Shown here: positions 1 through 64,000 of the stretch, piece after piece
How positions within the stretch are numbered: position 1 is the stretch's first letter
How the letters are laid out: each line of letters opens with the position of its first letter
NCBI GenBank assembly: GCA_033762255.1
Contig: JANRLT010000021.1
Coordinates: forward strand, 186,001 to 250,000
DNA from: Pirellulales bacterium
GTDB lineage: Bacteria > Planctomycetota > Planctomycetia > Pirellulales > JALHPA01
Direction: 5' to 3'
Length of the DNA: 64,000 bases
Position numbers and translations under genes: made by a program
The notes under the pieces: model-generated
What the model was told of the DNA's origin: nothing
Databases searched by the model: none
Seen by the model: the letters and a program-made list of their open reading frames with translations, nothing else

Positions 1-245
1 GTGGCCCCGTATATCCGGCTGAAAGCGCGGCGGGTGACGGCGGGTAATTCCAGCACATTTAACGGTAAAAACAAAGACTCGAGCGTTAATTTATGGTTGC
101 CCGAATAGTAAAGTGTGTTAACGTAAACTGATCACCGTAAAAATTTCCTGCTTTGCCGATATCGTGATATAATAATAGAAAAATTTTGGAGCACAGTGTT
201 CTTACCTCAATCAAGCTGCGATTTTTATTTCTTTGGACTGCATGC

Positions 246-2681
246 ATGACACAGATACTGATTCAACAAATCACGTTTCGCAGCCACTCACTCATCTCCC
301 GACGGATGGTCGCTCTGCTTTTTATAATTGGCACGGCGGTCATCAGGGATACTTGGGGGGCTCAGTTGCCCGCAGTTGATGCCCCTTCCGTCTCTCCACC
401 CCCAATCGACTTCCTAAAGGACATTCAGCCGCTGCTCTCCCGCTGCACCAGTTGCCACGGCATCGAACACCAAGAAGCCGGCCTCAACCTGCAAGTCCGC
501 GCCGCCGCCCAAAAGGGAAGCGACAGCGGACCGGTCATTGTTCCCGGCAAACCAGAAGAAAGTCTCTTATTCCAGCGCGTGACATCGACCGACCCCCAAA
601 CCGTCATGCCCCCGCCCGAGGAAAATAAACAGCTCTCTTCTGCCCAAGTTGATATGCTCAAACGCTGGATCGCCGCCGGGGCCGTCTGGCCCGACAGCGC
701 CGAAGGCTCCGGCACCAATCATTTGGCGTACAAGCCCCCTAGCCGACCTCCCTTGCCCACGGTAAAGGACACTGCTTGGGTGCGGCAGCCGTGGGATGCG
801 TTTGTGCTCATGACATTGGAACAAAAAGGGTGGCAGCCAACGGCGGCCGCGGACCGGGCGACTTGGCTGCGGCGCGTGAGCCTGGATTTGATTGGCCTCC
901 CCCCGACGCCAACCGAGGTCACGGCCTTTTTGCAGGATGAGTCGCCGGATGCCTACGAAAAAGTGGTGGAACGGCTGCTGGCCAGTCCCCGTTATGGCGA
1001 ACGTTGGGCCAGTTACTGGCTGGATTTGGCCCGGTATGCGGATACCAATGGCTATGAAAAAGATGGCAGCCGCGTGATGTGGCTCTATCGCGATTGGGTG
1101 ATCGGGGCGTTTAACCGCGATTTGCCGTTTGACCAATTCACGATCGAGCAACTGGCGGGGGACCTCTTGCCAAATGCCACGCCAGAGCAGCGGATCGCCA
1201 CCGGATTTCACCGCAACACGATGATCAATACCGAAGGGGGTGTTGATCCCGAGGAATACCGCAATGTGGTGAATGTGGACCGGGTGAACACCACCGCCGC
1301 GGTCTGGCTAGCCACCACGCTCAACTGTGCCCAATGTCACACGCACAAGTACGATCCGTTTAAGCAAAAAGAGTACTATCAACTGTTGGCGTTTTTTAAT
1401 AACAATGCCGACTCCGCCACGGGTGAAAGCGTGGTGGAGGAGTTTCCCACACCGGCGCAAGCGGCGGCCTTGGCGGAACTGGACGCCCACGAGAAAATCC
1501 CCCACGGCTCGGTCGAACTTAAACCCCTGCGGGACAAAATCAATGAACTACGCAATCAAATTCGGGGACAAATCCCACGGACCATGATCATGCGCGACCA
1601 GCCCGAACCGCGCAAAACCCATATTCATATCCGGGGGAGTTTTTTGAATCCGGGAGAGGAAGTGACGGCGGGCTTTCCGGCTGTATTAAGCACCGCATCC
1701 TCCGCTCCCAATTCCTCGGATTCCGCCGCGAATTCAGCTAATTCGATGGACAATGCAACCAATCGCCTGGCCCTGGCCCGCTGGCTGGTTGACCGCCAAA
1801 ATCCCCTTACCGCGCGGGTGCTGGTCAATCGGATGTGGGAGCAGTTTTTTGGGCGGGGAATTGTCGGGACCAGCGAGGATTTTGGAACGCGGGGAGACAC
1901 GCCCACGCATCCGGAACTACTGGACTGGCTAGCGGTGGAATTCATGGAGCGGGGCTGGAGCCTCAAGCAATTGCACAGGTCAATTGTGCTATCGGCCACA
2001 TATCGTCAGGGGGCAACCGCCACGACCGAGGCTATCGCGCGTGATCCGGATAATCGCTGGTTGGCCCGTGGCCCCCGTCAACGGTTAACGGCCGAGATGA
2101 TCCGCGACCAGGCGCTCTTTGTCGCGGGGATGCTGAGTGAAAAAATGGGGGGGCCTAGTGTGATGCCGCCGCAACCGGAGGGGATTTGGAATTCCCCGTA
2201 TAATGGAGATCAGTGGAAAACCAGCGAAGGAGAAGATCGCTATCGCCGGGGGGTGTACACGTTTATTAAGCGCACAGCCCCGTACCCCACGATGCTGACC
2301 TTTGACGCCCCTAGCCGCGAAATTTGCGTTGTTAAGCGAAATAAAAGCAATACGCCCTTGGCGGCGCTGGTGACACTGAATGATCCCGTGTATGTGGAAG
2401 CGGCCCAGGGGCTGGCCCGGCGATTGTTGCGCGAGGGGACAAACACCGCCGAGCGGATCTCCCTGGGTTACCGGCTGGTTACGGCGCGTGACGTTCGACC
2501 CGCGGAATTAGCGACCCTCACGACGTTTGTGGAGCAAGAGCGCGCCCGGCTTAATGGTGATGAATCCGCGGCTCGGGCGATTGCCGGCAATTTAGAAAAA
2601 GACAACTCCGCGACAGAGCAAGCGGTCTGGACGTTGGTGGGAAATGTGCTGCTGAATTTGGACGAGGTGCTGTGCCGGTGA
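246..2681 (+). CDS. PSD1-type secreted cytochrome c protein (PSCyt1-DUF1549-DUF1553)
   Basis: Exported planctomycete protein of unknown enzymatic role. A hydrophobic export segment follows a double Arg at about residues 19-36. A PSCyt1 domain comes next with haem motif CTSCH (C67, C70, H71), then DUF1549 with a second CxxCH (CAQCH, 361-365), then DUF1553 filling the C-terminal third. The order matches the PSCyt1-PSCyt2-PSD1 family, but at 811 residues it is shorter than many members because no LamG-like domain lies between DUF1549 and DUF1553. The longer opening at 186 begins with TTG; ATG 246 is preferred, and ATG 306 is also possible. The DUF1501 gene downstream is its usual partner. A GTAG hairpin begins 7 bases after the stop. 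Family is seen clearly; function is not known. Confidence 0.9.
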
Positions 2682-2687
2682 CGCCGG

Positions 2688-2712
2688 GTAGGTCCCGTCC
2701 GCCGGACGGGAC
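2688..2712 (+). repeat. GTAG-headed hairpin, stem type B
   Basis: GTAG is followed by a near-perfect palindrome (GTCCCGTC / GACGGGAC around CGCCG). It sits directly after the PSD1 stop. Other copies lie at 32199, 49077 and 55169. Confidence 0.75.
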
Positions 2713-2757
2713 TGGTGTGACGGGGGGCGGGCGGTGAATGGGAAAAAAGGGTGGCTA

Positions 2758-2778
2758 GGGCAAAAATCGCTTTTGCCC
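2758..2778. repeat. GGGCAAAA/TTTTGCCC hairpin (type F)
   Basis: An 8-bp stem with a 5-base loop. A close relative sits at 55138, also next to a type-B GTAG hairpin, and a weaker one at about 47297. It could act as a terminator for the upstream gene, but no T-run follows. Confidence 0.55.
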
Positions 2779-2785
2779 CCTGACC

Positions 2786-2820
2786 GGAATTTGGTTTTTG
2801 GAGCTTGGTTATTGGTAAAG
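2786..2820. repeat. Degenerate period-7 tract (GGnnnTT units)
   Basis: Five consecutive 7-base units each begin with GG and most end in TT (GGAATTT, GGTTTTT and so on). It lies in the gap between the PSD1 and DUF1501 genes. Confidence 0.7.
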
Positions 2821-2873
2821 ATATACGAAATGTGGTTACCATTCCTGGGTAATCAAGCTCAAACACAAGTGTG

Positions 2874-2915
2874 CTTTTCAATTCTTAATTTTTCATTCTT
2901 AATTCTTAATTCATC
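2874..2915. repeat. Period-7 tract (ATTCTTA units) abutting a start codon
   Basis: About six 7-base units, consensus ATTCTTA, end 2 bases before the ATG at 2918 and occupy the place of a ribosome-binding site. An 18-19 base stretch matches the tract in front of the ATPase gene at 63492. Confidence 0.8.
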
Positions 2916-2917
2916 TC

Positions 2918-4420
2918 ATGGATCTGTACCTCGAGCAACTCAAGTCACTCACCCGGCGGCATTTTTTTGAACGTACTGCCACGGGGATCGGCACGCTGGC
3001 CCTGGCGGCGCTGGCCAACCCGCGCGTCTTTGCGGCGGAGGGAGAAAACGCCGCCAACGGGACCACTTCCACTAATGATGAAAAGACCTCCGCGCATGCC
3101 GCCACCCGTCCCCTTGCTCCCCGAGCGCCCCATTTTCCGGCGCGGGCCAAGCGCGTCATATACATGCACATGGCGGGGTCCCCTTCGCAACTCGACCTCT
3201 TTGACCCCAAGCCCAAGCTCAAGGAGCTAAATGGCCAGCCCTGCCCTGACTCACTGCTAAAAAAGGAACGCTTTGCCTTTATCAAGGGGGTGCCCAAAAT
3301 GCTGGCCAGCCCCTACGAATTTCAGCGGCATGGAGAGTGCGGGGCGGAGCTATCGCCGCTCTTGCCCCACTTAAGCAAAGTCGTGGATGACATCTGCATC
3401 ATTCGCTCCATGGTGACCGAGCAATTCAATCATGCCCCGGCACAGCTCTTTTTAAATACGGGCTCGCCGCAGTTGGGCCGGCCCGGCATGGGATCGTGGC
3501 TGACCTATGGCCTGGGAAGCGAAAGCCAAAATCTGCCGGGCTTTGTGGTGCTAATTTCCTCCCCGCAGGGACCGGACGCCGGCGCCGCGCTCTGGAGCAG
3601 TGGTTTTCTGCCGGGAGTCTACCAGGGGGTGCAATTTCGCAGCAGCGGCGATCCGGTGCTGTATGTTTCCAATCCCGCGGGAATTGACGCCGAACGCCGC
3701 CGCCGCACACTGGATTTGTTGAATGACCTGAACCGCCAGCAACTGGCCCAAGTGGGGGACCCCGAGACTGTCACCCGCATTGAACAGTATGAACTGGCGT
3801 ATCGCATGCAAACCGCCGTGCCAGAATTAATGGACCTCAGCGGCGAAACCCAGGAAACGCTGGATTTGTACGGGGCAAAGCCCGGCCAGCAAAGCTTTGG
3901 CAATAACTGCCTGTTGGCCCGGCGACTGATCGAGCGGGGCGTGCGCTTTGTCGAATTATTTCATTGGGGTTGGGACAGCCACGGCACGAGCAAGGGGGAT
4001 GACATCATGCATAGCCTGCCCGAGCGTTGCCAGCAATGCGATCAGGGGGCAGCGGCGTTGGTAACCGACCTCAAACGGCGGGGCTTGCTCGATGATACCC
4101 TGCTCATCTGGACTGGGGAATTTGGACGCACACCGATGAATGAGGAACGAAACGGGTCAAAATTTTTGGGCAGGGACCATCATCCCCACTGTTACAGCAT
4201 GTGGCTGGCGGGAGGAGGGATCAAGCCGGGACTCACGTACGGCGCAACCGACGAATTGGGGTATCATGTGACAGAAAATAAAGTTCATGTCCACGACCTG
4301 CAGGCAACGATTTTGCATTGCCTGGGCTTGGACCATACCAAGCTGACGTACACGTTTCAAGGGCGGGATTATCGCCTGACGGATGTGTTTGGCAATGTAG
4401 TCAATAATATTTTAGTGTAG
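2918..4420 (+). CDS. DUF1501 family protein
   Basis: Exported protein of the DUF1501 family, distantly related to the alkaline phosphatase/sulfatase fold and normally encoded beside DUF1549/DUF1553 proteins. The N-terminus carries a Tat-like signal (RRHFFER at about residues 13-19, then an Ala-rich hydrophobic run to AFA-type cleavage near residue 40). Family blocks are visible: the MHMAGSPSQLDLFDPKP entry motif, the WGWDSHG stretch, and WTGEFGRTP followed by GRDHHP near the C-terminus. At 500 residues it is of normal length. There is no Shine-Dalgarno sequence: the bases before ATG are a 7-base repeat tract. Pairing with the upstream gene suggests a shared periplasmic role; substrate unknown. 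Confidence 0.9.
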   Translation: MDLYLEQLKSLTRRHFFERTATGIGTLALAALANPRVFAAEGENAANGTTSTNDEKTSAHAATRPLAPRAPHFPARAKRVIYMHMAGSPSQLDLFDPKPKLKELNGQPCPDSLLKKERFAFIKGVPKMLASPYEFQRHGECGAELSPLLPHLSKVVDDICIIRSMVTEQFNHAPAQLFLNTGSPQLGRPGMGSWLTYGLGSESQNLPGFVVLISSPQGPDAGAALWSSGFLPGVYQGVQFRSSGDPVLYVSNPAGIDAERRRRTLDLLNDLNRQQLAQVGDPETVTRIEQYELAYRMQTAVPELMDLSGETQETLDLYGAKPGQQSFGNNCLLARRLIERGVRFVELFHWGWDSHGTSKGDDIMHSLPERCQQCDQGAAALVTDLKRRGLLDDTLLIWTGEFGRTPMNEERNGSKFLGRDHHPHCYSMWLAGGGIKPGLTYGATDELGYHVTENKVHVHDLQATILHCLGLDHTKLTYTFQGRDYRLTDVFGNVVNNILV

Positions 4421-4426
4421 GAAATC

Positions 4427-4753
4427 ATGGCGGAATTTGTCACGGCGGTCACTACCTGCGGCACATTGGAAGCGGCCCAAGCGCTGGCCACGGCGGCCAT
4501 CGCGCAGCATCTGGCGGCCTGTTGCCAGATCAGCGGTCCGCTGCAAAGCATTTACCGTTGGCAGGGAATCATCGAGACCGCCACCGAATGGCAAGCGGCG
4601 TTCAAGACCACGCGCGCGGCGTTGCCGGCACTCCAAGAACTGGTGCTTTCGCGACATCCGTATGATACGCCGGAGTTTCTGGTTTGGGAAATCTCCAGCG
4701 GCTCAGAAAAATATTTAACTTGGCTGCGGGGGGAAGTAGTGGATAGTGGATAG
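4427..4753 (+). CDS. cutA: Divalent cation tolerance protein CutA
   Basis: Small cytoplasmic trimeric protein of the CutA/PII-like fold, linked to copper and divalent cation tolerance. The protein shows the family pattern: an N-terminal beta strand (VTAVTTC), an LAACCQI block, the YRW..I motif at about 43-46, and the late YDTPEF motif. It starts 6 bases after the DUF1501 stop, so the two may be cotranscribed. The last residues (VVDSG) and the stop codon are encoded by a GTGGATA-type 7-base repeat, so the natural C-terminus was probably rewritten or extended by the repeat. The core domain is complete. Confidence 0.9.
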   Translation: MAEFVTAVTTCGTLEAAQALATAAIAQHLAACCQISGPLQSIYRWQGIIETATEWQAAFKTTRAALPALQELVLSRHPYDTPEFLVWEISSGSEKYLTWLRGEVVDSG

Positions 4754-4780
4754 TGGGTAGTGGATAGTGGGTAGTGGGTT
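4739..4780. repeat. Period-7 tract (GTGGATA/GTGGGTA), six units
   Basis: Six consecutive 7-base units differ only by GTGGATA versus GTGGGTA/GTGGGTT. The tract overlaps the last five codons of cutA and supplies its stop codon. Confidence 0.9.
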
Positions 4781-4879
4781 ATCCCCTGGCCAGAAATTTC
4801 CCCAGTCGGTAGCATAGACCGCTTGGTGGCAGCCACGGGTCGGCTGGCCCGTTATTTTCCCCATGCTAGTAGACGTTCC

Positions 4880-5809
4880 ATGCCCCCACCTTTGCCGCCG
4901 GACATCCCCTGGTTGGCATGGTGGCTGCCGCTCTTGTGCAGTTTGATTTATGTTTGCGGAGCGCTGTGTCTCAAATATGCAGCGCGGTACCGAGTCAGCT
5001 TGTGGCTGGGGAGTTGGTACGCCAATGTGGCCGTGTGCTGCGCGAGCGCACCCCTGTGGCTGATCCCCGCGCCGGCGCTCTCCGGCCAACCCTGGTGGCA
5101 AGCGATCGTAGCGGGGCTGGTCTTTTGGTTGGGTCAGTTTACCACGCTGGTCGCCTTGGACGTGGGGGAGGTCTCAATCGCCACACCGGTCCTGGGCCTT
5201 AAAATCTTGTTTGTCCTGATTTTTATGACTCTGCTCTCCGGGAAACCCCCCGGGCTGCAACTCTGGGTGGCGGGGGGCCTAAGTTTAGCCGCGCTCACGC
5301 TGCTGCAGGGGGCTCCCCGGGCCAGCGCTTTGCAACCCAACGCCACCGGTCACAAACCCCGCCGCATCGGCCTGACCATTTTGCTGGCGGCTTTTTCCGC
5401 TCTGGCCTATGCCCTCTTTGATGTGTTGATCAACGCCTGGTCGCCGCATTGGGGAATAGAACGGATCATACCGCTGGCGTTTTTGGTGGCTTTGTTGGTC
5501 TCCACCTTGGCGGTCGGCGCGCGGGTGGGGTCTTGGCGGATCCCCCGGGGGGCCATTCCCTCCCTGTGCGGCGGTTCGGCGCTAATTGGCCTGCAAAGCG
5601 CCACGCTCATCTACGCCATTGCCTGGACCCAGGACCCGCCCCGTATCAATTTGATCTACAATTCCCGCGGTTTCTTTAGCATCCTGGCGGTTTGGGGGGT
5701 GGGACACTGGTTTGACAATCACGAGCGGCACCTGGGCCGGAGGGAATTCATCCGCCGGTTGTGCGGCGCATTTTTGATGCTGGCGGCGATATTTTTAGCC
5801 ATCACCTAA
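4880..5809 (+). CDS. DMT-superfamily (EamA-like) membrane transporter
   Basis: Inner-membrane protein of about 310 residues, made almost wholly of hydrophobic helices with short loops, in the two-repeat arrangement of drug/metabolite transporters. The first helix begins at WLAWWLPLLCSLIYVCGALCL; a central charged linker (about 165-175) separates the two halves. ATG 4880 is chosen because the longer opening uses TTG and adds a non-hydrophobic Arg-rich stretch. The substrate cannot be told. It lies alone between cutA and a methyltransferase, in the same direction. Confidence 0.75.
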   Translation: MPPPLPPDIPWLAWWLPLLCSLIYVCGALCLKYAARYRVSLWLGSWYANVAVCCASAPLWLIPAPALSGQPWWQAIVAGLVFWLGQFTTLVALDVGEVSIATPVLGLKILFVLIFMTLLSGKPPGLQLWVAGGLSLAALTLLQGAPRASALQPNATGHKPRRIGLTILLAAFSALAYALFDVLINAWSPHWGIERIIPLAFLVALLVSTLAVGARVGSWRIPRGAIPSLCGGSALIGLQSATLIYAIAWTQDPPRINLIYNSRGFFSILAVWGVGHWFDNHERHLGRREFIRRLCGAFLMLAAIFLAIT

Positions 5810-5974
5810 AACACAATTACCCCGCTCATCCACAATCCCGATTGACATTGTCAAATCTGGTCGCCGCACCCCAGAATAAAGCGTTGCGGCGCGTCGCACC
5901 GCCGGTTTTCGTGATCGCTTATAAACCTGTAAAACTTCATCCCACGCGGTATGGATTCCGCGGAAAGGTCGCAC

Positions 5975-6559
5975 ATGGGCCATTCGAATCAACGCATTTA
6001 CCTGACCACGCATTTGCCGCGAGTGGAGGGACCGATCTTGGAGATTGGCTCGCATGACTATGGCAGCACGGCTCCGTTTCGCGGAATTTACGCCAACAAT
6101 AACTATGTCGGCCTGGATTTACAGGAGGGACCCAATGTCGATATCGTCCATGACCTGACGACCGGCATCGGCCCTTTGCAGCCAAATTTCTTTTCCCTGG
6201 CGATTTGCTGTTCGGTGCTGGAGCATGTCAAACGTCCCTGGGTCATGGCCGAGCATATCACCACGCTGGTGCGGCCCGGCGGGCATGTTTATATCTCCGT
6301 TCCCTGGGTTTGGCGGTATCACGCCTATCCAGACGACTACTTTCGTTTTTCGCATCATGGAATCCGGGAATTGTTTCCCAGCTTTGAGTGGCAGCAACAA
6401 CATTACTCCCTGAACGTAAAAAACGAATTTATCAAACTGACCCCGGAAACCCTGAACGCCGATGAGCAATTGTCAATCCTTGTCCCCGGACCGGCGGGTG
6501 AACGCAAGTATTTGCCGTATTTGATGGTCGAAATGCTGGGCATAAAGCTGAAGGACTGA
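5975..6559 (+). CDS. Class I SAM-dependent methyltransferase
   Basis: Methyltransf_11-type protein of about 194 residues. Motif I is ILEIGSHDYG near residue 21, the acidic strand-2 end is VGLDLQEG, and the CCSVLEHV motif typical of this group follows at about 80. The C-terminal part (PDDYFRFSHHGIRELF) matches methyltransferases acting on lipids or polysaccharide precursors. GGAAAGG about 8 bases before ATG 5975 favours this start over ATG 5951. Substrate unknown; no sugar genes adjoin it. Confidence 0.75.
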   Translation: MGHSNQRIYLTTHLPRVEGPILEIGSHDYGSTAPFRGIYANNNYVGLDLQEGPNVDIVHDLTTGIGPLQPNFFSLAICCSVLEHVKRPWVMAEHITTLVRPGGHVYISVPWVWRYHAYPDDYFRFSHHGIRELFPSFEWQQQHYSLNVKNEFIKLTPETLNADEQLSILVPGPAGERKYLPYLMVEMLGIKLKD

Positions 6560-6601
6560 TTCGATTTTATCGGGTGGCCATGTTACAATAGGTTTAAGAC
6601 G

Positions 6602-6619
6602 GGAATTATTAATAATTCC
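6602..6619. promoter_or_regulatory. 18-bp perfect palindrome upstream of the PIN-TRAM gene
   Basis: GGAATTATTAATAATTCC is fully self-complementary and lies 33 bases before ATG 6653. It could be an operator or an AT-rich hairpin; no binding protein is identified. Confidence 0.35.
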
Positions 6620-6652
6620 AGCCTCCCGCCAAAATGAAATTACCCAACAATC

Positions 6653-7696
6653 ATGCCTAATCTTGCGTTATTGGTCCTCCGCGCGGTCTTTGTCATGGTG
6701 GCGATCGGCCTGGGGGCCGGACTAAGCGGATCCGACATCCTCTTGCGCGAACCGTGGTGGCTCCCTTGGGCGACCATTGGCGGGATTATGCTTTTGGCGG
6801 CGGGGGTGATCTTTTTGGATAATTCCATCGCCCGCAAGGAACTGCAAACCGTCACGGCGGTGTACTTTGGGCTGATCGTGGGGATGTTTCTGACCTATGT
6901 CGTGCGGCTGGCCATGACCCCCTTGCTGGCGGGGGTAAAGGCCGATGTGGTGCAATGGGTCGAACTGATCGTGGGGATGATTCTGTGTTATTTTTGCATT
7001 AGCATCCTCCTCCAGACCAAGGATGACTTTCGGTTTATCATTCCCTATGTGGAATTCGCCCGCGATGTCAAGGGACGCAAGCCCTTCATCCTGGACACCA
7101 GCGTGATTATCGATGGGCGGATCGCCGATGTCGTGGAGACCCGCGCGTTTGACAATCAACTGATCATTCCCAGCTTTGTCGTGGCCGAGATCCAGGGAGT
7201 GGCCGACAGCGCCGACCGCATGCGCCGCAGCCGTGGAAGGCGGGGGTTGGACATACTTAATCGACTGCGCAACAACAAAGAACTCGACCTGCAGATCCAC
7301 GACCGCGAACTAAAAGAATACCTGGACCAGCCGGTCGATATGAAGCTGGTCATCCTGGCCAAGCACCTCAATGGCAAAGTCGTCACCAACGACTATAATT
7401 TGAACAAAGTGGCTAATTTAAACGGCGTCGGGGTGATTAACCTTAACGACCTAGCAAACGCCCTCAAACCGGTCTTTTTAGTCGGCGAGGCGATCGAAGT
7501 TCGCATTGTCAAACCGGGGGAAGGGCATGGGCAGGGAATCGGTTATTTGGACGACGGCACAATGATTGTGGTCGAAGGGGGCCGCGAGCATGTCAATCAA
7601 TCCGTCCGGGTCACCGTGACCAGCATGCTCCAAAAAAGCGCCGGCCGCATGGTCTTTGCCAAATACGATAGCCAAGTTCCCGTGCTGCAGGGCTAA
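6653..7696 (+). CDS. PIN/TRAM domain membrane protein (YacL-like)
   Basis: Predicted membrane-anchored nuclease-like protein. Four hydrophobic segments occupy about residues 1-125. A PIN domain follows, with acidic residues in FILDTSVIIDGRIADV (about 145), VVAEIQG and VTNDYNLN (about 245). A C-terminal TRAM domain comes last (IRVKPGEGHGQGIGYL-type motif at about 277-295 and VTSMLQ...GRMVFAK), which usually binds RNA. The 347-residue length and domain order match Bacillus YacL-type proteins. In other bacteria this gene often precedes ispD; here an unrelated small ORF follows. The target RNA is not known. Confidence 0.85.
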   Translation: MPNLALLVLRAVFVMVAIGLGAGLSGSDILLREPWWLPWATIGGIMLLAAGVIFLDNSIARKELQTVTAVYFGLIVGMFLTYVVRLAMTPLLAGVKADVVQWVELIVGMILCYFCISILLQTKDDFRFIIPYVEFARDVKGRKPFILDTSVIIDGRIADVVETRAFDNQLIIPSFVVAEIQGVADSADRMRRSRGRRGLDILNRLRNNKELDLQIHDRELKEYLDQPVDMKLVILAKHLNGKVVTNDYNLNKVANLNGVGVINLNDLANALKPVFLVGEAIEVRIVKPGEGHGQGIGYLDDGTMIVVEGGREHVNQSVRVTVTSMLQKSAGRMVFAKYDSQVPVLQG

Positions 7697-7758
7697 AATC
7701 CACCTCGCAGCTTGTTGCAATCCCTACTCAACTCATAACGCTCTCGCAATCGGCACTG

Positions 7759-8301
7759 TTGACAACAATTGCAGCTTTTTCCCACGTGCATCTGCTTTTG
7801 GTGGCCCGGTCCCCCGACTCCGCGCCGGTCCCCCCGGCCACTGTTTCCCCCGCCCAGGCGAATTTTGCCGGTAGTCTGGCGCTTTTTGATTGTTCCTTTG
7901 AGCAGTTATCCGCGCGTCTGAATGCCCTCACCCGGATGGATTGCGAGCCCGACGGCGCGTTTGTCTGGGTCGGGACGGACTGGCTCGGGCCGGCGGGTTT
8001 GACAACGGCCGAACCGCTGCCCGCGGAATTACCCGTATCCGGGTCCATGCGGGAAACAAAAGACAGCCACCTATCAAGCCCCGAGGCACCAGCGCAAGCC
8101 TGGCAAATGGAGGGACAATTAAGCGATCGTGAGGGAAAAATCTGCTCTGTCGAGGTAAAGGGGAGTTTTCCCTTCTGGGCTTGGAAAAAATTGCTGGAAT
8201 GCTGCGGGTATCCCCAAGTCGCCATCAGAGTGATATTACTAAAAACCGGGCAGAGCCTGGAACTGGATGAATTTTTGTTGCAAGCTCGGGAACCGCCATA
8301 A
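7759..8301 (+). CDS. Conserved hypothetical protein
   Basis: 180-residue protein that I do not recognise. It has no signal peptide or membrane segment. The N-terminal third (about 35-65) and the C-terminal third (EGKICSVEVKGSFPFWAWKKLLECCGYPQVAIRV) look folded, with a low-complexity Pro/Ser-rich middle. The opening codon is TTG; GTG at 7786 is an alternative and neither has a clear ribosome-binding site. It follows the PIN-TRAM gene by 62 bases and converges on the TPR gene. Codon use and direction support a real gene, but support is moderate. Confidence 0.5.
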   Translation: MTTIAAFSHVHLLLVARSPDSAPVPPATVSPAQANFAGSLALFDCSFEQLSARLNALTRMDCEPDGAFVWVGTDWLGPAGLTTAEPLPAELPVSGSMRETKDSHLSSPEAPAQAWQMEGQLSDREGKICSVEVKGSFPFWAWKKLLECCGYPQVAIRVILLKTGQSLELDEFLLQAREPP

Positions 8302-8311
8302 GATGTATTGC

Positions 8312-10654
8312 CTAGCTTTTTTGCAGAGCCGCGCGGATCGATTTAGCGCGCTGTTCATATTCGCCGGCGGCGGCTGATTGATTGCTGGATTTAAGCGCTT
8401 GGGATAAAAGCTCCAACCCGTCGGCGGCGTGGGGATGATTTTCCGGAAGGGCGGGTAAGGACTCGGCCTCCCACCTTCGCAAGACCGTCAGGGCGGCGGA
8501 GGGTTGCTTGGCCAGCAATTGCGTCCGCGCGATCCCCAAGAGCATCGCACAGGCCAACGGTTGATCGGCGGTTTCGCTTTCCATGGCCGCCAAATAAAGC
8601 TCTAATCCGGCTTGATAATCCTTTAACGCCCCATCGCATTGGGTTTTGCCAGGATTAGGTCCCAGGCTAACCAACGCCCGGGTGGCCAACAATTTTGCCA
8701 CAGCGGGGTGCAGGGGATAATTGCCGGACTTTTCCACATTCGCTAGGGAGTTTTGGGCCATTTCCAGTCCTTGCCGCAGACCTTCCAGCCCCTCCTTTTC
8801 CTTGCCAACTAAGGCCAAAGCCCGGGCCTGCAACCCTAACGCCCAAAGTTTTAGCGGGTGCAGTTCGCGGCCCCGTTCGGCCAGGATTGCCAGGGGGGGC
8901 GCCAGTGTTTTTAGCACATCCTCGGAAGTTTTTTGCAGGTCTCCGCCATTTGCCCGCTCTAGTATTGATTCGGCCAATAATAACTGCGCCTCGATCATGG
9001 CGGGATGATGCGATAAAAACCGGGCCTGCCCGGCGGCCAGAAACTCTTGCAATTTTAGCTCCGCCGCCAAATACATTCCCCGGGCAAACAGATATCGACT
9101 ATGGAGCAGTTGCGCGGCCAAGGCGCGCGTGTCTGTTTTTGTAAATTGGGCCAACAGCGGCTTGTACTGTAACTGCGCCGCGGGATAATCTGCGGTGATG
9201 CCGCCGCAATTCGCCAGAAACTGCCGCTGTAGCTGCGAGCTGGCATGCGCCGGATGGCTGGTTGGCAAATGGCCCCGCAGGGCCGCCGCTTGTTCCAGAT
9301 CCGCAAAAGCCGAATTGGTCTGGGCAAGTTGCCAATGCAAAATCGCCCGGTTTTGCAGGGGAATCGCCAGATACGCTCCCCTGCGGGAAGTGGCCGAGTC
9401 CGTATCGAGGACGGTGCGAATGATGTCCTGGGACCGGCTGAGCAAAATTTGCGCGCCGGCCGTATCCGGGGGACTGGCCAACAAATGCAGCACGCCCAAG
9501 TTGTTCTTCAGCGCGGCCAAAATGGGGGTCGACTCGTCATAGTTAAGGGAATTCGCCGCTTTTTCCAGACGGAGCAACTCGTCCCAACGCCCCTGTTGGA
9601 TGTAAACGGCCAAAAGCAAATTGATGGCCGTCAGTTTGCCAGCCGGAGTGCCGCTTTTGGCTTGGTCGTACAAGGTTTTGGCCTGGGCCAGCGCCTTGGG
9701 AAATTGCCCCGTGTGGAGCAGGGCGATAGTGAGGTACGTTTGCAGGATAGGGTCATTTTTTTGTGTTTTAAGCAGTTCCTCCGATTTCTTGACCGCCACC
9801 GGGAAATTCCCCGCAAACAATTCCGTCTGCAACAGGGCCAATTCCGCGACGGACGCCTGTTCTCCCTTCGTCGAGATTTCATTATTAAACTGAGTCCGGG
9901 CTTTTTCAAAATCCCGCTGGGCCAGGGCAATTAATCCCTGCCGGTACGGAGCGCCGCCCGGACGCATTTTTTTGGCGTCCTGCTCGGTCTTTAAGGGGAT
10001 AAGGGGAACCTCGACCACGGCAATGTGGGGATCCACCAGCGTCAGCCATACCGTGGCCGCCGCTTCGCGCAAGTCCGTCTCTAAGTTGGCATCCACATAA
10101 GAACGATCAATGGGTGCCAACGGGGTCCACCACCAGCCAAACAAGATCGCGAATAACACCCCCGCCGTAATATTGGCATAACGACGTTTGGTCCGGCCCG
10201 TGCCAAACTGCAGCAAATGCGCATGATCATGAGGGTGCGCCGCCGGATGTTTGGGGGGATCGGCAACGGCCTGGGCGGTAGCCGGTACATGCAGCGTGCT
10301 CAGGGCGGAAGCCAGGGCAGCCTTTTTTTCCAGACTCTCGGGCCGCATTAACGCGCTGTCGCCGTGGGAGTCCTCCGCATGGTGGTGGTGCGCGTGGTGC
10401 CTATTTTTCAAAAATTCCCGCACGCCAAACCAGCCTGCCAAGGCCCCCAGGCTGGCATGGACCAATCCCAATATTTTTTGCGCGGCAAAAGGGATTTCGG
10501 GCGGGCCAAAGAGATACAGCCCGATAGTGAATAGCAGCCACAACGCCCCGGTAATCAGCGTTCCCTTGGGAAACGACTTGGGGCGCAGTTTAAATTGCGT
10601 TTTTGTGGAGGGGGCGGGGTGGTCTTTTCCCGCGACCTTGAGACGACGTTTCAT
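8312..10654 (-). CDS. TPR-repeat membrane protein with His-rich loop
   Basis: Large protein (about 780 residues). A basic cytoplasmic N-terminus precedes two hydrophobic helices (about 30-50 and 57-77). Then comes a His-rich stretch (HHAHHHHAEDSHGD, about 88-101), a third helix (about 165-180), and a long helical region to the end. Degenerate tetratricopeptide repeats fill that region, for example LALLQTELFAGNFPVAVKKS and LTIALLHTGQFPKALAQA. The role is probably a scaffold for protein contacts. ATG 10654 is preferred to the TTG opening at 10690, with GGGGA about 10 bases upstream. No enzyme domain is visible. Confidence 0.75.
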   Translation of the reverse strand: MKRRLKVAGKDHPAPSTKTQFKLRPKSFPKGTLITGALWLLFTIGLYLFGPPEIPFAAQKILGLVHASLGALAGWFGVREFLKNRHHAHHHHAEDSHGDSALMRPESLEKKAALASALSTLHVPATAQAVADPPKHPAAHPHDHAHLLQFGTGRTKRRYANITAGVLFAILFGWWWTPLAPIDRSYVDANLETDLREAAATVWLTLVDPHIAVVEVPLIPLKTEQDAKKMRPGGAPYRQGLIALAQRDFEKARTQFNNEISTKGEQASVAELALLQTELFAGNFPVAVKKSEELLKTQKNDPILQTYLTIALLHTGQFPKALAQAKTLYDQAKSGTPAGKLTAINLLLAVYIQQGRWDELLRLEKAANSLNYDESTPILAALKNNLGVLHLLASPPDTAGAQILLSRSQDIIRTVLDTDSATSRRGAYLAIPLQNRAILHWQLAQTNSAFADLEQAAALRGHLPTSHPAHASSQLQRQFLANCGGITADYPAAQLQYKPLLAQFTKTDTRALAAQLLHSRYLFARGMYLAAELKLQEFLAAGQARFLSHHPAMIEAQLLLAESILERANGGDLQKTSEDVLKTLAPPLAILAERGRELHPLKLWALGLQARALALVGKEKEGLEGLRQGLEMAQNSLANVEKSGNYPLHPAVAKLLATRALVSLGPNPGKTQCDGALKDYQAGLELYLAAMESETADQPLACAMLLGIARTQLLAKQPSAALTVLRRWEAESLPALPENHPHAADGLELLSQALKSSNQSAAAGEYEQRAKSIRAALQKS

Positions 10655-10861
10655 GGCAGTCCCCGATTGCATTCTTTTGGGGCGAGACAATACGCTAGTG
10701 CAAAAGAATACTGCACGGCAATGAGCGGTCTGCCTGCAATCCTAACATGACCTTAATAATTAAGCAAATTTTTGTCCAATAATTAAAAAAACGACAAATT
10801 TGCCGGATAAATTGTCACATACGAAGGGAATTTAGATCATTTACGCTGTGCGGTCGTGTTA

Positions 10862-12853
10862 TTAACTTGCCGAGGGGGCTTGGCAGCCTAAAACCAACTC
10901 TAGTAAATGGTGCAGTAACGCCCGCAACGCGGGCGGTTGCACCTGGCTAATGGCCTGCAGGGCTTGAACCCGATGTTCATCCACCAGCAGCCGCGCGGTC
11001 TCTAAGACTCCGGCAGACTGGTAAAGTTGGCGAATTTCGGCCAACGCCGTGGGGGACAATTCTCCCGCCGCCAGTTGTCGCAGGCGCTGCCTGTCCGTCG
11101 GGGGTAAATTTTGCAGGGCTAAGGCCCAGAGGATTGTCGGCCGCCCCCCTAAAATATCTCCCGCCGCTTGCAATTTGTTATGGTCGTCCCCCTGCCAATC
11201 GCCCAGATCATTGAGGATTTGAAAGGCGATCCCGAGCTGCCGGGCAAAATCATAGATGACGGTGCGATAGGGGGTCAGAGGACCCGCCAGCCGCAAACCG
11301 GCGAATAATGCCGCTTCAAACGCGGGGGAAGTCTTAAGTGCGTAAATTTGCAGCGTCTCGGCGGGGCTAAGGTGCTTTTCGTGGGAATCCCGCCACAGCA
11401 ATTCCGCCCCCTGCCCCTCGGTTAGTTTAAGGTGGGCGTCCGCCAAACAATCTAAAATGTCCGACACCACCGCGGGACCTAACGCCGCCGCTTCCCGGCT
11501 AACAAGCCGATACCCCAGGCCTATCAAATAATCCCCCACATTTATCGCCGTGGAAATGCCATAACTACGGTGCAACGTGGGTGACCCATAGCGAAACGGG
11601 TCGTCATCCTCGATATCGTCATGAACCAGCGAGGCCTTGTGAAAGGTCTCGATCGACATGGCGACGCGCTTGATGCTGGCAGGCAACGTCGCCAGCCAAT
11701 CCCGCGCGGTCCGCGGCGTGGGAAAATCCCCGGCGGTCAACGCAAAATAAACACCCAGCGTAATAAACGGGCGGCTATGTTTCCCACCGCGGGTCAAAAA
11801 ATCATACGCCAGGGCTTCGGTTCCGCAGATCGGGCTAAGGCCGGAAATTCCTTTGCCATTCATCGCCGCCAAAGAGGGACCACCGCGAAAGCGCGGCACA
11901 AGCTGTTCCAGCATCTCCGGGGTAAACATCCCCGCCGCCCCTTGCCAAATCGGCAAATACACCGCCGCGATCTCATCCCTCCGGGAGCCTGCATCCACAC
12001 CGGACACAGAACCCTCAGGATGTTTCTGTGAAAACCTGTGGGTGTGCGGTGCCCGTGAATCGTCTGCCTCAATGGAATTTGGCAAGCCAGCCAAGTCCAG
12101 CAATTCCCAGACCCAGGCCTCATCGACGGCAGGATGAGGGGAATTGGACGAAGTTTTTTCTGGGGAAAAACGGGGTGCATCGGCATCGAGCAAGGGAATC
12201 GCGACACACGGCAATCCCAGGGGCAAAAGCTTTTGCCAGGCTTTTTCCAGATTTTGCAGGGTATCCACCCCCAGTACTCCCTGAACACGCCCCGATAACA
12301 GAGCGTGTAAGATTGCGTCGGTCTCTGTCGTGCAGAGTACTTGAAATCCTCGCTGCTGCGATTTTTGCAGGGCCACCTGTTGCCAGGAAGCATTTAAGCG
12401 TCCGGAAGAGCCCCCCCCTGTGACAGGGGGAAGCAACAACAAAATTCGTTCAGGGGGAATCTGACGAATTTTCTCCGACCAGTATTCACCCGCGGCGATT
12501 ACCATCACCCAGGCGTGATATTCCGAATTTAGTTGTCGTTCGTGTAGTATTTTGCGTGCAAAGTCGGCTAGTTCTGCGGCTGTCAGGCGTTCGATATTCC
12601 AGTGCGGGACGGCATTACGAACAACCCCTCGCAATTCTTGACGTTGTTGGGGAGTGGGAGGAATTTGCCAGCCTTCCTGCCGCTGTGCGGAAAGTTTTTC
12701 CTCTCTAGGGGCGTAACCAGAAAAAGCATGCCCATTCATGCCAGCGGACGCGACGGAATTTATCGTCGCGGACTTGCCCCCCGTGGCAGCAACACTGGTA
12801 GGGGGTAAAACAGGATCGCTGGATATGTTTTTTGAGGACAAAATTGTATGCAT
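10862..12853 (-). CDS. Polyprenyl synthase with extra N-terminal domain
   Basis: The C-terminal half (from about residue 345) is an all-trans isoprenyl diphosphate synthase. It shows GGKHSRP, the first Asp-rich motif DDIEDD (about 412-417) and the second Asp-rich region LNDLGDWQGDD. The second motif is weaker than the usual DDxxD. Such enzymes build C15-C50+ isoprenoid chains from IPP for quinones, carotenoids or lipids. The first roughly 340 residues are not part of the synthase family. Residues about 135-255 resemble the layout of DUF116 (LLLLPP, then GVLGVDTLQNLE, then a GLPCVAIPLLDAD block), but lack its conserved cysteines. The 664-residue length is about double that of a normal synthase. 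ATG 12853 is chosen over TTG 12892. Confidence 0.85.
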   Translation of the reverse strand: MHTILSSKNISSDPVLPPTSVAATGGKSATINSVASAGMNGHAFSGYAPREEKLSAQRQEGWQIPPTPQQRQELRGVVRNAVPHWNIERLTAAELADFARKILHERQLNSEYHAWVMVIAAGEYWSEKIRQIPPERILLLLPPVTGGGSSGRLNASWQQVALQKSQQRGFQVLCTTETDAILHALLSGRVQGVLGVDTLQNLEKAWQKLLPLGLPCVAIPLLDADAPRFSPEKTSSNSPHPAVDEAWVWELLDLAGLPNSIEADDSRAPHTHRFSQKHPEGSVSGVDAGSRRDEIAAVYLPIWQGAAGMFTPEMLEQLVPRFRGGPSLAAMNGKGISGLSPICGTEALAYDFLTRGGKHSRPFITLGVYFALTAGDFPTPRTARDWLATLPASIKRVAMSIETFHKASLVHDDIEDDDPFRYGSPTLHRSYGISTAINVGDYLIGLGYRLVSREAAALGPAVVSDILDCLADAHLKLTEGQGAELLWRDSHEKHLSPAETLQIYALKTSPAFEAALFAGLRLAGPLTPYRTVIYDFARQLGIAFQILNDLGDWQGDDHNKLQAAGDILGGRPTILWALALQNLPPTDRQRLRQLAAGELSPTALAEIRQLYQSAGVLETARLLVDEHRVQALQAISQVQPPALRALLHHLLELVLGCQAPSAS

Positions 12854-13164
12854 GGGGAAAGGCCTTGCCAGGTGAGCATTCTTTCCCAGCAAATGTCACA
12901 AATCCGGGTGGATTGTAACATCTGGGAAATTATTCCGAAAATCGGTTCTTTTGTCGAGATGCCGCAAACTTCTCTTTTTCAGCAATTAATTTACAAACCG
13001 CAATTTCCCGCCGATTATTAACTTTTTGTCGTCTCGATTTGGCCCTGCGGGGATTTTTTTCTTGGCGGATAATCAAAAAACAGGGCCCACGATAAAAACC
13101 GGCCAATTATTCGGCCCGGTCCGGATAGATGGGTGGATAAAAATTCCCCCGGTAAGGAGCGGGT
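12854..13164. other. Intergenic region, no gene seen
   Basis: AT-rich DNA upstream of the polyprenyl synthase gene. A GGCCCTG / CAGGGCC inverted pair spans about 13040-13088 with poly-T and poly-A arms inside it. No open frame with coding character was seen. Confidence 0.5.
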
Positions 13165-13209
13165 TAAATAAATAGACCGGTGCGAATCACAAAGATGCCG
13201 CACCGGTCT
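13165..13209 (-). terminator. Rho-independent terminator of the Lys/Ala-rich gene
   Basis: A perfect 11-bp stem (AGACCGGTGCG / CGCACCGGTCT, 13174-13184 with 13199-13209) is followed on the minus strand by ATTTATTT. It lies about 80 bases after the stop of the small gene at 13290. Confidence 0.7.
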
Positions 13210-13289
13210 GTCTCGTTGTTGTGGCGGCCTGAAAAGAATTGGACAGTTCCCCATCCGCATCAGGCACGCAGTTGCCAAGCGAAGGCAAG

Positions 13290-13388
13290 CTACGACTTTT
13301 TGGCCGTTTTCTTAGCAGGCTTCTTGGTGGCAGCCTTCTTGGGAGAGCGCTTCGGGGCGGGGGTCTTGGCAGCTTTCTTAGTGGCCAT
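13290..13388 (-). CDS. 32-residue Lys/Ala-rich histone H1-like protein
   Basis: Very short gene: ATG at 13388, TAG at 13290. The product is built from Lys, Ala, Thr and Pro (MATKKAAKTPAPKRSPKKAA, then TKKPAKKTAKKS) and resembles the C-terminal tails of eukaryotic H1 and bacterial H1-like proteins, which bind DNA. GAGGAG lies 9 bases before the ATG, and a strong hairpin terminator follows, so it forms a complete transcription unit. The longer plus-strand frames over the same bases are its antisense. Nucleoid binding is inferred from composition only. An alternative is a basic RNA-binding or ribosome-associated peptide. Confidence 0.7.
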   Translation of the reverse strand: MATKKAAKTPAPKRSPKKAATKKPAKKTAKKS

Positions 13389-13801
13389 TCTGTTGGCTCC
13401 TCGTTACCAGGTGCCCAAGTCGATTAGCGGCTTTTTCCCTTAGGGCACTGAAAAGGGAAAAGGCAAATTGCACACGGCCCGGGCTGGCTAAAGATTGCCC
13501 ACTTAGATAGGGCAAATTCCGCCATCCCTGGCAGGTTGGCCAGATTGGAGCAAAAACCAGGGAAACTCGTCAAGATGAGTTTACTTGGTAATATGCGCCA
13601 ATTATGGGCAACTTGATGCTTTATTCATTCGGCGTCGACTACGCCGAACTTGAGGGTTAAGCCGATTGTCCAAGAAAATTAGTAGTAATTAATCTATATT
13701 TAACACAAGCGGGTCGGTTTTTCCCACTTGGCTTATGACACTTTGTCCTTCCACAGCCCCATTATTCCACAGCCCACATTAAATGGAGGATCGTGCAAGA
13801 T
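13389..13801. other. Intergenic region, no gene seen
   Basis: 413 bases between two minus-strand genes. It must contain the promoter of the Lys/Ala-rich gene. An AAACTC/GAGTTT inverted pair lies near 13564-13583. No convincing coding frame. Confidence 0.5.
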
Positions 13802-14065
13802 TTAACCCGCTTTGGCCAGCAACTCCTCAACCAGCTTGGCTAACAGGGCGGGATTGTCGCTCTTGCGTATGTGGGCGATACGGTCCGCGGGAATTTTCAT
13901 CTTTTCCAGCAAGACCATGATCTGCGTCCAGCGCTTTTCCCTTGCTTTTCCCTCGGCCAAATACAATTCTGTCACTTGCTCGCTCAGTTTTTGCAATTGC
14001 AGCGTGGAGAGATTTTCATAGTAATTTTTGATAATATTCTGTTGGTACTTGCTGTATTCCGCCAT
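13802..14065 (-). CDS. Small conserved planctomycete protein
   Basis: 87-residue soluble helical protein, beginning MAEYSKYQQNIIKNYYEN and rich in charged residues, with an LYLAEGKAREKRW block and a C-terminal IRKSDNPALLAKLVEEL helix. I recognise this pattern as a recurring small planctomycete family without known function. The frame stays open upstream to 14233, but that extension (Asp/Pro-rich, no ribosome-binding site) does not look like the same fold. ATG 14065 is therefore chosen. It stands alone and reads away from the halogenase-like gene. Confidence 0.7.
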   Translation of the reverse strand: MAEYSKYQQNIIKNYYENLSTLQLQKLSEQVTELYLAEGKAREKRWTQIMVLLEKMKIPADRIAHIRKSDNPALLAKLVEELLAKAG

Positions 14066-14443
14066 CGAGACCTCGGTTTGAAAAGCCCGGTTTAAAAGTG
14101 TACTCGTGTCAGTTGCCGGGACGTGCACTTGTGCAACTGTCAGCACAAAAAGTCCGCCGACTTCTGCCCCCTTAGACTCCATCGGCAGAATCCCAACGGC
14201 GTCATTATCCGCTGTTAAGGGGAGTAGAGGCAAGCGAAATACGCAAGATTTACGCGAAAATACGAGTGTGCTTTATCGATGTAACTTGATATGCTGTATT
14301 GACTTGCGAAACAAAACACCTACAACGAGCTTTTTTGCGGAAAATACTCGTCCAAACAACTATTGTCGGCGGACGATAGCCGGTAATACTGTTCTTACAT
14401 TAATGGAAGAATCCGTTTTGAAGTACCTAGGTCCCAAATCATC
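14066..14443. other. Divergent intergenic region
   Basis: 378 bases between divergent genes, expected to hold both promoters. A weak plus-strand pair TTGTCG (14363) and TAATAC (14384) with 15-base spacing is seen; no other feature. Confidence 0.35.
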
Positions 14444-15721
14444 ATGATCCAAACGAATTCCCTACATACCATCCCCTCGGCCGCCCAGGTGGTAGTGCTG
14501 GGGGGAGGACCGGCGGGTGTAACCACCGCCACCTTACTGGCACAACAAGGCGTCGATGTCGCCCTGTTCGAGCGAGAAACTTTTCCCCGTTTTCACGTTG
14601 GGGAATCTTTGATCCCCGAGACGTATTGGGTGTTGGAACGTTTGGGGATGCTGGAAAAGCTGAAAACAAGCTGCTTTGTGCGCAAGGAAAGCGTGCAATT
14701 TGTGAATGCCCAGGGCAAAGTGAGCGAACCGTTTTATTTTACAGACCATAAACCGGGGGAATCATCGCGAACATGGCAGGTGCTACGCAGCGAATTTGAC
14801 AAGATGATGCTGGATAACGCCCGCGAGCAAGGAGTGCAGGCGTGGGAAGGGGTGCGCGTGCTGGATGTCGTTTGGGAAGGGAATCGCGCGAGTGGCGTCC
14901 GGCTACTGGACGCGGCGGGGGACCAACACCAGGTCCACGCATCCGTGGTGGTTGACGCCACGGGCCAAAGCAGCTTTATTGCCAACAAGCTCAAACTGCG
15001 GGTAAAAGATCCCGATTTGAAAAAGGGATCGATCTGGACCTACTGGAAAGGGGCCTTCCGCGATACGGGCGTTGACGCCGGGGCAACCATTATCATTCAA
15101 ACACCCGACAAAAAGGGGTGGTTCTGGTTTATCCCCCTGCATGACGACGTCGTCAGCCTGGGGGTGGTTTCGGATTTTAAATCGCTGTTTGCGGCGAGTC
15201 GAGGCGATCACGAGGCCATCTATACCGAAGAACTACACCTTTGCCCAGCCGCTTTGCAACGGATTGCGAACGCCACGCGCTGCGCCCCGTTCTATGCGAC
15301 CAAGGATTATTCCTACCGCAGCACTCAGGTCGCTGGCAACGGCTGGGTGCTGGTGGGGGATGCCTTTGGCTTTTTAGATCCCTTGTACTCTTCCGGCGTG
15401 TTGCTCGCGCTCAAAAGCGGCCAATTGGCGGCGGACAACATTGCCGAGGCGGTGCGCCTAGGCGATTATAGCGAAACGCAACTCCGCAAGTGGGAACCCG
15501 GTTTTGTACGGGGGATGAACCGCATGCGGCAACTGGTTTGCGATTTTTATGATGGGCTAAATTTTGGCCGCTTTGTCAAGGAATATCCCAACATGAAGGG
15601 AATCCTCACGGATTTGCTGATCGGCGATTTATTTGACGACAAGGTGGACGCCATCATCGAACCGTTGAACCACGCCCGGACCAGCCTGCGCGAGTATCGC
15701 GAGCAACAGCTTGTGGGATAG
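14444..15721 (+). CDS. Flavin-dependent halogenase-like FAD oxidoreductase
   Basis: 425-residue FAD-binding enzyme of the flavin-dependent halogenase / geranylgeranyl reductase superfamily. The dinucleotide-binding motif VLGGGPAG is at 18-25, and HVGESLIP (51-58) is typical of FADH2-dependent halogenases. K81 (RKES) lies where the catalytic lysine of halogenases is found. GWFWFIP (225-231) fits the halogenase signature GWxWxIP, which blocks monooxygenase activity. VGDAFGFLDPLYSSG near 307 completes the FAD site. No biosynthetic cluster, carrier protein or flavin reductase gene adjoins it, so the substrate is unknown. A clear terminator follows. The superfamily is certain; halogenation is likely but unproven. 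Confidence 0.8.
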   Translation: MIQTNSLHTIPSAAQVVVLGGGPAGVTTATLLAQQGVDVALFERETFPRFHVGESLIPETYWVLERLGMLEKLKTSCFVRKESVQFVNAQGKVSEPFYFTDHKPGESSRTWQVLRSEFDKMMLDNAREQGVQAWEGVRVLDVVWEGNRASGVRLLDAAGDQHQVHASVVVDATGQSSFIANKLKLRVKDPDLKKGSIWTYWKGAFRDTGVDAGATIIIQTPDKKGWFWFIPLHDDVVSLGVVSDFKSLFAASRGDHEAIYTEELHLCPAALQRIANATRCAPFYATKDYSYRSTQVAGNGWVLVGDAFGFLDPLYSSGVLLALKSGQLAADNIAEAVRLGDYSETQLRKWEPGFVRGMNRMRQLVCDFYDGLNFGRFVKEYPNMKGILTDLLIGDLFDDKVDAIIEPLNHARTSLREYREQQLVG

Positions 15722-15763
15722 ACGCTGCTGCTTATTCATAATGTGGTATAACCCAAAAATGAT

Positions 15764-15795
15764 AGCCCGTGTCTGACACGGGCTTGTTTTATTTT
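15764..15795 (+). terminator. Rho-independent terminator
   Basis: Stem AGCCCGTG / CACGGGCT with loop TCTGA, followed by TGTTTTATTTT, 42 bases after the halogenase-like stop codon. Confidence 0.9.
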
Positions 15796-15853
15796 GATTG
15801 CGATTGTTGAAAATCATTGCTGAAATTTACCCTTTGAACCAGCAGGGGGAGGA

Positions 15854-18800
15854 TCAAGCGGAAAAGTGCTTTCTCCGCCAATTGGCTAACGCCACCCCCC
15901 CGCCGATGATGCCTGCCAAAAACCAGACACTGGGTTCGGGAATGGCCGCAACCGCGGGTTGGGCCAGGGGGCTGCCGACACCCGAACCAAAGTTGCTGTC
16001 AATGGGCAGGTAATCCGCGGCGGAAACCACACCGTCAAAGTCTCCATCCCCCAGGGTCCAGCCGCCGGATAATCCCGGAGTGCTCGCCCCTAGATTGGAA
16101 TCCACCACCACATAATCCGCCCCATCCACTTGGCCGTCCAGGTTGTAGTCACCCGGATAGGTAAAACGAACAATGATTTGATTAAACCCAGTCCCCAGCG
16201 TGGAATTTCCCAATGTCTGATCATAAAAGGGATTGCCGATGTCCCCAAACTGGCTGTTGGCATTATCCACGGCAATAATCACACGCGATCCCCCCGACAG
16301 ATCGACCACCGTGCTGCCAATCACCGGCACGCCGCTCCCCGTGGCGATGCCAAAGTTGTAATAGTTATCGATATATTGCGTGATCGTAGCCAGCGGATTG
16401 GGATCGGCGGCGTTCCCTTCGTAATACACAATCAGGTCATTGTCGTGCAGGTCCAGGATGGCGTCATTGCCAATGTTCAACCCCGGCAAGCCGGAACCCA
16501 GATTGGCTAGGGTATTATTGACGATCATGAGGCCCAAGGCCCCGCCGCCGTTGGGCGTGATTTGCAGGCGGGTGGGATCCGGTATGGAGCCTACATCGAG
16601 TGAGACGCTATTTTGCCGCAAACCTTTGACGGAGAGTGTGGATTTGGCGGCGATATTCGTATTTCCCCGCGATTCGCCATTCGGCTGCATCACCGTGCCT
16701 GGGCCAGTGACGCGTCCGGCGATTTGATTGGTCCCGTTCACAATCAAGTTACTATTAGCCGTGCCAGTCACAATAGGCGTGCCAGAGAGCAGCGCGGGAG
16801 CGATGCCGCTGAGCCAAAATTGCCCCACGCCCGGCACATCAACTAATGGAGTCTGCAAGGAAGCCCCCGGTAGCAGGACTAAATCTCCCTGACTAACCCG
16901 GGTAATCCCCGTATAAGTGCTAGCGGCGGACAAGAGAAGCGCGCCTGGGCCAACTTTTGTTAATCCACCGCTGCTGTTAGCCTGCAAGGCAATCGGCCCA
17001 ATCACCGCCGGAGCGGGCATGCCGCCTCCCAGCAAATTGACTGTGGGGGCCGAGGTATATCCCTGCCCGGGATTGGTGATGACAATGCTATCAACTGCGT
17101 CGCCGTTCATTTTGGCAATGGCGGTCGCGCCGGTCCCTCCGCCGCCGGTGATTTCGACAATGGGAGCGCCGACGTAATCAAAGCCATTGTTGGCGAGCTG
17201 GATCTCCTTGATACCATCCCCCGCGGGAGCCAAGAGCGGCTGATTAACCGTGATGACGCGTCCGTTCGTGTCGATGACCGCCCCGCCATCATTGATTGTG
17301 ACCGCGTCCAATCCCTCTAAAAAGTCCGCTCGATCGTTGATCGCCCGCAGTGTGCCCCCGTCAAAGTTCAACTGCGAATAGGATCCGGGATTTAGCGTAA
17401 AAACCCGCTCGGCCAGTGTGACGCCGCCATTGAGATTGACCACGCCCACCGCCGAAGGCTGTATGCCGATACAGAGGCCGCCAAAGAGTTCGACAGTGGC
17501 ATTGGCGTCGACTGTCATTTGGCCGATGCCTTCCTCTGCGACAATATGAAATAAAGCCGCGTTGGAGTGCGTGTATGTACCGCCGGTATGGTAAGCCACG
17601 CCGCGGGAATCAGCGGTAAAGCGGGCAATGGCTGGGAATGTGTCGTTCTGAATCAGACCTCCCGACTGGTACAGCACACCCCGGCCGAACGCGCCGATTT
17701 GCAGATTATTACCCCTGGAATCAAAGGTGCCCCCGCTGATATTGAGCATGCCATAAGCCGTGACGTCACCGGGACCACTGGCTCCGCCGACGCGCCATTC
17801 GCCCCCCCCGCCCAGATTGCGCAGCGAGCCGCCGGTTTGATTGATCACACCCACGCCATTGCCAAATTTGCCAACGTACACCTCGCGGACATTGGCGGTC
17901 CCATTGGCTAAATTAAAGACGCCAATCGCGCCGCCATTATCACCGACATTAAACCCCAAATCCGTATGCGCGGTGATCGTGCCGCCGTTCAGGTTATAAG
18001 TTGCCCGCCCAAACCCGCCAATGGAAAACCAAAGCGAGTTTGCCCCCGGCAATCCCACATTGACCGCGGAATTTCCCGCTTGATTAAAAATTGCCTCGCT
18101 GGACAAATCTTCCGCGACGATAAATGATTTTTGGCCGGGAGTCAGTTCGATAATCGCATCATCTTGAATCGTCACATCTAATTTGCCCGTTTGACCAAAC
18201 TTGGAAAAACCATCCAACGTCATGCGGGCGTTATCAGTCATCAAGATTTTTGAACCATTGACGCCAACACTATTGGCGGCACGAAATTGCCCGCCCCCTA
18301 AATGAGAAAACACCCCTTTACCGCTAATGGTTAAAATCCCATCGCCCAGAATCGTCGCGGCCTCCCCTCCCAGGCGAAATTCATTCGCGGTTTGGATGTA
18401 CTGGGCGGTGTCCTTGATATTTAATTCCCCACGATTCCCGGGAAAAGCGGAAAACCCGACTCCGATGACCGTTTCGCCGCCGCTGCTGTGCGTCGAATTT
18501 AAGATGGCATTCCCGCTTAGATTGATGATCCCCGTCCCTGTCGCGGGGACCGGTCCAAACCCCTGCCCCGCATTCAACCAGCTATTGACATTGAGGGTGC
18601 CGGTTGTCATGTCCAGTGTCACGGTTCCATCCCCCTCACGGGCCAGCACCAGTTCATTGATGGTATCGGGGATCGCGCCGGTATAGACCAGATTTTTTGT
18701 CACTCCGCCAAAGGCGAAAATAAACACGTTATCACCGGGACCGGGTAATGCCCCGGTGCTCCAGTTGCCGGCCACGGTCCAGTCGTCACCAGCGGGACCG

Positions 18801-18892
18801 TTCCAGTCGACGTCAACGGCAACAGCGGACAGGCCCCAAGTTCCGGCCAAAAGGCTGGCTAACAACGCGCGGCGAATGTGCGCTTTGGTCAT
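15854..18892 (-). CDS. PEP-CTERM/dockerin-type secreted beta-helix protein
   Basis: 1012-residue surface or exported protein. A signal peptide ends near residue 25 (ALLASLLAGTWGLSAVA). A long Gly/Asn/Thr-rich repetitive region follows, with recurring GxLNxxGGTx blocks, as in autotransporter-like beta-helix adhesins. Near the end is a pair of dockerin-like calcium loops (GDYNLDGQVDGADY and GDGDFDGVVSAADY). The protein ends in PEP, a hydrophobic helix and a basic tail (ANWRRKHFSA), the PEP-CTERM sorting signal processed by an exosortase. GAGGAG precedes the ATG. The last roughly 190 residues match those of the gene at 21568. A role in an extracellular matrix is inferred. Confidence 0.85.
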   Translation of the reverse strand: MTKAHIRRALLASLLAGTWGLSAVAVDVDWNGPAGDDWTVAGNWSTGALPGPGDNVFIFAFGGVTKNLVYTGAIPDTINELVLAREGDGTVTLDMTTGTLNVNSWLNAGQGFGPVPATGTGIINLSGNAILNSTHSSGGETVIGVGFSAFPGNRGELNIKDTAQYIQTANEFRLGGEAATILGDGILTISGKGVFSHLGGGQFRAANSVGVNGSKILMTDNARMTLDGFSKFGQTGKLDVTIQDDAIIELTPGQKSFIVAEDLSSEAIFNQAGNSAVNVGLPGANSLWFSIGGFGRATYNLNGGTITAHTDLGFNVGDNGGAIGVFNLANGTANVREVYVGKFGNGVGVINQTGGSLRNLGGGGEWRVGGASGPGDVTAYGMLNISGGTFDSRGNNLQIGAFGRGVLYQSGGLIQNDTFPAIARFTADSRGVAYHTGGTYTHSNAALFHIVAEEGIGQMTVDANATVELFGGLCIGIQPSAVGVVNLNGGVTLAERVFTLNPGSYSQLNFDGGTLRAINDRADFLEGLDAVTINDGGAVIDTNGRVITVNQPLLAPAGDGIKEIQLANNGFDYVGAPIVEITGGGGTGATAIAKMNGDAVDSIVITNPGQGYTSAPTVNLLGGGMPAPAVIGPIALQANSSGGLTKVGPGALLLSAASTYTGITRVSQGDLVLLPGASLQTPLVDVPGVGQFWLSGIAPALLSGTPIVTGTANSNLIVNGTNQIAGRVTGPGTVMQPNGESRGNTNIAAKSTLSVKGLRQNSVSLDVGSIPDPTRLQITPNGGGALGLMIVNNTLANLGSGLPGLNIGNDAILDLHDNDLIVYYEGNAADPNPLATITQYIDNYYNFGIATGSGVPVIGSTVVDLSGGSRVIIAVDNANSQFGDIGNPFYDQTLGNSTLGTGFNQIIVRFTYPGDYNLDGQVDGADYVVVDSNLGASTPGLSGGWTLGDGDFDGVVSAADYLPIDSNFGSGVGSPLAQPAVAAIPEPSVWFLAGIIGGGVALANWRRKHFSA

Positions 18893-19171
18893 GTGATGCT
18901 CCTCAGAAAGATGTTAAACTGGCTTGGAGGCTGGATTGATAATTAATATTCTTGCAATTGTGTATGGAGTGGCCTGTACGGCTGGGAAATTGCCATGGGT
19001 AAATTAGCGCATGTCCGCACGCGACGCCCACCACATAGCTGGAAAAAAACTATGCGGCTGAATGGAATCTGGTATTACAGATAGTCCACCGCGGGGCAAA
19101 AGTCAAATAAGATACTTGATTTATCGCAAGCTTCAGGCGGTGGAATTTGTAAAATGAATTTTTTAAGGAGG

Positions 19172-21031
19172 TTACTTGGAACCCGCTAAAATACGTTCTG
19201 TTACCCGTGGCATGAGTTTCTTTAACCCCGGTGTGGTTTTTAGATCCCGCGTTTTGACCAGGGCCATGAACTCTTTGCTATTTTTCCCCAGCAAGGGATG
19301 CAAATTATGCCACACAATCTGCTGCAAATGCTCATCTTCTTCCGCCGACACCAGCACATCAAACAGCAACTTGATAGGGTTGGCTCCTTTGAGCTTTTTG
19401 GCGGCGATGGCGACTTGGATTAATACCTCGGGGGGGCTTTTTTGGGCTAATTCCGTGATTATAGCTAGTGCCGCCGCGCTTACTTCTCCCTGATCCCCCG
19501 CTGCTCGGACTCCCCAGGCCCGCAACGCGGGATTATCTTGCCGTAGCAAATAGTCCAACATCTGTTCGGATAATTGCCCCGCCCCCAGGATCGCCCACAA
19601 GGCGTGCATCCGATACTTCCCCGGAAGCTTTTCATCTTGGACCAGTTTTTCCAAAATTGGCAACGCGGTTTTTGACTGCCGTTCGCTCAAAATCCGTTGG
19701 GCGATGTCGCGGTAATAGACATTGGGGCTTTGCAGGCGCGCGATTAACTGTTCGTCGCTGTCGCGGGACAAATCAAATACGCCCGCGCGCGGGGTTTGCT
19801 CGTAGCGAATGCGATACAACCGCCCGCGTAAACGGTCGATTCCACCCGGATCACGGTTGGCGTCTTGGTAGCAGTGATAGCGGTCATACCAATCCAGGAC
19901 ATACAGACAGCCATCGGGACCGGTTTTTTGGACGACCGGCATAAACCAAGCGTCGTTCGCGCTTAAAAAATCGGGCAGCGGCGTGCCAAAATAGGTGGAG
20001 CCCCGTTGCTCAATATGATCGCTATTCAGGCAATTGCCGTGAATGTTCCCCATGTACAGTTTTTCGCGGTATTGCTCGGGATAGGCGTCGCTGTCGAAAT
20101 AATGGATGCCGCAATAGGCGGCTTTTTGGTGTTTGTGATCAACAATCGAACGCATGGCCCAGGTAAACGGGGGATAAGGCCCCCCCTGGCGCTGATAATA
20201 ACCGCTTTCGGTCAAATGCCACAGGTGGTCGATGACACAGGCGCTAATAAACAGGCTGCCGTGATTGTCCCAGGCAATCCCCCAGGGATTGCTGGTCCCT
20301 TCGCACCAAACCTGAAACTCGCGCGTGCGGGGATGCACGCGAAAGATGGCGCAGGTAAACTTCCAACCCGGATGGTCGGCCTTATGATGCGGCGAACCCT
20401 CGGGATAATGGATGTGGCTATTATTAAAAACGCCATTGATACCATAAAGCCAGCCATCCGGCCCCCAGGTTAGCGAGTTGGGCAATTCATGGGTGTCGTC
20501 ACGGCCAAAGCCCGTCACGATCACTTCAACTTTGTCAGCTTTGTCATCGCCATTGGTGTCTTGCATGAATAACAGATCGGGCGCGTTGGCCACCCACACG
20601 CCTCCATGTCCGACCGCCACGCCCGAAGGGATATTCAGCCCTTCGGCAAAGATGGTGGTTTTATCCACTTTGCCATCGGCGTCGGTATCCTCGAGAATCT
20701 TGACCCGGTCTTTTCCCGCTCCCGGTTCCCGGCGGGGATATTCCAGGCTTTCTGTCACCCAAAAGCGCCCCCGTTCGTCGATGGTCATGGCCACGGGATT
20801 GACCAGGTCCGGCTCTGACGCGACGACCTCAACGCTGAATCCCGGAGGGACGGTCATTTTGGCAATGGCCTCCGCGGGAGAAAGCGCCGGTCCGGGGACG
20901 GTATCTTGCCCGTGGGGTTTTTGGGGTTCATCGGCCGTCACGTGATTACTATCCAGCCCCCAACTTAAAAGCCAGCACAGACACAGACCAATCAGGGGGC
21001 GGCCCAAGGCCGGAATTTTTGGGTAGGGCAT
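19172..21031 (-). CDS. PVC-type membrane-bound dehydrogenase (beta-propeller plus HEAT)
   Basis: Secreted protein of 619 residues. A signal peptide runs to about residue 34. A six-bladed propeller of the glucose/sorbosone dehydrogenase type follows, with the PVC-family opening PPGFSVEVVASEPDLVNPVAM and a DTDADGKVDK calcium-like motif. From about residue 430 the protein is helical with HEAT-like repeats (AIITELAQKSPPEVLIQVAI). Many relatives end in a cytochrome c domain; no CxxCH is present here, so any electron acceptor is a separate protein. AGAGG lies 9 bases before the ATG. The sugar substrate is unknown. Confidence 0.8.
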   Translation of the reverse strand: MPYPKIPALGRPLIGLCLCWLLSWGLDSNHVTADEPQKPHGQDTVPGPALSPAEAIAKMTVPPGFSVEVVASEPDLVNPVAMTIDERGRFWVTESLEYPRREPGAGKDRVKILEDTDADGKVDKTTIFAEGLNIPSGVAVGHGGVWVANAPDLLFMQDTNGDDKADKVEVIVTGFGRDDTHELPNSLTWGPDGWLYGINGVFNNSHIHYPEGSPHHKADHPGWKFTCAIFRVHPRTREFQVWCEGTSNPWGIAWDNHGSLFISACVIDHLWHLTESGYYQRQGGPYPPFTWAMRSIVDHKHQKAAYCGIHYFDSDAYPEQYREKLYMGNIHGNCLNSDHIEQRGSTYFGTPLPDFLSANDAWFMPVVQKTGPDGCLYVLDWYDRYHCYQDANRDPGGIDRLRGRLYRIRYEQTPRAGVFDLSRDSDEQLIARLQSPNVYYRDIAQRILSERQSKTALPILEKLVQDEKLPGKYRMHALWAILGAGQLSEQMLDYLLRQDNPALRAWGVRAAGDQGEVSAAALAIITELAQKSPPEVLIQVAIAAKKLKGANPIKLLFDVLVSAEEDEHLQQIVWHNLHPLLGKNSKEFMALVKTRDLKTTPGLKKLMPRVTERILAGSK

Positions 21032-21567
21032 GGGTGAGAACCTCTATTTTTGTAACAAAAATGAAATTGGCGGGTGACGACTGGTTTTACAATACTGAAT
21101 TGGGACCAGGAACTACAGGCGGAACCTATTTTCTGATTATTTGCCGCGCAAACAGCAGGCAACTAAAATCCCTCCGCGGTAATAACTAGATTATTTAGGT
21201 GAAAAGCAAAACTCGCAAGTTATCGTCCGTAAAACTGACATATTTTTTCTGGACTATGACGACGGGATAGTTTTCGAATTTCATGAAAAACTGTTGTGAA
21301 TATTGATAATTCCTTGCAATCTGTTGCTAAGATGAATGCTTGTCGGGGGGAGGGGCCAAAAGTAAAGCATTTTCCGCTTTACGTATTTCCCCAGGTTGCA
21401 ACACACCACGTTTCAGCCCATCCTTTTCTTACAAAAAGCGTTGTTTTCCAGCCATGATACGTCAATTCAACCGCTTTCTGACATTTCCAAATTTTCTCAC
21501 AAAAAATCGGTGTGGATCGACTCTTTCGCGCCGGGAAAACCTCCCAACGATACATTGCAATAAAAGG
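21032..21567. other. Divergent intergenic region
   Basis: AT-rich 536 bases between divergent genes. A TTG-initiated frame runs from 21340 into the downstream gene but lacks a signal peptide, so it is treated as leader. No RNA gene or repeat was recognised. Confidence 0.4.
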
Positions 21568-24381
21568 ATGCTGGTCAGCCCTGCTTTATTGATCCGGCAA
21601 ATTTGGGCAGCGGCAACAGGACGGGGAGCTATTTTATCGCTGTCACTCATTTTCTCCATTTTATCACCAGTGGCAACGGCCTGGTCCGCCCCTTTTATCG
21701 TGGGCTCGCACGCCACCTATCTGCAAATTGACAAAATTGACACCGATTACACCCTCGGCGGCACTGGGGCCTTGGCAAATCAACTGACTTGGGGGCCAGA
21801 TGGCAAACTGTACGTGGCGACTAGCGGCAATGGCGTCTTACGTTATGACTACAATACCGCCACCGGCGCTCTGACAAATCGCACAGTGATCGCCCAGATT
21901 AATGCGCAGGGAATCGCCTTTCACCGGGATGGGTCTAACCGGGATGTGCTGTATCTCACCGAAAATGACACAATCAACCGGCGTGGGTATCTTACCCGCT
22001 TGACCGACGCCAACGGCGACGGCCTGTATGGGGGTCCCTCGGACGTTAACGTGCGAATTGTCAACAATATCCCCATCGGGACGCATGGCTTGACCCAATT
22101 GGCGATTTCGGGCAATTCCTTGTATGTGGGGATAGGGACGCGCAGCTTTAATGGGGGCATAGAAAACGCGCCTGAGGGAGAATCCGCCTATAACGGCAAT
22201 ATCGCGGTCATTCAAAACCTGAACGGCGTCACAGACACCCTAGATGCGGCGGGATTTGGCTACGCGGGAAATCTTACCACGGACATGACGCTAGCCAACC
22301 CTTATACCTCCACCGCCGCGAATAAACTTATCAACTTGACCAGCGGCGCCCGTCATCCAGCCGGAATAGGAATCGATCCCGAAGCCAAACTTTGGCTGGC
22401 GAATCAACAGCGTAATCCCGCGGCGAACGACGGTCTCGACTCTGATTTCTCTAATAACCCCCATGATCAATTGCTTACCGGCGGGTCCAAGGCGGATTTT
22501 GGCTTTGCCAATAGCAACTGGCGGACGAACGGGACAGCCCTGGCCAATGGATATTTTAACGCCGCCAACGCCAAGACTTCGTTGACTTTTGATAACCTGG
22601 CCGGCGCGGCCCAGCCAAACTTTAATCCCAATACCGAAGCCCAAACCGGACTGGGGATGCAGGCCGACGTGGCGGGGTTGGAGTTTTCCACATCAAACGC
22701 GCTGCCGGTGCAGTACCACCGCGATGTCTTTGTCACCCGGACAGCCGGTAATCCTAATTTGCGGGAAGTTTTTCCCGGTACCGACACGCTGGAATACAGC
22801 GATATCGTCGCGGTGGATTCCTTCTCCGGCGCGGTGACTTTGATTGCCGACGGTTTTGACGACGGCAATCCCGCCTTTGCCAACCGACTTTGGTCGCAAC
22901 CACGGGACATCTTGCAAGATTCCCAAGGAAATATGCTGATCGGAACCGCCAATGACGGGTTTTACCGTATTTCCAAAAAGGCCAACGCCCCCGCTGTTCC
23001 GGCGGTTCACGCGTTTACCTGGAACACCAATGCCAGCGCCAATTGGAGTGTCGCGACCAATTGGAATACGGATGTGCCGGGTGTCAATGTCATGCCCCAC
23101 CAGTGGGGTGATCAGCGGCATGCGGTGACGATTTCGCGCCCCGGGGCCAATACCATAGTGACCGTGGATCGCGACATTAGCATTGAAAGTCTGAATTTAT
23201 TTGAAGAACTATCGCTGGCCACGGGTAAGACGCTGACCACCAAGAATCTGATGTTGGGGGATTTTAGCAATCTCGGTGGCGCGGGAACGTTAACCGTGAC
23301 CGGGACCGGCGGGGGACTTTCCATTCCCGCGGGGGTCACCTCGATCAAGGAAGGCACCTCCACCATTAACGTCACTAATTCCTTTAACTGGGGCATTAGC
23401 AGCACTTGGTTCGTGCAACAAGGGACGCTCAACCTAAATCCCACCGCGCCGGGAACGGTCGGCTCTTTTGGGTTGTTGGTCACCGACGCCGCCACCACGG
23501 TTAATGTCGGCGGAACAGCCGATCCATTTTCTCAAGGGCTCCAAAAAATCGTCATCGTCAACAATTCCCCTAACTTTTCCATTACCTCCGGGACCAAGAC
23601 CGTCGGCAAAATCAGCGGCACTGGCACGATCAAAGTTGCGGCGGGAGCCTCCCTGACCACGGAAGGCTTGTCGCAACAAGGCTTGCAGTTGCTAGGAACC
23701 AGTGCCCAGGTTATCGCCAGCCCCCAGGGGGGAACCGCCGGAGCGTTCATCCTGAGTAATCTAACCATGCAGAATGGGTCCTTGTTGGATTTAAACGATA
23801 ACGATCTGGTCCTGTATTACAGTCAGCCGGGACCTAATCCCGCGTTAATACAAACCATCACCAGTTACGTTGACAACTTTTACACTGACAACCTTGCCTT
23901 GCCCCGTATCGGCTCCACCGCCATGAATAACTCCGGCGGCAACCGAATTCTCATTCCCGTGGATAATTCCTCGTCGCAATTTGGCGACACGGGGAATCCC
24001 TTCTTGGGTTTGGTCCTAGGCAATAGCTCCAACCCCACCAATCCAGGGTTTAACCAGGTCATCATCCGTTTTACGTATCCGGGCGATTACAACCTGGATG
24101 GCCAGGTGGATGGGTCCGACTATCTGGTGGTGGATTCAAATATTGGCTCGACCACCCCGGGCTTGTCAGCCGGTTGGACGTTGGGGGATGGCGACTTTGA
24201 CGGCATGATCACCACCGCCGACTATAGCCCCATCGACACCTTTTTTGGTTCAGGAGTGGGTAATCCCTTGGGTTTACGGGGGGAGGCGCCCATTTCCATT
24301 CCTGAACCACACGCGCTGGTCGCCGGAGGCATAGCGATACTTTTGCTAGCGATGCGCAGACAGCCGCCGCGCCGCGTTTGA
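21568..24381 (+). CDS. PEP-CTERM/dockerin protein with sorbosone dehydrogenase-like propeller
   Basis: Exported 937-residue protein. The start at ATG 21568 gives a clean signal peptide (hydrophobic ILSLSLIFSILSPVATAWSA) and has AAAGG just before it. A beta-propeller region follows (LTWGPDGKLYVATSGNGVL, TDANGDGLYGGPSD, HPAGIGIDPEAKLWLANQQ) like PQQ-type sugar dehydrogenases. A Gly/Thr-rich beta-helix segment comes next, then two dockerin-like loops (GDYNLDGQVDGSDY, GDGDFDGMITTADY). The end is PEP plus helix plus Arg-rich tail, the exosortase sorting signal. The last roughly 200 residues are homologous to the protein encoded at 15854-18892. Catalysis is unproven. Confidence 0.8.
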   Translation: MLVSPALLIRQIWAAATGRGAILSLSLIFSILSPVATAWSAPFIVGSHATYLQIDKIDTDYTLGGTGALANQLTWGPDGKLYVATSGNGVLRYDYNTATGALTNRTVIAQINAQGIAFHRDGSNRDVLYLTENDTINRRGYLTRLTDANGDGLYGGPSDVNVRIVNNIPIGTHGLTQLAISGNSLYVGIGTRSFNGGIENAPEGESAYNGNIAVIQNLNGVTDTLDAAGFGYAGNLTTDMTLANPYTSTAANKLINLTSGARHPAGIGIDPEAKLWLANQQRNPAANDGLDSDFSNNPHDQLLTGGSKADFGFANSNWRTNGTALANGYFNAANAKTSLTFDNLAGAAQPNFNPNTEAQTGLGMQADVAGLEFSTSNALPVQYHRDVFVTRTAGNPNLREVFPGTDTLEYSDIVAVDSFSGAVTLIADGFDDGNPAFANRLWSQPRDILQDSQGNMLIGTANDGFYRISKKANAPAVPAVHAFTWNTNASANWSVATNWNTDVPGVNVMPHQWGDQRHAVTISRPGANTIVTVDRDISIESLNLFEELSLATGKTLTTKNLMLGDFSNLGGAGTLTVTGTGGGLSIPAGVTSIKEGTSTINVTNSFNWGISSTWFVQQGTLNLNPTAPGTVGSFGLLVTDAATTVNVGGTADPFSQGLQKIVIVNNSPNFSITSGTKTVGKISGTGTIKVAAGASLTTEGLSQQGLQLLGTSAQVIASPQGGTAGAFILSNLTMQNGSLLDLNDNDLVLYYSQPGPNPALIQTITSYVDNFYTDNLALPRIGSTAMNNSGGNRILIPVDNSSSQFGDTGNPFLGLVLGNSSNPTNPGFNQVIIRFTYPGDYNLDGQVDGSDYLVVDSNIGSTTPGLSAGWTLGDGDFDGMITTADYSPIDTFFGSGVGNPLGLRGEAPISIPEPHALVAGGIAILLLAMRRQPPRRV

Positions 24382-24682
24382 GATTTGAGGCAATTTCGCC
24401 CCTAACGAGACCAAGCCTCGTGCTAGCAAGCAGCGATCCGAAAGCCAAATTCGCCTTCCGCAACTGGCATGCGAGCGGCTGTTTGGCAAAATGGACGGTT
24501 TTTTGCGGAATACTTGCTGTAGCGCGATTTCTTTGACCGTTAAGTAAGAATATCGTCACCGTTCGTCACAGAGCGGTGATCCGTGGGGAGCGGCTCTTTC
24601 CCGCGTCAGCTTTTTCGGCTTGCTAGCAATTTCACTTTGTCCCGCAGCTTGCCCATTTTGTTGTTTGACCAGGGATGGTCCC
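24382..24682. other. Intergenic region, nothing recognised
   Basis: 301 bases between two plus-strand genes with no hairpin terminator or coding frame that I can support. Confidence 0.4.
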
Positions 24683-25078
24683 ATGCCGGCTGTTAATCCC
24701 GACTTTCAGGTTTTGTTAGAACGGTGCGCCCACGATGTGCTCATGTGGGTGGGCTTTGGCACGCTGACGGGCCTTCTGGCCAAGGCGATTATGCCGGGGC
24801 GCGATCCCGGGGGCCCGATTGCCACCGTACTGATGGGAATCGGGGGGTGCGTCATTGGCTGTGGGACGCTGATGTTTTTTTACGAAGGTCAACGTGTCAC
24901 GCCGATTAGCCCGGTGGGATTTTTGGTGGCCACCGGGGGCGCGTTTATCATTTTATTCTTTTATCGGCTACTGAGCGGCAGGCTGCTGCGCGAACATTCT
25001 CCCCGCGCGTCGCGATTGGTTCTCCCCGCGCCGCATCGTCGCCGGGAATTGGTCCTGCGCCACGACGAAGAAGAATAG
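24683..25078 (+). CDS. GlsB/YeaQ/YmgE-like small membrane protein
   Basis: 131-residue inner-membrane protein with three hydrophobic segments. The central GLLAKAIMPGRDPGGPIATV and LMGIGGCVIGC pattern is that of the transglycosylase-associated (YeaQ/YmgE) family, whose members are usually about 80 residues. Here the C-terminus extends by a basic, Arg-rich cytoplasmic tail. ATG 24683 with AGGG upstream is preferred to the TTG opening at 24620. The family is associated with stress responses; molecular function is not known. Confidence 0.7.
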   Translation: MPAVNPDFQVLLERCAHDVLMWVGFGTLTGLLAKAIMPGRDPGGPIATVLMGIGGCVIGCGTLMFFYEGQRVTPISPVGFLVATGGAFIILFFYRLLSGRLLREHSPRASRLVLPAPHRRRELVLRHDEEE

Positions 25079-25114
25079 CCCAAGGGTTAAGAAAGCCCAC
25101 TGGCGGGAAATCGG

Positions 25115-28100
25115 TTATTTTGCCAGCTCATGGATGCTATTGTGGATTGTACCGACGATGTCGCGGCCATCCTCCCCCGACAGCCGGTAACGGATCTCCA
25201 TTCCCCAGGTTGGCTCCAGGCCGGGCAAGTCCAGCTTTACCGACTTGCCATCTTGGCCCAGGGTGGCATGGGCGACGGTTAACGACCGTTCATTGATATG
25301 CTCTGAGCCGTAGTCTTCGCTGCGCCGCAGACTCCAAATCTTGACTTCAAAGTTTTTCGCCTCCACCGCGCCTGGATTCAGCTTATCTGTAAACGTAAGC
25401 TCCACGTGGCCGGATTTGGCCGCAAGTCCAATGGGCAGATCGACGGGCCGGCCCGTGTATCGCACGCGGTAAAAACCGCCGGGCAGTGTTTGGTTTCCGG
25501 CCCAGGCATACATGCCGCAAACGTAAAGTTGCCCATTGGTTGGATGAAATCGCGGTCGCATGACACCCGTGGGAAAGATGGGAAGCGGCAGAGCGCACAT
25601 GCCTCCCTGGGCCTGTCCGTTGACTTTTTCATGCGGCACGACATAAATCCGCCCCATGCCATAAGAAGTGTTAAGCAGCGCCCCTTGCAGCGGGCCCCAC
25701 GTTTTTGCGGGTACCCAGATCAATTCCGCCGGAGAGCGGTCAAAAGCGTTTGTTATCCAGCAAAGCGGTTGCTTCATGGCTGTATCCGCCGTGTCGGTGA
25801 TATCGGTATATCCCCACAGATTGCCATAAAACCCGCCTTTTTCCACCAAATTGATCCTGTTTTTTGGAGTCCAAAATCCTTCTTGATCAGTAACAAAAAA
25901 AGTACCATCGGGATTAAGACAGATCCCGTTTGCCGCCCGAAAACCGGTGGCCAGGATCTCAGTCAAGGCGCCATCGCGAGAGACCTTTAATAGCGTGCCA
26001 TGGTGCGGAACAAGCGCCTGCAAGGCGTGCCGGCCACTCTTGGCATAATAAAAGTTTCCGTCGGCGTCCGTCTGCAAGCCCATCGCGAACTCATGAAAAT
26101 GCTCCGTCACTTGGTGGTCATTGTTAAAGCATTCGTAATAATCAGTTTCGCCGTCGCCGTTCAGGTCATGCAACAACGTGATCTGATCGCGGCAGCAAAC
26201 AAAGATTTTTCCATCTCGAAATTTTAACCCCAAGGGCTGGAATAAACCGGTCGCAATCCGCTGCCAAGCAAGCCCCTCTTGGGGATTGTCGATTCCCCCG
26301 ACCACCCAGACGTCTCCATCCCACGAACAAACGGCCATTCGTTTGCCATCTGGAAAAAAATCAAAGCCAGTCAGCCGCAATTGTGCATTCCAGGGATTGG
26401 GATCCGGCACACCCAATGTGTCCACCGCGAACGGCCCCTCGTTGCTTCCGATCACGGCGGCGGTTCGCAGTATTTCCGGCCAGCGTCTTGGCCCCCCTTT
26501 GGTCAGGGGTTTTAATGGACGCGGCTCCGGAGATGTTTTTGTAAATACGGCAAGTTCATCCGCGGGCATCCGCGCCATCAACACCTTTACCCTGGTGGGC
26601 GTGATTTTGGCTGGAATCACCAGGGTATGAAACCCGTCCGCTTTACTAAGCGATGCCATGTGATTGCCATTAACAGCGACCGAAGTGGTTATAGGAGCGA
26701 TCCGGGCGACTAAATCACGCGAGGATTTGCCTATTTCCAAAGTACGCGTGAAAACGGCGTTGTTTTGGGCGGGAAGCGATTCCGCTCCGGCAAGTTCCAG
26801 AATCTCCGCGTCCCCCACGGTATATGCTATGACCGTTTGGTCCCCATAAGCGTAGGTGCCCAAAAACTTTCCCCATTTTTTGGGCAGCGGGCCATAGGCG
26901 CGATGATCTCGGCCGCGCAAGCGGGGGTCTTCAAAGCTGCCTGTTTCGGGATTGGCCCAGCCCGGACCAACGGGGTTCTCCACATGTCGCTCGCCTTTGA
27001 GCTTTGGATGAATTTGGTGCTGGCCATTAAAGTGGATGCCCTTCCAATCGATAAAGTCGGAACCGACCCAACCCGCGGCATAGCGGAGCGTATCATGGTC
27101 AAACAACGCCCAACTCTTGCCCCGGGAGACACCTCCCGCGCCGGGATCCAGCCGAATGGCAATACCTTTATAGGCAAAATTCGGTCCCTCGCCGCCGACT
27201 TCATACGTGTTTATGAGACTGGGGCCGTAGTCCATGGCCATCCACGGGTCCACACTAGCAGGCTCCGGGCCGATGGACAGGCCTTTTGGCAAATTAGCCA
27301 GATAGGCGCGTTCGGTTTGCTGATATTGGGTCGGGTTATGTGGTTTTAAGTATGCTTCGCGGAGATAGTGGATGACGTCGTACTTTTGCCGGGGGACCAT
27401 CCATGTCTGCGGGGCCATCAGGTTATAACCATGGGTAAGCGTCTGGTACAGGCTATAAGGGTCGCTGCCGTTTTTAAAGATATGGCTGGCAAATCGCGGA
27501 GACGCGGGAAGCGAGCCCGCTTGATCGATGGTTCCATGGCAATTAGCGCAGACGCGGGTGTAAATTGCCTCACCGCGCTCGTAGGATTTTTGATCCAGCC
27601 CGCTTATCAAACGATCATGGTCGATGTCACGCTCATACTCGGGCAATACAAACGGAGTCAGCGCGGGCCGTAACTGGCTGGCCCGCATTGGCCCCCCTTC
27701 TGATACTTCGATCAAATACTTTGCCAAATCCAGAAACTGCTGGCGATCCGAAAGCACATTGATCAGCCCTTCGGGCATGAGTGATTGCGCGCCGCGGGTT
27801 TTTTCCTCGATGTTCTCATTTTTGATATCGATACTTTTTCCACCCGCGGGATCGATCAGCGTCAGCGTTCCATCCTGTTCCCGCGCGACAATTCCCGTAT
27901 GCGATTTGCCATCCGTGGTATTCACAATCACGGTCTCGTACCGCTGTTTAATCACCTTGGAAGGGGACAGCACGGATTCAATCAAGTGCTCGGCGGTGGT
28001 TCCTTTGTCGGTCTTTGTTATATCTGGGCCGGTAGGGGCGTTATTGGCTCCATCATGGCATTTCGCGCATGAAATTGACGATTGAAAAAAAATAATCGCG

Positions 28101-28267
28101 CCACGTCCCGCATCGCCATGCTGCCGCGCATCCCGGGCGATATCGGACAAAGGCTCCGATTGCAGTTGAGCCGTCAACGTTGGCAAATCCGCCGACCAGA
28201 CAGCTTGCCCACAAATAAAAATTAGCAAGCAAATCAAGGAGGGGCGGAAAAGAACCATTTTTTTCAT
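25115..28267 (-). CDS. Secreted two-haem cytochrome c / DUF6797 / beta-propeller protein
   Basis: 1050-residue exported protein. A signal peptide ends near residue 25. A first cytochrome domain of the PVC haem-binding type has CAKCH (67-71); a second has CANCH (240-244) with a probable Met ligand in GYNLMAPQTW. The next region (WMAMDYGPSLINTYEV...) is the conserved block often labelled DUF6797. A propeller follows with FDFFPDGKRMAVCSWDGDVW and NGICLNPDGTFFVTDQEG. It ends in a beta-sandwich segment. It probably passes electrons from a periplasmic oxidation, but the substrate is unknown. It reads divergently from the second DUF1549 gene. Confidence 0.85.
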   Translation of the reverse strand: MKKMVLFRPSLICLLIFICGQAVWSADLPTLTAQLQSEPLSDIARDARQHGDAGRGAIIFFQSSISCAKCHDGANNAPTGPDITKTDKGTTAEHLIESVLSPSKVIKQRYETVIVNTTDGKSHTGIVAREQDGTLTLIDPAGGKSIDIKNENIEEKTRGAQSLMPEGLINVLSDRQQFLDLAKYLIEVSEGGPMRASQLRPALTPFVLPEYERDIDHDRLISGLDQKSYERGEAIYTRVCANCHGTIDQAGSLPASPRFASHIFKNGSDPYSLYQTLTHGYNLMAPQTWMVPRQKYDVIHYLREAYLKPHNPTQYQQTERAYLANLPKGLSIGPEPASVDPWMAMDYGPSLINTYEVGGEGPNFAYKGIAIRLDPGAGGVSRGKSWALFDHDTLRYAAGWVGSDFIDWKGIHFNGQHQIHPKLKGERHVENPVGPGWANPETGSFEDPRLRGRDHRAYGPLPKKWGKFLGTYAYGDQTVIAYTVGDAEILELAGAESLPAQNNAVFTRTLEIGKSSRDLVARIAPITTSVAVNGNHMASLSKADGFHTLVIPAKITPTRVKVLMARMPADELAVFTKTSPEPRPLKPLTKGGPRRWPEILRTAAVIGSNEGPFAVDTLGVPDPNPWNAQLRLTGFDFFPDGKRMAVCSWDGDVWVVGGIDNPQEGLAWQRIATGLFQPLGLKFRDGKIFVCCRDQITLLHDLNGDGETDYYECFNNDHQVTEHFHEFAMGLQTDADGNFYYAKSGRHALQALVPHHGTLLKVSRDGALTEILATGFRAANGICLNPDGTFFVTDQEGFWTPKNRINLVEKGGFYGNLWGYTDITDTADTAMKQPLCWITNAFDRSPAELIWVPAKTWGPLQGALLNTSYGMGRIYVVPHEKVNGQAQGGMCALPLPIFPTGVMRPRFHPTNGQLYVCGMYAWAGNQTLPGGFYRVRYTGRPVDLPIGLAAKSGHVELTFTDKLNPGAVEAKNFEVKIWSLRRSEDYGSEHINERSLTVAHATLGQDGKSVKLDLPGLEPTWGMEIRYRLSGEDGRDIVGTIHNSIHELAK

Positions 28268-28714
28268 GAAAAGTACCTATCACTCCAGAACCTGGATGTT
28301 TTGCTGGTCCGCCCGTTCAGTGATTGCAAGTTTTCAAATTTTTTCTTGCAAAAACACTCGACTCACAATCGAGTTCAGACGTGAAAAATCATTGTAGACT
28401 GTTTTGGCCTGACGGCAATGAAAGGCCGCCATGCCAGCTTCTTTGTGCAAATCCTCAATTTACATCAAAAAAAGCGGTCCCCGGGGCGTCACTATCCATT
28501 AATCCAACTCCCGTTGCCGCAGGTATCTACTTTTTTAGCCAGATTGACCGAGACTTTCTCCCTGAAAGTGGGGTAAATTTTACTAATGGGATGAATTTTC
28601 TGGCTTGGCGATTGCGTATTTATCTTTAAGCAGGCGACTAGCTGGGTTGGAATTCGTTTAATGGACTAGGCGGTTTGATACCGCGTTTAGAACCACTTTT
28701 GATAGGTAATAACA
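28268..28714. other. Divergent intergenic region
   Basis: 447 bases between divergent genes. An open plus-strand frame (28324-28629) has no recognisable domain or ribosome-binding site and is not called. No repeat was found. Confidence 0.4.
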
Positions 28715-30748
28715 ATGTCCACCCAACGTTGCCGCTTGCTCTGGCCGTTGTTTATCGCGGGATTGGCGGTTTGTTGCGGGTTTTCCGGGTCCCGGGCTGC
28801 GGAACAGCCTACTAACCCCCCCACCCAAGCTGCACCATTACGCGCGGCTTTGTCCGAAAAACTCAAGGCCGCCCGCCAGGCCCAACTGCAATCCCCGCCG
28901 GCCGACGCGCCCGCTGGCAAGAACGCCAAAAATGGCAAAAACGCCGCCAAAGGGAAGGGCAAAAACCAACCTGGCCAACCGGCGGCCAATCTTCCCGCCA
29001 ATCCGCAAGCGGCTGAAATGCTGCGGCAGCGGATTCAGGCGCTGGCCAATCCCACCCCCGCCAGCGAAGAGCAAATTCGCGCCGCGGCCAACGCCGCCAA
29101 AGTGGTCGGTGCCAAAAAAGACAAAGATTCCGCCCCCTTGCCGGTGTTGACTCCCAAAAGTCCAGCCGCTGCCGCGGCCAAAATCAACGAGTTGATCCAC
29201 GAAGATGTTTTTGCCAATAGTTCCGAAAAACCGCTGGGACTAGTCAATGATCAGACTTATTTACGGCGGGCTTATCTGGACACGATTGGGCGGGCCCCCA
29301 CCCCCGAGGAAATCACGGCCTTTGCCCTGGATACCGACCCGCGCAAGCGCGCGCAGGCCATCGACCAATTGTTAGCTCAATCGACTTATGGCGATAACTG
29401 GGCGCACTATTGGCGAGATGTGATCATGTACCGCAAGGCGGAGGACCGGGCCAATCTGGTCTATAAACCGCTACAAGAATACCTTACCGCCGAGTTGAAT
29501 AAAAACACCCCCTGGGACAAACTAGCACAGTCTTTTATGACCGCCACCGGACCCATTACCGAAAATGGGGACACCGCGATCTTTATGGCCCAAATGGGGG
29601 ATAATGAGGACGTGGTCGCGGAGTTGTGCCGCATTTTCATGGGTGTGCAAATTCAATGCGCGCAGTGTCATGATCATCCGTCGGATCGGTGGAAGCGTGA
29701 ACAATTTCACGAACTCGCGGCTTTTTTTCCACGAAATACGGTTCGCCCCGGCATGCCGGGAGACCAGCTTAGTTTTACACTGGCTTCGGTCGAGCGGGAA
29801 TTTCGGGCACGGGGACCGGATAATGGCCGTCCCCGCGGATCACTGGAACATTTTATGAGCGACCTCCAGGACCCGGAGTCCAAGGGGACCAAAATGGAGC
29901 CGGTGTTCTTTGTCAATGGCAAGCAACTGCCGTCGGGACTGAGCGATTTGGAGCGGCGAGGCGCATTTGCGATGTGGTTTACCGGTCGGGAAAATCCCTG
30001 GTTTTCGCGGGCGATTGTCAACCGACTGTGGAGCGAATTGACCGGCGAGGGATTTATCGAGCCAGTGGACGATATTGGTCCCGATCGCGAGATCACCGCC
30101 CCCCGCGCCCTGGATTATCTGGCGGCGCAATTTGTGGCCAATAAATACGACCTGAAATGGCTCTTTCGCACGATCACGCAGACAGACGCCTACCAACGGG
30201 CCAGCCGCTCGCGACGGACCGCCACGCAGACCCCCTTTACCGCAAATGTGGCTCAACGGCTGCGGGCGGATCAGCTTTATACACAACTGATGCATGTGCT
30301 GGAATTACGGGACGATGCGGCGGGGGCTTATGGCCGGGGGCCCGGCGGAGCAGGCGGTCGTTATGGTCTGCGCGATCCACGCTTTCAGTTTAATGCCATG
30401 TTTGGCTACGACCCCAGTGTGCGCCGCGACGAGGTGGCGACCTCCATCCCCCAAGCACTCGCCCTGATGAATGGGCAACTCAACCGCGCGGTGGAAGGAG
30501 ACCGTCGCAATTCCATGCTAAACCGCGTCCTGGCTGAAAATCCCGCCGATGAGGATGCCATTAGCGAATTGTACTTGCGTTGCCTTTCCCGTGAGCCCAA
30601 ACCCGCCGAACTGGCCACCTGCCAGGGATACATTGCTTCGGCTGGTAATAAGTCCACGGGGGGTAATTCAGTTAGTAGCCGCGCCGACGCATTCGAGGAC
30701 ATTCTCTGGGCGTTAATTAATTCGCCGGAATTTGCTTATAGAAATTAG
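28715..30748 (+). CDS. DUF1549/DUF1553 secreted protein (no N-terminal cytochrome domain)
   Basis: 677-residue exported relative of the gene at 246. A signal peptide (LFIAGLAVCCGFSGSRA) is followed by an unusual low-complexity region (about 40-150) rich in Lys, Ala, Pro and Asn. DUF1549 runs from about 155 with the single haem-type motif CAQCH (315-319). DUF1553 runs from about 390 to the end (WFSRAIVNRLWSELTGEGFIEPVDD). The PSCyt1 domain present in the first copy is missing. It pairs with the DUF1501 gene at 30913, repeating the 0.2-4.4 kb arrangement in the same order and strand. Confidence 0.88.
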   Translation: MSTQRCRLLWPLFIAGLAVCCGFSGSRAAEQPTNPPTQAAPLRAALSEKLKAARQAQLQSPPADAPAGKNAKNGKNAAKGKGKNQPGQPAANLPANPQAAEMLRQRIQALANPTPASEEQIRAAANAAKVVGAKKDKDSAPLPVLTPKSPAAAAAKINELIHEDVFANSSEKPLGLVNDQTYLRRAYLDTIGRAPTPEEITAFALDTDPRKRAQAIDQLLAQSTYGDNWAHYWRDVIMYRKAEDRANLVYKPLQEYLTAELNKNTPWDKLAQSFMTATGPITENGDTAIFMAQMGDNEDVVAELCRIFMGVQIQCAQCHDHPSDRWKREQFHELAAFFPRNTVRPGMPGDQLSFTLASVEREFRARGPDNGRPRGSLEHFMSDLQDPESKGTKMEPVFFVNGKQLPSGLSDLERRGAFAMWFTGRENPWFSRAIVNRLWSELTGEGFIEPVDDIGPDREITAPRALDYLAAQFVANKYDLKWLFRTITQTDAYQRASRSRRTATQTPFTANVAQRLRADQLYTQLMHVLELRDDAAGAYGRGPGGAGGRYGLRDPRFQFNAMFGYDPSVRRDEVATSIPQALALMNGQLNRAVEGDRRNSMLNRVLAENPADEDAISELYLRCLSREPKPAELATCQGYIASAGNKSTGGNSVSSRADAFEDILWALINSPEFAYRN

Positions 30749-30850
30749 GCGAAATAAGCAGTTTGTTATGTGAAGTTTTCATTTTTTCAGACGAAACGGA
30801 TAGGAATTCATACACGGACCTCCACTGCTGTGCAAACCAGCAGTGGCACC

Positions 30851-30912
30851 CCAAAAACCAAAAACCAGCCTCCAAATACCAAACTCCATTCCTCCAAACT
30901 CCACACTCCACC
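30851..30912. repeat. Period-7 tract (CCAAAnn units) abutting a start codon
   Basis: About nine 7-base units (CCAAAAA, CCAAATA, CCAAACT, then TCCAAAC, TCCACAC) run directly into the ATG at 30913. CCAAACTCCATTCCTCC here (30879-30895) recurs exactly before the HlyD gene start at 43315. Confidence 0.8.
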
Positions 30913-32202
30913 ATGCCCCTCCATCTTTGCTCCAGCGTACAGACCCGCGATCAGGCTGTCATTCGCCGGCGGGATTTTTTGTGTGGGATTTCCGCCGCGG
31001 CTGTGGCCGCCGGAAACGTCAGTTGGACGGACCTCATTACCGCCCGCGCCGCGGACCTGCGCAAGGAAGGGCGCGCGTGCATTTTGCTGTATATGCAAGG
31101 GGGGCCCAGCCAGTTCGAGACCTTTAGCCCCCTGGTTGGCCACGCCAACGGTGGGGAAACCAAGGCGATCAAGACCAATGTGCCGGGGATCGAAATTGCC
31201 GAAAATCTGCCGGAACTGGCCAAAGTCGCCGACAAATTTGCCATTGTGCGCTCCATGACCAGTAAAGAAGGGAGCCACCCGCGCGCGTCGTACCTGCTAC
31301 ACACGGGTTATCTGCCCACCGCATCGATTAAGCACCCCGCCATTGGCGCGATTACCGCCGCCGAAATCGCCGATCCCACCAGCGAACTCCCCGCGTATGT
31401 CCGCATCGGCGGACGCGGAACCTTTGCCACAGGCGGTTTCTTGGGCGTAAAGTTCGATCCTTTTGACATTAATAATCCCACTCAACCGCCGCAAAACAGC
31501 CGACCCGCTACCGAAGTTGCCCGCTTTCAAAAGCGACTGGGCCTGCTTGATTCTCTCCAAGGGGAATTCGCCAAGACCAATCCACAAGAGGTTAAGGACC
31601 ATCAAGAACTCTACTCCGGAGCGGCCCGAATGATCCTAAGCCAGGACATGCAGGCCTTTGATTTAGCGCGCGAACCAGCCAACACGCGCGATAGCTACGG
31701 CACGGGAAACTTTGCCAGCGGCTGCCTGCTGGCCCGGCGGCTGGTCGAGGCGGGCGTCCCCTTTATTGAGGTGGTCTCCAACGGTTGGGACACGCACGAT
31801 GATAATTTTAGCCGTGTGAAAAATCAGTGCGGCCAAATTGATAAACCGATCGCCGCTTTATTCAATGATTTACAAGCGCGGGGATTGCTGGAAAAGACTC
31901 TGGTCGTTTGGATGGGGGAATTTGGCCGCACGCCCAAGATCAATCCCCGCGGAGGGAGGGACCACTACCCCCGGGCGTTCAATGTCATGCTGGGGGGCGG
32001 GGGCGTCCGGGGGGGACAGGTCATCGGCCGGGTCGATGCCAGCGGCGCGGGCGTGGCCGACCGCCCGGTCACCGTGGCCGACTTTTTACGCACGATCTGC
32101 CACAGCCTGGGCGTGGATGCGAACAAGGAAAACATGAGCAGCATCGGCCGGCCGATTAAGGTCGTGGACGGGGGAGAAGTGGTGAAGGAACTGTTTGCGT
32201 AG
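30913..32202 (+). CDS. DUF1501 family protein, second copy
   Basis: 429-residue exported partner of the DUF1549 gene just upstream. The Tat signal is strong: RRRDFLCG at about 18-25 followed by an Ala-rich stretch. Family blocks are ILLYMQGGPSQFETFSP, SNGWDTHDDNF, WMGEFGRTP and GGRDHYPRAF. ATG 30913 is preferred to the TTG opening at 30763, because it puts the Tat motif near the N-terminus. The preceding bases are a 7-base repeat tract with no Shine-Dalgarno sequence. The stop codon TAG is part of a GTAG hairpin repeat, so the last codon boundary coincides with a repeat junction. Confidence 0.9.
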   Translation: MPLHLCSSVQTRDQAVIRRRDFLCGISAAAVAAGNVSWTDLITARAADLRKEGRACILLYMQGGPSQFETFSPLVGHANGGETKAIKTNVPGIEIAENLPELAKVADKFAIVRSMTSKEGSHPRASYLLHTGYLPTASIKHPAIGAITAAEIADPTSELPAYVRIGGRGTFATGGFLGVKFDPFDINNPTQPPQNSRPATEVARFQKRLGLLDSLQGEFAKTNPQEVKDHQELYSGAARMILSQDMQAFDLAREPANTRDSYGTGNFASGCLLARRLVEAGVPFIEVVSNGWDTHDDNFSRVKNQCGQIDKPIAALFNDLQARGLLEKTLVVWMGEFGRTPKINPRGGRDHYPRAFNVMLGGGGVRGGQVIGRVDASGAGVADRPVTVADFLRTICHSLGVDANKENMSSIGRPIKVVDGGEVVKELFA

Positions 32203-32223
32203 GTCCCATCCGCCGGACGGGGC
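32199..32223 (+). repeat. GTAG-headed hairpin, stem type B, supplying a stop codon
   Basis: GTAG (32199-32202) provides the TAG stop of the DUF1501 gene, followed by the CCCATCCG / CGGACGGGG stem. One G-T wobble is present relative to the copy at 2688. Confidence 0.75.
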
Positions 32224-32316
32224 TATTTGTACTTGTAAAGTTTACATGCCTTGTGTTGTTCAAAGATATCTCATAGCTCAAACAAATGCGTGCCAAAGGC
32301 GTTTGATTCTTTGCGG

Positions 32317-32329
32317 GCCAACGGCCCAC
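32317..32329. repeat. GGGCCAACGGCCC hairpin (type G)
   Basis: Perfect 5-bp stem with AAC loop; an identical 13-mer occurs at 43379. Confidence 0.5.
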
Positions 32330-32400
32330 AAGCAGCAATTCGTACAAAGTTATAAAAGTTTGCAATAATGCCATTTTCCAAACCCACGTATATCAAGTAT

Positions 32401-32435
32401 TAATTCGTAATCAGTAAATGGTAATTTGTAATTTT
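32401..32435. repeat. Period-7 tract (TAATnnG units)
   Basis: Five 7-base units each begin with TAA (TAATTCG, TAATCAG, TAATTTG and so on). It starts 2 bases beyond the stop of the TauE-type gene. Confidence 0.75.
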
Positions 32436-32437
32436 CT

Positions 32438-33172
32438 CTACAGTCCCAACACCAGCTTTCCCCCCGCGATCAAGAGCACCACCGCCAGGCAGCGTTTGAT
32501 CGCGGTTTCTGATAAAAATCGACTCCCGATCGTGGCTCCCACCCACCCGCCCAGAATTACCGCGGGAAGCAGCGTCCAAACCACGTCTGGCACCGTGGGC
32601 GACTTTTGAAAGTGCCCCGCGAGACCGGAAATGGAATTGACCAAAATAAAGGGCGCCGATGTCCCCGCCGCGATCTTGGGCGTGGCCCAGCCCATGAGGA
32701 GCAGCACCGGTGTAAGAAAGATTCCCCCTCCCGTGCCCGTCAGGCCGGCAAACAGCCCCAGCACCGCCCCGGTCAACATCGAAGCCGCCAGTCCCGGCGG
32801 GTGAGAAGTTGATGGTCCGCGCGTGGGCCGGATAAAGCGTATCGCCGAAAAAATAAGTGTGCCACCGAGTAATAAGTGAAACACCCCCGGTGGCAGCTTC
32901 CACAACCCCCCCAAGTAGGCGAACGGGACCGAAGTTACGGCAAACGGCCAAAACAAGCCCCAGCGAAAATGCCCCGCGCGGTAAAACTGCGCCGTCGACA
33001 GACAAGCCACAAAGATGTTCAGGATCAAGGCTGTGGGTTGAATGACGTCCCGTGAAAAACCAAAGAGGGCCATAACCGAAATATAGCCCGATGCTCCCGC
33101 GTGCCCGACCGCGGCATACAAGAGCGCCACCAACGCCGCAGCAGACGCCAGGGCCAGAGTTTCCAAGGGCAT
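32438..33172 (-). CDS. TauE/SafE (TSUP) family membrane permease
   Basis: 244-residue inner-membrane protein with about eight hydrophobic helices in two halves. The first half has the AVGHAGASGY motif; the second has FAGLTGTGGGIFLTPVLLLMGW, the paired glycine-rich signature of sulfite/anion exporters of the TSUP family. Substrates in the family are sulfite, sulfoacetate and other organic anions. GGAAAGG lies 12 bases upstream of the ATG. The overlapping 309-residue frame on the same strand is rich in Gly and Arg and is a shadow. No sulfur genes adjoin it, so the substrate is open. Confidence 0.85.
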   Translation of the reverse strand: MPLETLALASAAALVALLYAAVGHAGASGYISVMALFGFSRDVIQPTALILNIFVACLSTAQFYRAGHFRWGLFWPFAVTSVPFAYLGGLWKLPPGVFHLLLGGTLIFSAIRFIRPTRGPSTSHPPGLAASMLTGAVLGLFAGLTGTGGGIFLTPVLLLMGWATPKIAAGTSAPFILVNSISGLAGHFQKSPTVPDVVWTLLPAVILGGWVGATIGSRFLSETAIKRCLAVVLLIAGGKLVLGL

Positions 33173-33347
33173 CTGTCGGATGAACCTTTCCTTCCCTCGC
33201 GCCGGGCGGGGATTTTTTCACTGGATGAATAAAAATTTGGTAAACGGCGTTTAGGCAACGGGACGGTAACGTAGTCGGCGCCTTCCAGCTGCCGTTGAAT
33301 AATAAAACTGTTTGCACAGCGTGATACAAACGGCTTCGTACTCACAC

Positions 33348-33367
33348 GGCAGCGGGACACTGCCTAC
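33348..33367 (-). repeat. GTAG-headed hairpin, GGCAG/CTGCC stem
   Basis: Read on the minus strand, GTAG is followed by GCAG / CTGC around TGTCCCG. It is a further stem variant of the GTAG set. Confidence 0.45.
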
Positions 33368-33433
33368 TACGTACTTACAACCCGATTCATTAACGTAGGC
33401 TTATCAATTATCACCGCTTGTGGCCCAGACCAC

Positions 33434-33466
33434 AAAAAAACCGCTTTCCCAAATAGAAAGCGGTTT
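33434..33466 (-). terminator. Rho-independent terminator of rpmA
   Basis: Perfect 11-bp stem (AAACCGCTTTC / GAAAGCGGTTT) with a 7-base loop and a T-run on the minus strand, 47 bases past the rpmA stop codon. Confidence 0.93.
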
Positions 33467-33512
33467 GCAGATTATAGACTCGCCCCGCCCTGGCTAGCGG
33501 GGCGCTAGCAAC

Positions 33513-33773
33513 TTAATTGGTGGCGGCGGTTTCCGGGACAATATTGATCCGGCGGCCATCGCGGTCAAAATGAACCTGCCCGTCCATTAGGGCAAACAGC
33601 GTATAGTCTTTTCCCTGGCCAACATGTCGACCAGGATAAAACCGATTCCCCACCTGCCGGATCAGGATATTCCCCGCCCGCACGGTTTCACCAGCGAATT
33701 TTTTGACGCCGCGGCGCTGGGCGTTGGAATCCCGACCATTGCGGGTAGAGCCCTGACCTTTTTTATGTGCCAT
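33513..33773 (-). CDS. rpmA: 50S ribosomal protein L27
   Basis: 86-residue ribosomal protein L27. It begins [20 protein letters not shown], then [17 protein letters not shown] and [12 protein letters not shown], the standard L27 pattern. The N-terminus already lacks the extra leader that some Firmicutes cleave. L27 sits near the peptidyl transferase centre of the large subunit. AGGAGG is placed 7 bases before the ATG. It is usually the second gene after rplU; no rplU lies upstream here, and the preceding gene encodes an unrelated secreted protein. It therefore seems to be its own unit with its own terminator. Confidence 0.97.
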
Positions 33774-33924
33774 GACACAGCCTCCTCATAAAATATGATT
33801 GTTGGGTGCGGGCCAACCGACCCCGCATGACGATGCTAGATCATACGAATCGCCCGCGCAAACCCCAGTGGGAAAAGGACTTAGACCCACCAGGCAAACA
33901 CGGAAAGCCGTAGAATCCCTGAGT

Positions 33925-34923
33925 TTAGCGAAAAACCCATTGATGGTCAATGACCGCCTCTTCACCGCTCGCGGGATCACGCATGGGGAGGCCAAAGTAG
34001 ATCTCGGTTTCGGTCTTTGTAAAGGCGTCGCTGGGGCGCCAGAAATTAAGCTGGAGAAACTTGGTTTCAAAGATGCGACCCGTACCCGGGGGATCGCCGG
34101 GTTTGTAAGTCCCCGGGGGATCGGTAAAGCGGTAGACATTGGTCAATCCGCCGACATATACCTGAAATTGATCGATCCGCGGGTCCACATCTTCCCAGGT
34201 GGCCACGCCCCAGACACTGTTGTCTTTTTGGGGGGTGGAAAGGGGGATCGGGATATTCAGCATATCAATTGTGGAATTGAGTCGGCGATTGGGATCCTCG
34301 CGATCCTGAATCGGCTTGAGCGCGACGGGAATCAAGCGATCAAGATACGCTTTCTTCTTGTCCACGGTCTCCAGGCTAAAGGTGGGGACAAAGTTAATTG
34401 GAATCGCTTGCTCCTGGCCAGCCACCTTAGAGGTCAGTTGGTCAACTTCCTTGACGTCCCAGGTCCCTTCATTGGTTTGAAACGGTTGCAAATGCTTGCC
34501 GACATTCCGCACGCGATAAACGATGTACCAGACGACTTTTTGCTGCATCTTGCCCGATTCTGTGGGAAAATCGACCATGATCATCCGCGGCGGCTTAAAG
34601 CTGAACTCCAGGCTCCAAACCGAGCGGCGAAACGGAGTCTGAGTGGCGGCAAAGCGCAAGGTCTGGGTCTCGGCCAAGTCGCTGCTTTTAATCGGCCAAT
34701 TCATCAACTCCGGATGCCCAATCTTTAGCTCGACTAGGTCTTGATGGCTAAAGGTTTCGTTTTTTTGCCGGTCCGGAGTAATGGTAATTTCCGTCCCAGG
34801 AACCAACCGCCGCAAACCCGTCGGGGGAGAGGGCGCCTGGGCGGAGACGGTGGAGAGTTGTGTTCCCGCGCAAACGGCCAGGCCCAACCCTAGTGCAAAA
34901 CGCTGAAATATCCGGAAATTCAT
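33925..34923 (-). CDS. Secreted protein of unknown function
   Basis: 332-residue protein with a signal peptide ending near residue 28 (ALGLGLAVCAGTQLSTVSA). The rest is soluble and rich in beta strands and Pro, with motifs WSLEFSFKPPRMIMVDFPT, VVWYIVYRVRN and TWEDVDPRIDQFQVYVGGLTN. I regard it as a planctomycete-restricted exported protein without an assigned domain. It lies upstream of rpmA on the same strand, with 151 bases between. No metal, haem or catalytic motif is visible. Confidence 0.7.
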   Translation of the reverse strand: MNFRIFQRFALGLGLAVCAGTQLSTVSAQAPSPPTGLRRLVPGTEITITPDRQKNETFSHQDLVELKIGHPELMNWPIKSSDLAETQTLRFAATQTPFRRSVWSLEFSFKPPRMIMVDFPTESGKMQQKVVWYIVYRVRNVGKHLQPFQTNEGTWDVKEVDQLTSKVAGQEQAIPINFVPTFSLETVDKKKAYLDRLIPVALKPIQDREDPNRRLNSTIDMLNIPIPLSTPQKDNSVWGVATWEDVDPRIDQFQVYVGGLTNVYRFTDPPGTYKPGDPPGTGRIFETKFLQLNFWRPSDAFTKTETEIYFGLPMRDPASGEEAVIDHQWVFR

Positions 34924-35342
34924 GGTTGCCTAATGCAAAGATTGCGCAAGAGTACGATGAGGTAACAGAAGTTGCAGCCCCAGCCGGACCGACCGTGACA
35001 ATGAATCTAAACTGTTATCACTAGACTCTTTAGTATAAATAGCGGCAAATCCGCCAGTCAAGGAAACGCGTAAATTCCCATGTGATTTGCGGGATTGAAG
35101 AATATTTATAACGGTTTTTCCGGGGAAATTGGGGGCTAGGGTCTGGTTTTATCCCCAAATGCTAGGGAAAACCAAATGGCAGCAAATAACCGTTAAGAAA
35201 TTTGACGCGCATGTGACCATAAAAAACTGGAATTACCATGTCAAAAATCATAATATTCTCACAATTACCCACTATGATGTGAATTCTAACAGTCTGTACT
35301 TGTTATCTGTGGCGTGAACAATAACTCTCACGGTTTTTTTCC
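34924..35342. other. Divergent AT-rich intergenic region
   Basis: 419 bases between the secreted unknown and arsC, expected to hold both promoters. No ArsR gene and no clear operator palindrome is seen. A short plus-strand frame (35129-35317) is not supported. Confidence 0.4.
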
Positions 35343-35741
35343 ATGCGTGTCGTCTTTGTCTGTGTCGAAAATTCCAACCGGAGCCAAATGGCCCAGGCGT
35401 TTGGCAAATTGCATGGGTTAGAGGCCTACAGCGCGGGTTCGCGCCCATCCGGAAAGGTGAACCCCAAGGCGATCGCCGCCATGGCTGAACTTGGCTATGA
35501 CCTTTCCACCCACCAGTCAAAATCGCTGGCCGATCTGCCGGATGTGGACTTTGACTACGCCGTGACCATGGGCTGCGGGGACGCGTGTCCCCATCTGCGG
35601 GCGCAGCACCGCCTGGACTGGCAAATTCCGGATCCGCGAGAAATGCCGCCCGAGGAATTTGCCAAAATTCGCGATGAAATCGGTCGATTAGTGGAGCAGT
35701 TGGCGTCTTCAACTAAAAATGAGGTGCAATCATGTCGGTAA
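35343..35741 (+). CDS. arsC: Arsenate reductase, low-molecular-weight phosphatase type
   Basis: Cytoplasmic enzyme that reduces arsenate to arsenite, using a thiol relay. At 132 residues it fits the thioredoxin-coupled LMW phosphatase-like ArsC family. The catalytic loop is CVENSNRS (C7, CX5R), and the later cysteines C78 and C82 (GCGDACPH) can form the redox disulfide. DPRE (97-100) provides the general acid Asp. The stop overlaps the start of arsM by 10 bases, which implies a shared message. The order gives a two-step route: arsenate to arsenite, then methylation. No arsR or efflux pump gene is in the window. Confidence 0.9.
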
Positions 35742-36625
35742 CCGAAATTGTCCAGCTAAAATATGGTAATGTCGCCAAAAGTGGCTTATCCAGCGATAAC
35801 GCCGGCGTCCTTGCCATCGCCCAGGCGTTTGGCTATAGCGGGGAAGAGTTAAGCTCGATCCCGGCGGAAGCAAACATGGGCCTGTCCTGCGGCAATCCCA
35901 CGGCGTTTGCCAGTTTAAAGCCAGGGGAAACCGTGGTTGACCTGGGCTGCGGCGGGGGATTGGATGTTTTCTTGGCGGCAAAAAAAGTTGGTCCGACCGG
36001 CCGCGCCATTGGAATTGATATGACCCCGGCGATGCTGGACTTGGCCCGACAAAATGCAGTCAAGGGAGGCCTGGAAAATGTGGAATTTCACTTGGCGGGA
36101 ATCGACAAGCTACCCTTGGCGGACCAGACCGTGGATTGCATCATTAGCAACTGCGTGATCAATCTGGCGGAGGATAAACCCGCGGTCTTTGCGGAAATGG
36201 CCCGCGTGCTGAAACCCGGCGGGCGGCTGGCGATCAGCGATTTAGCTCTTTTAAAACCGTTACCTGCGGAGCTGGCTGAAAATTTAATGGCGTACGTGGG
36301 TTGCATTGCCGGTGCGATACCCGTACAGGAGTATGAAAGCGGGTTAAAGGTCGCGGGCTTTGCCGAAGTGCAGGTCGTGAATACCGGGGCCGACCTGAAT
36401 GCGTATGCCAGTCTCGAAAACCAGTCCGGGTGCTGCTCGCCGGGAATGTGCTGCGAGCCGGAATCCTCGGTCGAGGATTCCAGCGTTACGCCAGCGAGCT
36501 TGACGGTAATTAGCACCGAGTCGGGCAATTCCGAACTGCATCGCGAATTGTCCGATCTGTTGCGGCGTTACAATGTGAACGATTTTGTGGCCAGCGTGCG
36601 GGTGTATGCGATCAAGCCCGCGTAA
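35732..36625 (+). CDS. arsM: Arsenite methyltransferase
   Basis: SAM-dependent enzyme that methylates arsenite to methylated and volatile arsenicals. The SAM motif is [13 protein letters not shown] (about 68-80). The three conserved cysteines of ArsM are present: C53 (GLSCGNP), C141 (ISNCVINL) and C191 (YVGCIAGA). The 50-residue gap between the last two matches studied algal ArsM. A Cys-rich patch ([14 protein letters not shown], about 231-244) and a C-terminal segment ending in VRVYAIKPA follow. It is translationally coupled to arsC. A bidirectional-looking hairpin lies downstream. Confidence 0.93.
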
Positions 36626-36704
36626 AAATATCTCAATAGATCGTAACAGAAAGCAACACGCGGGACGAAACATGTGATCATTTACACCTCTGTTCCCTCC
36701 GCTT

Positions 36705-36736
36705 CCTCCTGTTTATTTCTGTAAGATAACAGGAGG
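36705..36736. terminator. Possible bidirectional hairpin between convergent genes
   Basis: CCTCCTGTT / AACAGGAGG stem with a 14-base loop between the ends of arsM and the transglutaminase-like gene. No T-run, so termination is only plausible. Confidence 0.35.
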
Positions 36737-36761
36737 GAGCAAGCCCGGTGTTAAGGCGGGT

Positions 36762-37658
36762 TTACTCCAATTCCCGCGCAGCTTCGGTCAGGGGAGAGAC
36801 ATCGACCGACACTGTCAGACCGTGCTGCCCCCCGCCGATGAACACCCCTTTGATCGGGCAGACGTCGCTATAGTCCCGCCCCCATGCCAGCGTGATATGA
36901 TCGACCGATGGAATGCAATTATTGGTGGGATCAAAGTCCACCCAGCCGGTTTCGGGACTATAGGCCGACAGCCAGGCGTGCGACGCGTCCGCGCCGATTA
37001 ATTTTGGCTGGCCGGGGAGCGGCATGGTCAGCAAATAGCCGCTGACATACCGCGCGCTCAGGCCCAGCGCGCGCAAACCGCCGATCATCAAATGGGCAAA
37101 ATCCTGGCAGACGCCCCGGCGCATGGCCAGGACTTGATGCAAGGGGGTGCTGATATTGGTCGCCGCGGGGTCGTAGGTAAATTCGTGAAAAATGCGGTCC
37201 ATCAGGTCCGTGACGCCATCCAGCCATAATCTTCCGGACGGAAACGAAACCTCGGCAAACTCCGCCAATTCGCGGCTGCGGATAATATGGGGAGAGTCGT
37301 ACAAATATTGGCGGCTTTCTAAATGCAACGGGGGGTGGACGGAATTCAGCCGGTCGCGGACAGTCTCCCAGGGAGAGGTTTGCTCTCCTTTGACGCCGAC
37401 GGGGGGGAGAACTTCGACTTTGCTGACGGCCGTGACCGCTAACCGCTGGTGCCCTTCTTGGATGGTAAACAGCGACCGATGATTGCCAAAGTAATCGCGC
37501 GTATGTTCGAGCCGCGCGGGGGCGGGGCGGACAGCCAACCGGTGCGATAGGCAATATTGGCGGCCGTGCTCGCGCGGGGTCAGATGAACCTCGTTATGGC
37601 ACAGCGGCACGGATTCGCTGTATTGATAGACCGTGGAGTGGGTGACTTTGTACTTCAT
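36762..37658 (-). CDS. Transglutaminase-like protein with N-terminal domain
   Basis: 298-residue cytoplasmic protein. The N-terminus (YKVTHSTVYQYSESVPLCHNEVHLTPR) is the bacterial transglutaminase-associated beta domain. The catalytic core follows, with Cys in RRGVCQDFAHL (about 172), His in ASHAWLSAY (about 223) and Asp in WVDFDPTNN (about 238), so the Cys-His-Asp triad is intact. Members often sit with alpha-E and circularly permuted ATP-grasp genes; none is here. It may be a protease or cross-linking enzyme acting on peptides. Its upstream edge meets the broken Uma2 copy. Confidence 0.88.
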   Translation of the reverse strand: MKYKVTHSTVYQYSESVPLCHNEVHLTPREHGRQYCLSHRLAVRPAPARLEHTRDYFGNHRSLFTIQEGHQRLAVTAVSKVEVLPPVGVKGEQTSPWETVRDRLNSVHPPLHLESRQYLYDSPHIIRSRELAEFAEVSFPSGRLWLDGVTDLMDRIFHEFTYDPAATNISTPLHQVLAMRRGVCQDFAHLMIGGLRALGLSARYVSGYLLTMPLPGQPKLIGADASHAWLSAYSPETGWVDFDPTNNCIPSVDHITLAWGRDYSDVCPIKGVFIGGGQHGLTVSVDVSPLTEAARELE

Positions 37659-37662
37659 GCTG

Positions 37663-37905
37663 TTAAATCCAACGCGGAATTCTGGCGAATTCCGCTACCT
37701 CATTGTTAGCTAGATATTCAAATGGGGTATTATCGAGTTGAATGGGCACAAATCGACCCAAGTTCCGAATGATCCGCGCATGGTTGAGCGAGCCCCCCGG
37801 CATGGCGAAAATCTCGCCCCGATAAAACTGGTGTTTCATCGTCGCGGATTCTTCGCTATCCAGGTATTCTTGGATCGTAAATTTACGGAGGGGAGCCGTG
37901 GACAT
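37663..37905 (-). pseudogene. Truncated Uma2-family gene
   Basis: An 80-residue remnant of the intact neighbour at 38079. MSTAPLRKFTIQEYLDSEES and HQFYRGEIFAMPGGSLNHAR align with MSTQPIQKYTVDEYLAIEAT and YQFYQGEIFAMAGGSLSHTR. Homology stops near residue 66. The last residues (VAEFARIPRWI) are encoded by a GTAG hairpin repeat at 37674-37698, so the gene appears to have been cut off by that repeat. The nuclease core with the PD-(D/E)xK residues is missing. Confidence 0.75.
37674..37698 (-). repeat. GTAG-headed hairpin, GCGGAATTC stem
   Basis: On the minus strand GTAG precedes a 9-bp perfect stem (GCGGAATTC / GAATTCCGC with a 4-base loop). It forms the 3' end of the truncated Uma2 gene. Confidence 0.65.
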
Positions 37906-37963
37906 GGAGGGAGCTTTTTGTAATGGAATAATCAGTAGCAGTTTAGCCATTTGTAGTAGTATG

Positions 37964-38037
37964 AACCGTGGGCTAGCGCCCGGCGGCTGATTTCGCCACA
38001 GCAACAACCTACAGCCTCCACGCGCTAGCGTCCGGTT
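37964..38037. repeat. 74-bp repeat, copy 1 (type D)
   Basis: Differs from the copy at 38707 by one base. The ends form imperfect 26-base inverted repeats (about 20 of 26 match), built on GCTAGCGC. It lies upstream of the truncated Uma2 gene. Confidence 0.9.
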
Positions 38038-38078
38038 GAGTTCATCACAATATTCCTAACAGCTAAACTGTTACAACA

Positions 38079-38651
38079 TCATGATTCAAAGACCACCCGG
38101 TCATACAAATCGCGCAGCGGTAATTCACAGGAAACACAGGAAAGCTCGATCCTGGCGTCCAGTCCATCTATACAGCGCAACTTCCAGCCCTCATGTTCTG
38201 TCTTTACATAATGGTCGCAGTGCGGCTCAAACTGCGAGATCAAAACATAGTCACAAAGCGTGGCAATCCTCTGGTATTGAATAAATTTTTGCCCCCGGTC
38301 AAAGTTTTCCGTCGAAGGGGATAAAATATCAAAAATCACTCGCGGATTGACAAGCGAAGGAGTGTATCGCCCATCCAAAAACGGTTCGCCGCACACAATC
38401 AATCCATCGGGATAAGTGTACAAGCTGGGGGAGCAATAAACGCGCATCCCTTCCCCGAGATATTCACACCCGGTATCGCGTAATTCCTGATTTGCTAAAC
38501 AATGCAAGTTGTGTGCGATGCGGGTATGGCTTAGGCTTCCCCCAGCCATCGCAAAAATTTCACCCTGATAAAATTGATAGCGCAATTCGGACGTCGCTTC
38601 GATCGCCAGGTACTCATCAACGGTATATTTTTGGATGGGTTGGGTGGACAT
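38079..38651 (-). CDS. Uma2 family (DUF820) putative nuclease
   Basis: 190-residue protein of the Uma2 family, which has a restriction-endonuclease-like PD-(D/E)xK fold and is common in cyanobacteria and planctomycetes. The pattern is complete: YTVDEYLAIE, YQFYQGEIFAMAGGS, TYPDGLIVCGEP with the catalytic Asp, and VIFDILSPSTENFDRGQKF with the second acid and Lys. The biological role of the family is not settled; mobile or defence-related functions have been suggested. It is followed by a truncated copy and both are preceded by a 74-bp repeat, so the unit was duplicated. Confidence 0.85.
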   Translation of the reverse strand: MSTQPIQKYTVDEYLAIEATSELRYQFYQGEIFAMAGGSLSHTRIAHNLHCLANQELRDTGCEYLGEGMRVYCSPSLYTYPDGLIVCGEPFLDGRYTPSLVNPRVIFDILSPSTENFDRGQKFIQYQRIATLCDYVLISQFEPHCDHYVKTEHEGWKLRCIDGLDARIELSCVSCELPLRDLYDRVVFES

Positions 38652-38706
38652 GTTAGGCTAAAAAAAAGTTGAACTTGGGTAACTGTTTAGCCGTTTACGG
38701 CACAGA

Positions 38707-38780
38707 AACCGTGGGCTAGCGCCCGGCGGCTGATTTCGCCACAGCAACAACCTACAGCCGCCACGCGCTAGCGTCCGGTT
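38707..38780. repeat. 74-bp repeat, copy 2 (type D)
   Basis: Single-base difference from the copy at 37964. It lies upstream of the intact Uma2 gene, so each Uma2 copy carries one. Confidence 0.9.
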
Positions 38781-38933
38781 TATTCTTAACATTTCAAATG
38801 ACTAAACAATTAGGAACTTGGAAATTACCCCCATTTTACTACGGGATCTCGAATGTGGGGATACAAATCCCGACTTACCCACATCCAACGCAGCGTATCG
38901 GCGTCGTTAACCGGCCGGGCCGTACTGACGCGT

Positions 38934-40466
38934 CTATTCCGCCAGCTTGGCGATCGCCTGAAAATCGTTCTTGAGCGAGCGGTAGAGCTGTTGGTAAAAC
39001 GGAAAGCCACGATCATAAAACTTGGCCGCCGCTTTATTCGCGGGGGTCTCTTTTACAATCTTGATCGTGGCGTCGCACGCCTCTTCGATGTTTTTATATG
39101 CTCCATCCCCTACCGCCGCGAGCAGCGCCACCCCATAGGCGGGACCTTCCTCGGCGTTCAGTGTGGCGACCTTTTGACCAAACATATCGGCCTGGATTTG
39201 CCGCCACAGGGGACTTTTGCTGCCGCCGCCGCTGGCGCGAATTTGCTTTACCGGCACGCCCAGCTCCTGAATGATGCTCAGGCTGTCGCGCAGGGCATAG
39301 CTGACCCCTTCCAGGATCGAACGCACCAAGTGTCCCCGCGTGTGCTTCAGCGTCAGGCCGATAAAGCAGCCCCGCGCGGCGGGATCGGCGTGGGGCGTTC
39401 GTTCTCCACTGAGGTACGGCAAAAAGAACAGCCCTTCGCTACCGGTGGGGACGGCGGCCGCCTCGTCCGTCAGGATGGCGTAGGGATCGATCTTGGTTTT
39501 TTTTCCGGCCGCTATTTCCGCCGCGCACAGTTGATTGCGAAACCACTGCAAGCTCCCGCCGCCGCTCAAGCTGACGCCCATGAGGTGCCACTTGCCATGA
39601 ACCGCGTGGCAAAAGGTGTGTAGCCGCCCGGCGGGATCGATTTGGACATTGTCGCTATGGACAAACATGATGCCCGACGTGCCGATGGATGTGCTAAGGA
39701 CGCCGCTTCTGACGATGCCATTACCCACGGCCCCCGCCGCGCAGTCCCCCGCCCCGCCGACCACTTTGCACGCGGTGGTTAGGCCCAATTGAGCCGCGAC
39801 TTCCGCCGTCAAGGTGCCGGTCACTTCCTCGGACTCATAACAACGGGCAAATAGGTTTTCATCCAACTCCAGTTTGGATAAAAGTGGTTTGCTCCAGTTT
39901 CGCTTTGCCACATCCAAGAGCAGCATCCCGCTGGCGTCGCTGACATCCGTGGCAAATTCCCCCGTCAAACGCCGCCGCACGTCATCCTTGGGCAAGAGAA
40001 TTTTTACCGTTTTAGCAAAGTTTTTTGGTTCGTGATTGCGCAGCCAGAGGATTTTTGGCGCGGTAAAACCGGTGAGCGCGGGGTTGGCAACCATTTGGAT
40101 CAGTTTTTTGCGTCCACCGGCCCGCTGTTCGATTTCAGCGCATTCGGCGGCGGTACGTTGATCATTCCACAGGAGCGCCCGCCGCACGACTTGGTTTTTT
40201 TTGTCCAAAAACACCGACCCATGCATTTGGCCAGAGAGGCCAATCGCGCGGACATCGGCCGGTTTGAGTTTGGCCTTTTTGACAACGGCCCGGATAGTTG
40301 CCACGGTGGCATTCCACCAATCGTCGGGATCTTGCTCGCTCCAGAGGGGCTGGGGGTGGTGGCTGGGATACAACTCCGTGGCTTCGGCCAAAATTTTGCC
40401 CGACTCGTCCATTGCCAGGGTTTTTGTGCCCGACGTGCCAATATCGATCCCCAAATACACAGCCAT
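38934..40466 (-). CDS. xylB: Xylulokinase
   Basis: 510-residue FGGY-family kinase that phosphorylates D-xylulose to feed the pentose phosphate pathway. The N-terminal phosphate loop is [20 protein letters not shown]. The xylulokinase block [12 protein letters not shown] with ALLWNDQRT is at about 76-105. The second ATPase-fold half has [14 protein letters not shown] and the adenosine motif [16 protein letters not shown] near 430. ATG 40466 removes the improbable TTG-started leader. Xylose isomerase is not next to it; it stands alone. Confidence 0.93.
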
Positions 40467-40685
40467 AGTCCGCGCAACTCCCAAAGAAAGTGAAATCCCC
40501 TCGTGAAAACACGACCGAAGTAGGGGGATTATAACTTGCCAGGAGGAAAACCCGCAAATCGAGTTAAGAGCAGACCGAAATGTGCACAATAAATTTGTGA
40601 TTATAAATACTTTTTTGTGTTTTTTTCTATTCTTGCGGCCATTTGCCTTATTTTTGACTTTTACAGCTCAACTCATTGCCCACTA
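40467..40685. other. Intergenic region upstream of xylB
   Basis: T-rich DNA that should hold the xylB promoter. CTATTCTTGCGGCC near 40627 is repeated near 40844, on both sides of the inverted-repeat element. No coding frame. Confidence 0.4.
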
Positions 40686-40813
40686 GTGCTTTGTCAACAA
40701 TTTATTATCGGATAAGCCTTAGCGCGCTACCCCACATTTAGAGGAACAAGAACCGTGGGCTAGTGCCCAGCGGCTGATATGCCTAACTCGGATCTTTAAC
40801 TTTGACAAAGCAC
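40686..40813. mobile_element. 128-bp MITE-like element with 12-bp terminal inverted repeats
   Basis: GTGCTTTGTCAA (40686-40697) and TTGACAAAGCAC (40802-40813) are perfect inverted repeats. Inside lies a partial type-D repeat (ACCGTGGGCTAGTGCCCAGC at about 40752). No ORF. Whether it moves is inferred from structure only. Confidence 0.45.
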
Positions 40814-40896
40814 GAGTTCACTACTTTTTAGTATTTCTTGCTATTCTTGCGGCCTACAGCGTTGTTGTAATTTTTGCGGCTCCGACTTTTTGCACG

Positions 40897-41232
40897 CTAT
40901 TCCGCCATCAGCTCCACGACATTTCCCGCGCAGTCCGCGATATACGTGCTGCGGGTGCCGTCGCGGTGGGCCTTGAGCGGGCCGTATTTTTCCGCTTGCG
41001 GATGGGAAAACGCGATATGCGGCGGGTGCTGTTCGGGAATGACCAACGCCAACTGCGTATTGGCAAAGGTCAATAACGCCCAGGTGGCGTCCTGATAGCT
41101 GATTGTGCAGCGAAAATTGCTGGTGTACCAGTTGACCGCCTCCGCAATGTCCCGCACCGAAATCGCCACGTGGTGCAGGGAGTCGAGGTTGGTGCCAGTC
41201 GCCAGGGGTTGCTGTGGTTGAGCTTGAGTCAT
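40897..41232 (-). CDS. VOC family (glyoxalase/dioxygenase fold) protein
   Basis: 111-residue single-unit vicinal-oxygen-chelate protein. It shows the LHHVAISVRDIAEAVNWYTS opening with the first metal His, the LLTFANTQLALVIPEQ strand and a C-terminal ADCAGNVVELMAE, where the final Glu is the usual metal ligand. A His in PPHIAFSH may be the middle ligand. The family includes glyoxalase I, fosfomycin resistance proteins and epimerases; the reaction here is unknown. ATG 41232 is preferred over the upstream TTG opening, which would run into the RNase P RNA region. Confidence 0.8.
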   Translation of the reverse strand: MTQAQPQQPLATGTNLDSLHHVAISVRDIAEAVNWYTSNFRCTISYQDATWALLTFANTQLALVIPEQHPPHIAFSHPQAEKYGPLKAHRDGTRSTYIADCAGNVVELMAE

Positions 41233-41283
41233 GGATTTAAAAGTAAATTTTCCCAGGATGCAAATATAGAAAAAGCAAAAAAA

Positions 41284-41689
<406 letters not shown>

Positions 41690-41694
41690 TTTTA

Positions 41695-41700
41695 ATTATA
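41695..41700 (-). promoter_or_regulatory. Probable -10 box of rnpB
   Basis: TATAAT on the minus strand, about 6-8 bases before the predicted RNA 5' end. A good -35 box at normal spacing is not seen. Confidence 0.5.
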
Positions 41701-41920
41701 TCCGCCCATGACAATTTTCGCAGGAGAGAATTTTCGTGGGATATTTTGCGGACAAGAGCAAGCTGGCCCGTGTTCGCGCAAAAAACTCGGCATAACTTGG
41801 CTTTAAGCATTGGTTTTTCCCCATGAAAATTGCGTTTTTACGATGGCAGGCACGATTCTCTCTTGGCCCCGTCTGGCGGCACGCTTGGCGAATGGGGCCG
41901 GGCAAATTACAATCGGGGCT

Positions 41921-42193
41921 ATGAATAATCACCCGCAAAAAATGGCATCCTGGACCCGTCTTGTGCCACACTTGTCAAAATTTGTACGCCCTGTGGTTCT
42001 CAGCCTGGGCCTGATCTTTGTCACGGCAAATCCGGTCCTGGCCCAGCGCGAGGAACCAGCCAAACCCGCGGTCAAGGGTTATACCTTGCAGTATGTCTTT
42101 ACCGGCCTGCTAGTAGTGTTGGGCGTATTTGTCGCCTGTCGGCCGGGGACGCGGGGTAAAACGGCTAAGCTGGAACGGGGAGAGGACGAATAA
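41921..42193 (+). CDS. Small exported or membrane protein
   Basis: 90-residue protein. A hydrophobic stretch with a signal-peptidase-like AQ site (LSLGLIFVTANPVLAQ) is followed by a short linker and one transmembrane helix (LQYVFTGLLVVLGVFVACRP) with a basic tail. This signal-plus-single-helix layout recurs in planctomycetes as an unassigned family. ATG 41921 is selected; the frame is open back to 41810. It converges on the HlyD gene. Function unknown. Confidence 0.6.
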   Translation: MNNHPQKMASWTRLVPHLSKFVRPVVLSLGLIFVTANPVLAQREEPAKPAVKGYTLQYVFTGLLVVLGVFVACRPGTRGKTAKLERGEDE

Positions 42194-42214
42194 CGCTGGT
42201 TGATAGAGAAACAT

Positions 42215-43315
42215 TTACCTTGGTGCGGTATTCAGTTTATTAACATGGGAAATTTTGTTGGTTTCCTCGATCCGGACATCCACCTGTTGCCCCACATACA
42301 AATTCGTCTCGCCGGGGTCGATCTGGTAAATTACCGGCAACACCCGCGTGTCGGAGCGTTCAGTGTTGTCGCCCGTCCAGGTCTTTTTTACCGCGACCAG
42401 CGGCTCGATCCGGACAAGCCTTAACGGAAACTTTTTTTCTGGCTGGCCCCGCAAGATCGCCACCGCCGCGCCGTTCCGATCAAACCGCGCCACGTCCTCT
42501 TCGTCCAGTTCAGCTCGCACGCGCAGCTCATCCAGATCCCCCAGGACGTACAGCGCCTTGCCCGCCTGTAAATTGACATATTCGCCCGCCCGCACATTAA
42601 CCTGCAAGACATGACCGCCGCTGGGGGCCCGCACCGTCGCCCGTTCAATTTCGGTTTCGATCTGCCTGACGGCCGCTTCGGCAGCGGACACCGCCGCGCG
42701 GGCGACCTGCTTATCCGGCTCCCAAGCGCCAGCCAAGAGCAACTGATGAGCCGCCCGGGCTTCTTGCCAGGCTTGTTCCGCGACAGTTTGCTCCAACCGC
42801 GCGCGAATGACATCTTCTTCCGATGTCGCCCGCTCCAATAGCAGTTTCTGCGCGCGGGCGTGCCGATCCCGCGCCAGGGCGACGCGTGTTTCCGCTTGTT
42901 TAACGCGGGCTTCGCTCGGAGGAAGCTCCTCGGGACGTGGAAGCGCTTGCAGCTTGGCCAAGCGGTCGCGGGCCTCGCTTAATTGGGCGTAGGCGACGCC
43001 CAACTGCGCTTGGAGTTGTCGATCATCGACTCGAAACAGGGGTTCCCCCTTCTTTACCGTGGTCCCCACGCGGTCCACTGTAACATAGACTTCCCAGACC
43101 ATGCCCGAGATCGCCGCCCCAACGGAAATATTCTCGCTGACTGGTTCTATCATTCCCCGCGCGGAAATGGTTTGCGCGTAGGGTGTTGCCACCACGGGCA
43201 ACGGGGGAAGCGCGGCTCCTTGCGGCGCGGCTGATGTGGCGACATGATACACGCCCAAGGCCCCCATGCCGAGGGCCAATACGGGCAGGAACAACGCGGA
43301 TAGTTTAGTCAACAT
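42215..43315 (-). CDS. HlyD-type periplasmic adaptor (DevB-like)
   Basis: 366-residue membrane-fusion protein. An N-terminal anchor helix is followed by a beta/lipoyl strand block (SARGMIEPVSENISVGAAISG, VKKGEPLFRVDDRQL). A long alpha-hairpin coiled coil spans about 105-225. The second lipoyl half is ATVRAPSGGHVLQVNVRAGEYV. It links an inner-membrane ABC exporter to the outer membrane. With the ATPase and permease genes upstream it forms a DevBCA/MacAB-like export set. The leader before ATG is a pyrimidine-rich 7-base repeat without a Shine-Dalgarno site. Substrate unknown. Confidence 0.85.
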   Translation of the reverse strand: MLTKLSALFLPVLALGMGALGVYHVATSAAPQGAALPPLPVVATPYAQTISARGMIEPVSENISVGAAISGMVWEVYVTVDRVGTTVKKGEPLFRVDDRQLQAQLGVAYAQLSEARDRLAKLQALPRPEELPPSEARVKQAETRVALARDRHARAQKLLLERATSEEDVIRARLEQTVAEQAWQEARAAHQLLLAGAWEPDKQVARAAVSAAEAAVRQIETEIERATVRAPSGGHVLQVNVRAGEYVNLQAGKALYVLGDLDELRVRAELDEEDVARFDRNGAAVAILRGQPEKKFPLRLVRIEPLVAVKKTWTGDNTERSDTRVLPVIYQIDPGETNLYVGQQVDVRIEETNKISHVNKLNTAPR

Positions 43316-43320
43316 GGGGG

Positions 43321-43348
43321 TGGAGGTGGGAGGAATGGAGTTTGGAGC
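43321..43348. repeat. Period-7 tract upstream of the HlyD start codon
   Basis: Four 7-base units (TGGAGGT, ATGGAGT and similar on the plus strand) lie 5 bases before the minus-strand ATG. A 17-base segment (43329-43345) is identical to one before the DUF1501 gene at 30913. Confidence 0.75.
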
Positions 43349-43378
43349 CGTAGGTCAAATCATGGATTACAAGTGGAA

Positions 43379-43391
43379 GGGCCAACGGCCC
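43379..43391. repeat. GGGCCAACGGCCC hairpin (type G)
   Basis: Exact 13-base copy of the hairpin at 32317, between the ATPase and HlyD genes. Confidence 0.5.
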
Positions 43392-43421
43392 GATTTATTT
43401 GCCACAGGATAAAATTCATGC

Positions 43422-44159
43422 TTAACTTTGTTCGACACTTTCGATCACGCCGTCGCTCATGGTGGCGATGGTATCCGCAAAGCGATACACACGGCTATCG
43501 TGCGTGACCACGATCACCGCCCGGTCAGGCCGGACCGCCGTTTGTCGCAAGAGTTCCATCACCGTTTGGCCGCTGGCGGCGTCCAGTGCCGCAGTCGGTT
43601 CGTCGCACACCAGCAGTTCCGGCCCATGCACCAGCGCCCTGCCAATCGCCACCCGCTGCTGCTGTCCGCCGGACAATTGGGAGATTTTTTTGTGTAAATG
43701 ATCCTGAAGGCCCAGCGTGCAAAGGACCTCGGTCGCCACGGCGACCGCCGCGGAGCGCGGTTTTCCAGCGATTAACAGCGGAATGGCGGCGTTTTCGGCG
43801 GCGGTCAGCGCGGGGAGCAGATTGTACTGTTGAAACACAAAGCCCACCCGCGCGGCCCGAAAATCAACCAGCGCGTTTCCGCGCAAAGTGGTCAAATCAC
43901 GTCCTAAAACCTCAATCCGGCCGCTCGTGGGTTGCAACAAACCGGCGATAATGGAAATCAGCGTGGTTTTACCGCAACCAGACGGCCCCACCAACAAGGT
44001 CATCTGGCCATATGCCACATCCAGGTCCACACCGCGCAAGACCGTCGCCCGCGCATTCCCTTTGCCAAATTCCTTAGTCAGTCCCCGGCATTGTACCGCG
44101 GGAGGGGAGGTTCTAGACGAGTTGGTGTGGCTTTCCGGCAATTGCAGAGTTGTTGGCAT
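43422..44159 (-). CDS. ABC transporter ATPase (LolD/MacB/DevA type)
   Basis: 245-residue nucleotide-binding subunit. Walker A is GPSGCGKTT (about 57-65), the signature is LSGGQQQRVAIGRALV, Walker B is LLVCDEPTAALD and the switch His is in VVTHDSRVY. The FQQYNLLPALTAAEN Q-loop stretch matches exporters of the FtsX-permease class. It energises the permease encoded at 44394 with the HlyD adaptor at 42215. ATG 44159 is chosen over TTG 44174. The 234-base spacer to the permease holds three GTAG hairpins and a CACTG/CAGTG palindrome, which may allow separate control. Confidence 0.92.
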   Translation of the reverse strand: MPTTLQLPESHTNSSRTSPPAVQCRGLTKEFGKGNARATVLRGVDLDVAYGQMTLLVGPSGCGKTTLISIIAGLLQPTSGRIEVLGRDLTTLRGNALVDFRAARVGFVFQQYNLLPALTAAENAAIPLLIAGKPRSAAVAVATEVLCTLGLQDHLHKKISQLSGGQQQRVAIGRALVHGPELLVCDEPTAALDAASGQTVMELLRQTAVRPDRAVIVVTHDSRVYRFADTIATMSDGVIESVEQS

Positions 44160-44192
44160 GATGTTAGATTCCAAATTTTCAAAGCACTATGG

Positions 44193-44218
44193 CACTGTAT
44201 TCACAGTGATATTCACTG
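44193..44218. promoter_or_regulatory. Overlapping palindromes, candidate operator
   Basis: CACTGTATTCACAGTG (44193-44208) and CAGTGATATTCACTG (44204-44218) are both palindromic and share a CAGTG half-site. They lie upstream of the ATPase gene, in a locus with its own TetR-type regulator. Binding is inferred. Confidence 0.45.
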
Positions 44219-44235
44219 AGAATACGGGGGGATTC

Positions 44236-44373
44236 TTCGGCGACGGAGTCACCTCCTACATGCTCTTTCTTCTCTGCGAACTCCTCCGTGACTCTGTGGC
44301 TTACATTTATTCTTTTCGGCGACGGACTCGCCTCCTACGGGTCTATCTTTTCGGCGACAGAGTCGCCTCCTAC
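44236..44373 (-). repeat. Three GTAG-headed hairpins, stem type A
   Basis: Copies at 44236-44259, 44315-44338 and 44350-44373, all with GTAG on the minus strand and a GGCGAC / GTCGCC stem; two carry one mismatch. They lie inside the exporter gene set. Confidence 0.8.
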
Positions 44374-44393
44374 AAGTTTATTCGTCACCTCAC

Positions 44394-45533
44394 TTACCCT
44401 CGGAAGACGACCGCGGGTTCCAGGACCAACACTTTTCGCGCGCTAAACAGGCTTGTGCCCAGGGTAATGACGCAGATCGCCGCGCTGGTCAACGCGAGCG
44501 CGTGCCATGTCATGTGTATCCCCGCGAGCGCGGTGATGCCGCTAGTCGCGATAAAAAACATGGCGGTCATGCCCAGCCCGATGCAAAAGCCCAATCCTCC
44601 GACCACGCATGATTGCAATAAAATCATCAGCAAGATCCGGCTGTTGCGTAGGCCCATGGCTTTTAATACGCCAAATTGCCGCAGGTTTTCGATGATAAAC
44701 AGATAGAGCGTCTGGCCGGTGACAGCCGCGCCGACGATAAAGCCCAGGGCGATCGTCACGCCAAAGTTAATTGGAATGCCGGTAGAACCGATAAAGTACC
44801 AGACCGTCTTCCAAAAAAACTGGTCCCGCGAGAGCGCGGTCAGACCGGTCGCGGCCTCAATGTTTTTGCGGACGGTCTCCACCGGTTGGCCCGCCGCGGT
44901 CTTTGCCAGGACGAACGTGGTCGCCTTGGCGCGGGGAGCCATGATCCGCGCCGCTTCTAAAAATCGCGAATAGATAATCGGCACCGAAAAGAACGGCGAC
45001 CCGACCTCGCACACCCCGACCAGCACCACGCGGCGGTCGTTGATGTGAAACTCCCGACCCAATTGGTATGGCTCCGTTCCCCACATGTATTCATAACCCG
45101 CCTTGTCAATGATGACCGCTCCCGGCTGCCGCAGATCCAATAAATTACCCGCCAGCAACTTTGTCGGCGCTCCCGCCAGGCTCGTATCGTCCACGCCGGT
45201 CAAATAGACATTGCGCGTTTCGCCATTTTCCAGCCGGGACAGCACCTGCCCTTTGTGCAGCGGAACCGCCCAGGCGACTCCCGCCACGCCGCGTACCCGT
45301 TCCAACTGCCCATCGCGAATCGGGCGGGCTTCGTCCAAAAATCGCACATGCCGATCCATCACCCAAATGTCAGCGTCGTTCACATCCAAAATTTGATTGC
45401 CCGTGCGGGTGAGGATCCCCATAAAGATCGACACTTGCTGCGTCATGAGGAGCGTGGCGAACGCCACGCCAAAAATCAGGCTTAGATACTTCGCCCGATC
45501 CCCCATCAGCATTTTTAACGCAACCCAGTTCAT
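44394..45533 (-). CDS. FtsX/DevC-type ABC transporter permease
   Basis: 379-residue inner-membrane permease. One helix near the N-terminus (LSLIFGVAFATLLMTQQVSIFMG) is followed by a large periplasmic domain (about 45-260). Three helices then form the C-terminal FtsX core, including NLRQFGVLKAMGLRNSRI, the typical cytoplasmic loop that contacts the ATPase. This layout matches DevC and MacB-like mechanotransmission exporters. Its start overlaps the TetR gene stop by 4 bases, so they are cotranscribed. It acts with the ATPase at 43422 and the HlyD adaptor. Confidence 0.88.
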   Translation of the reverse strand: MNWVALKMLMGDRAKYLSLIFGVAFATLLMTQQVSIFMGILTRTGNQILDVNDADIWVMDRHVRFLDEARPIRDGQLERVRGVAGVAWAVPLHKGQVLSRLENGETRNVYLTGVDDTSLAGAPTKLLAGNLLDLRQPGAVIIDKAGYEYMWGTEPYQLGREFHINDRRVVLVGVCEVGSPFFSVPIIYSRFLEAARIMAPRAKATTFVLAKTAAGQPVETVRKNIEAATGLTALSRDQFFWKTVWYFIGSTGIPINFGVTIALGFIVGAAVTGQTLYLFIIENLRQFGVLKAMGLRNSRILLMILLQSCVVGGLGFCIGLGMTAMFFIATSGITALAGIHMTWHALALTSAAICVITLGTSLFSARKVLVLEPAVVFRG

Positions 45534-46195
45534 GGCAACGCCTCCTCATGGGTAATACGCGCGGGGTCGCGCAACATGCCGCGCAGCATCGATTTGATCA
45601 TGTGCCGGGCAGTCTCCTCCACGGGCCGCCAGTCAATCCACTGATCCTGTCCTTTGGCGATATACGCGGATGAAATCCCGTGCACCGTCGCCCACAACAT
45701 TTGCGAAATCAGCTCGTGGTCGTGATACTCTGGCCGAAAAACATCCGCAGCCAAGGCGTAATCGACCGCCGCGCGGAGGAACGCGTAGCCATCCTCGTTG
45801 GGATTGCCGCGCTCGATCTTGGTCAGTTCGGCGCTGCGGGTGTGCCCCGGCGTCATCATGAGCAGTCGATAATGCTGAGGATGCGCGAGTGCAAATTGCA
45901 CGTAACCCCAACCGATCAGCATTAGCCGCCGAACGGGGTCGGCCTCGGCTAGCGATTTTTGCACGGAGAGCCGCAATGCCTGGCAATCCTCGTCCATGAG
46001 CGCCTGCAGTAGCGTCTCTTTGTCCGCGTAGTGAAAATAAATTCCCGTGGGCGTGTAACCGATCATGTCCCCCAGCTTGCGCATGGAAAAACCGTCCAGG
46101 CCGACGGAGAGGAACAACTTGCGCGCGGCATCCAGGATCAGCGTGCGGACACGCTCTTTTTCCTGGGCACGGCGATCAGCGGAACTGAGTTTCAT
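45530..46195 (-). CDS. TetR/AcrR family transcriptional regulator
   Basis: 221-residue DNA-binding repressor. The N-terminal helix-turn-helix runs through ILDAARKLFLSVGLDGFSMR and KLGDMIGYTPTGIYFHYADK, a clear TetR signature. The C-terminal ligand domain (about 90-190) resembles the WHG type. It is the first gene of the exporter set, overlapping the permease gene by 4 bases, and probably controls export in response to an unknown ligand. The CAGTG palindromes at 44193 are one candidate binding site; none was seen directly before this gene. Confidence 0.9.
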   Translation of the reverse strand: MKLSSADRRAQEKERVRTLILDAARKLFLSVGLDGFSMRKLGDMIGYTPTGIYFHYADKETLLQALMDEDCQALRLSVQKSLAEADPVRRLMLIGWGYVQFALAHPQHYRLLMMTPGHTRSAELTKIERGNPNEDGYAFLRAAVDYALAADVFRPEYHDHELISQMLWATVHGISSAYIAKGQDQWIDWRPVEETARHMIKSMLRGMLRDPARITHEEALP

Positions 46196-46203
46196 GGGTG
46201 TAT

Positions 46204-46258
46204 GTAGGAGGCGAGTCCGTCGCCGAATGAGCTGTACGGGGCGAATCTGTCGCCGAAG
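46204..46258 (+). repeat. Two GTAG-type hairpins, stem type A
   Basis: Copies at 46204-46227 (GTAG head, GGCGAG / GTCGCC) and 46236-46258 (degenerate GTACG head, GGCGAA / GTCGCC), just before the TetR start codon. Confidence 0.7.
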
Positions 46259-46594
46259 GGACCGGAAGAGGCAACTTTGCCGTCGAAAATAACGTACGGC
46301 GGTTCTAACGCAATCATTTTGCCCTACACAACAATAATACCTATCGGCGTTAGGTTGGGTAGTGGCGTAATGCTTTTATATTACGATCGCGCATGAATAA
46401 AAAGTTCGTAACCTATGATTTATTAATAAGTTACGACGATATTTCCTGACAGAAAATATTCACTTTTTTTTAAATCCAAACAAAAAAACTAGCTATTTTG
46501 ATGAATTTGTAACATATACGACACCGCTAATCAAAGTAACAAGCAGAGAGGCCGGAACAGTCAGATTGATAGAACCCAATGCAAAGGCGAATCC
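46259..46594. other. AT-rich intergenic region
   Basis: 336 bases with long A and T runs. No coding frame, hairpin terminator or RNA gene was recognised. Confidence 0.4.
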
Positions 46595-47044
46595 TCAATT
46601 ATGTGCCAAATGTTGCGGAAAAGGTGTGGGAGGCCCTAAGACATTCTTGGCATACATAGGCAATAACAATATCCCCAATATGCCTCCGACTAACCAAATT
46701 ACACTGACAGCGATGGCTGTCATGAGCACATATCGTTTTAAGACTTTTGGATTTGCAATTCCGCCACACCAAAAAAAGACCACCCCTCCCAATACAAATC
46801 CGTTTATCCCGCCGTAAATAGCACCTTCGATCGCCCCTTGAATAACCGCCCGAATGATTATCGAATCATTCCAATTCATCAAGTAATGGAAGTATGCCGG
46901 CCCAAGCCATCCGTTAATAAAACTTGTAATCATGCCTATCAAACTCCCCAATCCCACGGCATACAAAAGCACGCCAAGCATTTGGGGCGGATTGATCAAA
47001 CTCGTATCATCACCAGTTTGTGGCGCGGAGTAGGGATTTTGCAT
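46595..47044 (-). CDS. NPYSAP-motif membrane protein
   Basis: 149-residue inner-membrane protein. It begins MQNPYSAP, a short N-terminal motif that recurs in many planctomycete membrane proteins of unknown role. Four hydrophobic segments follow, with a glycine-rich central part (IQGAIEGAIYGGINGFVLGG). The C-terminus is short and soluble. It is isolated between two repeat-rich gaps, and AT content is higher than in its neighbours, which may point to transfer. Function unknown. Confidence 0.6.
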   Translation of the reverse strand: MQNPYSAPQTGDDTSLINPPQMLGVLLYAVGLGSLIGMITSFINGWLGPAYFHYLMNWNDSIIIRAVIQGAIEGAIYGGINGFVLGGVVFFWCGGIANPKVLKRYVLMTAIAVSVIWLVGGILGILLLPMYAKNVLGPPTPFPQHLAHN

Positions 47045-47245
47045 GAAACAGTAAACTACTGCAGGGTTGCATAAAAGTGGAATGGACTTTCATTGCTAAT
47101 AAATTGCATGATTCTAACTTAGTGTCCTTTAGGTTAAATTAAATCGCGAATCAAAGTGGTCGACGCAACCAATACATACTTGCAGCATATCGCAGCCAAA
47201 ATCGATATAGCGAAAAATGATAAACCATCGCTTGTGTGTAACTGC

Positions 47246-47269
47246 TTCGGCAACGGAGTTGCCTCCTAC
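47246..47269 (-). repeat. GTAG-headed hairpin, stem type A (GGCAAC form)
   Basis: GGCAAC / GTTGCC around GGA, with GTAGGAG head on the minus strand. The stem differs from GGCGAC copies by a paired change. Confidence 0.8.
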
Positions 47270-47345
47270 AATTGTCCTCCCTTCCCCACACAGAGACAAA
47301 AAACAAGTTTTGACCCCGCCACCCTCTCGTCTCACGCCTCCTACA

Positions 47346-47420
47346 CCGCCGATACCATCGGCGGCTTTGAGTGAGTTGCGGAATATCAAAAGCGTGCTCC
47401 GCTGCGCGTTGCGGCTAACC
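47346..47420 (+). repeat. Composite C-E hairpin unit
   Basis: Hairpin C (CCGCCGAT / ATCGGCGG plus CTTTG, 47346-47369) and sequence E (GCTCCGCTGCGCGTTGCGGC, 47396-47420), 26 bases apart. The same order and similar spacing occur at 48976 and 63605. A type-F-like hairpin lies just before, near 47297. Confidence 0.8.
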
Positions 47421-47538
47421 AGTTTTCTACCGCCACAAGCCCTTTGTCCAGTCCCTCACCACACATGGGCAAAATGCCCATGCCACGTCGCTAGCGTACC
47501 GGTGGACTTACGCCCACCGCTCGCCGCCCCCGCTTCTT

Positions 47539-47573
47539 CGTCTCCCATCTCTCGTCTCCCGTCTCCCGTCTCT
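47539..47573. repeat. Period-7 tract (CGTCTCC/CGTCTCT)
   Basis: Five 7-base units with consensus CGTCTCY. Three further copies lie at 63686, also next to C and E hairpins. Confidence 0.85.
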
Positions 47574-47576
47574 CAC

Positions 47577-47600
47577 TTCGGCAACGGAGTTGCCTCCTAC
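47577..47600 (-). repeat. GTAG-headed hairpin, stem type A (GGCAAC form)
   Basis: Perfect GGCAAC / GTTGCC stem with GTAG head on the minus strand; nearly identical to the copy at 47246. Confidence 0.8.
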
Positions 47601-47606
47601 ATGGCA

Positions 47607-47629
47607 CGGCGACTAAAAGTCGCCGCTAC
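47607..47629 (-). repeat. GTAG-headed hairpin supplying a stop codon
   Basis: GTAG then CGGCGAC / GTCGCCG with a TTTTA loop on the minus strand. The TAG of the head (47626-47628) is the stop codon of the propeller gene. Confidence 0.75.
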
Positions 47630-48843
47630 TTCCCTAACTTCCACACATGCTGATTGCTGCGCACAAAGATCGCTCCGTCAGCGATCGCGGGGGTGGCCAT
47701 GATTTCCTCATTCAGCGGGTTTTCGGCCAGGACTTCCCCTTTTTCCTTGGTCAAATCGACCACCTGGATCAGTCCGTCCTTGGCGGTGGCGTACAGCTTG
47801 CCGTCGGCGATGACGGGGGTGGCCCAGAACTGCCCCTTCAGCCGTAATTGCCAGAGCGGGTTGCCGGTCGCGGCGTCGGCGGCATTCAGCACCCCCGCGC
47901 GATTGATGACATAGACCTTGCCGTCGTGGACGATGGGACTGGCGGCGCCCGCGTTCAGCTTATTTTGGGTCCAGAGCAATTCCGGGCTGGAACTGCCGGT
48001 AAATTTAAGCGCCCGCAGACCATCCCCCGGCACATACGCCACATCGCCGACATACACGCACGAACTGATCCCGTCGCATGGCTTGGCATTTAACCAGATC
48101 TGCTGCCCGTCGCTGGGGTCATGGGCGGAGACCCCTTTACCATTGGTCAGCAAAACCACCGACTCGCCCGCGGTTTTGCCAGCGGCCACGACCGGCGACG
48201 CCCAATGCGCGGATTTGTCGCGGTCGATGCGCCATTTGGTTTCGCCGGTATTGGCGTCAAAACCCGCGGCAAAGGAATCTCCCTGGGCCTCGGACTGGAC
48301 AATCACCACGCCATCGGCGACGACCACCGACGAGGACATGCCAATGTCATTCCCCGCCAGGGGGTAATCGACCGTTAAGCCGCGGTACCACTGCAAGTTG
48401 CCATCCAGGTCGAGGCAAATGAGATCATTGGACGAAAAGAACGCAAAAATTCGCTGGCCGTCAGTCGCGGGGGTGTTGGCGGCGACGGAACTGCTGGGGT
48501 GGCAAAGCGTGCGCCCCGTCGCCCAAAATTGCCGCTCCCAGAGCTGTTTGCCAGTGGCCTTGTCCAGGCAAATCACATGCAGGCGGTCGTTTTTACCGCC
48601 ACTGGCCGCGGTAACAAAAACGCGATCCCCCACGACGATGGGGCAGGCGACGCCATTACCGGGCAGAGGCGTCTTCCAGGCGATGTTTTCCGCTTTATCG
48701 GCGTCAGCAGTCCATTTGACCGGGGTTTTTTGGTCGGCGGCGACGCTGGTGCCATCGCCGCGAAACCCGGTCCAATCCGCAGAAAGGGAAAGAGGAGCAA
48801 GGGCAAACAGGAAGGGAAAAATGGCGAGGGAAGTTGTGCGCAT
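47626..48843 (-). CDS. PQQ-binding-like beta-propeller secreted protein
   Basis: 405-residue exported protein. A signal peptide (LAIFPFLFALAPLSLSA) leads directly to ADWTGFRGDGTS, the typical planctomycete opening of this family. Repeated blades follow with PQQ-like motifs: VICLDKATGKQLWERQF, GFDANTGETKWRIDR and NAADAATGNPLWQLRL. The BamB/PQQ fold is a scaffold; a cofactor or enzyme activity is not assured. ATG 48843 gives the best signal peptide; ATG 48861 is possible. The stop codon is the TAG of a GTAG hairpin repeat. It precedes a HEAT-type secreted protein on the same strand. Confidence 0.85.
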   Translation of the reverse strand: MRTTSLAIFPFLFALAPLSLSADWTGFRGDGTSVAADQKTPVKWTADADKAENIAWKTPLPGNGVACPIVVGDRVFVTAASGGKNDRLHVICLDKATGKQLWERQFWATGRTLCHPSSSVAANTPATDGQRIFAFFSSNDLICLDLDGNLQWYRGLTVDYPLAGNDIGMSSSVVVADGVVIVQSEAQGDSFAAGFDANTGETKWRIDRDKSAHWASPVVAAGKTAGESVVLLTNGKGVSAHDPSDGQQIWLNAKPCDGISSCVYVGDVAYVPGDGLRALKFTGSSSPELLWTQNKLNAGAASPIVHDGKVYVINRAGVLNAADAATGNPLWQLRLKGQFWATPVIADGKLYATAKDGLIQVVDLTKEKGEVLAENPLNEEIMATPAIADGAIFVRSNQHVWKLGK

Positions 48844-48975
48844 GGTTGGATTTCTGAACATGTGAAGATGATTGTTTATGAAATGGAATGTAAAATTGTG
48901 TTGCATAAATTATTGTCACTCGTCCTCTCCTGCCATCAAGCAGGGATAGTATGCTGCGTCTGCCACCGTCTTTTA

Positions 48976-49048
48976 CCGCCGATTCCATCGGCGGTTTTGT
49001 GTGGATTATGGCATGTCGTTAAGTGCTCCGCTGGGCGTCGCGGCTAAC
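48976..49048 (+). repeat. Composite C-E hairpin unit
   Basis: C hairpin at 48976-48999 (CCGCCGAT / ATCGGCGG) and E at 49025-49048, 25 bases apart, in the gap between two minus-strand genes. Confidence 0.8.
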
Positions 49049-49076
49049 TAATTTGACTCTCGCATACTGTTGCACC

Positions 49077-49103
49077 AGTCCCGTCCGGCGGACGGGATCT
49101 ACT
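49077..49103 (-). repeat. GTAG-headed hairpin, stem type B
   Basis: TCCCGTCC / GGACGGGA stem with GTAG on the minus strand, between composite unit 48976 and hairpin C at 49116. Confidence 0.75.
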
Positions 49104-49115
49104 CTCGCCTCCTAA

Positions 49116-49139
49116 CCGCCGATACCACCGGCGGCTTTG
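49116..49139 (+). repeat. Hairpin C
   Basis: CCGCCGAT / ACCGGCGG plus CTTTG, one mismatch from the consensus, 14 bases before the stop of the HEAT-protein gene. Confidence 0.7.
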
Positions 49140-49152
49140 TATCCCGCCCCCC

Positions 49153-50346
49153 TTACTGCGGTGTTTCCGCGGGCTTGGGCGAGAGGGCCGCGGCAGGGGT
49201 TTCCGGCCGGTTGGCGGCTAATATCGCCGTGCCAATGCTATCGCAGACCCGCAGTTGAAACATCCAGTCCTGGGCCCATTGCTCGGTCTGCTCGTTCTGG
49301 CAGATTTTGAGCAAAATCGTGTTTTTGCCCGGTTTTAGCTTGGCCGGAGCGATGTATTGGTCGATGGCGTTGGCCGCGTGGTACACTTCCCGCTGCCAGA
49401 TGAGTTCGCCGTTCAACCAGATTTTGTTGGCGTTGATGCAGCCCAGGCGAAATTGGCAATCCGTCCCTTTATCCGCGTCAAATTCGGTGTAGGCGTAGGC
49501 CACAGCCCCCTTGATCTTGCCCAGGGCCGCGTTCAGGTCCACTTCGCCCGTGGGGCTGTTGGTCGTGTGGGCCTGCCAGGCGATCTCGCCCGATTTGCCC
49601 TGGTATTTGGCCTTTAAGTCAATTTTTTCCTCTGGCGGATAGGCGATGTTAAAAGCCGACTGGTTGGTATTATCAAATGGGGCCAGCAATTGCCACTCCA
49701 TGAGAAAGCCCAACTGCCGCGGCAGATCAACCGTCTGTCCGGCGTCGCGCAGTTTCTTGGCCAGGCTTTCGATTTGATCGATATCGCGGGCGGCGGCAAA
49801 CGCTTTTTTATACGCGGCCAGCGCGGCTTCGCTGGCGGGTTTTTCCCCCACGGCGGCGTCGGTGTCGCGGATCAGCTTGGCCACGGCGTCGCGGCGTAGT
49901 TCCAGGCTGGGGTCATCCAACATATCGGGCAAATAGCGGTCGGGGGTTTGCGGGTCGATTTTTGTCAGTAATTCATAGGCCATCCGGCGCCCGCGGTCGC
50001 CATTGGCATGATCGGCGATAAATTTTTCCAGGACGGTCGGAGCGAGCTGCTCTCCCTTCGCGGCGGCCCGGTCTAAAATCACCTCGACCGCGCTACGCAG
50101 ATAATTGACCGCGTTGGGATTGGCGTCCCGCATCGCCAATAAAATCGTGGGAACCGTGGCTAGCGACTGCTGGGCGAGTTCCTTTACGGCGGCATTGGCC
50201 CCGGCAAACCCTTCTGTCGATTGGCCCGCGGACTTGATCGCGGCGATCAGGGCCGGCACCTCGGCGGCGGGGGCAGGTTTGGCCAACAAGCCCATGACCA
50301 ATAAGCAGTAACACAGACCCCGCAAGCAAACGGTTCGATAAAGCAT
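49153..50346 (-). CDS. Secreted HEAT-like protein with jelly-roll domain
   Basis: 397-residue exported protein. The signal peptide ends near residue 28 (LLVMGLLAKPAPAAE). Residues about 30-200 are helical and HEAT-like (SLELRRDAVAKLI). The C-terminal region (about 215-370) is a beta-sandwich resembling a carbohydrate-binding jelly-roll of glycoside hydrolases, with NKIWLNGELIWQ and LKPGKNTILLKICQNE. The end is Pro/Ala-rich. It may work with the propeller protein encoded downstream. No catalytic residues are evident. Confidence 0.7.
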   Translation of the reverse strand: MLYRTVCLRGLCYCLLVMGLLAKPAPAAEVPALIAAIKSAGQSTEGFAGANAAVKELAQQSLATVPTILLAMRDANPNAVNYLRSAVEVILDRAAAKGEQLAPTVLEKFIADHANGDRGRRMAYELLTKIDPQTPDRYLPDMLDDPSLELRRDAVAKLIRDTDAAVGEKPASEAALAAYKKAFAAARDIDQIESLAKKLRDAGQTVDLPRQLGFLMEWQLLAPFDNTNQSAFNIAYPPEEKIDLKAKYQGKSGEIAWQAHTTNSPTGEVDLNAALGKIKGAVAYAYTEFDADKGTDCQFRLGCINANKIWLNGELIWQREVYHAANAIDQYIAPAKLKPGKNTILLKICQNEQTEQWAQDWMFQLRVCDSIGTAILAANRPETPAAALSPKPAETPQ

Positions 50347-50604
50347 GGCAAGTTTTTGGGTGGTATGGTGGGAAAGTTAATGGTGGGAATGCCCCTGATT
50401 CTAACGGATGACACTCCCTCCCGCCAACAACTCCCCGGGGAAATTTCCCGTGGCGGATGACCGTCATATCCGGCAGAATGCGACCAAAAGAATTTGACAG
50501 CGGGCGTGGGCCAGCCTCGCCAGAACGAAAATCTAGCGAGAGGGCACGCGCGGGGAATTATCATAAGAATAGATCGCGACGATTGATGGAACAGTGGCAA
50601 ATAC
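50347..50604. other. Divergent intergenic region
   Basis: Bases just upstream of the HEAT-protein ATG (50347-50390) are A/C-rich on the minus strand, with repeated CCCACCAT, and resemble the other leader tracts, but a 7-base period is not clear. No gene. Confidence 0.35.
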
Positions 50605-50665
50605 CGTGGGTTAGCGCCCGACGGCTGATCGGCCCAACTCGAATCGGCGGCTTTGACACTGTACT
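50605..50665. repeat. Partial type-D and hairpin-C remnants
   Basis: ACCGTGGGTTAGCGCCCGAC (about 50605-50624) matches one end of the 74-bp type-D repeat. ATCGGCGGCTTTG near 50643 matches the second half of hairpin C. Confidence 0.5.
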
Positions 50666-50713
50666 AACACGGCCTGTGGGGTGGAAAATATTATGAGCGG
50701 CAAGGAACAAAGA

Positions 50714-52276
50714 ATGCTGGCGATGTTACGGGAAATCGTGTTCTGCACGGGGCTAATGCTGACAGCGTTTGCTGGGGGCTGGCCAGGCGTGCTACGCGCC
50801 GCTGATGGCCAACTGGAACTGCGGGTCATCGACCGCGACACCGGACAGCCGACTGTGTGCCGCATGCACCTAAAAAACGCCGCGGGCAAGCCGGTCAAAA
50901 TCCCCGGGGCGTTGCAACATGGCGACTACGTTGTCATTACCGATAAAATTGTGCTCCGTTTGCCGCGCGGCAACTACACCTTTACTATGGAACGCGGGCC
51001 AGAGTCGCTCATCCGCAGCGGGCATTTTACGATCAATCGATTTGCCGATGATGTTGAAACCGTCGATCTGAAAAATTTTTGTAACCTGGCCGACGAAGGG
51101 TGGTACGGGGGCGATCTGGATGCTCAGCGTCCGGTGGACGATCTACCCTTGCTCATGGCGGCCGAGGGGTTGCACGTGGTCGCGCTCACCTCCTGGCAAA
51201 ATGACAAGACGATTTGGAATAAACAAAACCCACTTCCCAAAACCCCGATCGCCGAGCACCCCAATCATCGCCTGATTGATCTGCTGGGGGGGCGAGACGA
51301 ACGGCACGGCAGCGCGCTGGGTTTATTTAACCTGCGGCAGCCGCTAACCTTACCGCGCTCTGCCGATCTCTGGCCCACGCTGGCCCAGACCGCCGCGACC
51401 GCGCACGCCGAGCGCGGCTGGGTGGACGGGGCGCGGCTGTTTTCGCGGGAGTTGCCGCTCTTGGTGGCGGCTGGAAAGCTGGACTCCGCACAACTGCTTA
51501 ATAGGCATTTGCTACGCGGGGGAATCGTGGATCATGAAGCCGACGGTTACGCCCGCGACAAAAAGTTTTATCCCGCCCCCTTTGGCAACGGGCGCTGGAG
51601 TCAACACATCTATTATCAACTGCTTGAATGCGGCCTGCGCCTGCCGCTGACCGCGGGGAGCGGTTCCGGGGCCAACACCAACCCGCTGGGGTACAATCGT
51701 GTGTACGCCCAGGTGGAGGGGGAATTAACCCTGGAAAAGTGGTGGGCCGCGGTCCGGGCGGGGCGGGTCATGGTGACGAATGGGCCGTTACTGCGCTGCA
51801 CCGTGGAGGGTAAATATCCCGGGCACACGTTTACCGCCAGCAAAGGCGAAACGCTGGAGCTACTGCCGGAGTTGACGCTGTCCACCCGCGACAAGATCGA
51901 TTACATCGAAGTGGTCCATAATGGCGTGGTCGTGAATGAGCTCCGCTTGGCGGAATACCAAAAATCTGGCGGAAAAGTGCCCCCTCTCACATTTACCGAA
52001 AGTGGTTGGTTTTTATTGCGGGCGGTGACAAACGAAAAGTCGACCTACCGCCACGCCACTACCGGGCCGTTTTTTGTCGAGTTTGATTACCAAAAGCGAT
52101 TCAACCCCGCCGCAGCACGGTTTTTTATCGATTGGGTGGACCGGGAAATCGCGGCCATCCGCGCCGAAGAACCTGCCGGCATCGAACAGCCCGCGCGGCT
52201 CGCGCAGTGGGAACAAGCCAGGGTGTACTGGCAAAAGTTAGGAAAAAGAGGTGGAGGCGATTCCGTCGTCGAATAG
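50714..52276 (+). CDS. CehA/McbA-like PHP-domain protein, probably non-catalytic
   Basis: 520-residue exported protein. The start at ATG 50714 has AAGGA 7 bases upstream and gives a signal peptide (VFCTGLMLTAFAGGWPGVLRA). A beta-rich N-terminal domain (about 32-125) precedes the block GWYGGDLDAQRPVDDLPLLM (about 129-148), which lines up with the GDLHxH motif of CehA/McbA hydrolases. Both metal-binding His positions are changed here. The next segment AAEGLHVVALTSW and a later TNGPLLR..EGKYPG stretch also fit that family. It may be a binding or structural relative rather than an enzyme. GTG 50681 and ATG 50693 are alternative starts. Confidence 0.7.
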   Translation: MLAMLREIVFCTGLMLTAFAGGWPGVLRAADGQLELRVIDRDTGQPTVCRMHLKNAAGKPVKIPGALQHGDYVVITDKIVLRLPRGNYTFTMERGPESLIRSGHFTINRFADDVETVDLKNFCNLADEGWYGGDLDAQRPVDDLPLLMAAEGLHVVALTSWQNDKTIWNKQNPLPKTPIAEHPNHRLIDLLGGRDERHGSALGLFNLRQPLTLPRSADLWPTLAQTAATAHAERGWVDGARLFSRELPLLVAAGKLDSAQLLNRHLLRGGIVDHEADGYARDKKFYPAPFGNGRWSQHIYYQLLECGLRLPLTAGSGSGANTNPLGYNRVYAQVEGELTLEKWWAAVRAGRVMVTNGPLLRCTVEGKYPGHTFTASKGETLELLPELTLSTRDKIDYIEVVHNGVVVNELRLAEYQKSGGKVPPLTFTESGWFLLRAVTNEKSTYRHATTGPFFVEFDYQKRFNPAAARFFIDWVDREIAAIRAEEPAGIEQPARLAQWEQARVYWQKLGKRGGGDSVVE

Positions 52277-52285
52277 CCAAAATTT

Positions 52286-52309
52286 GTAGGAGGCAACTCC
52301 GTTGCCGAG
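52286..52309 (+). repeat. GTAG-headed hairpin, stem type A (GGCAAC form)
   Basis: GTAGGAG then GGCAAC / GTTGCC, 10 bases after the PHP-like stop codon. Confidence 0.8.
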
Positions 52310-52323
52310 CAGGCTGCTTTATC

Positions 52324-52372
52324 AGGTGGGGTGAGGAGGAGCAGAGGTGCGGGGGTGAAGGTTGTTGGTTAA
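52324..52372. repeat. Degenerate G-rich period-7 tract
   Basis: Seven 7-base units, most with GG at positions 2-3 (AGGTGGG, AGGTGCG, AGGTTGT). Weak but in the same phase. Confidence 0.45.
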
Positions 52373-52547
52373 CCGCGGAGCGCGACATAAAAAAGGGAAC
52401 TGTGCGGCAGTCAATTCCATTGCCCCACCCAGCTCCGCAGGAGCGCGATCTTTACAGTAAGCTTCTCCTCCCCGCCGGTTTTTTCCTTCTAAACCGCATA
52501 ATTGCCACACTTTCCGGCTTGCGGCCAGGCATGACCTATGCTTGCGC

Positions 52548-53876
52548 ATGCCGCTTTTGCCTGCTACCGCTGTTTGTCCCCCCGTACCGGATCTGGTCGC
52601 ATTGGGGGGGCGCGCTGAAGTCTGGGAAACCCCTGTTTCCAGACCAGAATCAATCGCGCCCAATCCGGCTTGCCCACCAAAATCTTATCTTTCACCATCC
52701 GTCGCGCCGCGGGTCCTGCAAGTCGTCAATGGCGAACATTACGCCGGGGCCGAGCGTGTCCAAGATTTACTGGCGGAGCAATTTGACCGGCTGGGATTAT
52801 GGAATGGTCTGGTTTGTGTCAAACCTAACAAATTTCCCGAACAGCGACTTGCCCGGCAGGTGCCGCTGTGGTCCTTTCCCATGCGGGGGAAGATCGATTT
52901 GCGCCCGGCGCACAAACTCGCGCGGCTCATCCGTGCGCAACAAGTGCAACTGCTGCACGCGCATGGCGCCCGGGGGGCGCTCATCGCCAGCCTGGCTGGC
53001 TGGTGGACCAACACGCCAGTGGTCTATCACGTGCATGGTCAGACCGGAGTGGAAGTCGGGGGTAAATGGTCCACTTGGCTTAACGCCACACTGGAGCGCC
53101 GTATTTTACAGTCCTGCGCGGGGCTGATTGCCGTCTCGGACAGTACGGCCCGTTACTTAACAGAGCACGGCGCTCCCGCACATAAAATTCATGTCATCCC
53201 CAACGGCGTGCCGGGGCGCCCCCTTCGGCAGTTAGTGGAAGCTTCCCATTCTTTCGCAAGTCAATCCCACAACGGTCCCACACTAGGGTTTGTGGCATGG
53301 TTGCGGCCGCGCAAAGGACTCGAGGTGTTTTTGGACGCGGCGGCGCAACTCTTGCCGCGTTTTCCCGCGCTGCGGCTATGGGTGGTGGGAAGCTTTGAAA
53401 CATCCGCGTATGAGGCAGAGATAAAAACCCGCGCGGCACATCTGGGATTAAGCGATCACATTGTCTGGCGCGGGTTTTGCCAGCCCATCGACGCGGAGCT
53501 GGACATGCTGGATGTGTTGGCGTTTCCCAGCGTGCTGGCCGAGGGGATGCCGATGGTCCTGCTCGAGGCCCTGGCCGCGGGCGTACCCATCGTTGCCAGC
53601 CGTGTACCCGGGGTGACTGATGTCATCCGCCACGAACAAAACGGCCTCTTGGTCGAGCCACAGAGCGCGGCGGAATTGGCCGGTGCCATTGAGAAATTGC
53701 TAGATTCCAGCCAGCTCCGCGCTCGCATGATTCAGGCGGGGCAACAATGCCACGCGGCGGAATTTTCGGACGTGGTCATGGCCCGCCGCACGCAGCAACT
53801 CTATGCGCATGTTCTCGCCACTCAGGCCCCATCCGCTCGCCACTCTTTGTCAAAAGGTCTCGCTCTAGGTCCGTAA
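52548..53876 (+). CDS. GT4 family glycosyltransferase
   Basis: 442-residue cytoplasmic or membrane-associated glycosyltransferase with two Rossmann domains (GT-B). The N-terminal domain starts near residue 55 with RVLQVVNGEHYAGAERVQDL and includes LLHAHGARGALIASL. The C-terminal donor domain has LGFVAWLRPRKGLEVFLDAA and the GT4 Glu motif FPSVLAEGMPMVLLEALAAG, then GLLVEP. It transfers a nucleotide sugar onto a growing glycan. The first roughly 52 residues are not typical, so the true start may lie later. The WecB/TagA-type gene follows 108 bases on, which points to exopolysaccharide synthesis. Confidence 0.88.
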   Translation: MPLLPATAVCPPVPDLVALGGRAEVWETPVSRPESIAPNPACPPKSYLSPSVAPRVLQVVNGEHYAGAERVQDLLAEQFDRLGLWNGLVCVKPNKFPEQRLARQVPLWSFPMRGKIDLRPAHKLARLIRAQQVQLLHAHGARGALIASLAGWWTNTPVVYHVHGQTGVEVGGKWSTWLNATLERRILQSCAGLIAVSDSTARYLTEHGAPAHKIHVIPNGVPGRPLRQLVEASHSFASQSHNGPTLGFVAWLRPRKGLEVFLDAAAQLLPRFPALRLWVVGSFETSAYEAEIKTRAAHLGLSDHIVWRGFCQPIDAELDMLDVLAFPSVLAEGMPMVLLEALAAGVPIVASRVPGVTDVIRHEQNGLLVEPQSAAELAGAIEKLLDSSQLRARMIQAGQQCHAAEFSDVVMARRTQQLYAHVLATQAPSARHSLSKGLALGP

Positions 53877-53984
53877 ATTGCAAATCACGCCCGGCCCCCT
53901 ATACGGGGGGTAAGCGAGCGAACCGTGATGCACCGTGATGAACCACTCATTTCACCTTAACGATTTTGATTCCTGGTAGCACGC

Positions 53985-55064
53985 ATGCCCCGCGACATCG
54001 CCACCGTTGAAAATACGACAACGACCACCACCACTATTGGCTATGGTTCCGCGTCGCCTGGCATTTCGCCCGCTTCAACCAATGCCATCGAGTTGGCCAG
54101 CCGGGCCCAGGTCTTGCCCGAGCCGGAATTTCTGGGCGCGCAAACCCACCCGCCCCAAGTTTGGGAACAGGCAATTCCCGAGGCCCTGCAAGCCGACAGA
54201 GATCACCAGCGTTTGCTCCGTCATTCAACGTGGCACGACGGGTTGCCGGAAGAGCTACAACATCGTTGGAGCCAGGCCGTCTCCCTGTTAGGCGTGGGCG
54301 TAACAAATTTGGATTTTTCAGGGGCAATTTCCCTGTTGGATTTTGCCCTATCCGCAACAGACGGCGTCACCCGACCAATTTATTATGTGAACGCCCATAC
54401 GCTTAATATCGCCAGCGTCAATCCGGAATTTCGCGGCGTGCTAAACGCCGCGTGGCGGGTGTTTGGCGACGGCACGGGCGTCCGCTGGGGGGCGCGGGCG
54501 CAACACGCGCGGATGCGGGCAAACCTCAACGGCACGGACCTGGTCCCGCGAATGTTTTATCAACTGGCCGATCAGGGGTACAGCTATTATTTGCTGGGGG
54601 CGGACGAACAGACGATTGCCCGCGCCGCGGAGTACGCCCAAACGCGGTTTGGCGGGTGGCGGCTGGCGGGGTACCATCACGGTTATGTCCAGGGAGAGGC
54701 CGCGGGTCCCATGGCAAAAGAGATCGCGCGGTGCCAGCCGGATTTGCTATTGGTGGGAATGGGCAACCCACTGCAGGAAAACTGGATTCATCACCAACGA
54801 AAAAAGCTGGGCGTCAAGTTGGCCATGGCGGTGGGGGGGTTGTTTGATCATTGGGGGGGAAACTTGACCCGCGCGCCCCGCTGGGTGCGCGGCTTAGGTT
54901 ATGAGTGGTTGCAAATTTTGTTACAGCAACCGCACAAATGGCAGCGATATTTGGTGGGAAATCCGCTCTATCTGTGGCGGATCTGGCAAAATCTGGCGCG
55001 GGATCGACGGCAGACGCGGCAGTGGCGGGAACAGGAGAGCGGGGTAGAATTAATAACGATTTGA
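53985..55064 (+). CDS. WecB/TagA/CpsF-type glycosyltransferase (GT26)
   Basis: 359-residue enzyme. The GT26 domain begins near residue 100 and shows VNAHTLNIASVNPEFRGVL, FGDGTGVRWGARAQ, LLGADEQTIARAAEYAQTRF, LLVGMGNPLQENWIHHQRK and AVGGLFDHWGGNLTRAPRW. Family members add N-acetylmannosamine or similar sugars to lipid-linked carriers. The first roughly 95 residues are an extra low-complexity stretch including seven Thr in a row near residue 12 and many Pro. It follows the GT4 gene on the same strand and likely works in the same pathway. Confidence 0.9.
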   Translation: MPRDIATVENTTTTTTTIGYGSASPGISPASTNAIELASRAQVLPEPEFLGAQTHPPQVWEQAIPEALQADRDHQRLLRHSTWHDGLPEELQHRWSQAVSLLGVGVTNLDFSGAISLLDFALSATDGVTRPIYYVNAHTLNIASVNPEFRGVLNAAWRVFGDGTGVRWGARAQHARMRANLNGTDLVPRMFYQLADQGYSYYLLGADEQTIARAAEYAQTRFGGWRLAGYHHGYVQGEAAGPMAKEIARCQPDLLLVGMGNPLQENWIHHQRKKLGVKLAMAVGGLFDHWGGNLTRAPRWVRGLGYEWLQILLQQPHKWQRYLVGNPLYLWRIWQNLARDRRQTRQWREQESGVELITI

Positions 55065-55137
55065 AAATTACGAATTTCAGATTGCACGTATTCCCGCTCC
55101 CCCCACGTCCACATTTCCCCAACACACAACCCACGCA

Positions 55138-55157
55138 GGCAAAAAGCACGTTTTGCC
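55138..55157. repeat. GGCAAAA/TTTTGCC hairpin (type F)
   Basis: Perfect 7-bp stem; the same hairpin type lies at 2758, each time near a type-B GTAG hairpin. Confidence 0.6.
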
Positions 55158-55168
55158 CCCAACCACCC

Positions 55169-55193
55169 TCCCGTCCGGCGGACGGGACCTACT
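55169..55193 (-). repeat. GTAG-headed hairpin, stem type B, over a ribosome-binding region
   Basis: TCCCGTCC / GGACGGGA stem with GTAG head on the minus strand, ending 3 bases before the ATG of the glutathione peroxidase gene. Confidence 0.75.
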
Positions 55194-55196
55194 CCC

Positions 55197-55697
55197 ATGC
55201 AAACATCTCTCTACGATATTCCGATTCAAACAATCAAGCTGGAAAATACCACGCTAGAGCCTTACCGTGGCCAAGTCCTGTTGATTGTCAATGTGGCCAG
55301 TCGTTGCGGCTTTACTCCGCAATACCAGGGTCTGGAAGAACTCTATCTGCGATTCAAGGACCAGGGGTTCGCGGTGCTGGGATTTCCCTGCGACCAATTT
55401 GGGCATCAAGAACCAGGGACCGAGGCCGAGATTGAGCAGTTTTGCCAGCTAAATTACAAAGTGACGTTCCCCCTCTTTGCCAAAATCGACGTCAACGGAC
55501 CGCAGGCGCATCCCCTGTATCAAGCGCTCAAAACCGCCCAACCCGGGATTTTGGGGACGGAGGGGATCAAATGGAATTTTACCAAATTTTTAGTGGATCG
55601 CGCGGGTACGGTGGTCAAACGGTATGGCTCGATGGAGACGCCAGCCAGTATCGCCCCCGAAATCGAGCGGCTGCTAGCAATGAACGCGACTAGCTAA
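55197..55697 (+). CDS. Glutathione peroxidase family peroxiredoxin-like enzyme
   Basis: 166-residue thiol peroxidase. NVASRCGFTPQY (about 33-44) holds the peroxidatic Cys C38, LGFPCDQFGHQEP (about 62-74) holds the Gln, and WNFTKFLVDRAG holds the Trp and Asn, so the catalytic tetrad is intact. The enzyme has Cys rather than selenocysteine and probably reduces hydroperoxides with thioredoxin. The bases before ATG are a GTAG hairpin repeat, which could occlude the start. The gene stands alone, between glycosyltransferase and ABC exporter genes. Confidence 0.95.
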   Translation: MQTSLYDIPIQTIKLENTTLEPYRGQVLLIVNVASRCGFTPQYQGLEELYLRFKDQGFAVLGFPCDQFGHQEPGTEAEIEQFCQLNYKVTFPLFAKIDVNGPQAHPLYQALKTAQPGILGTEGIKWNFTKFLVDRAGTVVKRYGSMETPASIAPEIERLLAMNATS

Positions 55698-56040
55698 TTT
55701 CCTGCCGGTCTGACAAACCAGGGGACACATAGTGACGCCCGTTTAACTGACTCAACGCCCTGATTCTCCCAACTCAGCCGTGCTCATGTGCAAGGCACCA
55801 GCGGATCATTTTTTAACAGTCGTTTATTAACTGCTCATCCCCACAACCGCGTTATGTTTGCCAATGGCCGACTTTGCGGCAAACGTCCGGTTCTAACGAT
55901 TGTAACTCCCCGGGATGGCCTGGAAAGTCCGCCAACTATGGGAGAGTTGGTAGTGCCAGCCCGCAAAAAACGGTAAGCTGGCGTGTGGCGGAATGGCTGG
56001 TCGTATTGGCTGACGCGGCGAGTAGAATTTATAGATCCTG
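55698..56040. other. Intergenic region with tRNA-Leu-like fragment
   Basis: 343 bases. GTGTGGCGGAAT (about 55983) and TGACGCGGCG (about 56011) resemble the 5' half of a tRNA-Leu with a duplicated D-arm, but no 3' half with TTCGA is present. No gene called. Confidence 0.3.
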
Positions 56041-56802
56041 ATGATTACAGTCCGCGACTTATCGAAGCATTACACCGATTTGCAGCGCGGGGCGTTTGTG
56101 GCACTGGGGGGTGTCAGTTTTTCCGCGCGGCCGGGGCAGATTTTTGGTTTATTAGGGCCCAACGGTGCGGGGAAAACCACGGCCTTGCGGATCTTGGCCA
56201 CATTGCTGCGACCGACGGGGGGGACCGCGCTGCTCAATGGCTTTGACGTGGTCTCGCAGGCCAGCTTTGCCCGGCGGCAGTTGGGGTTTGTCTCAATGAA
56301 CACCGCGGTGTACGACCGAATGACCGCCTGGGAAATGGTGGAATACTTTGGCCGGTTGCACGGATTTGCCGGCGAAGAATTGCGCGGCAGAATGGAAAAA
56401 CTATTTGAGCGGCTGCAGATGGGGGAAATCCGCGACTTGCTGGGGGCCAAGATGTCCACCGGCATGAAGCAAAAAGTCTCCATCGCCCGCGCGCTAGTGC
56501 ACGATCCGCCGGTGTTGATTTTTGACGAGGCGACATCGGGGCTGGATGTGCTGGTGGCCCGCTCGCTCATTCGCGAAGTGGCCGAACTGCGCGACCAGGG
56601 AAAGTGCGTCATTTTTTCGACGCACATCATGCGCGAAGTGGAAAAACTATGCGATCGTATCGCCATTATTCACCGCGGCAAGATCCTCACCGAAGGTTCG
56701 CTGGACGAACTGCGCGACCGGCACCACGAACACGATTTTGAAGAGTTGTTTTTTCGCCTGATTTCCGACCATGACGCCTCCCCGGTCCCTGTCCCGGCCT
56801 AA
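56041..56802 (+). CDS. ABC transporter ATPase, NatA-like
   Basis: 253-residue ATP-binding subunit of an ABC-2 type exporter. Walker A is GPNGAGKTT (about 38-46), the signature is degenerate ([15 protein letters not shown]), Walker B is [12 protein letters not shown], and the switch His is in [11 protein letters not shown]. The [20 protein letters not shown] stretch matches NatA sodium exporters. The next gene, 21 bases on, encodes the matching permease, so they form one unit. Some members export sodium; the substrate here is not shown. Confidence 0.92.
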
Positions 56803-56823
56803 GCTTCCCCTTCGCCCATCGGT

Positions 56824-59154
56824 ATGAACTGGACGAACATATTTTTGATCTTTTGCCGCGAGGTGCGCGATCAATTGCGCGACCGGCGAATGCTATTTAT
56901 GATGTTCATCCTGCCGCTGATGCTCTATCCGCTGATGGGCCTGAGCGTGATGCAATTGACGCAGTTTCTCAAGCAGCACATCCCCAAAGTGCTGCTCATC
57001 GGCGCGCCCCGCTCGGCCGAATACCCGCCGTTGGTCCAGGGGGAGGAATTTTCCAAAAAATGGGTCAAGGACCTGAACACTTTTCAGATTCGGCAGCAAG
57101 ACTGGCCCGACGATGTTAACGCCTGGCCCAACAATCTTAAGGAGCAAGCCCGTCACTGGATCGAGGAAGAGAATTATGACGTGGTCGTGGCTTTTCCGGC
57201 GAATTTTGCCGCCAGCCTGAATGAATTTCACACCTGGCTGTTGGCGGTCCGTCAGGGAACCGCGCATTTGGACTCTCCCCCGCGGATGCCCCAGCCGCAA
57301 ATTTTTAGCAATACCGCCCGGCAAAAGTCGGTCCTGGCCCTGCATCAGGTCCAAGAAGTCCTCCGCCGCTGGCAAAGCGCGATTTCACAAAAAAATCTTT
57401 CGGACACGCAGGTTCCCCCCCAGGCGCTACGCCCGTTTGAATTCGACACCGTGGAACTGGCCCAGCCAGAGCAAAAAAGCGCGGCCACCTGGTCCCGTAT
57501 TTTGCCCATGCTTTTAATCCTGTGGGCGTTAACGGGGGCCTTTTATCCGGCGATTGACCTGTGCGCAGGGGAGAAAGAACGCGGTACGCTAGAGACATTG
57601 CTTTGCAGTCCCGCCGAGCGCGAGGAAATCGTCACGGGAAAAATGCTAACCGTCATGCTGTTTAGTGTCGGGACTTCGCTATTGAATTTGCTTAGCATCG
57701 GCCTAACGGGATTGTTTATCTTTAAGCAATTAGAAAGCGTGGTCAATTCCAAGGAACTCGGCGTCCCCCCGCTGGAAACCATGGGTTGGCTGGTGCTGGG
57801 ATTGATCCCGGTGGCGATTTTATTCAGCGCGCTTTGCGTGGCGCTGGCGTCATTTGCCCGCAGCAGCAAGGAAGGGCAGTTTTATATGATGCCCCTCATG
57901 CTGTGCGTGCTGCCGCTTGCCATCCTTCCCATGGATCCCCGCATGGAGCTTACCTTGGGCAACGCGTTGTTGCCGATCAGCGGCTTGATTCTTTTGTTGC
58001 GGAGCCTATTAGAAGGGGAATTTCTCAAGGTATGGCCCTATTTTTTGCCGGTTACCGTGGTCACGGGACTAGGTTGTTGGGTCGCGGTGCGCTGGGCCGT
58101 GGATCAATTTAATCGCGAGGAAATTCTCTTCCGTGAAAGCGAGCGATTTGATCTCCGCCTGTGGATCTGGCATTTATTCCGTGATCGCCGTGAAACACCC
58201 AATGTGGCGATGGGTCTGGCCTGCGCCTTGCTCATTTTGATCGTGCAATTTTTTGTTAATTGGTTGCTGGCCAGCCATGGGACGGGGGGCCTTCCCACGC
58301 TCAAGTCGCTGGTAACCCTCGTGCTCATTTCGCAACTGGTCGTGATCGCCACGCCCAGCTTGCTCATGACGATCATGCTGACAACGCGTCCGGATAAGAC
58401 GCTGTTGCTGCATTGGCCCGGTTATCGGCGGGTAACGGTGGAGTTAGCCTCCGCCCAGTCGGCCCCCGCCCCCGCGGCGGATCGCGCCTGGTGGCTAAGC
58501 GGACTGATCACGCTGGCATTGGCGGCGTTACTAGCCTTGGTGCTGCAACCAGCGACGCATTTATTGGCGCATCTGCTACAAGTGCTCTATCCAATCTCCG
58601 CCGAGAACCAGGCCGCGTTGCAGGTGCACCTGCAACCCCTACAGACCGGCCCGGCCTGGTTGCCTTATGTGTTATTGGCCTTGCTACCCGCCATTTGCGA
58701 AGAACTAGCCTTTCGCGGGTTCATCCTCAGCGGACTGCGCCACTGGGGCAGTCGCCGCCGGGCAATTTTGCTCTCCGCGTTCTTCTTTGGCATTACCCAT
58801 ACCATTATTCAACAATCCCTCAGTGCGATGATCCTAGGCGTGGTGCTGGGCTATATAGCCGTCAAATCTAATAGCATCTTGCCCAGCTTTACGTTTCACG
58901 CGCTACATAACGCGCTCGGCTTTTTTGTCGCCACGGCGGCCGCCCAGCAGGCCCCTTGGCTAGAATGGATGCTGGTCCGCGGGACCACGGCGGATCAAAG
59001 CGGAACATTTACCTTTACTCCAGCCATCACCATTCTGGCATTGCTGATTTCCGGGGTAATCCTGGCTTGGTTTGGCCGCTTGCCGCAAGAACGGACCGAA
59101 GAGGAGACCGTTTGGGACGCGATCCAGGAAAATCGGCAGTTAGAAATGACCTAA
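56824..59154 (+). CDS. ABC-2 permease (NatB-like) fused to CPBP intramembrane protease
   Basis: 776-residue membrane protein with two parts. The N-terminal part (about 1-440) is an ABC-2/NatB permease: one early helix, a long soluble loop (about 40-215), and a five-helix block with AGEKERGTLETLLCSPAEREEIV, the usual ABC-2 motif. The C-terminal part (about 590-720) is a CPBP (Abi/CaaX-like) glutamyl protease: EELAFRG (motif 1, EExxxR), FFFGITH (motif 2, FxxxH) and FHALHNALG (motif 3, HxxxN) are all present. Fusions of this type are known in planctomycetes. It works with the ATPase at 56041. Confidence 0.9.
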   Translation: MNWTNIFLIFCREVRDQLRDRRMLFMMFILPLMLYPLMGLSVMQLTQFLKQHIPKVLLIGAPRSAEYPPLVQGEEFSKKWVKDLNTFQIRQQDWPDDVNAWPNNLKEQARHWIEEENYDVVVAFPANFAASLNEFHTWLLAVRQGTAHLDSPPRMPQPQIFSNTARQKSVLALHQVQEVLRRWQSAISQKNLSDTQVPPQALRPFEFDTVELAQPEQKSAATWSRILPMLLILWALTGAFYPAIDLCAGEKERGTLETLLCSPAEREEIVTGKMLTVMLFSVGTSLLNLLSIGLTGLFIFKQLESVVNSKELGVPPLETMGWLVLGLIPVAILFSALCVALASFARSSKEGQFYMMPLMLCVLPLAILPMDPRMELTLGNALLPISGLILLLRSLLEGEFLKVWPYFLPVTVVTGLGCWVAVRWAVDQFNREEILFRESERFDLRLWIWHLFRDRRETPNVAMGLACALLILIVQFFVNWLLASHGTGGLPTLKSLVTLVLISQLVVIATPSLLMTIMLTTRPDKTLLLHWPGYRRVTVELASAQSAPAPAADRAWWLSGLITLALAALLALVLQPATHLLAHLLQVLYPISAENQAALQVHLQPLQTGPAWLPYVLLALLPAICEELAFRGFILSGLRHWGSRRRAILLSAFFFGITHTIIQQSLSAMILGVVLGYIAVKSNSILPSFTFHALHNALGFFVATAAAQQAPWLEWMLVRGTTADQSGTFTFTPAITILALLISGVILAWFGRLPQERTEEETVWDAIQENRQLEMT

Positions 59155-59182
59155 TTCGATTTTATGTGCGAGTTACGTAATC

Positions 59183-60442
59183 ATGCCCGCGTATCGCGCT
59201 AAATGGCTGGTCCCCGTGACCACGCCTCCCATCGAAAACGGCGTGATTGCCTTCGCCGCTGGAAAAATTTCCGCCATCGAAACTGCCCACTGCTGGTCCG
59301 GGGAAACACCTGTGGATCTGGGGGACGTGGCGATCCTGCCGGGTCTGGTCAATGCCCATACGCACTGGGAATTTAGCACGTTACCGGCACCGTTGGGCCA
59401 GCGCGGCATGCCATTTACAGATTGGCTGCGACTGGTGGTGAAATGGCGTCAATCTCAAACGCCCATGGATCGCCAGCAGGCACTTATGGCTGGCGTGCGC
59501 GAAAGCTTGGCTTCGGGCGTCACGACCGTGGGTGAAATTGACACGCAAGGTTGGCTTACTGATCAGGCTTTTTCGGCAAGGCCGGTCCCCGACGCCGTGC
59601 TATTCCAAGAAGCCATCTGTTTTAGCCAAACAGACGTTCCCGCCAAGATTACCGAGATTTCCCGCCGATGCGGCTATGATTCGGTACGGCACGATCATTC
59701 TCTAGCGTCACGGCCTGGACCCGCGGACGTTTGGCAACCGGGAGTAAGCCCCCATGCCCCCTATACCGTTCACGCAGACCTCTTGCACGAATTAGTACGG
59801 TTATCATGCCTGCACCAACTTCCCCTGGCGATGCATTTGGCCGAGACCCCTGCGGAATTGGAGTTTTTGCACACTGGTCGCGGGCCGTTGATGGAAATGC
59901 TGTTTGGGGCGGGTGTCTGGCGTGAAGATCTGCGCGGATCGGCGCGCACGGTCCATGATCTATTGCAAATCTTGGCAACCGCTCCCCGGGCCCTGGTGGT
60001 CCATGGCAATTACCTGGGTACGGCGGAAATTGATTTATTAGCAAAAAACGCCGACCACATGAGTGTCGTGTATTGCCCCCGCACCCATGATTTCTTTGGC
60101 CATGCCCCGCATCCGTGGCAAATTATGCAAAAGGAGGGGGTAACGGTGGCTCTGGGAACGGACAGCCGGGCCTCCAATCCCGATCTTTCCCTCTGGCGGG
60201 AAATGCAGTGGTTAGCGGAAAGAAATGTTGCTATCGAGCCAGAAAAAATATTAACAATGGGAACTCTGGAGGGGGCAAAGGCCCTGGGTAAGGCTGGGGA
60301 AATTGGCAGTTTAGAGGTGGCAAAAAGGGCAAATATGTCCGTAATATCAGGGAAGGCGGGAAAATTATCCGGGTGGGAGTCGCTGTTGTATGACCCGTCG
60401 GCACGGGTAGCCGCCACCTGTTTGCGGGGAGATTGGCTCTAA
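59183..60442 (+). CDS. Amidohydrolase (Atz/Trz, aminodeoxyfutalosine deaminase-like)
   Basis: 419-residue metal-dependent hydrolase of the amidohydrolase superfamily. Zinc ligands are visible: NAHTH (HxH, about 58-60), MHLAET (about 216) and ALGTDSRASN (about 329-338), and SPHAPYTVH lies between. The wider pattern (GLVNAHTH, FTDWLRLV, YCPRTHDFFGH) resembles deaminases of adenosyl or aminodeoxyfutalosine type, which feed alternative menaquinone synthesis. That assignment is an inference. It begins 28 bases after the ABC-2 fusion gene, in the same direction. Confidence 0.85.
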   Translation: MPAYRAKWLVPVTTPPIENGVIAFAAGKISAIETAHCWSGETPVDLGDVAILPGLVNAHTHWEFSTLPAPLGQRGMPFTDWLRLVVKWRQSQTPMDRQQALMAGVRESLASGVTTVGEIDTQGWLTDQAFSARPVPDAVLFQEAICFSQTDVPAKITEISRRCGYDSVRHDHSLASRPGPADVWQPGVSPHAPYTVHADLLHELVRLSCLHQLPLAMHLAETPAELEFLHTGRGPLMEMLFGAGVWREDLRGSARTVHDLLQILATAPRALVVHGNYLGTAEIDLLAKNADHMSVVYCPRTHDFFGHAPHPWQIMQKEGVTVALGTDSRASNPDLSLWREMQWLAERNVAIEPEKILTMGTLEGAKALGKAGEIGSLEVAKRANMSVISGKAGKLSGWESLLYDPSARVAATCLRGDWL

Positions 60443-60644
60443 GTTGCCCTCCCTCTGCCGGAAAATTAAATTTTCGCTGCTGCCCAAAAAACACAAAAAT
60501 TCTAGCGAGCGGGGCAACCTTATTTGTTAAAATGCGAATATCAACCGGGCTCGACAGGTATAACACCAGGTTAGCCCCTACCAAACCGCCGTGCCAGTTT
60601 TGACGGCACGGCACCTATTTTCTTCCAGATCGAGGCACTCAATC

Positions 60645-61925
60645 ATGGGGCATCGCTGGTTTGCCGGCTTGGTTGTGGCGTTTTGGGTAACCTCCATGGG
60701 TTGGTTGCTGGTGACAAAACTATTGCCACCGCTGCAAATGGGGGAACCCCCTTCTTACCGTTCAATTTATGGAAATGCCGCCATTTCCCGTCCGCGCCCA
60801 GTCGGGTGGCAGATGACCTGGCGGGACAAGCCCATGGGTTGGGCGGTGACGCATTATGAATGCGACGATCAAAACTACACCACGGTGCAAAGCCATGTCC
60901 ATTTTGACTTTTTGCCGGTGGACGAATTACTGCCGGTCCTGTTTCGCGGATTATGGGACAGCCGCGTACGCGGCTTAGGCAAGATTCACCTCGACGCCGA
61001 TAGCAAAATCGTTATCGACCCACACGGTTTGTTGCAATCATTATCATTTCATCTCACTAGCCCCGAACTGCCCGAACCAATCCGCGTCACCGGGCAGTTA
61101 CGCAACGAAAAATTACAAATCGTTATTTTTAACCAGAGCCAGCAATTTACCAAGCTCGAATTGCCGGGCAACGTGGTGCTGGGAAACGACCTTTCCCCCA
61201 TGTCGCGGCTGCCGGGATTGACCGTGGGCCAAACGTGGACGGTTCCCATTTATAGTCCATTTCGGGTGACGACATCCTCCCCGGTCGAAATGTATCAGGC
61301 CACAGTCGAGCGGCGGGATATTTTATTATGGCAAAATGACCTGCATCCCGTGTTGGTGGTGACCATGCGGCCCGACTCGGGCGCTTTGGGAACCAACCAG
61401 CGCCGTCCCCGCGCGCGACTATGGGTCGATGAAATGGGCCAGGTATTGCTGCAAGAAAGCTTTATCCAAAACTTCAAACTGGCGTTTACCAGGGCCAATC
61501 TGGTGGAAACATCCGCCATGTGGGCCAAATCGCAAGCACACAAGCAACAAAGGCTGCGCGAAACACTTGATCTAGAGCCCAACGCGCAGGCTTTGGCGGC
61601 TGTCAATGTCTGGGAAATTCCCGATTGGGCACTAGCGGCGCAAGAGTGGGAAATTCCCACGGCGGAGTCGGCCTGGCGCAAATCATGGCGGGGGTTTCAA
61701 GGCGTGCTGGGGGGGCTTGGACCTGAAAAAGAATCCGCACTCCCCGCGGATATCCAATCCAACAACCAAAAACAGCCAGGCCAACCTACCAGTGGGAAAG
61801 AAACTCCTTCGGTATGGAAATCAATCTTGCGCGGAGGAGTCCGGTGGTTACCGCGTGAATCAATAGCCCCATCCCCAACCGCCGAGAGTGACGCTTGGGA
61901 CGCGGCGTTAGAGTCAGGGCCTTAG
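60645..61925 (+). CDS. Membrane-anchored protein of unknown function
   Basis: 426-residue protein. One N-terminal transmembrane helix (FAGLVVAFWVTSMGWLLVTKL) is followed by a beta-rich region (about 45-290) and a Pro/Ser-rich tail. No domain was recognised. Motifs include GWAVTHYECDDQNYTTVQS, LPGLTVGQTWTVPIYSPF and ARLWVDEMGQVLLQES, which suggest a beta-sandwich. GAGG lies 10 bases before ATG 60645, which is preferred to GTG 60591. It follows the amidohydrolase by about 200 bases and may share a transcript. Confidence 0.65.
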   Translation: MGHRWFAGLVVAFWVTSMGWLLVTKLLPPLQMGEPPSYRSIYGNAAISRPRPVGWQMTWRDKPMGWAVTHYECDDQNYTTVQSHVHFDFLPVDELLPVLFRGLWDSRVRGLGKIHLDADSKIVIDPHGLLQSLSFHLTSPELPEPIRVTGQLRNEKLQIVIFNQSQQFTKLELPGNVVLGNDLSPMSRLPGLTVGQTWTVPIYSPFRVTTSSPVEMYQATVERRDILLWQNDLHPVLVVTMRPDSGALGTNQRRPRARLWVDEMGQVLLQESFIQNFKLAFTRANLVETSAMWAKSQAHKQQRLRETLDLEPNAQALAAVNVWEIPDWALAAQEWEIPTAESAWRKSWRGFQGVLGGLGPEKESALPADIQSNNQKQPGQPTSGKETPSVWKSILRGGVRWLPRESIAPSPTAESDAWDAALESGP

Positions 61926-61971
61926 CCGTGTGTCAGCGGACGGGGTATTTCCACAGCTTGATCTGTCCTGA

Positions 61972-63492
61972 TCAACCCGCCCGCTGCTTCTTGGTGGTGG
62001 CCGCCTCCATGATCTTTTGTTCGGTCGCCTCAGCCCGGGTAAATTCTCCCGTCAATTCCCCTTCGCACAGAACTAATATCCTGTCGCTGACGGTTAATAA
62101 CTCTGGTAACTCGCTGCTGGTCACGATCATGGCCATCCCCTGCTCCGCCAACCGGTCCAGCAGACGATACAGCTCGGCCTTGGCCCCCACATCGACCCCG
62201 CGGGTTGGATCATCCAACAGCAGCACCCGCGGTTGGGTCAAAAGCCACCGTCCGATAATGCATTTTTGCTGGTTTCCCCCGGACAACGTGGTGATGGACG
62301 CCTCTGGCCCGGCGGTTTTGATACCCAAATCCGCAATCTGCGACTGCACCGCGGCTAATTCCGCGGCGGGATGAATCAGACCCGCCGTGGATAATTCGGC
62401 CAGGCGGCACAGAGAGATATTTTCCCGTACGCTCATATGGGCAAAGAGGCCCAGGCGTTTACGATCCTCGGTGACCAAGGCCATCCCCGCCCATTTGGCG
62501 GCGGCGGGATCGCGAAAGCTGACGCGTTGACCATTGAGGCGAATTTCTCCCGCAGGGGGGGTGGGACTGGCGCCAAACAGGGCCTCCAGCAGCTCGGTGC
62601 GGCCCGCCCCCATGAGTCCGGCTATGCCCAGGATTTCCCCTTTTCGCAGCGAGAAGCTAATATCACGCAGCCGCCAGCCGCGGGCGTGCCCCGGCCAGGG
62701 AAGTGATAGATTTTGGACTTCGAGCATGACCTGACCCAGCGCCGCCGAGGTGGGCCGCAAGGCTTGTTCGATCTCGCGTCCGACCATCAGATGGGCAATC
62801 GCGCGGGGGTTGGTGTCGCGGGTTGGAACCGTTTTTACAAATTGGCCATCCCGCAGGACGGTTATTCGGTCGCTTAAGTGAAAGACTTCTTCCATCTTGT
62901 GCGAGATATACAATATGGTGACCCCCTGGCGGCGCAGCTTTTCTATCACGCGATAAAGGCGGGCGACTTCCGCCTCGGTCAGGGCGCTTGTGGGTTCATC
63001 CATGATGAGGATGTCGGATTTGAGCGATAACGCCTTGGCAATTTCCACCAGTTGCTGGTCCCCGACGCGCAATGTTCCCACCAGCGCCCGGGGAGAAATT
63101 TCGCAATCGAGCTGGCCCAGCAACTGTGCAGCCTCCTGGTCCATCAGCCGCTGATCCAACAGCCCCCAACCAAAAGTTTTTTCCCGGCCGAGAAAGATAT
63201 TGGCCGCGACGGAAAGTTGCTCAACCAGGTTGAGTTCTTGGTGAATAATACTGATACCGGCGGCTTCGGCGTCCCGCGTCCCGCGAAAGCGCGCGGTCTG
63301 GCCACGGATGACCAGTTCCCCCTCGTAGACGGGATAGACGCCGGAAAGTATTTTCATCAGCGTGCTTTTGCCCGCGCCGTTTTCCCCCATGATGGCGTGC
63401 AGTTCACCGGCCTCCACATCGAGGCTGACATTGTGCAACGCCCGCACGCCGGGAAATTGTTTGCCAATCGCGCGAATCGAAATCAGGGACAT
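61972..63492 (-). CDS. Sugar-type ABC transporter ATPase (RbsA/MglA-like)
   Basis: 506-residue double ATPase of the ribose/galactose/xylose importer class. The first half has Walker A GENGAGKST (about 36-44), LRVGDQQLVEIAKAL and LIMDEPTSAL. The second half has the usual degenerate Walker A GLMGAGRTE (about 288-296), LSGGNQQKCIIGRWL and LLLDDPTRGVDVG. Both halves are complete. No permease or sugar-binding protein lies downstream; upstream sequence is cut by the window edge. The sugar is unknown. The leader before ATG is an AT-rich 7-base repeat without a clear Shine-Dalgarno site. Confidence 0.92.
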   Translation of the reverse strand: MSLISIRAIGKQFPGVRALHNVSLDVEAGELHAIMGENGAGKSTLMKILSGVYPVYEGELVIRGQTARFRGTRDAEAAGISIIHQELNLVEQLSVAANIFLGREKTFGWGLLDQRLMDQEAAQLLGQLDCEISPRALVGTLRVGDQQLVEIAKALSLKSDILIMDEPTSALTEAEVARLYRVIEKLRRQGVTILYISHKMEEVFHLSDRITVLRDGQFVKTVPTRDTNPRAIAHLMVGREIEQALRPTSAALGQVMLEVQNLSLPWPGHARGWRLRDISFSLRKGEILGIAGLMGAGRTELLEALFGASPTPPAGEIRLNGQRVSFRDPAAAKWAGMALVTEDRKRLGLFAHMSVRENISLCRLAELSTAGLIHPAAELAAVQSQIADLGIKTAGPEASITTLSGGNQQKCIIGRWLLTQPRVLLLDDPTRGVDVGAKAELYRLLDRLAEQGMAMIVTSSELPELLTVSDRILVLCEGELTGEFTRAEATEQKIMEAATTKKQRAG

Positions 63493-63510
63493 AGGCGGGC
63501 AATGAAAAAA

Positions 63511-63545
63511 TTAAGAATTAAAAATTTAAAATTCAGATTTGGGAA
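63511..63545. repeat. Period-7 tract (TTAAnAA units) upstream of the ATPase start
   Basis: Five 7-base units that begin with TT. On the minus strand an 18-19 base stretch (63501-63519) matches that before ATG 2918. Confidence 0.75.
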
Positions 63546-63604
63546 AGAGATAAGACATTAGCGTACATGTACGCACAGTGACTGCAATCCGACCGTAGCG
63601 AATA

Positions 63605-63685
63605 CCGCCGATACCAGCGGCGGCTTTACTTTGAAGCTTACGGGATTCCGTATTCCGTCGCGCTCCGCTGCGCGTCGCGGCTAAC
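63605..63685 (+). repeat. Composite C-E hairpin unit
   Basis: C at 63605-63627 (CCGCCGAT / AGCGGCGG) and E at 63662-63685, 34 bases apart, downstream of the partial membrane gene. Confidence 0.75.
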
Positions 63686-63706
63686 CGTCTCTCGTCTCTC
63701 GTCTCT
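63686..63706. repeat. Period-7 tract (CGTCTCT x 3)
   Basis: Three identical CGTCTCT units between E and another C hairpin. The same heptamer forms the tract at 47539. Confidence 0.85.
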
Positions 63707-63710
63707 CGTT

Positions 63711-63734
63711 CCGCCGATACCAGCGGCGGCTTTG
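63711..63734 (+). repeat. Hairpin C
   Basis: CCGCCGAT / AGCGGCGG plus CTTTG, the third C copy in the 48-63 kb set with this mismatch form. Confidence 0.7.
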
Positions 63735-63764
63735 TGTCCGTTTTCCCCACTCCCTCGGCTCCCC

Positions 63765-64000
63765 TTACCCCTCTCCTCTGACTTTTGAACCGCGCGATTC
63801 CGCAATCGCCCAGGCCACCAGTAATACCCCGACGATGCCTCCCACCACCAGGCTGGCCACGGTTTGCTTGACAAAGAAATAACACACACAACCGGCCAAG
63901 AACGCCAAAAAGGGGATGGTGGCCCAGCCGATGCTATCGCTAAAGAAGCGCCGGGTGAGTCGATCGCGCTGGCTAAAAGCGACCGCCACCACAACGACAA
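63765..64000 (-). CDS. Hypothetical membrane protein, partial (C-terminal end)
   Basis: The frame is open through the window edge, so only about 78 C-terminal residues are visible. Two hydrophobic helices (TIPFLAFLAGCVCYFFV and VASLVVGGIVGVLLVAWAIAES) follow a charged DRLTRRFFSDS stretch. The end is charged. It lies upstream of the ABC ATPase on the same strand, but it does not resemble the RbsC-type permease terminus. GTG 63992 is a possible internal start. Function unknown. Confidence 0.5.
   Translation of the reverse strand, partial: VVVVAVAFSQRDRLTRRFFSDSIGWATIPFLAFLAGCVCYFFVKQTVASLVVGGIVGVLLVAWAIAESRGSKVRGEG

What the first reader, a model, noticed from the sequence alone, without database searches (positions are those of the whole stretch)
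37663..38780. Duplicated Uma2 unit, each with a 74-bp repeat
Two Uma2 genes (one truncated) are each preceded by a 74-bp sequence differing at one base. Proteins differ far more than the repeats, so the repeats are either recently copied or homogenised. The repeat has imperfect 26-base terminal inverted repeats.
Basis: seen in the sequence. Interest (0 to 1): 0.6.

Follow-up and report, generated by a model that had tools for sequence, protein, structure and literature searches.

The report
Mobile hairpin repeat beside Uma2 genes
The 74-base repeat next to two Uma2 genes is one arrangement of a palindromic mobile repeat scattered through this bacterium and other Planctomycetota; it has no special tie to Uma2, although its two copies here have become nearly identical to each other.

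Summary
The two 74-mers (37964-38037, 38707-38780; 73/74) are pairs of 28-nt palindromic arms in inverted orientation. Each sits inside a larger MITE-like insertion: copy B 38679-38813 with exact 8-bp duplications (GAACTTGG), copy A 37935-38074 without one. The arm occurs at 71 places in the genome (control 7), almost always outside ORFs, and near none of the other 14 Uma2 genes. Near-identical arms occur in about 20 other planctomycete assemblies, but patchily. Arms come in two stem subtypes with compensatory changes, and also sit tail-to-tail inside a second, ~132-bp MITE with unrelated ends (TAGTGCTTTGTCA). Copies A and B are 99% identical in the 74-bp core but 55% outside it, whereas copy B's shell matches another locus at 82%. 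The truncated Uma2 ends at a different element, a GTAG-type REP (37674-37698; 70 places genome-wide). This is a REP/BIME-like palindrome family in MITE shells, not found in the papers searched but of a known kind. No cognate RAYT or autonomous transposon was found.

The parts
37964..38037 (+). 74-mer copy A: inverted pair of palindromic arms (L arm 37964-37991, R arm 38010-38037 reversed)
38707..38780 (+). 74-mer copy B, same organisation
38679..38813 (+). MITE-like element B, 135 bp, terminal inverted repeats GTAACTGTTTAGCC / GACTAAACAATTAG, carrying copy B
   Evidence: alignment with C72 (82% shell identity) and C60; sequences
38671..38678 (+). left 8-bp target duplication GAACTTGG of element B
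38814..38821 (+). right 8-bp target duplication GAACTTGG of element B
37935..38074 (+). MITE-like element A, 140 bp, terminal inverted repeats GTAGCAGTTTAGCC / AGCTAAACTGTTAC, carrying copy A; no clear target duplication
   Evidence: inverted repeat I1
38079..38651 (-). full-length Uma2 gene (190 aa), neighbour, not part of the element
   Evidence: PF05685 E=2.8e-22
37663..37905 (-). truncated Uma2 reading frame (80 aa; about 122 C-terminal residues missing)
37674..37698 (-). GTAG-type REP hairpin (GTAGCGGAATTCGCCAGAATTCCGC) at the breakpoint of the truncated Uma2; a different repeat family
   Evidence: (70 places, control 0)
40684..40815 (+). second MITE class (132 bp, ends TAGTGCTTTGTCA) carrying an L arm at 40755

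Best explanation
The 74-mer is a REP/BIME-like dimer: two 28-nt palindromic arms (5' ATCAG-CCG-stem-CGCTAG-stem-CGG-TT) in inverted orientation, forming the core of a short non-autonomous transposable element (MITE). Two such elements lie in the gaps upstream of two neighbouring Uma2 genes. SHOWN: genome-wide dispersal, extragenic location, inverted-repeat ends, 8-bp target duplications at three of the four copies with both ends recognisable, compensatory stem changes between the two arm subtypes, and identity of copies A and B confined to the core. INFERRED: a DDE-type transposase acting in trans on the outer ends moved the elements, and gene conversion (or transfer of the core alone) between the two copies 743 bp apart made the cores identical. 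The repeat has no functional link to Uma2; any effect on the genes would come from the strong RNA hairpin it would put in a shared transcript.
For: L arm: 71 places in the own genome against 7 for the reversed pattern; R arm: 21 against 0. Arms are inside ORFs of >=100 aa in 2 of 71 cases against 78% for random positions, mostly in co-directional or convergent gaps. Full elements at C72, C60 and in the window show 8-bp flanking duplications: AAAAA[A/G]TC, AAAAATGA, GAACTTGG. A-B identity: core 73/74, shell 36/66; B-C72: core 67/80, shell 51/62; A and B alone share a 6-nt spacer deletion. In 117 distinct arms from many genomes, stem pair 12-21 is G-C in 68 and C-G in 44 (113/117 paired, shuffle maximum 76), and pair 11-22 is G-C in 64 and A-T in 37 (106/117, shuffle maximum 91). 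The same arms sit tail-to-tail in a second MITE class with different ends.
Against: No autonomous transposon with either kind of end was found in the genome, and no RAYT gene examined is flanked by the arms, so the mobilising enzyme is unidentified. Element A has no recognisable target duplication. The compensatory changes reflect two arm subtypes and may be few events.
Confidence: 0.78

Rival explanations
1. An ancestral [repeat + Uma2] unit was duplicated in tandem and the repeat has stayed identical while the genes diverged.
For: Both repeats lie at nearly the same distance from their Uma2 start codons, and the 743 vs 746 nt spacings link repeats and genes.
Against: The sequences immediately outside the 74-mers are only 55% identical, and copy B's shell is closer to the C72 locus (82%) than to copy A. 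Element B has its own exact target duplication, absent from A. Three other tandem Uma2 pairs lack the repeat.
Confidence: 0.12
2. The 74-mer is a regulatory site of Uma2 (operator, attenuator or target of the Uma2 nuclease).
For: Both copies are directly upstream of Uma2 and form strong RNA hairpins (-41 and -47 kcal/mol).
Against: About 70 arm sites genome-wide with none near the other 14 Uma2 genes; the arms occur in many genomes.
Confidence: 0.04
3. The paired arms are themselves the mobile unit (a REPIN moved by a tyrosine transposase) and only secondarily landed inside MITE palindromes. This is a variant of the best explanation, not fully exclusive of it.
For: Identity of A and B begins and ends exactly at the arm boundaries. 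The arms occur alone, in both pair orientations, in arrays, and inside two unrelated MITE shells. REP dimers inside longer palindromes are described (PMC3733652).
Against: The foot is ATCAG rather than GTAG. None of 10 Y1_Tnp genes in this genome nor 30 in carrier genomes has the arms within about 1.5 kb. G028 carries the arms with no detectable Y1_Tnp gene, at 81% completeness.
Confidence: 0.3

Closest known systems
REP sequences / BIMEs / REPINs (GTAG and CGTC superfamilies, Di Nocera 2013, PMC3733652)
   Same: 20-40 nt imperfect palindromes, many copies, extragenic, dimers in both inverted orientations made of two stem variants (heterodimers), arrays, sometimes set inside longer palindromes.
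   Different: 5' foot is ATCAG, not GTAG or CGTC; no RAYT gene found flanked by them; near-identical arms shared between different orders of Planctomycetota.
Bacterial MITEs
   Same: About 132-142 bp, terminal inverted repeats, target duplications, no coding capacity, dispersed.
   Different: The conserved part is the internal palindrome pair, while the ends belong to at least two unrelated types (GTAACTGTTTAG with 8-bp duplication; TAGTGCTTTGTCA with a possible TA duplication); the parent transposons are unknown.
Class 3 TnpA (Y1) elements of Planctomycetes, Acidobacteria and Proteobacteria (PMC6006769)
   Same: Found in planctomycetes, with atypical secondary structures in many copies.
   Different: Their reported foot is CnGA 5' of the hairpin; no such gene was found linked to these arms.

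Membership tests
REP / BIME | short imperfect palindrome in many dispersed copies | tested here: met
   71 L-arm places vs 7 control; 21 R-arm places vs 0
REP / BIME | extragenic | tested here: met
   2/71 inside ORFs >=100 aa vs 78% for random positions
REP / BIME | hairpin stems kept by compensatory change | tested here: met
   pairs 11-22 and 12-21 far above shuffles, but two subtypes only
REP / BIME | inverted dimers and arrays | tested here: met
   own genome: 26 of 29 neighbouring pairs are inverted
REP / BIME | GTAG or CGTC foot | tested here: not met
   consensus foot ATCAG in 117 distinct arms
REP / BIME | cognate RAYT flanked by the repeat | tested here: not met
   10 own and 30 other Y1_Tnp loci without arms; own RAYT-type genes have hairpins of other sequence
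MITE | terminal inverted repeats | tested here: met
MITE | target-site duplication | tested here: met
   8 bp exact in two elements, 7/8 in a third, absent in element A
MITE | autonomous parent transposon with the same ends | tested here: inconclusive
   none found in this draft genome

The most novel reading that the evidence does not exclude
A third large REP superfamily (ATCAG-tagged, loop CGCTAG, two complementary stem subtypes), so far seen only in Planctomycetota, that lacks a RAYT and spreads by riding inside, and switching between, MITE shells of unrelated transposon families.
Probability: 0.3. Interest if true: 0.5.

Novelty: new member of a known kind. Interest (0 to 1): 0.3.

Why it matters
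It shows that a repeat that looked gene-linked is a dispersed mobile palindrome. It also adds an apparently undescribed REP-like family in a phylum where few are characterised, and it gives a clear case of two nearby copies homogenised over the palindromic core alone. If the arms really move between unrelated MITE shells without a RAYT, that bears on the open question of how REPs without a dedicated transposase spread.

Tried and rejected
Rfam search of the region: no match. Plasmid search with an arm pair: no match. Autonomous element with GTAACTGTTTAGCC ends: the two widely spaced pairs found on C65 and C60 have no target duplication and differing ends; rejected. Autonomous element with TAGTGCTTTGTCA ends: only pairs about 132 bp long. 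RAYT flanked by the arms: none. GTAG-REP membership of the arm: rejected, because GTAG is not at the foot and appears only within some stem variants. Intrinsic terminator: no T-run hairpin at the 74-mers; the GTAG REP at 37674-37695 scores as terminator-like. Literature: no paper with the core of the arm sequence apart from an unrelated human promoter paper.

Full report
OBSERVATION. The two 74-mers are real: 37964-38037 and 38707-38780, 73/74 identical. Both lie just upstream of minus-strand Uma2 frames. The proteins are 49% identical over 68 aa. The terminal inverted repeats are as described.

WHAT THE 74-MER IS. It is two palindromic arms in inverted orientation. Arm L reads AACCGTGGGCTAGCGCCC..CGGCTGAT. 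Arm R, reverse complemented, reads AACCGGACGCTAGCGCGT..CGGCTGAT. On the other strand both are ATCAG-CCG-stem-CGCTAG-stem-CGG-TT. In 117 distinct arms from this and other genomes the loop and feet are nearly fixed, while the stem switches between GGG/CCC and ACG/CGT, with pairing far above shuffles. This is compensatory change, though possibly from few events because there are two subtypes.

DISTRIBUTION. In this genome the L arm has 71 places (control 7) and the R arm 21 (control 0). Arms avoid ORFs (2/71 against 78% for random positions) and favour co-directional and convergent gaps. A Pfam search finds 15 Uma2 genes, not counting the truncated one. No arm (up to 3 mismatches) was found in the stretches fetched around the other 14. 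It is patchy: only 5 of 392 genomes drawn from the phylum, this one included, have the exact 16-mer. Of 39 genomes in the relatives search only this genome and G028 match the element, and G028 matches only in the arms.

ELEMENT STRUCTURE. Around the window 74-mers and their closest relatives lies a 135-142 bp element with ends like GTAACTGTTTAGCC. Element B (38679-38813) is flanked by GAACTTGG on both sides. The C60 copy has AAAAATGA on both sides, and the C72 copy has 7 of 8 matching bases. Element A (37935-38074) has good inverted ends but no duplication. A second class, about 132 bp with ends TAGTGCTTTGTCA, holds the arms in the opposite, tail-to-tail arrangement. It is present many times in this genome, including window 40684-40815, and in other genomes. 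Its ends are consistent with a TA duplication as in IS630/Tc1-type elements (general knowledge), but no empty site was seen.

HOMOGENISATION. A and B share 73/74 in the core and a 6-nt spacer deletion found in no other aligned copy, but only 36/66 in the shell. B and C72 share 67/80 in the core and 51/62 in the shell. Core identities of A or B to every other copy are 0.68-0.84, so 0.99 between A and B stands out. Some truncated copies (C39, C67a) also show high core and low shell identity, but because part of their shell is missing. Gene conversion between copies 743 bp apart, or replacement of the core alone, is the simplest account. An old tandem duplication alone is not enough.

THE TRUNCATED UMA2. 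Homology to Uma2 stops a few nucleotides before a GTAG-type REP (37674-37698), whose sequence encodes the last residues of the frame. That REP family has 70 places in the genome (control 0). The missing 3' two-thirds of the gene therefore relates to a different repeat from the one reported. That the REP caused the deletion is inference.

MOVERS. The genome has ten Y1_Tnp (RAYT-type) matches. Several are flanked by hairpins of other sequence. None is flanked by these arms, nor are 30 in carrier genomes. No autonomous element with either kind of end was found.

COMPARISON. The arms behave like REP/BIME units: heterodimers in both orientations, arrays, and dimers inside longer palindromes, all described for other REPs (PMC3733652). 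They fail two features tested: the GTAG/CGTC foot and a flanking RAYT. So they work like REPs inside MITEs, but they are not filed as GTAG REPs.

LIMITS. The window's genome is a 72-contig draft with no name given; its placement among Planctomycetota rests on the kinship labels and the record titles of carriers. Figures of PMC3733652, which lists REP families of R. baltica, could not be read, so an earlier description of this family there cannot be excluded. ORFs were called by a simple longest-first rule, not by a gene finder.

Noticed in passing
window 37674-37698: GTAG-type REP (GTAGCGGAATTCGCCAGAATTCCGC) at the breakpoint of the truncated Uma2; 70 places genome-wide, some in tandem arrays.
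   Followed up: partly
window 40684-40815 and 50606: A 132-bp MITE of the second class with an L arm, and a further L arm variant.
   Followed up: partly
G000 C35:8008/8656, C17:82427/83012, C70:91511/92174: Three other tandem Uma2 pairs, spaced 585-663 bp, without the repeat.
   Followed up: partly
L009, L010, L013, L094; L011 and L016: RAYT-type genes with strong flanking hairpins of different sequences, suggesting several separate REP systems in one genome; those at L011 and L016 are next to GTAGCCGTGGGCGCAAGCCCACGG-like repeats.
   Followed up: no
L147, L134 (Roseimaritima sediminicola); G000 C21:178035-178310: Arrays of the arms in alternation.
   Followed up: no
window 35343-36625: Two adjacent plus-strand genes that look like a low-molecular-weight arsenate reductase and an arsenite methyltransferase (by eye from the translation only).
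   Followed up: no
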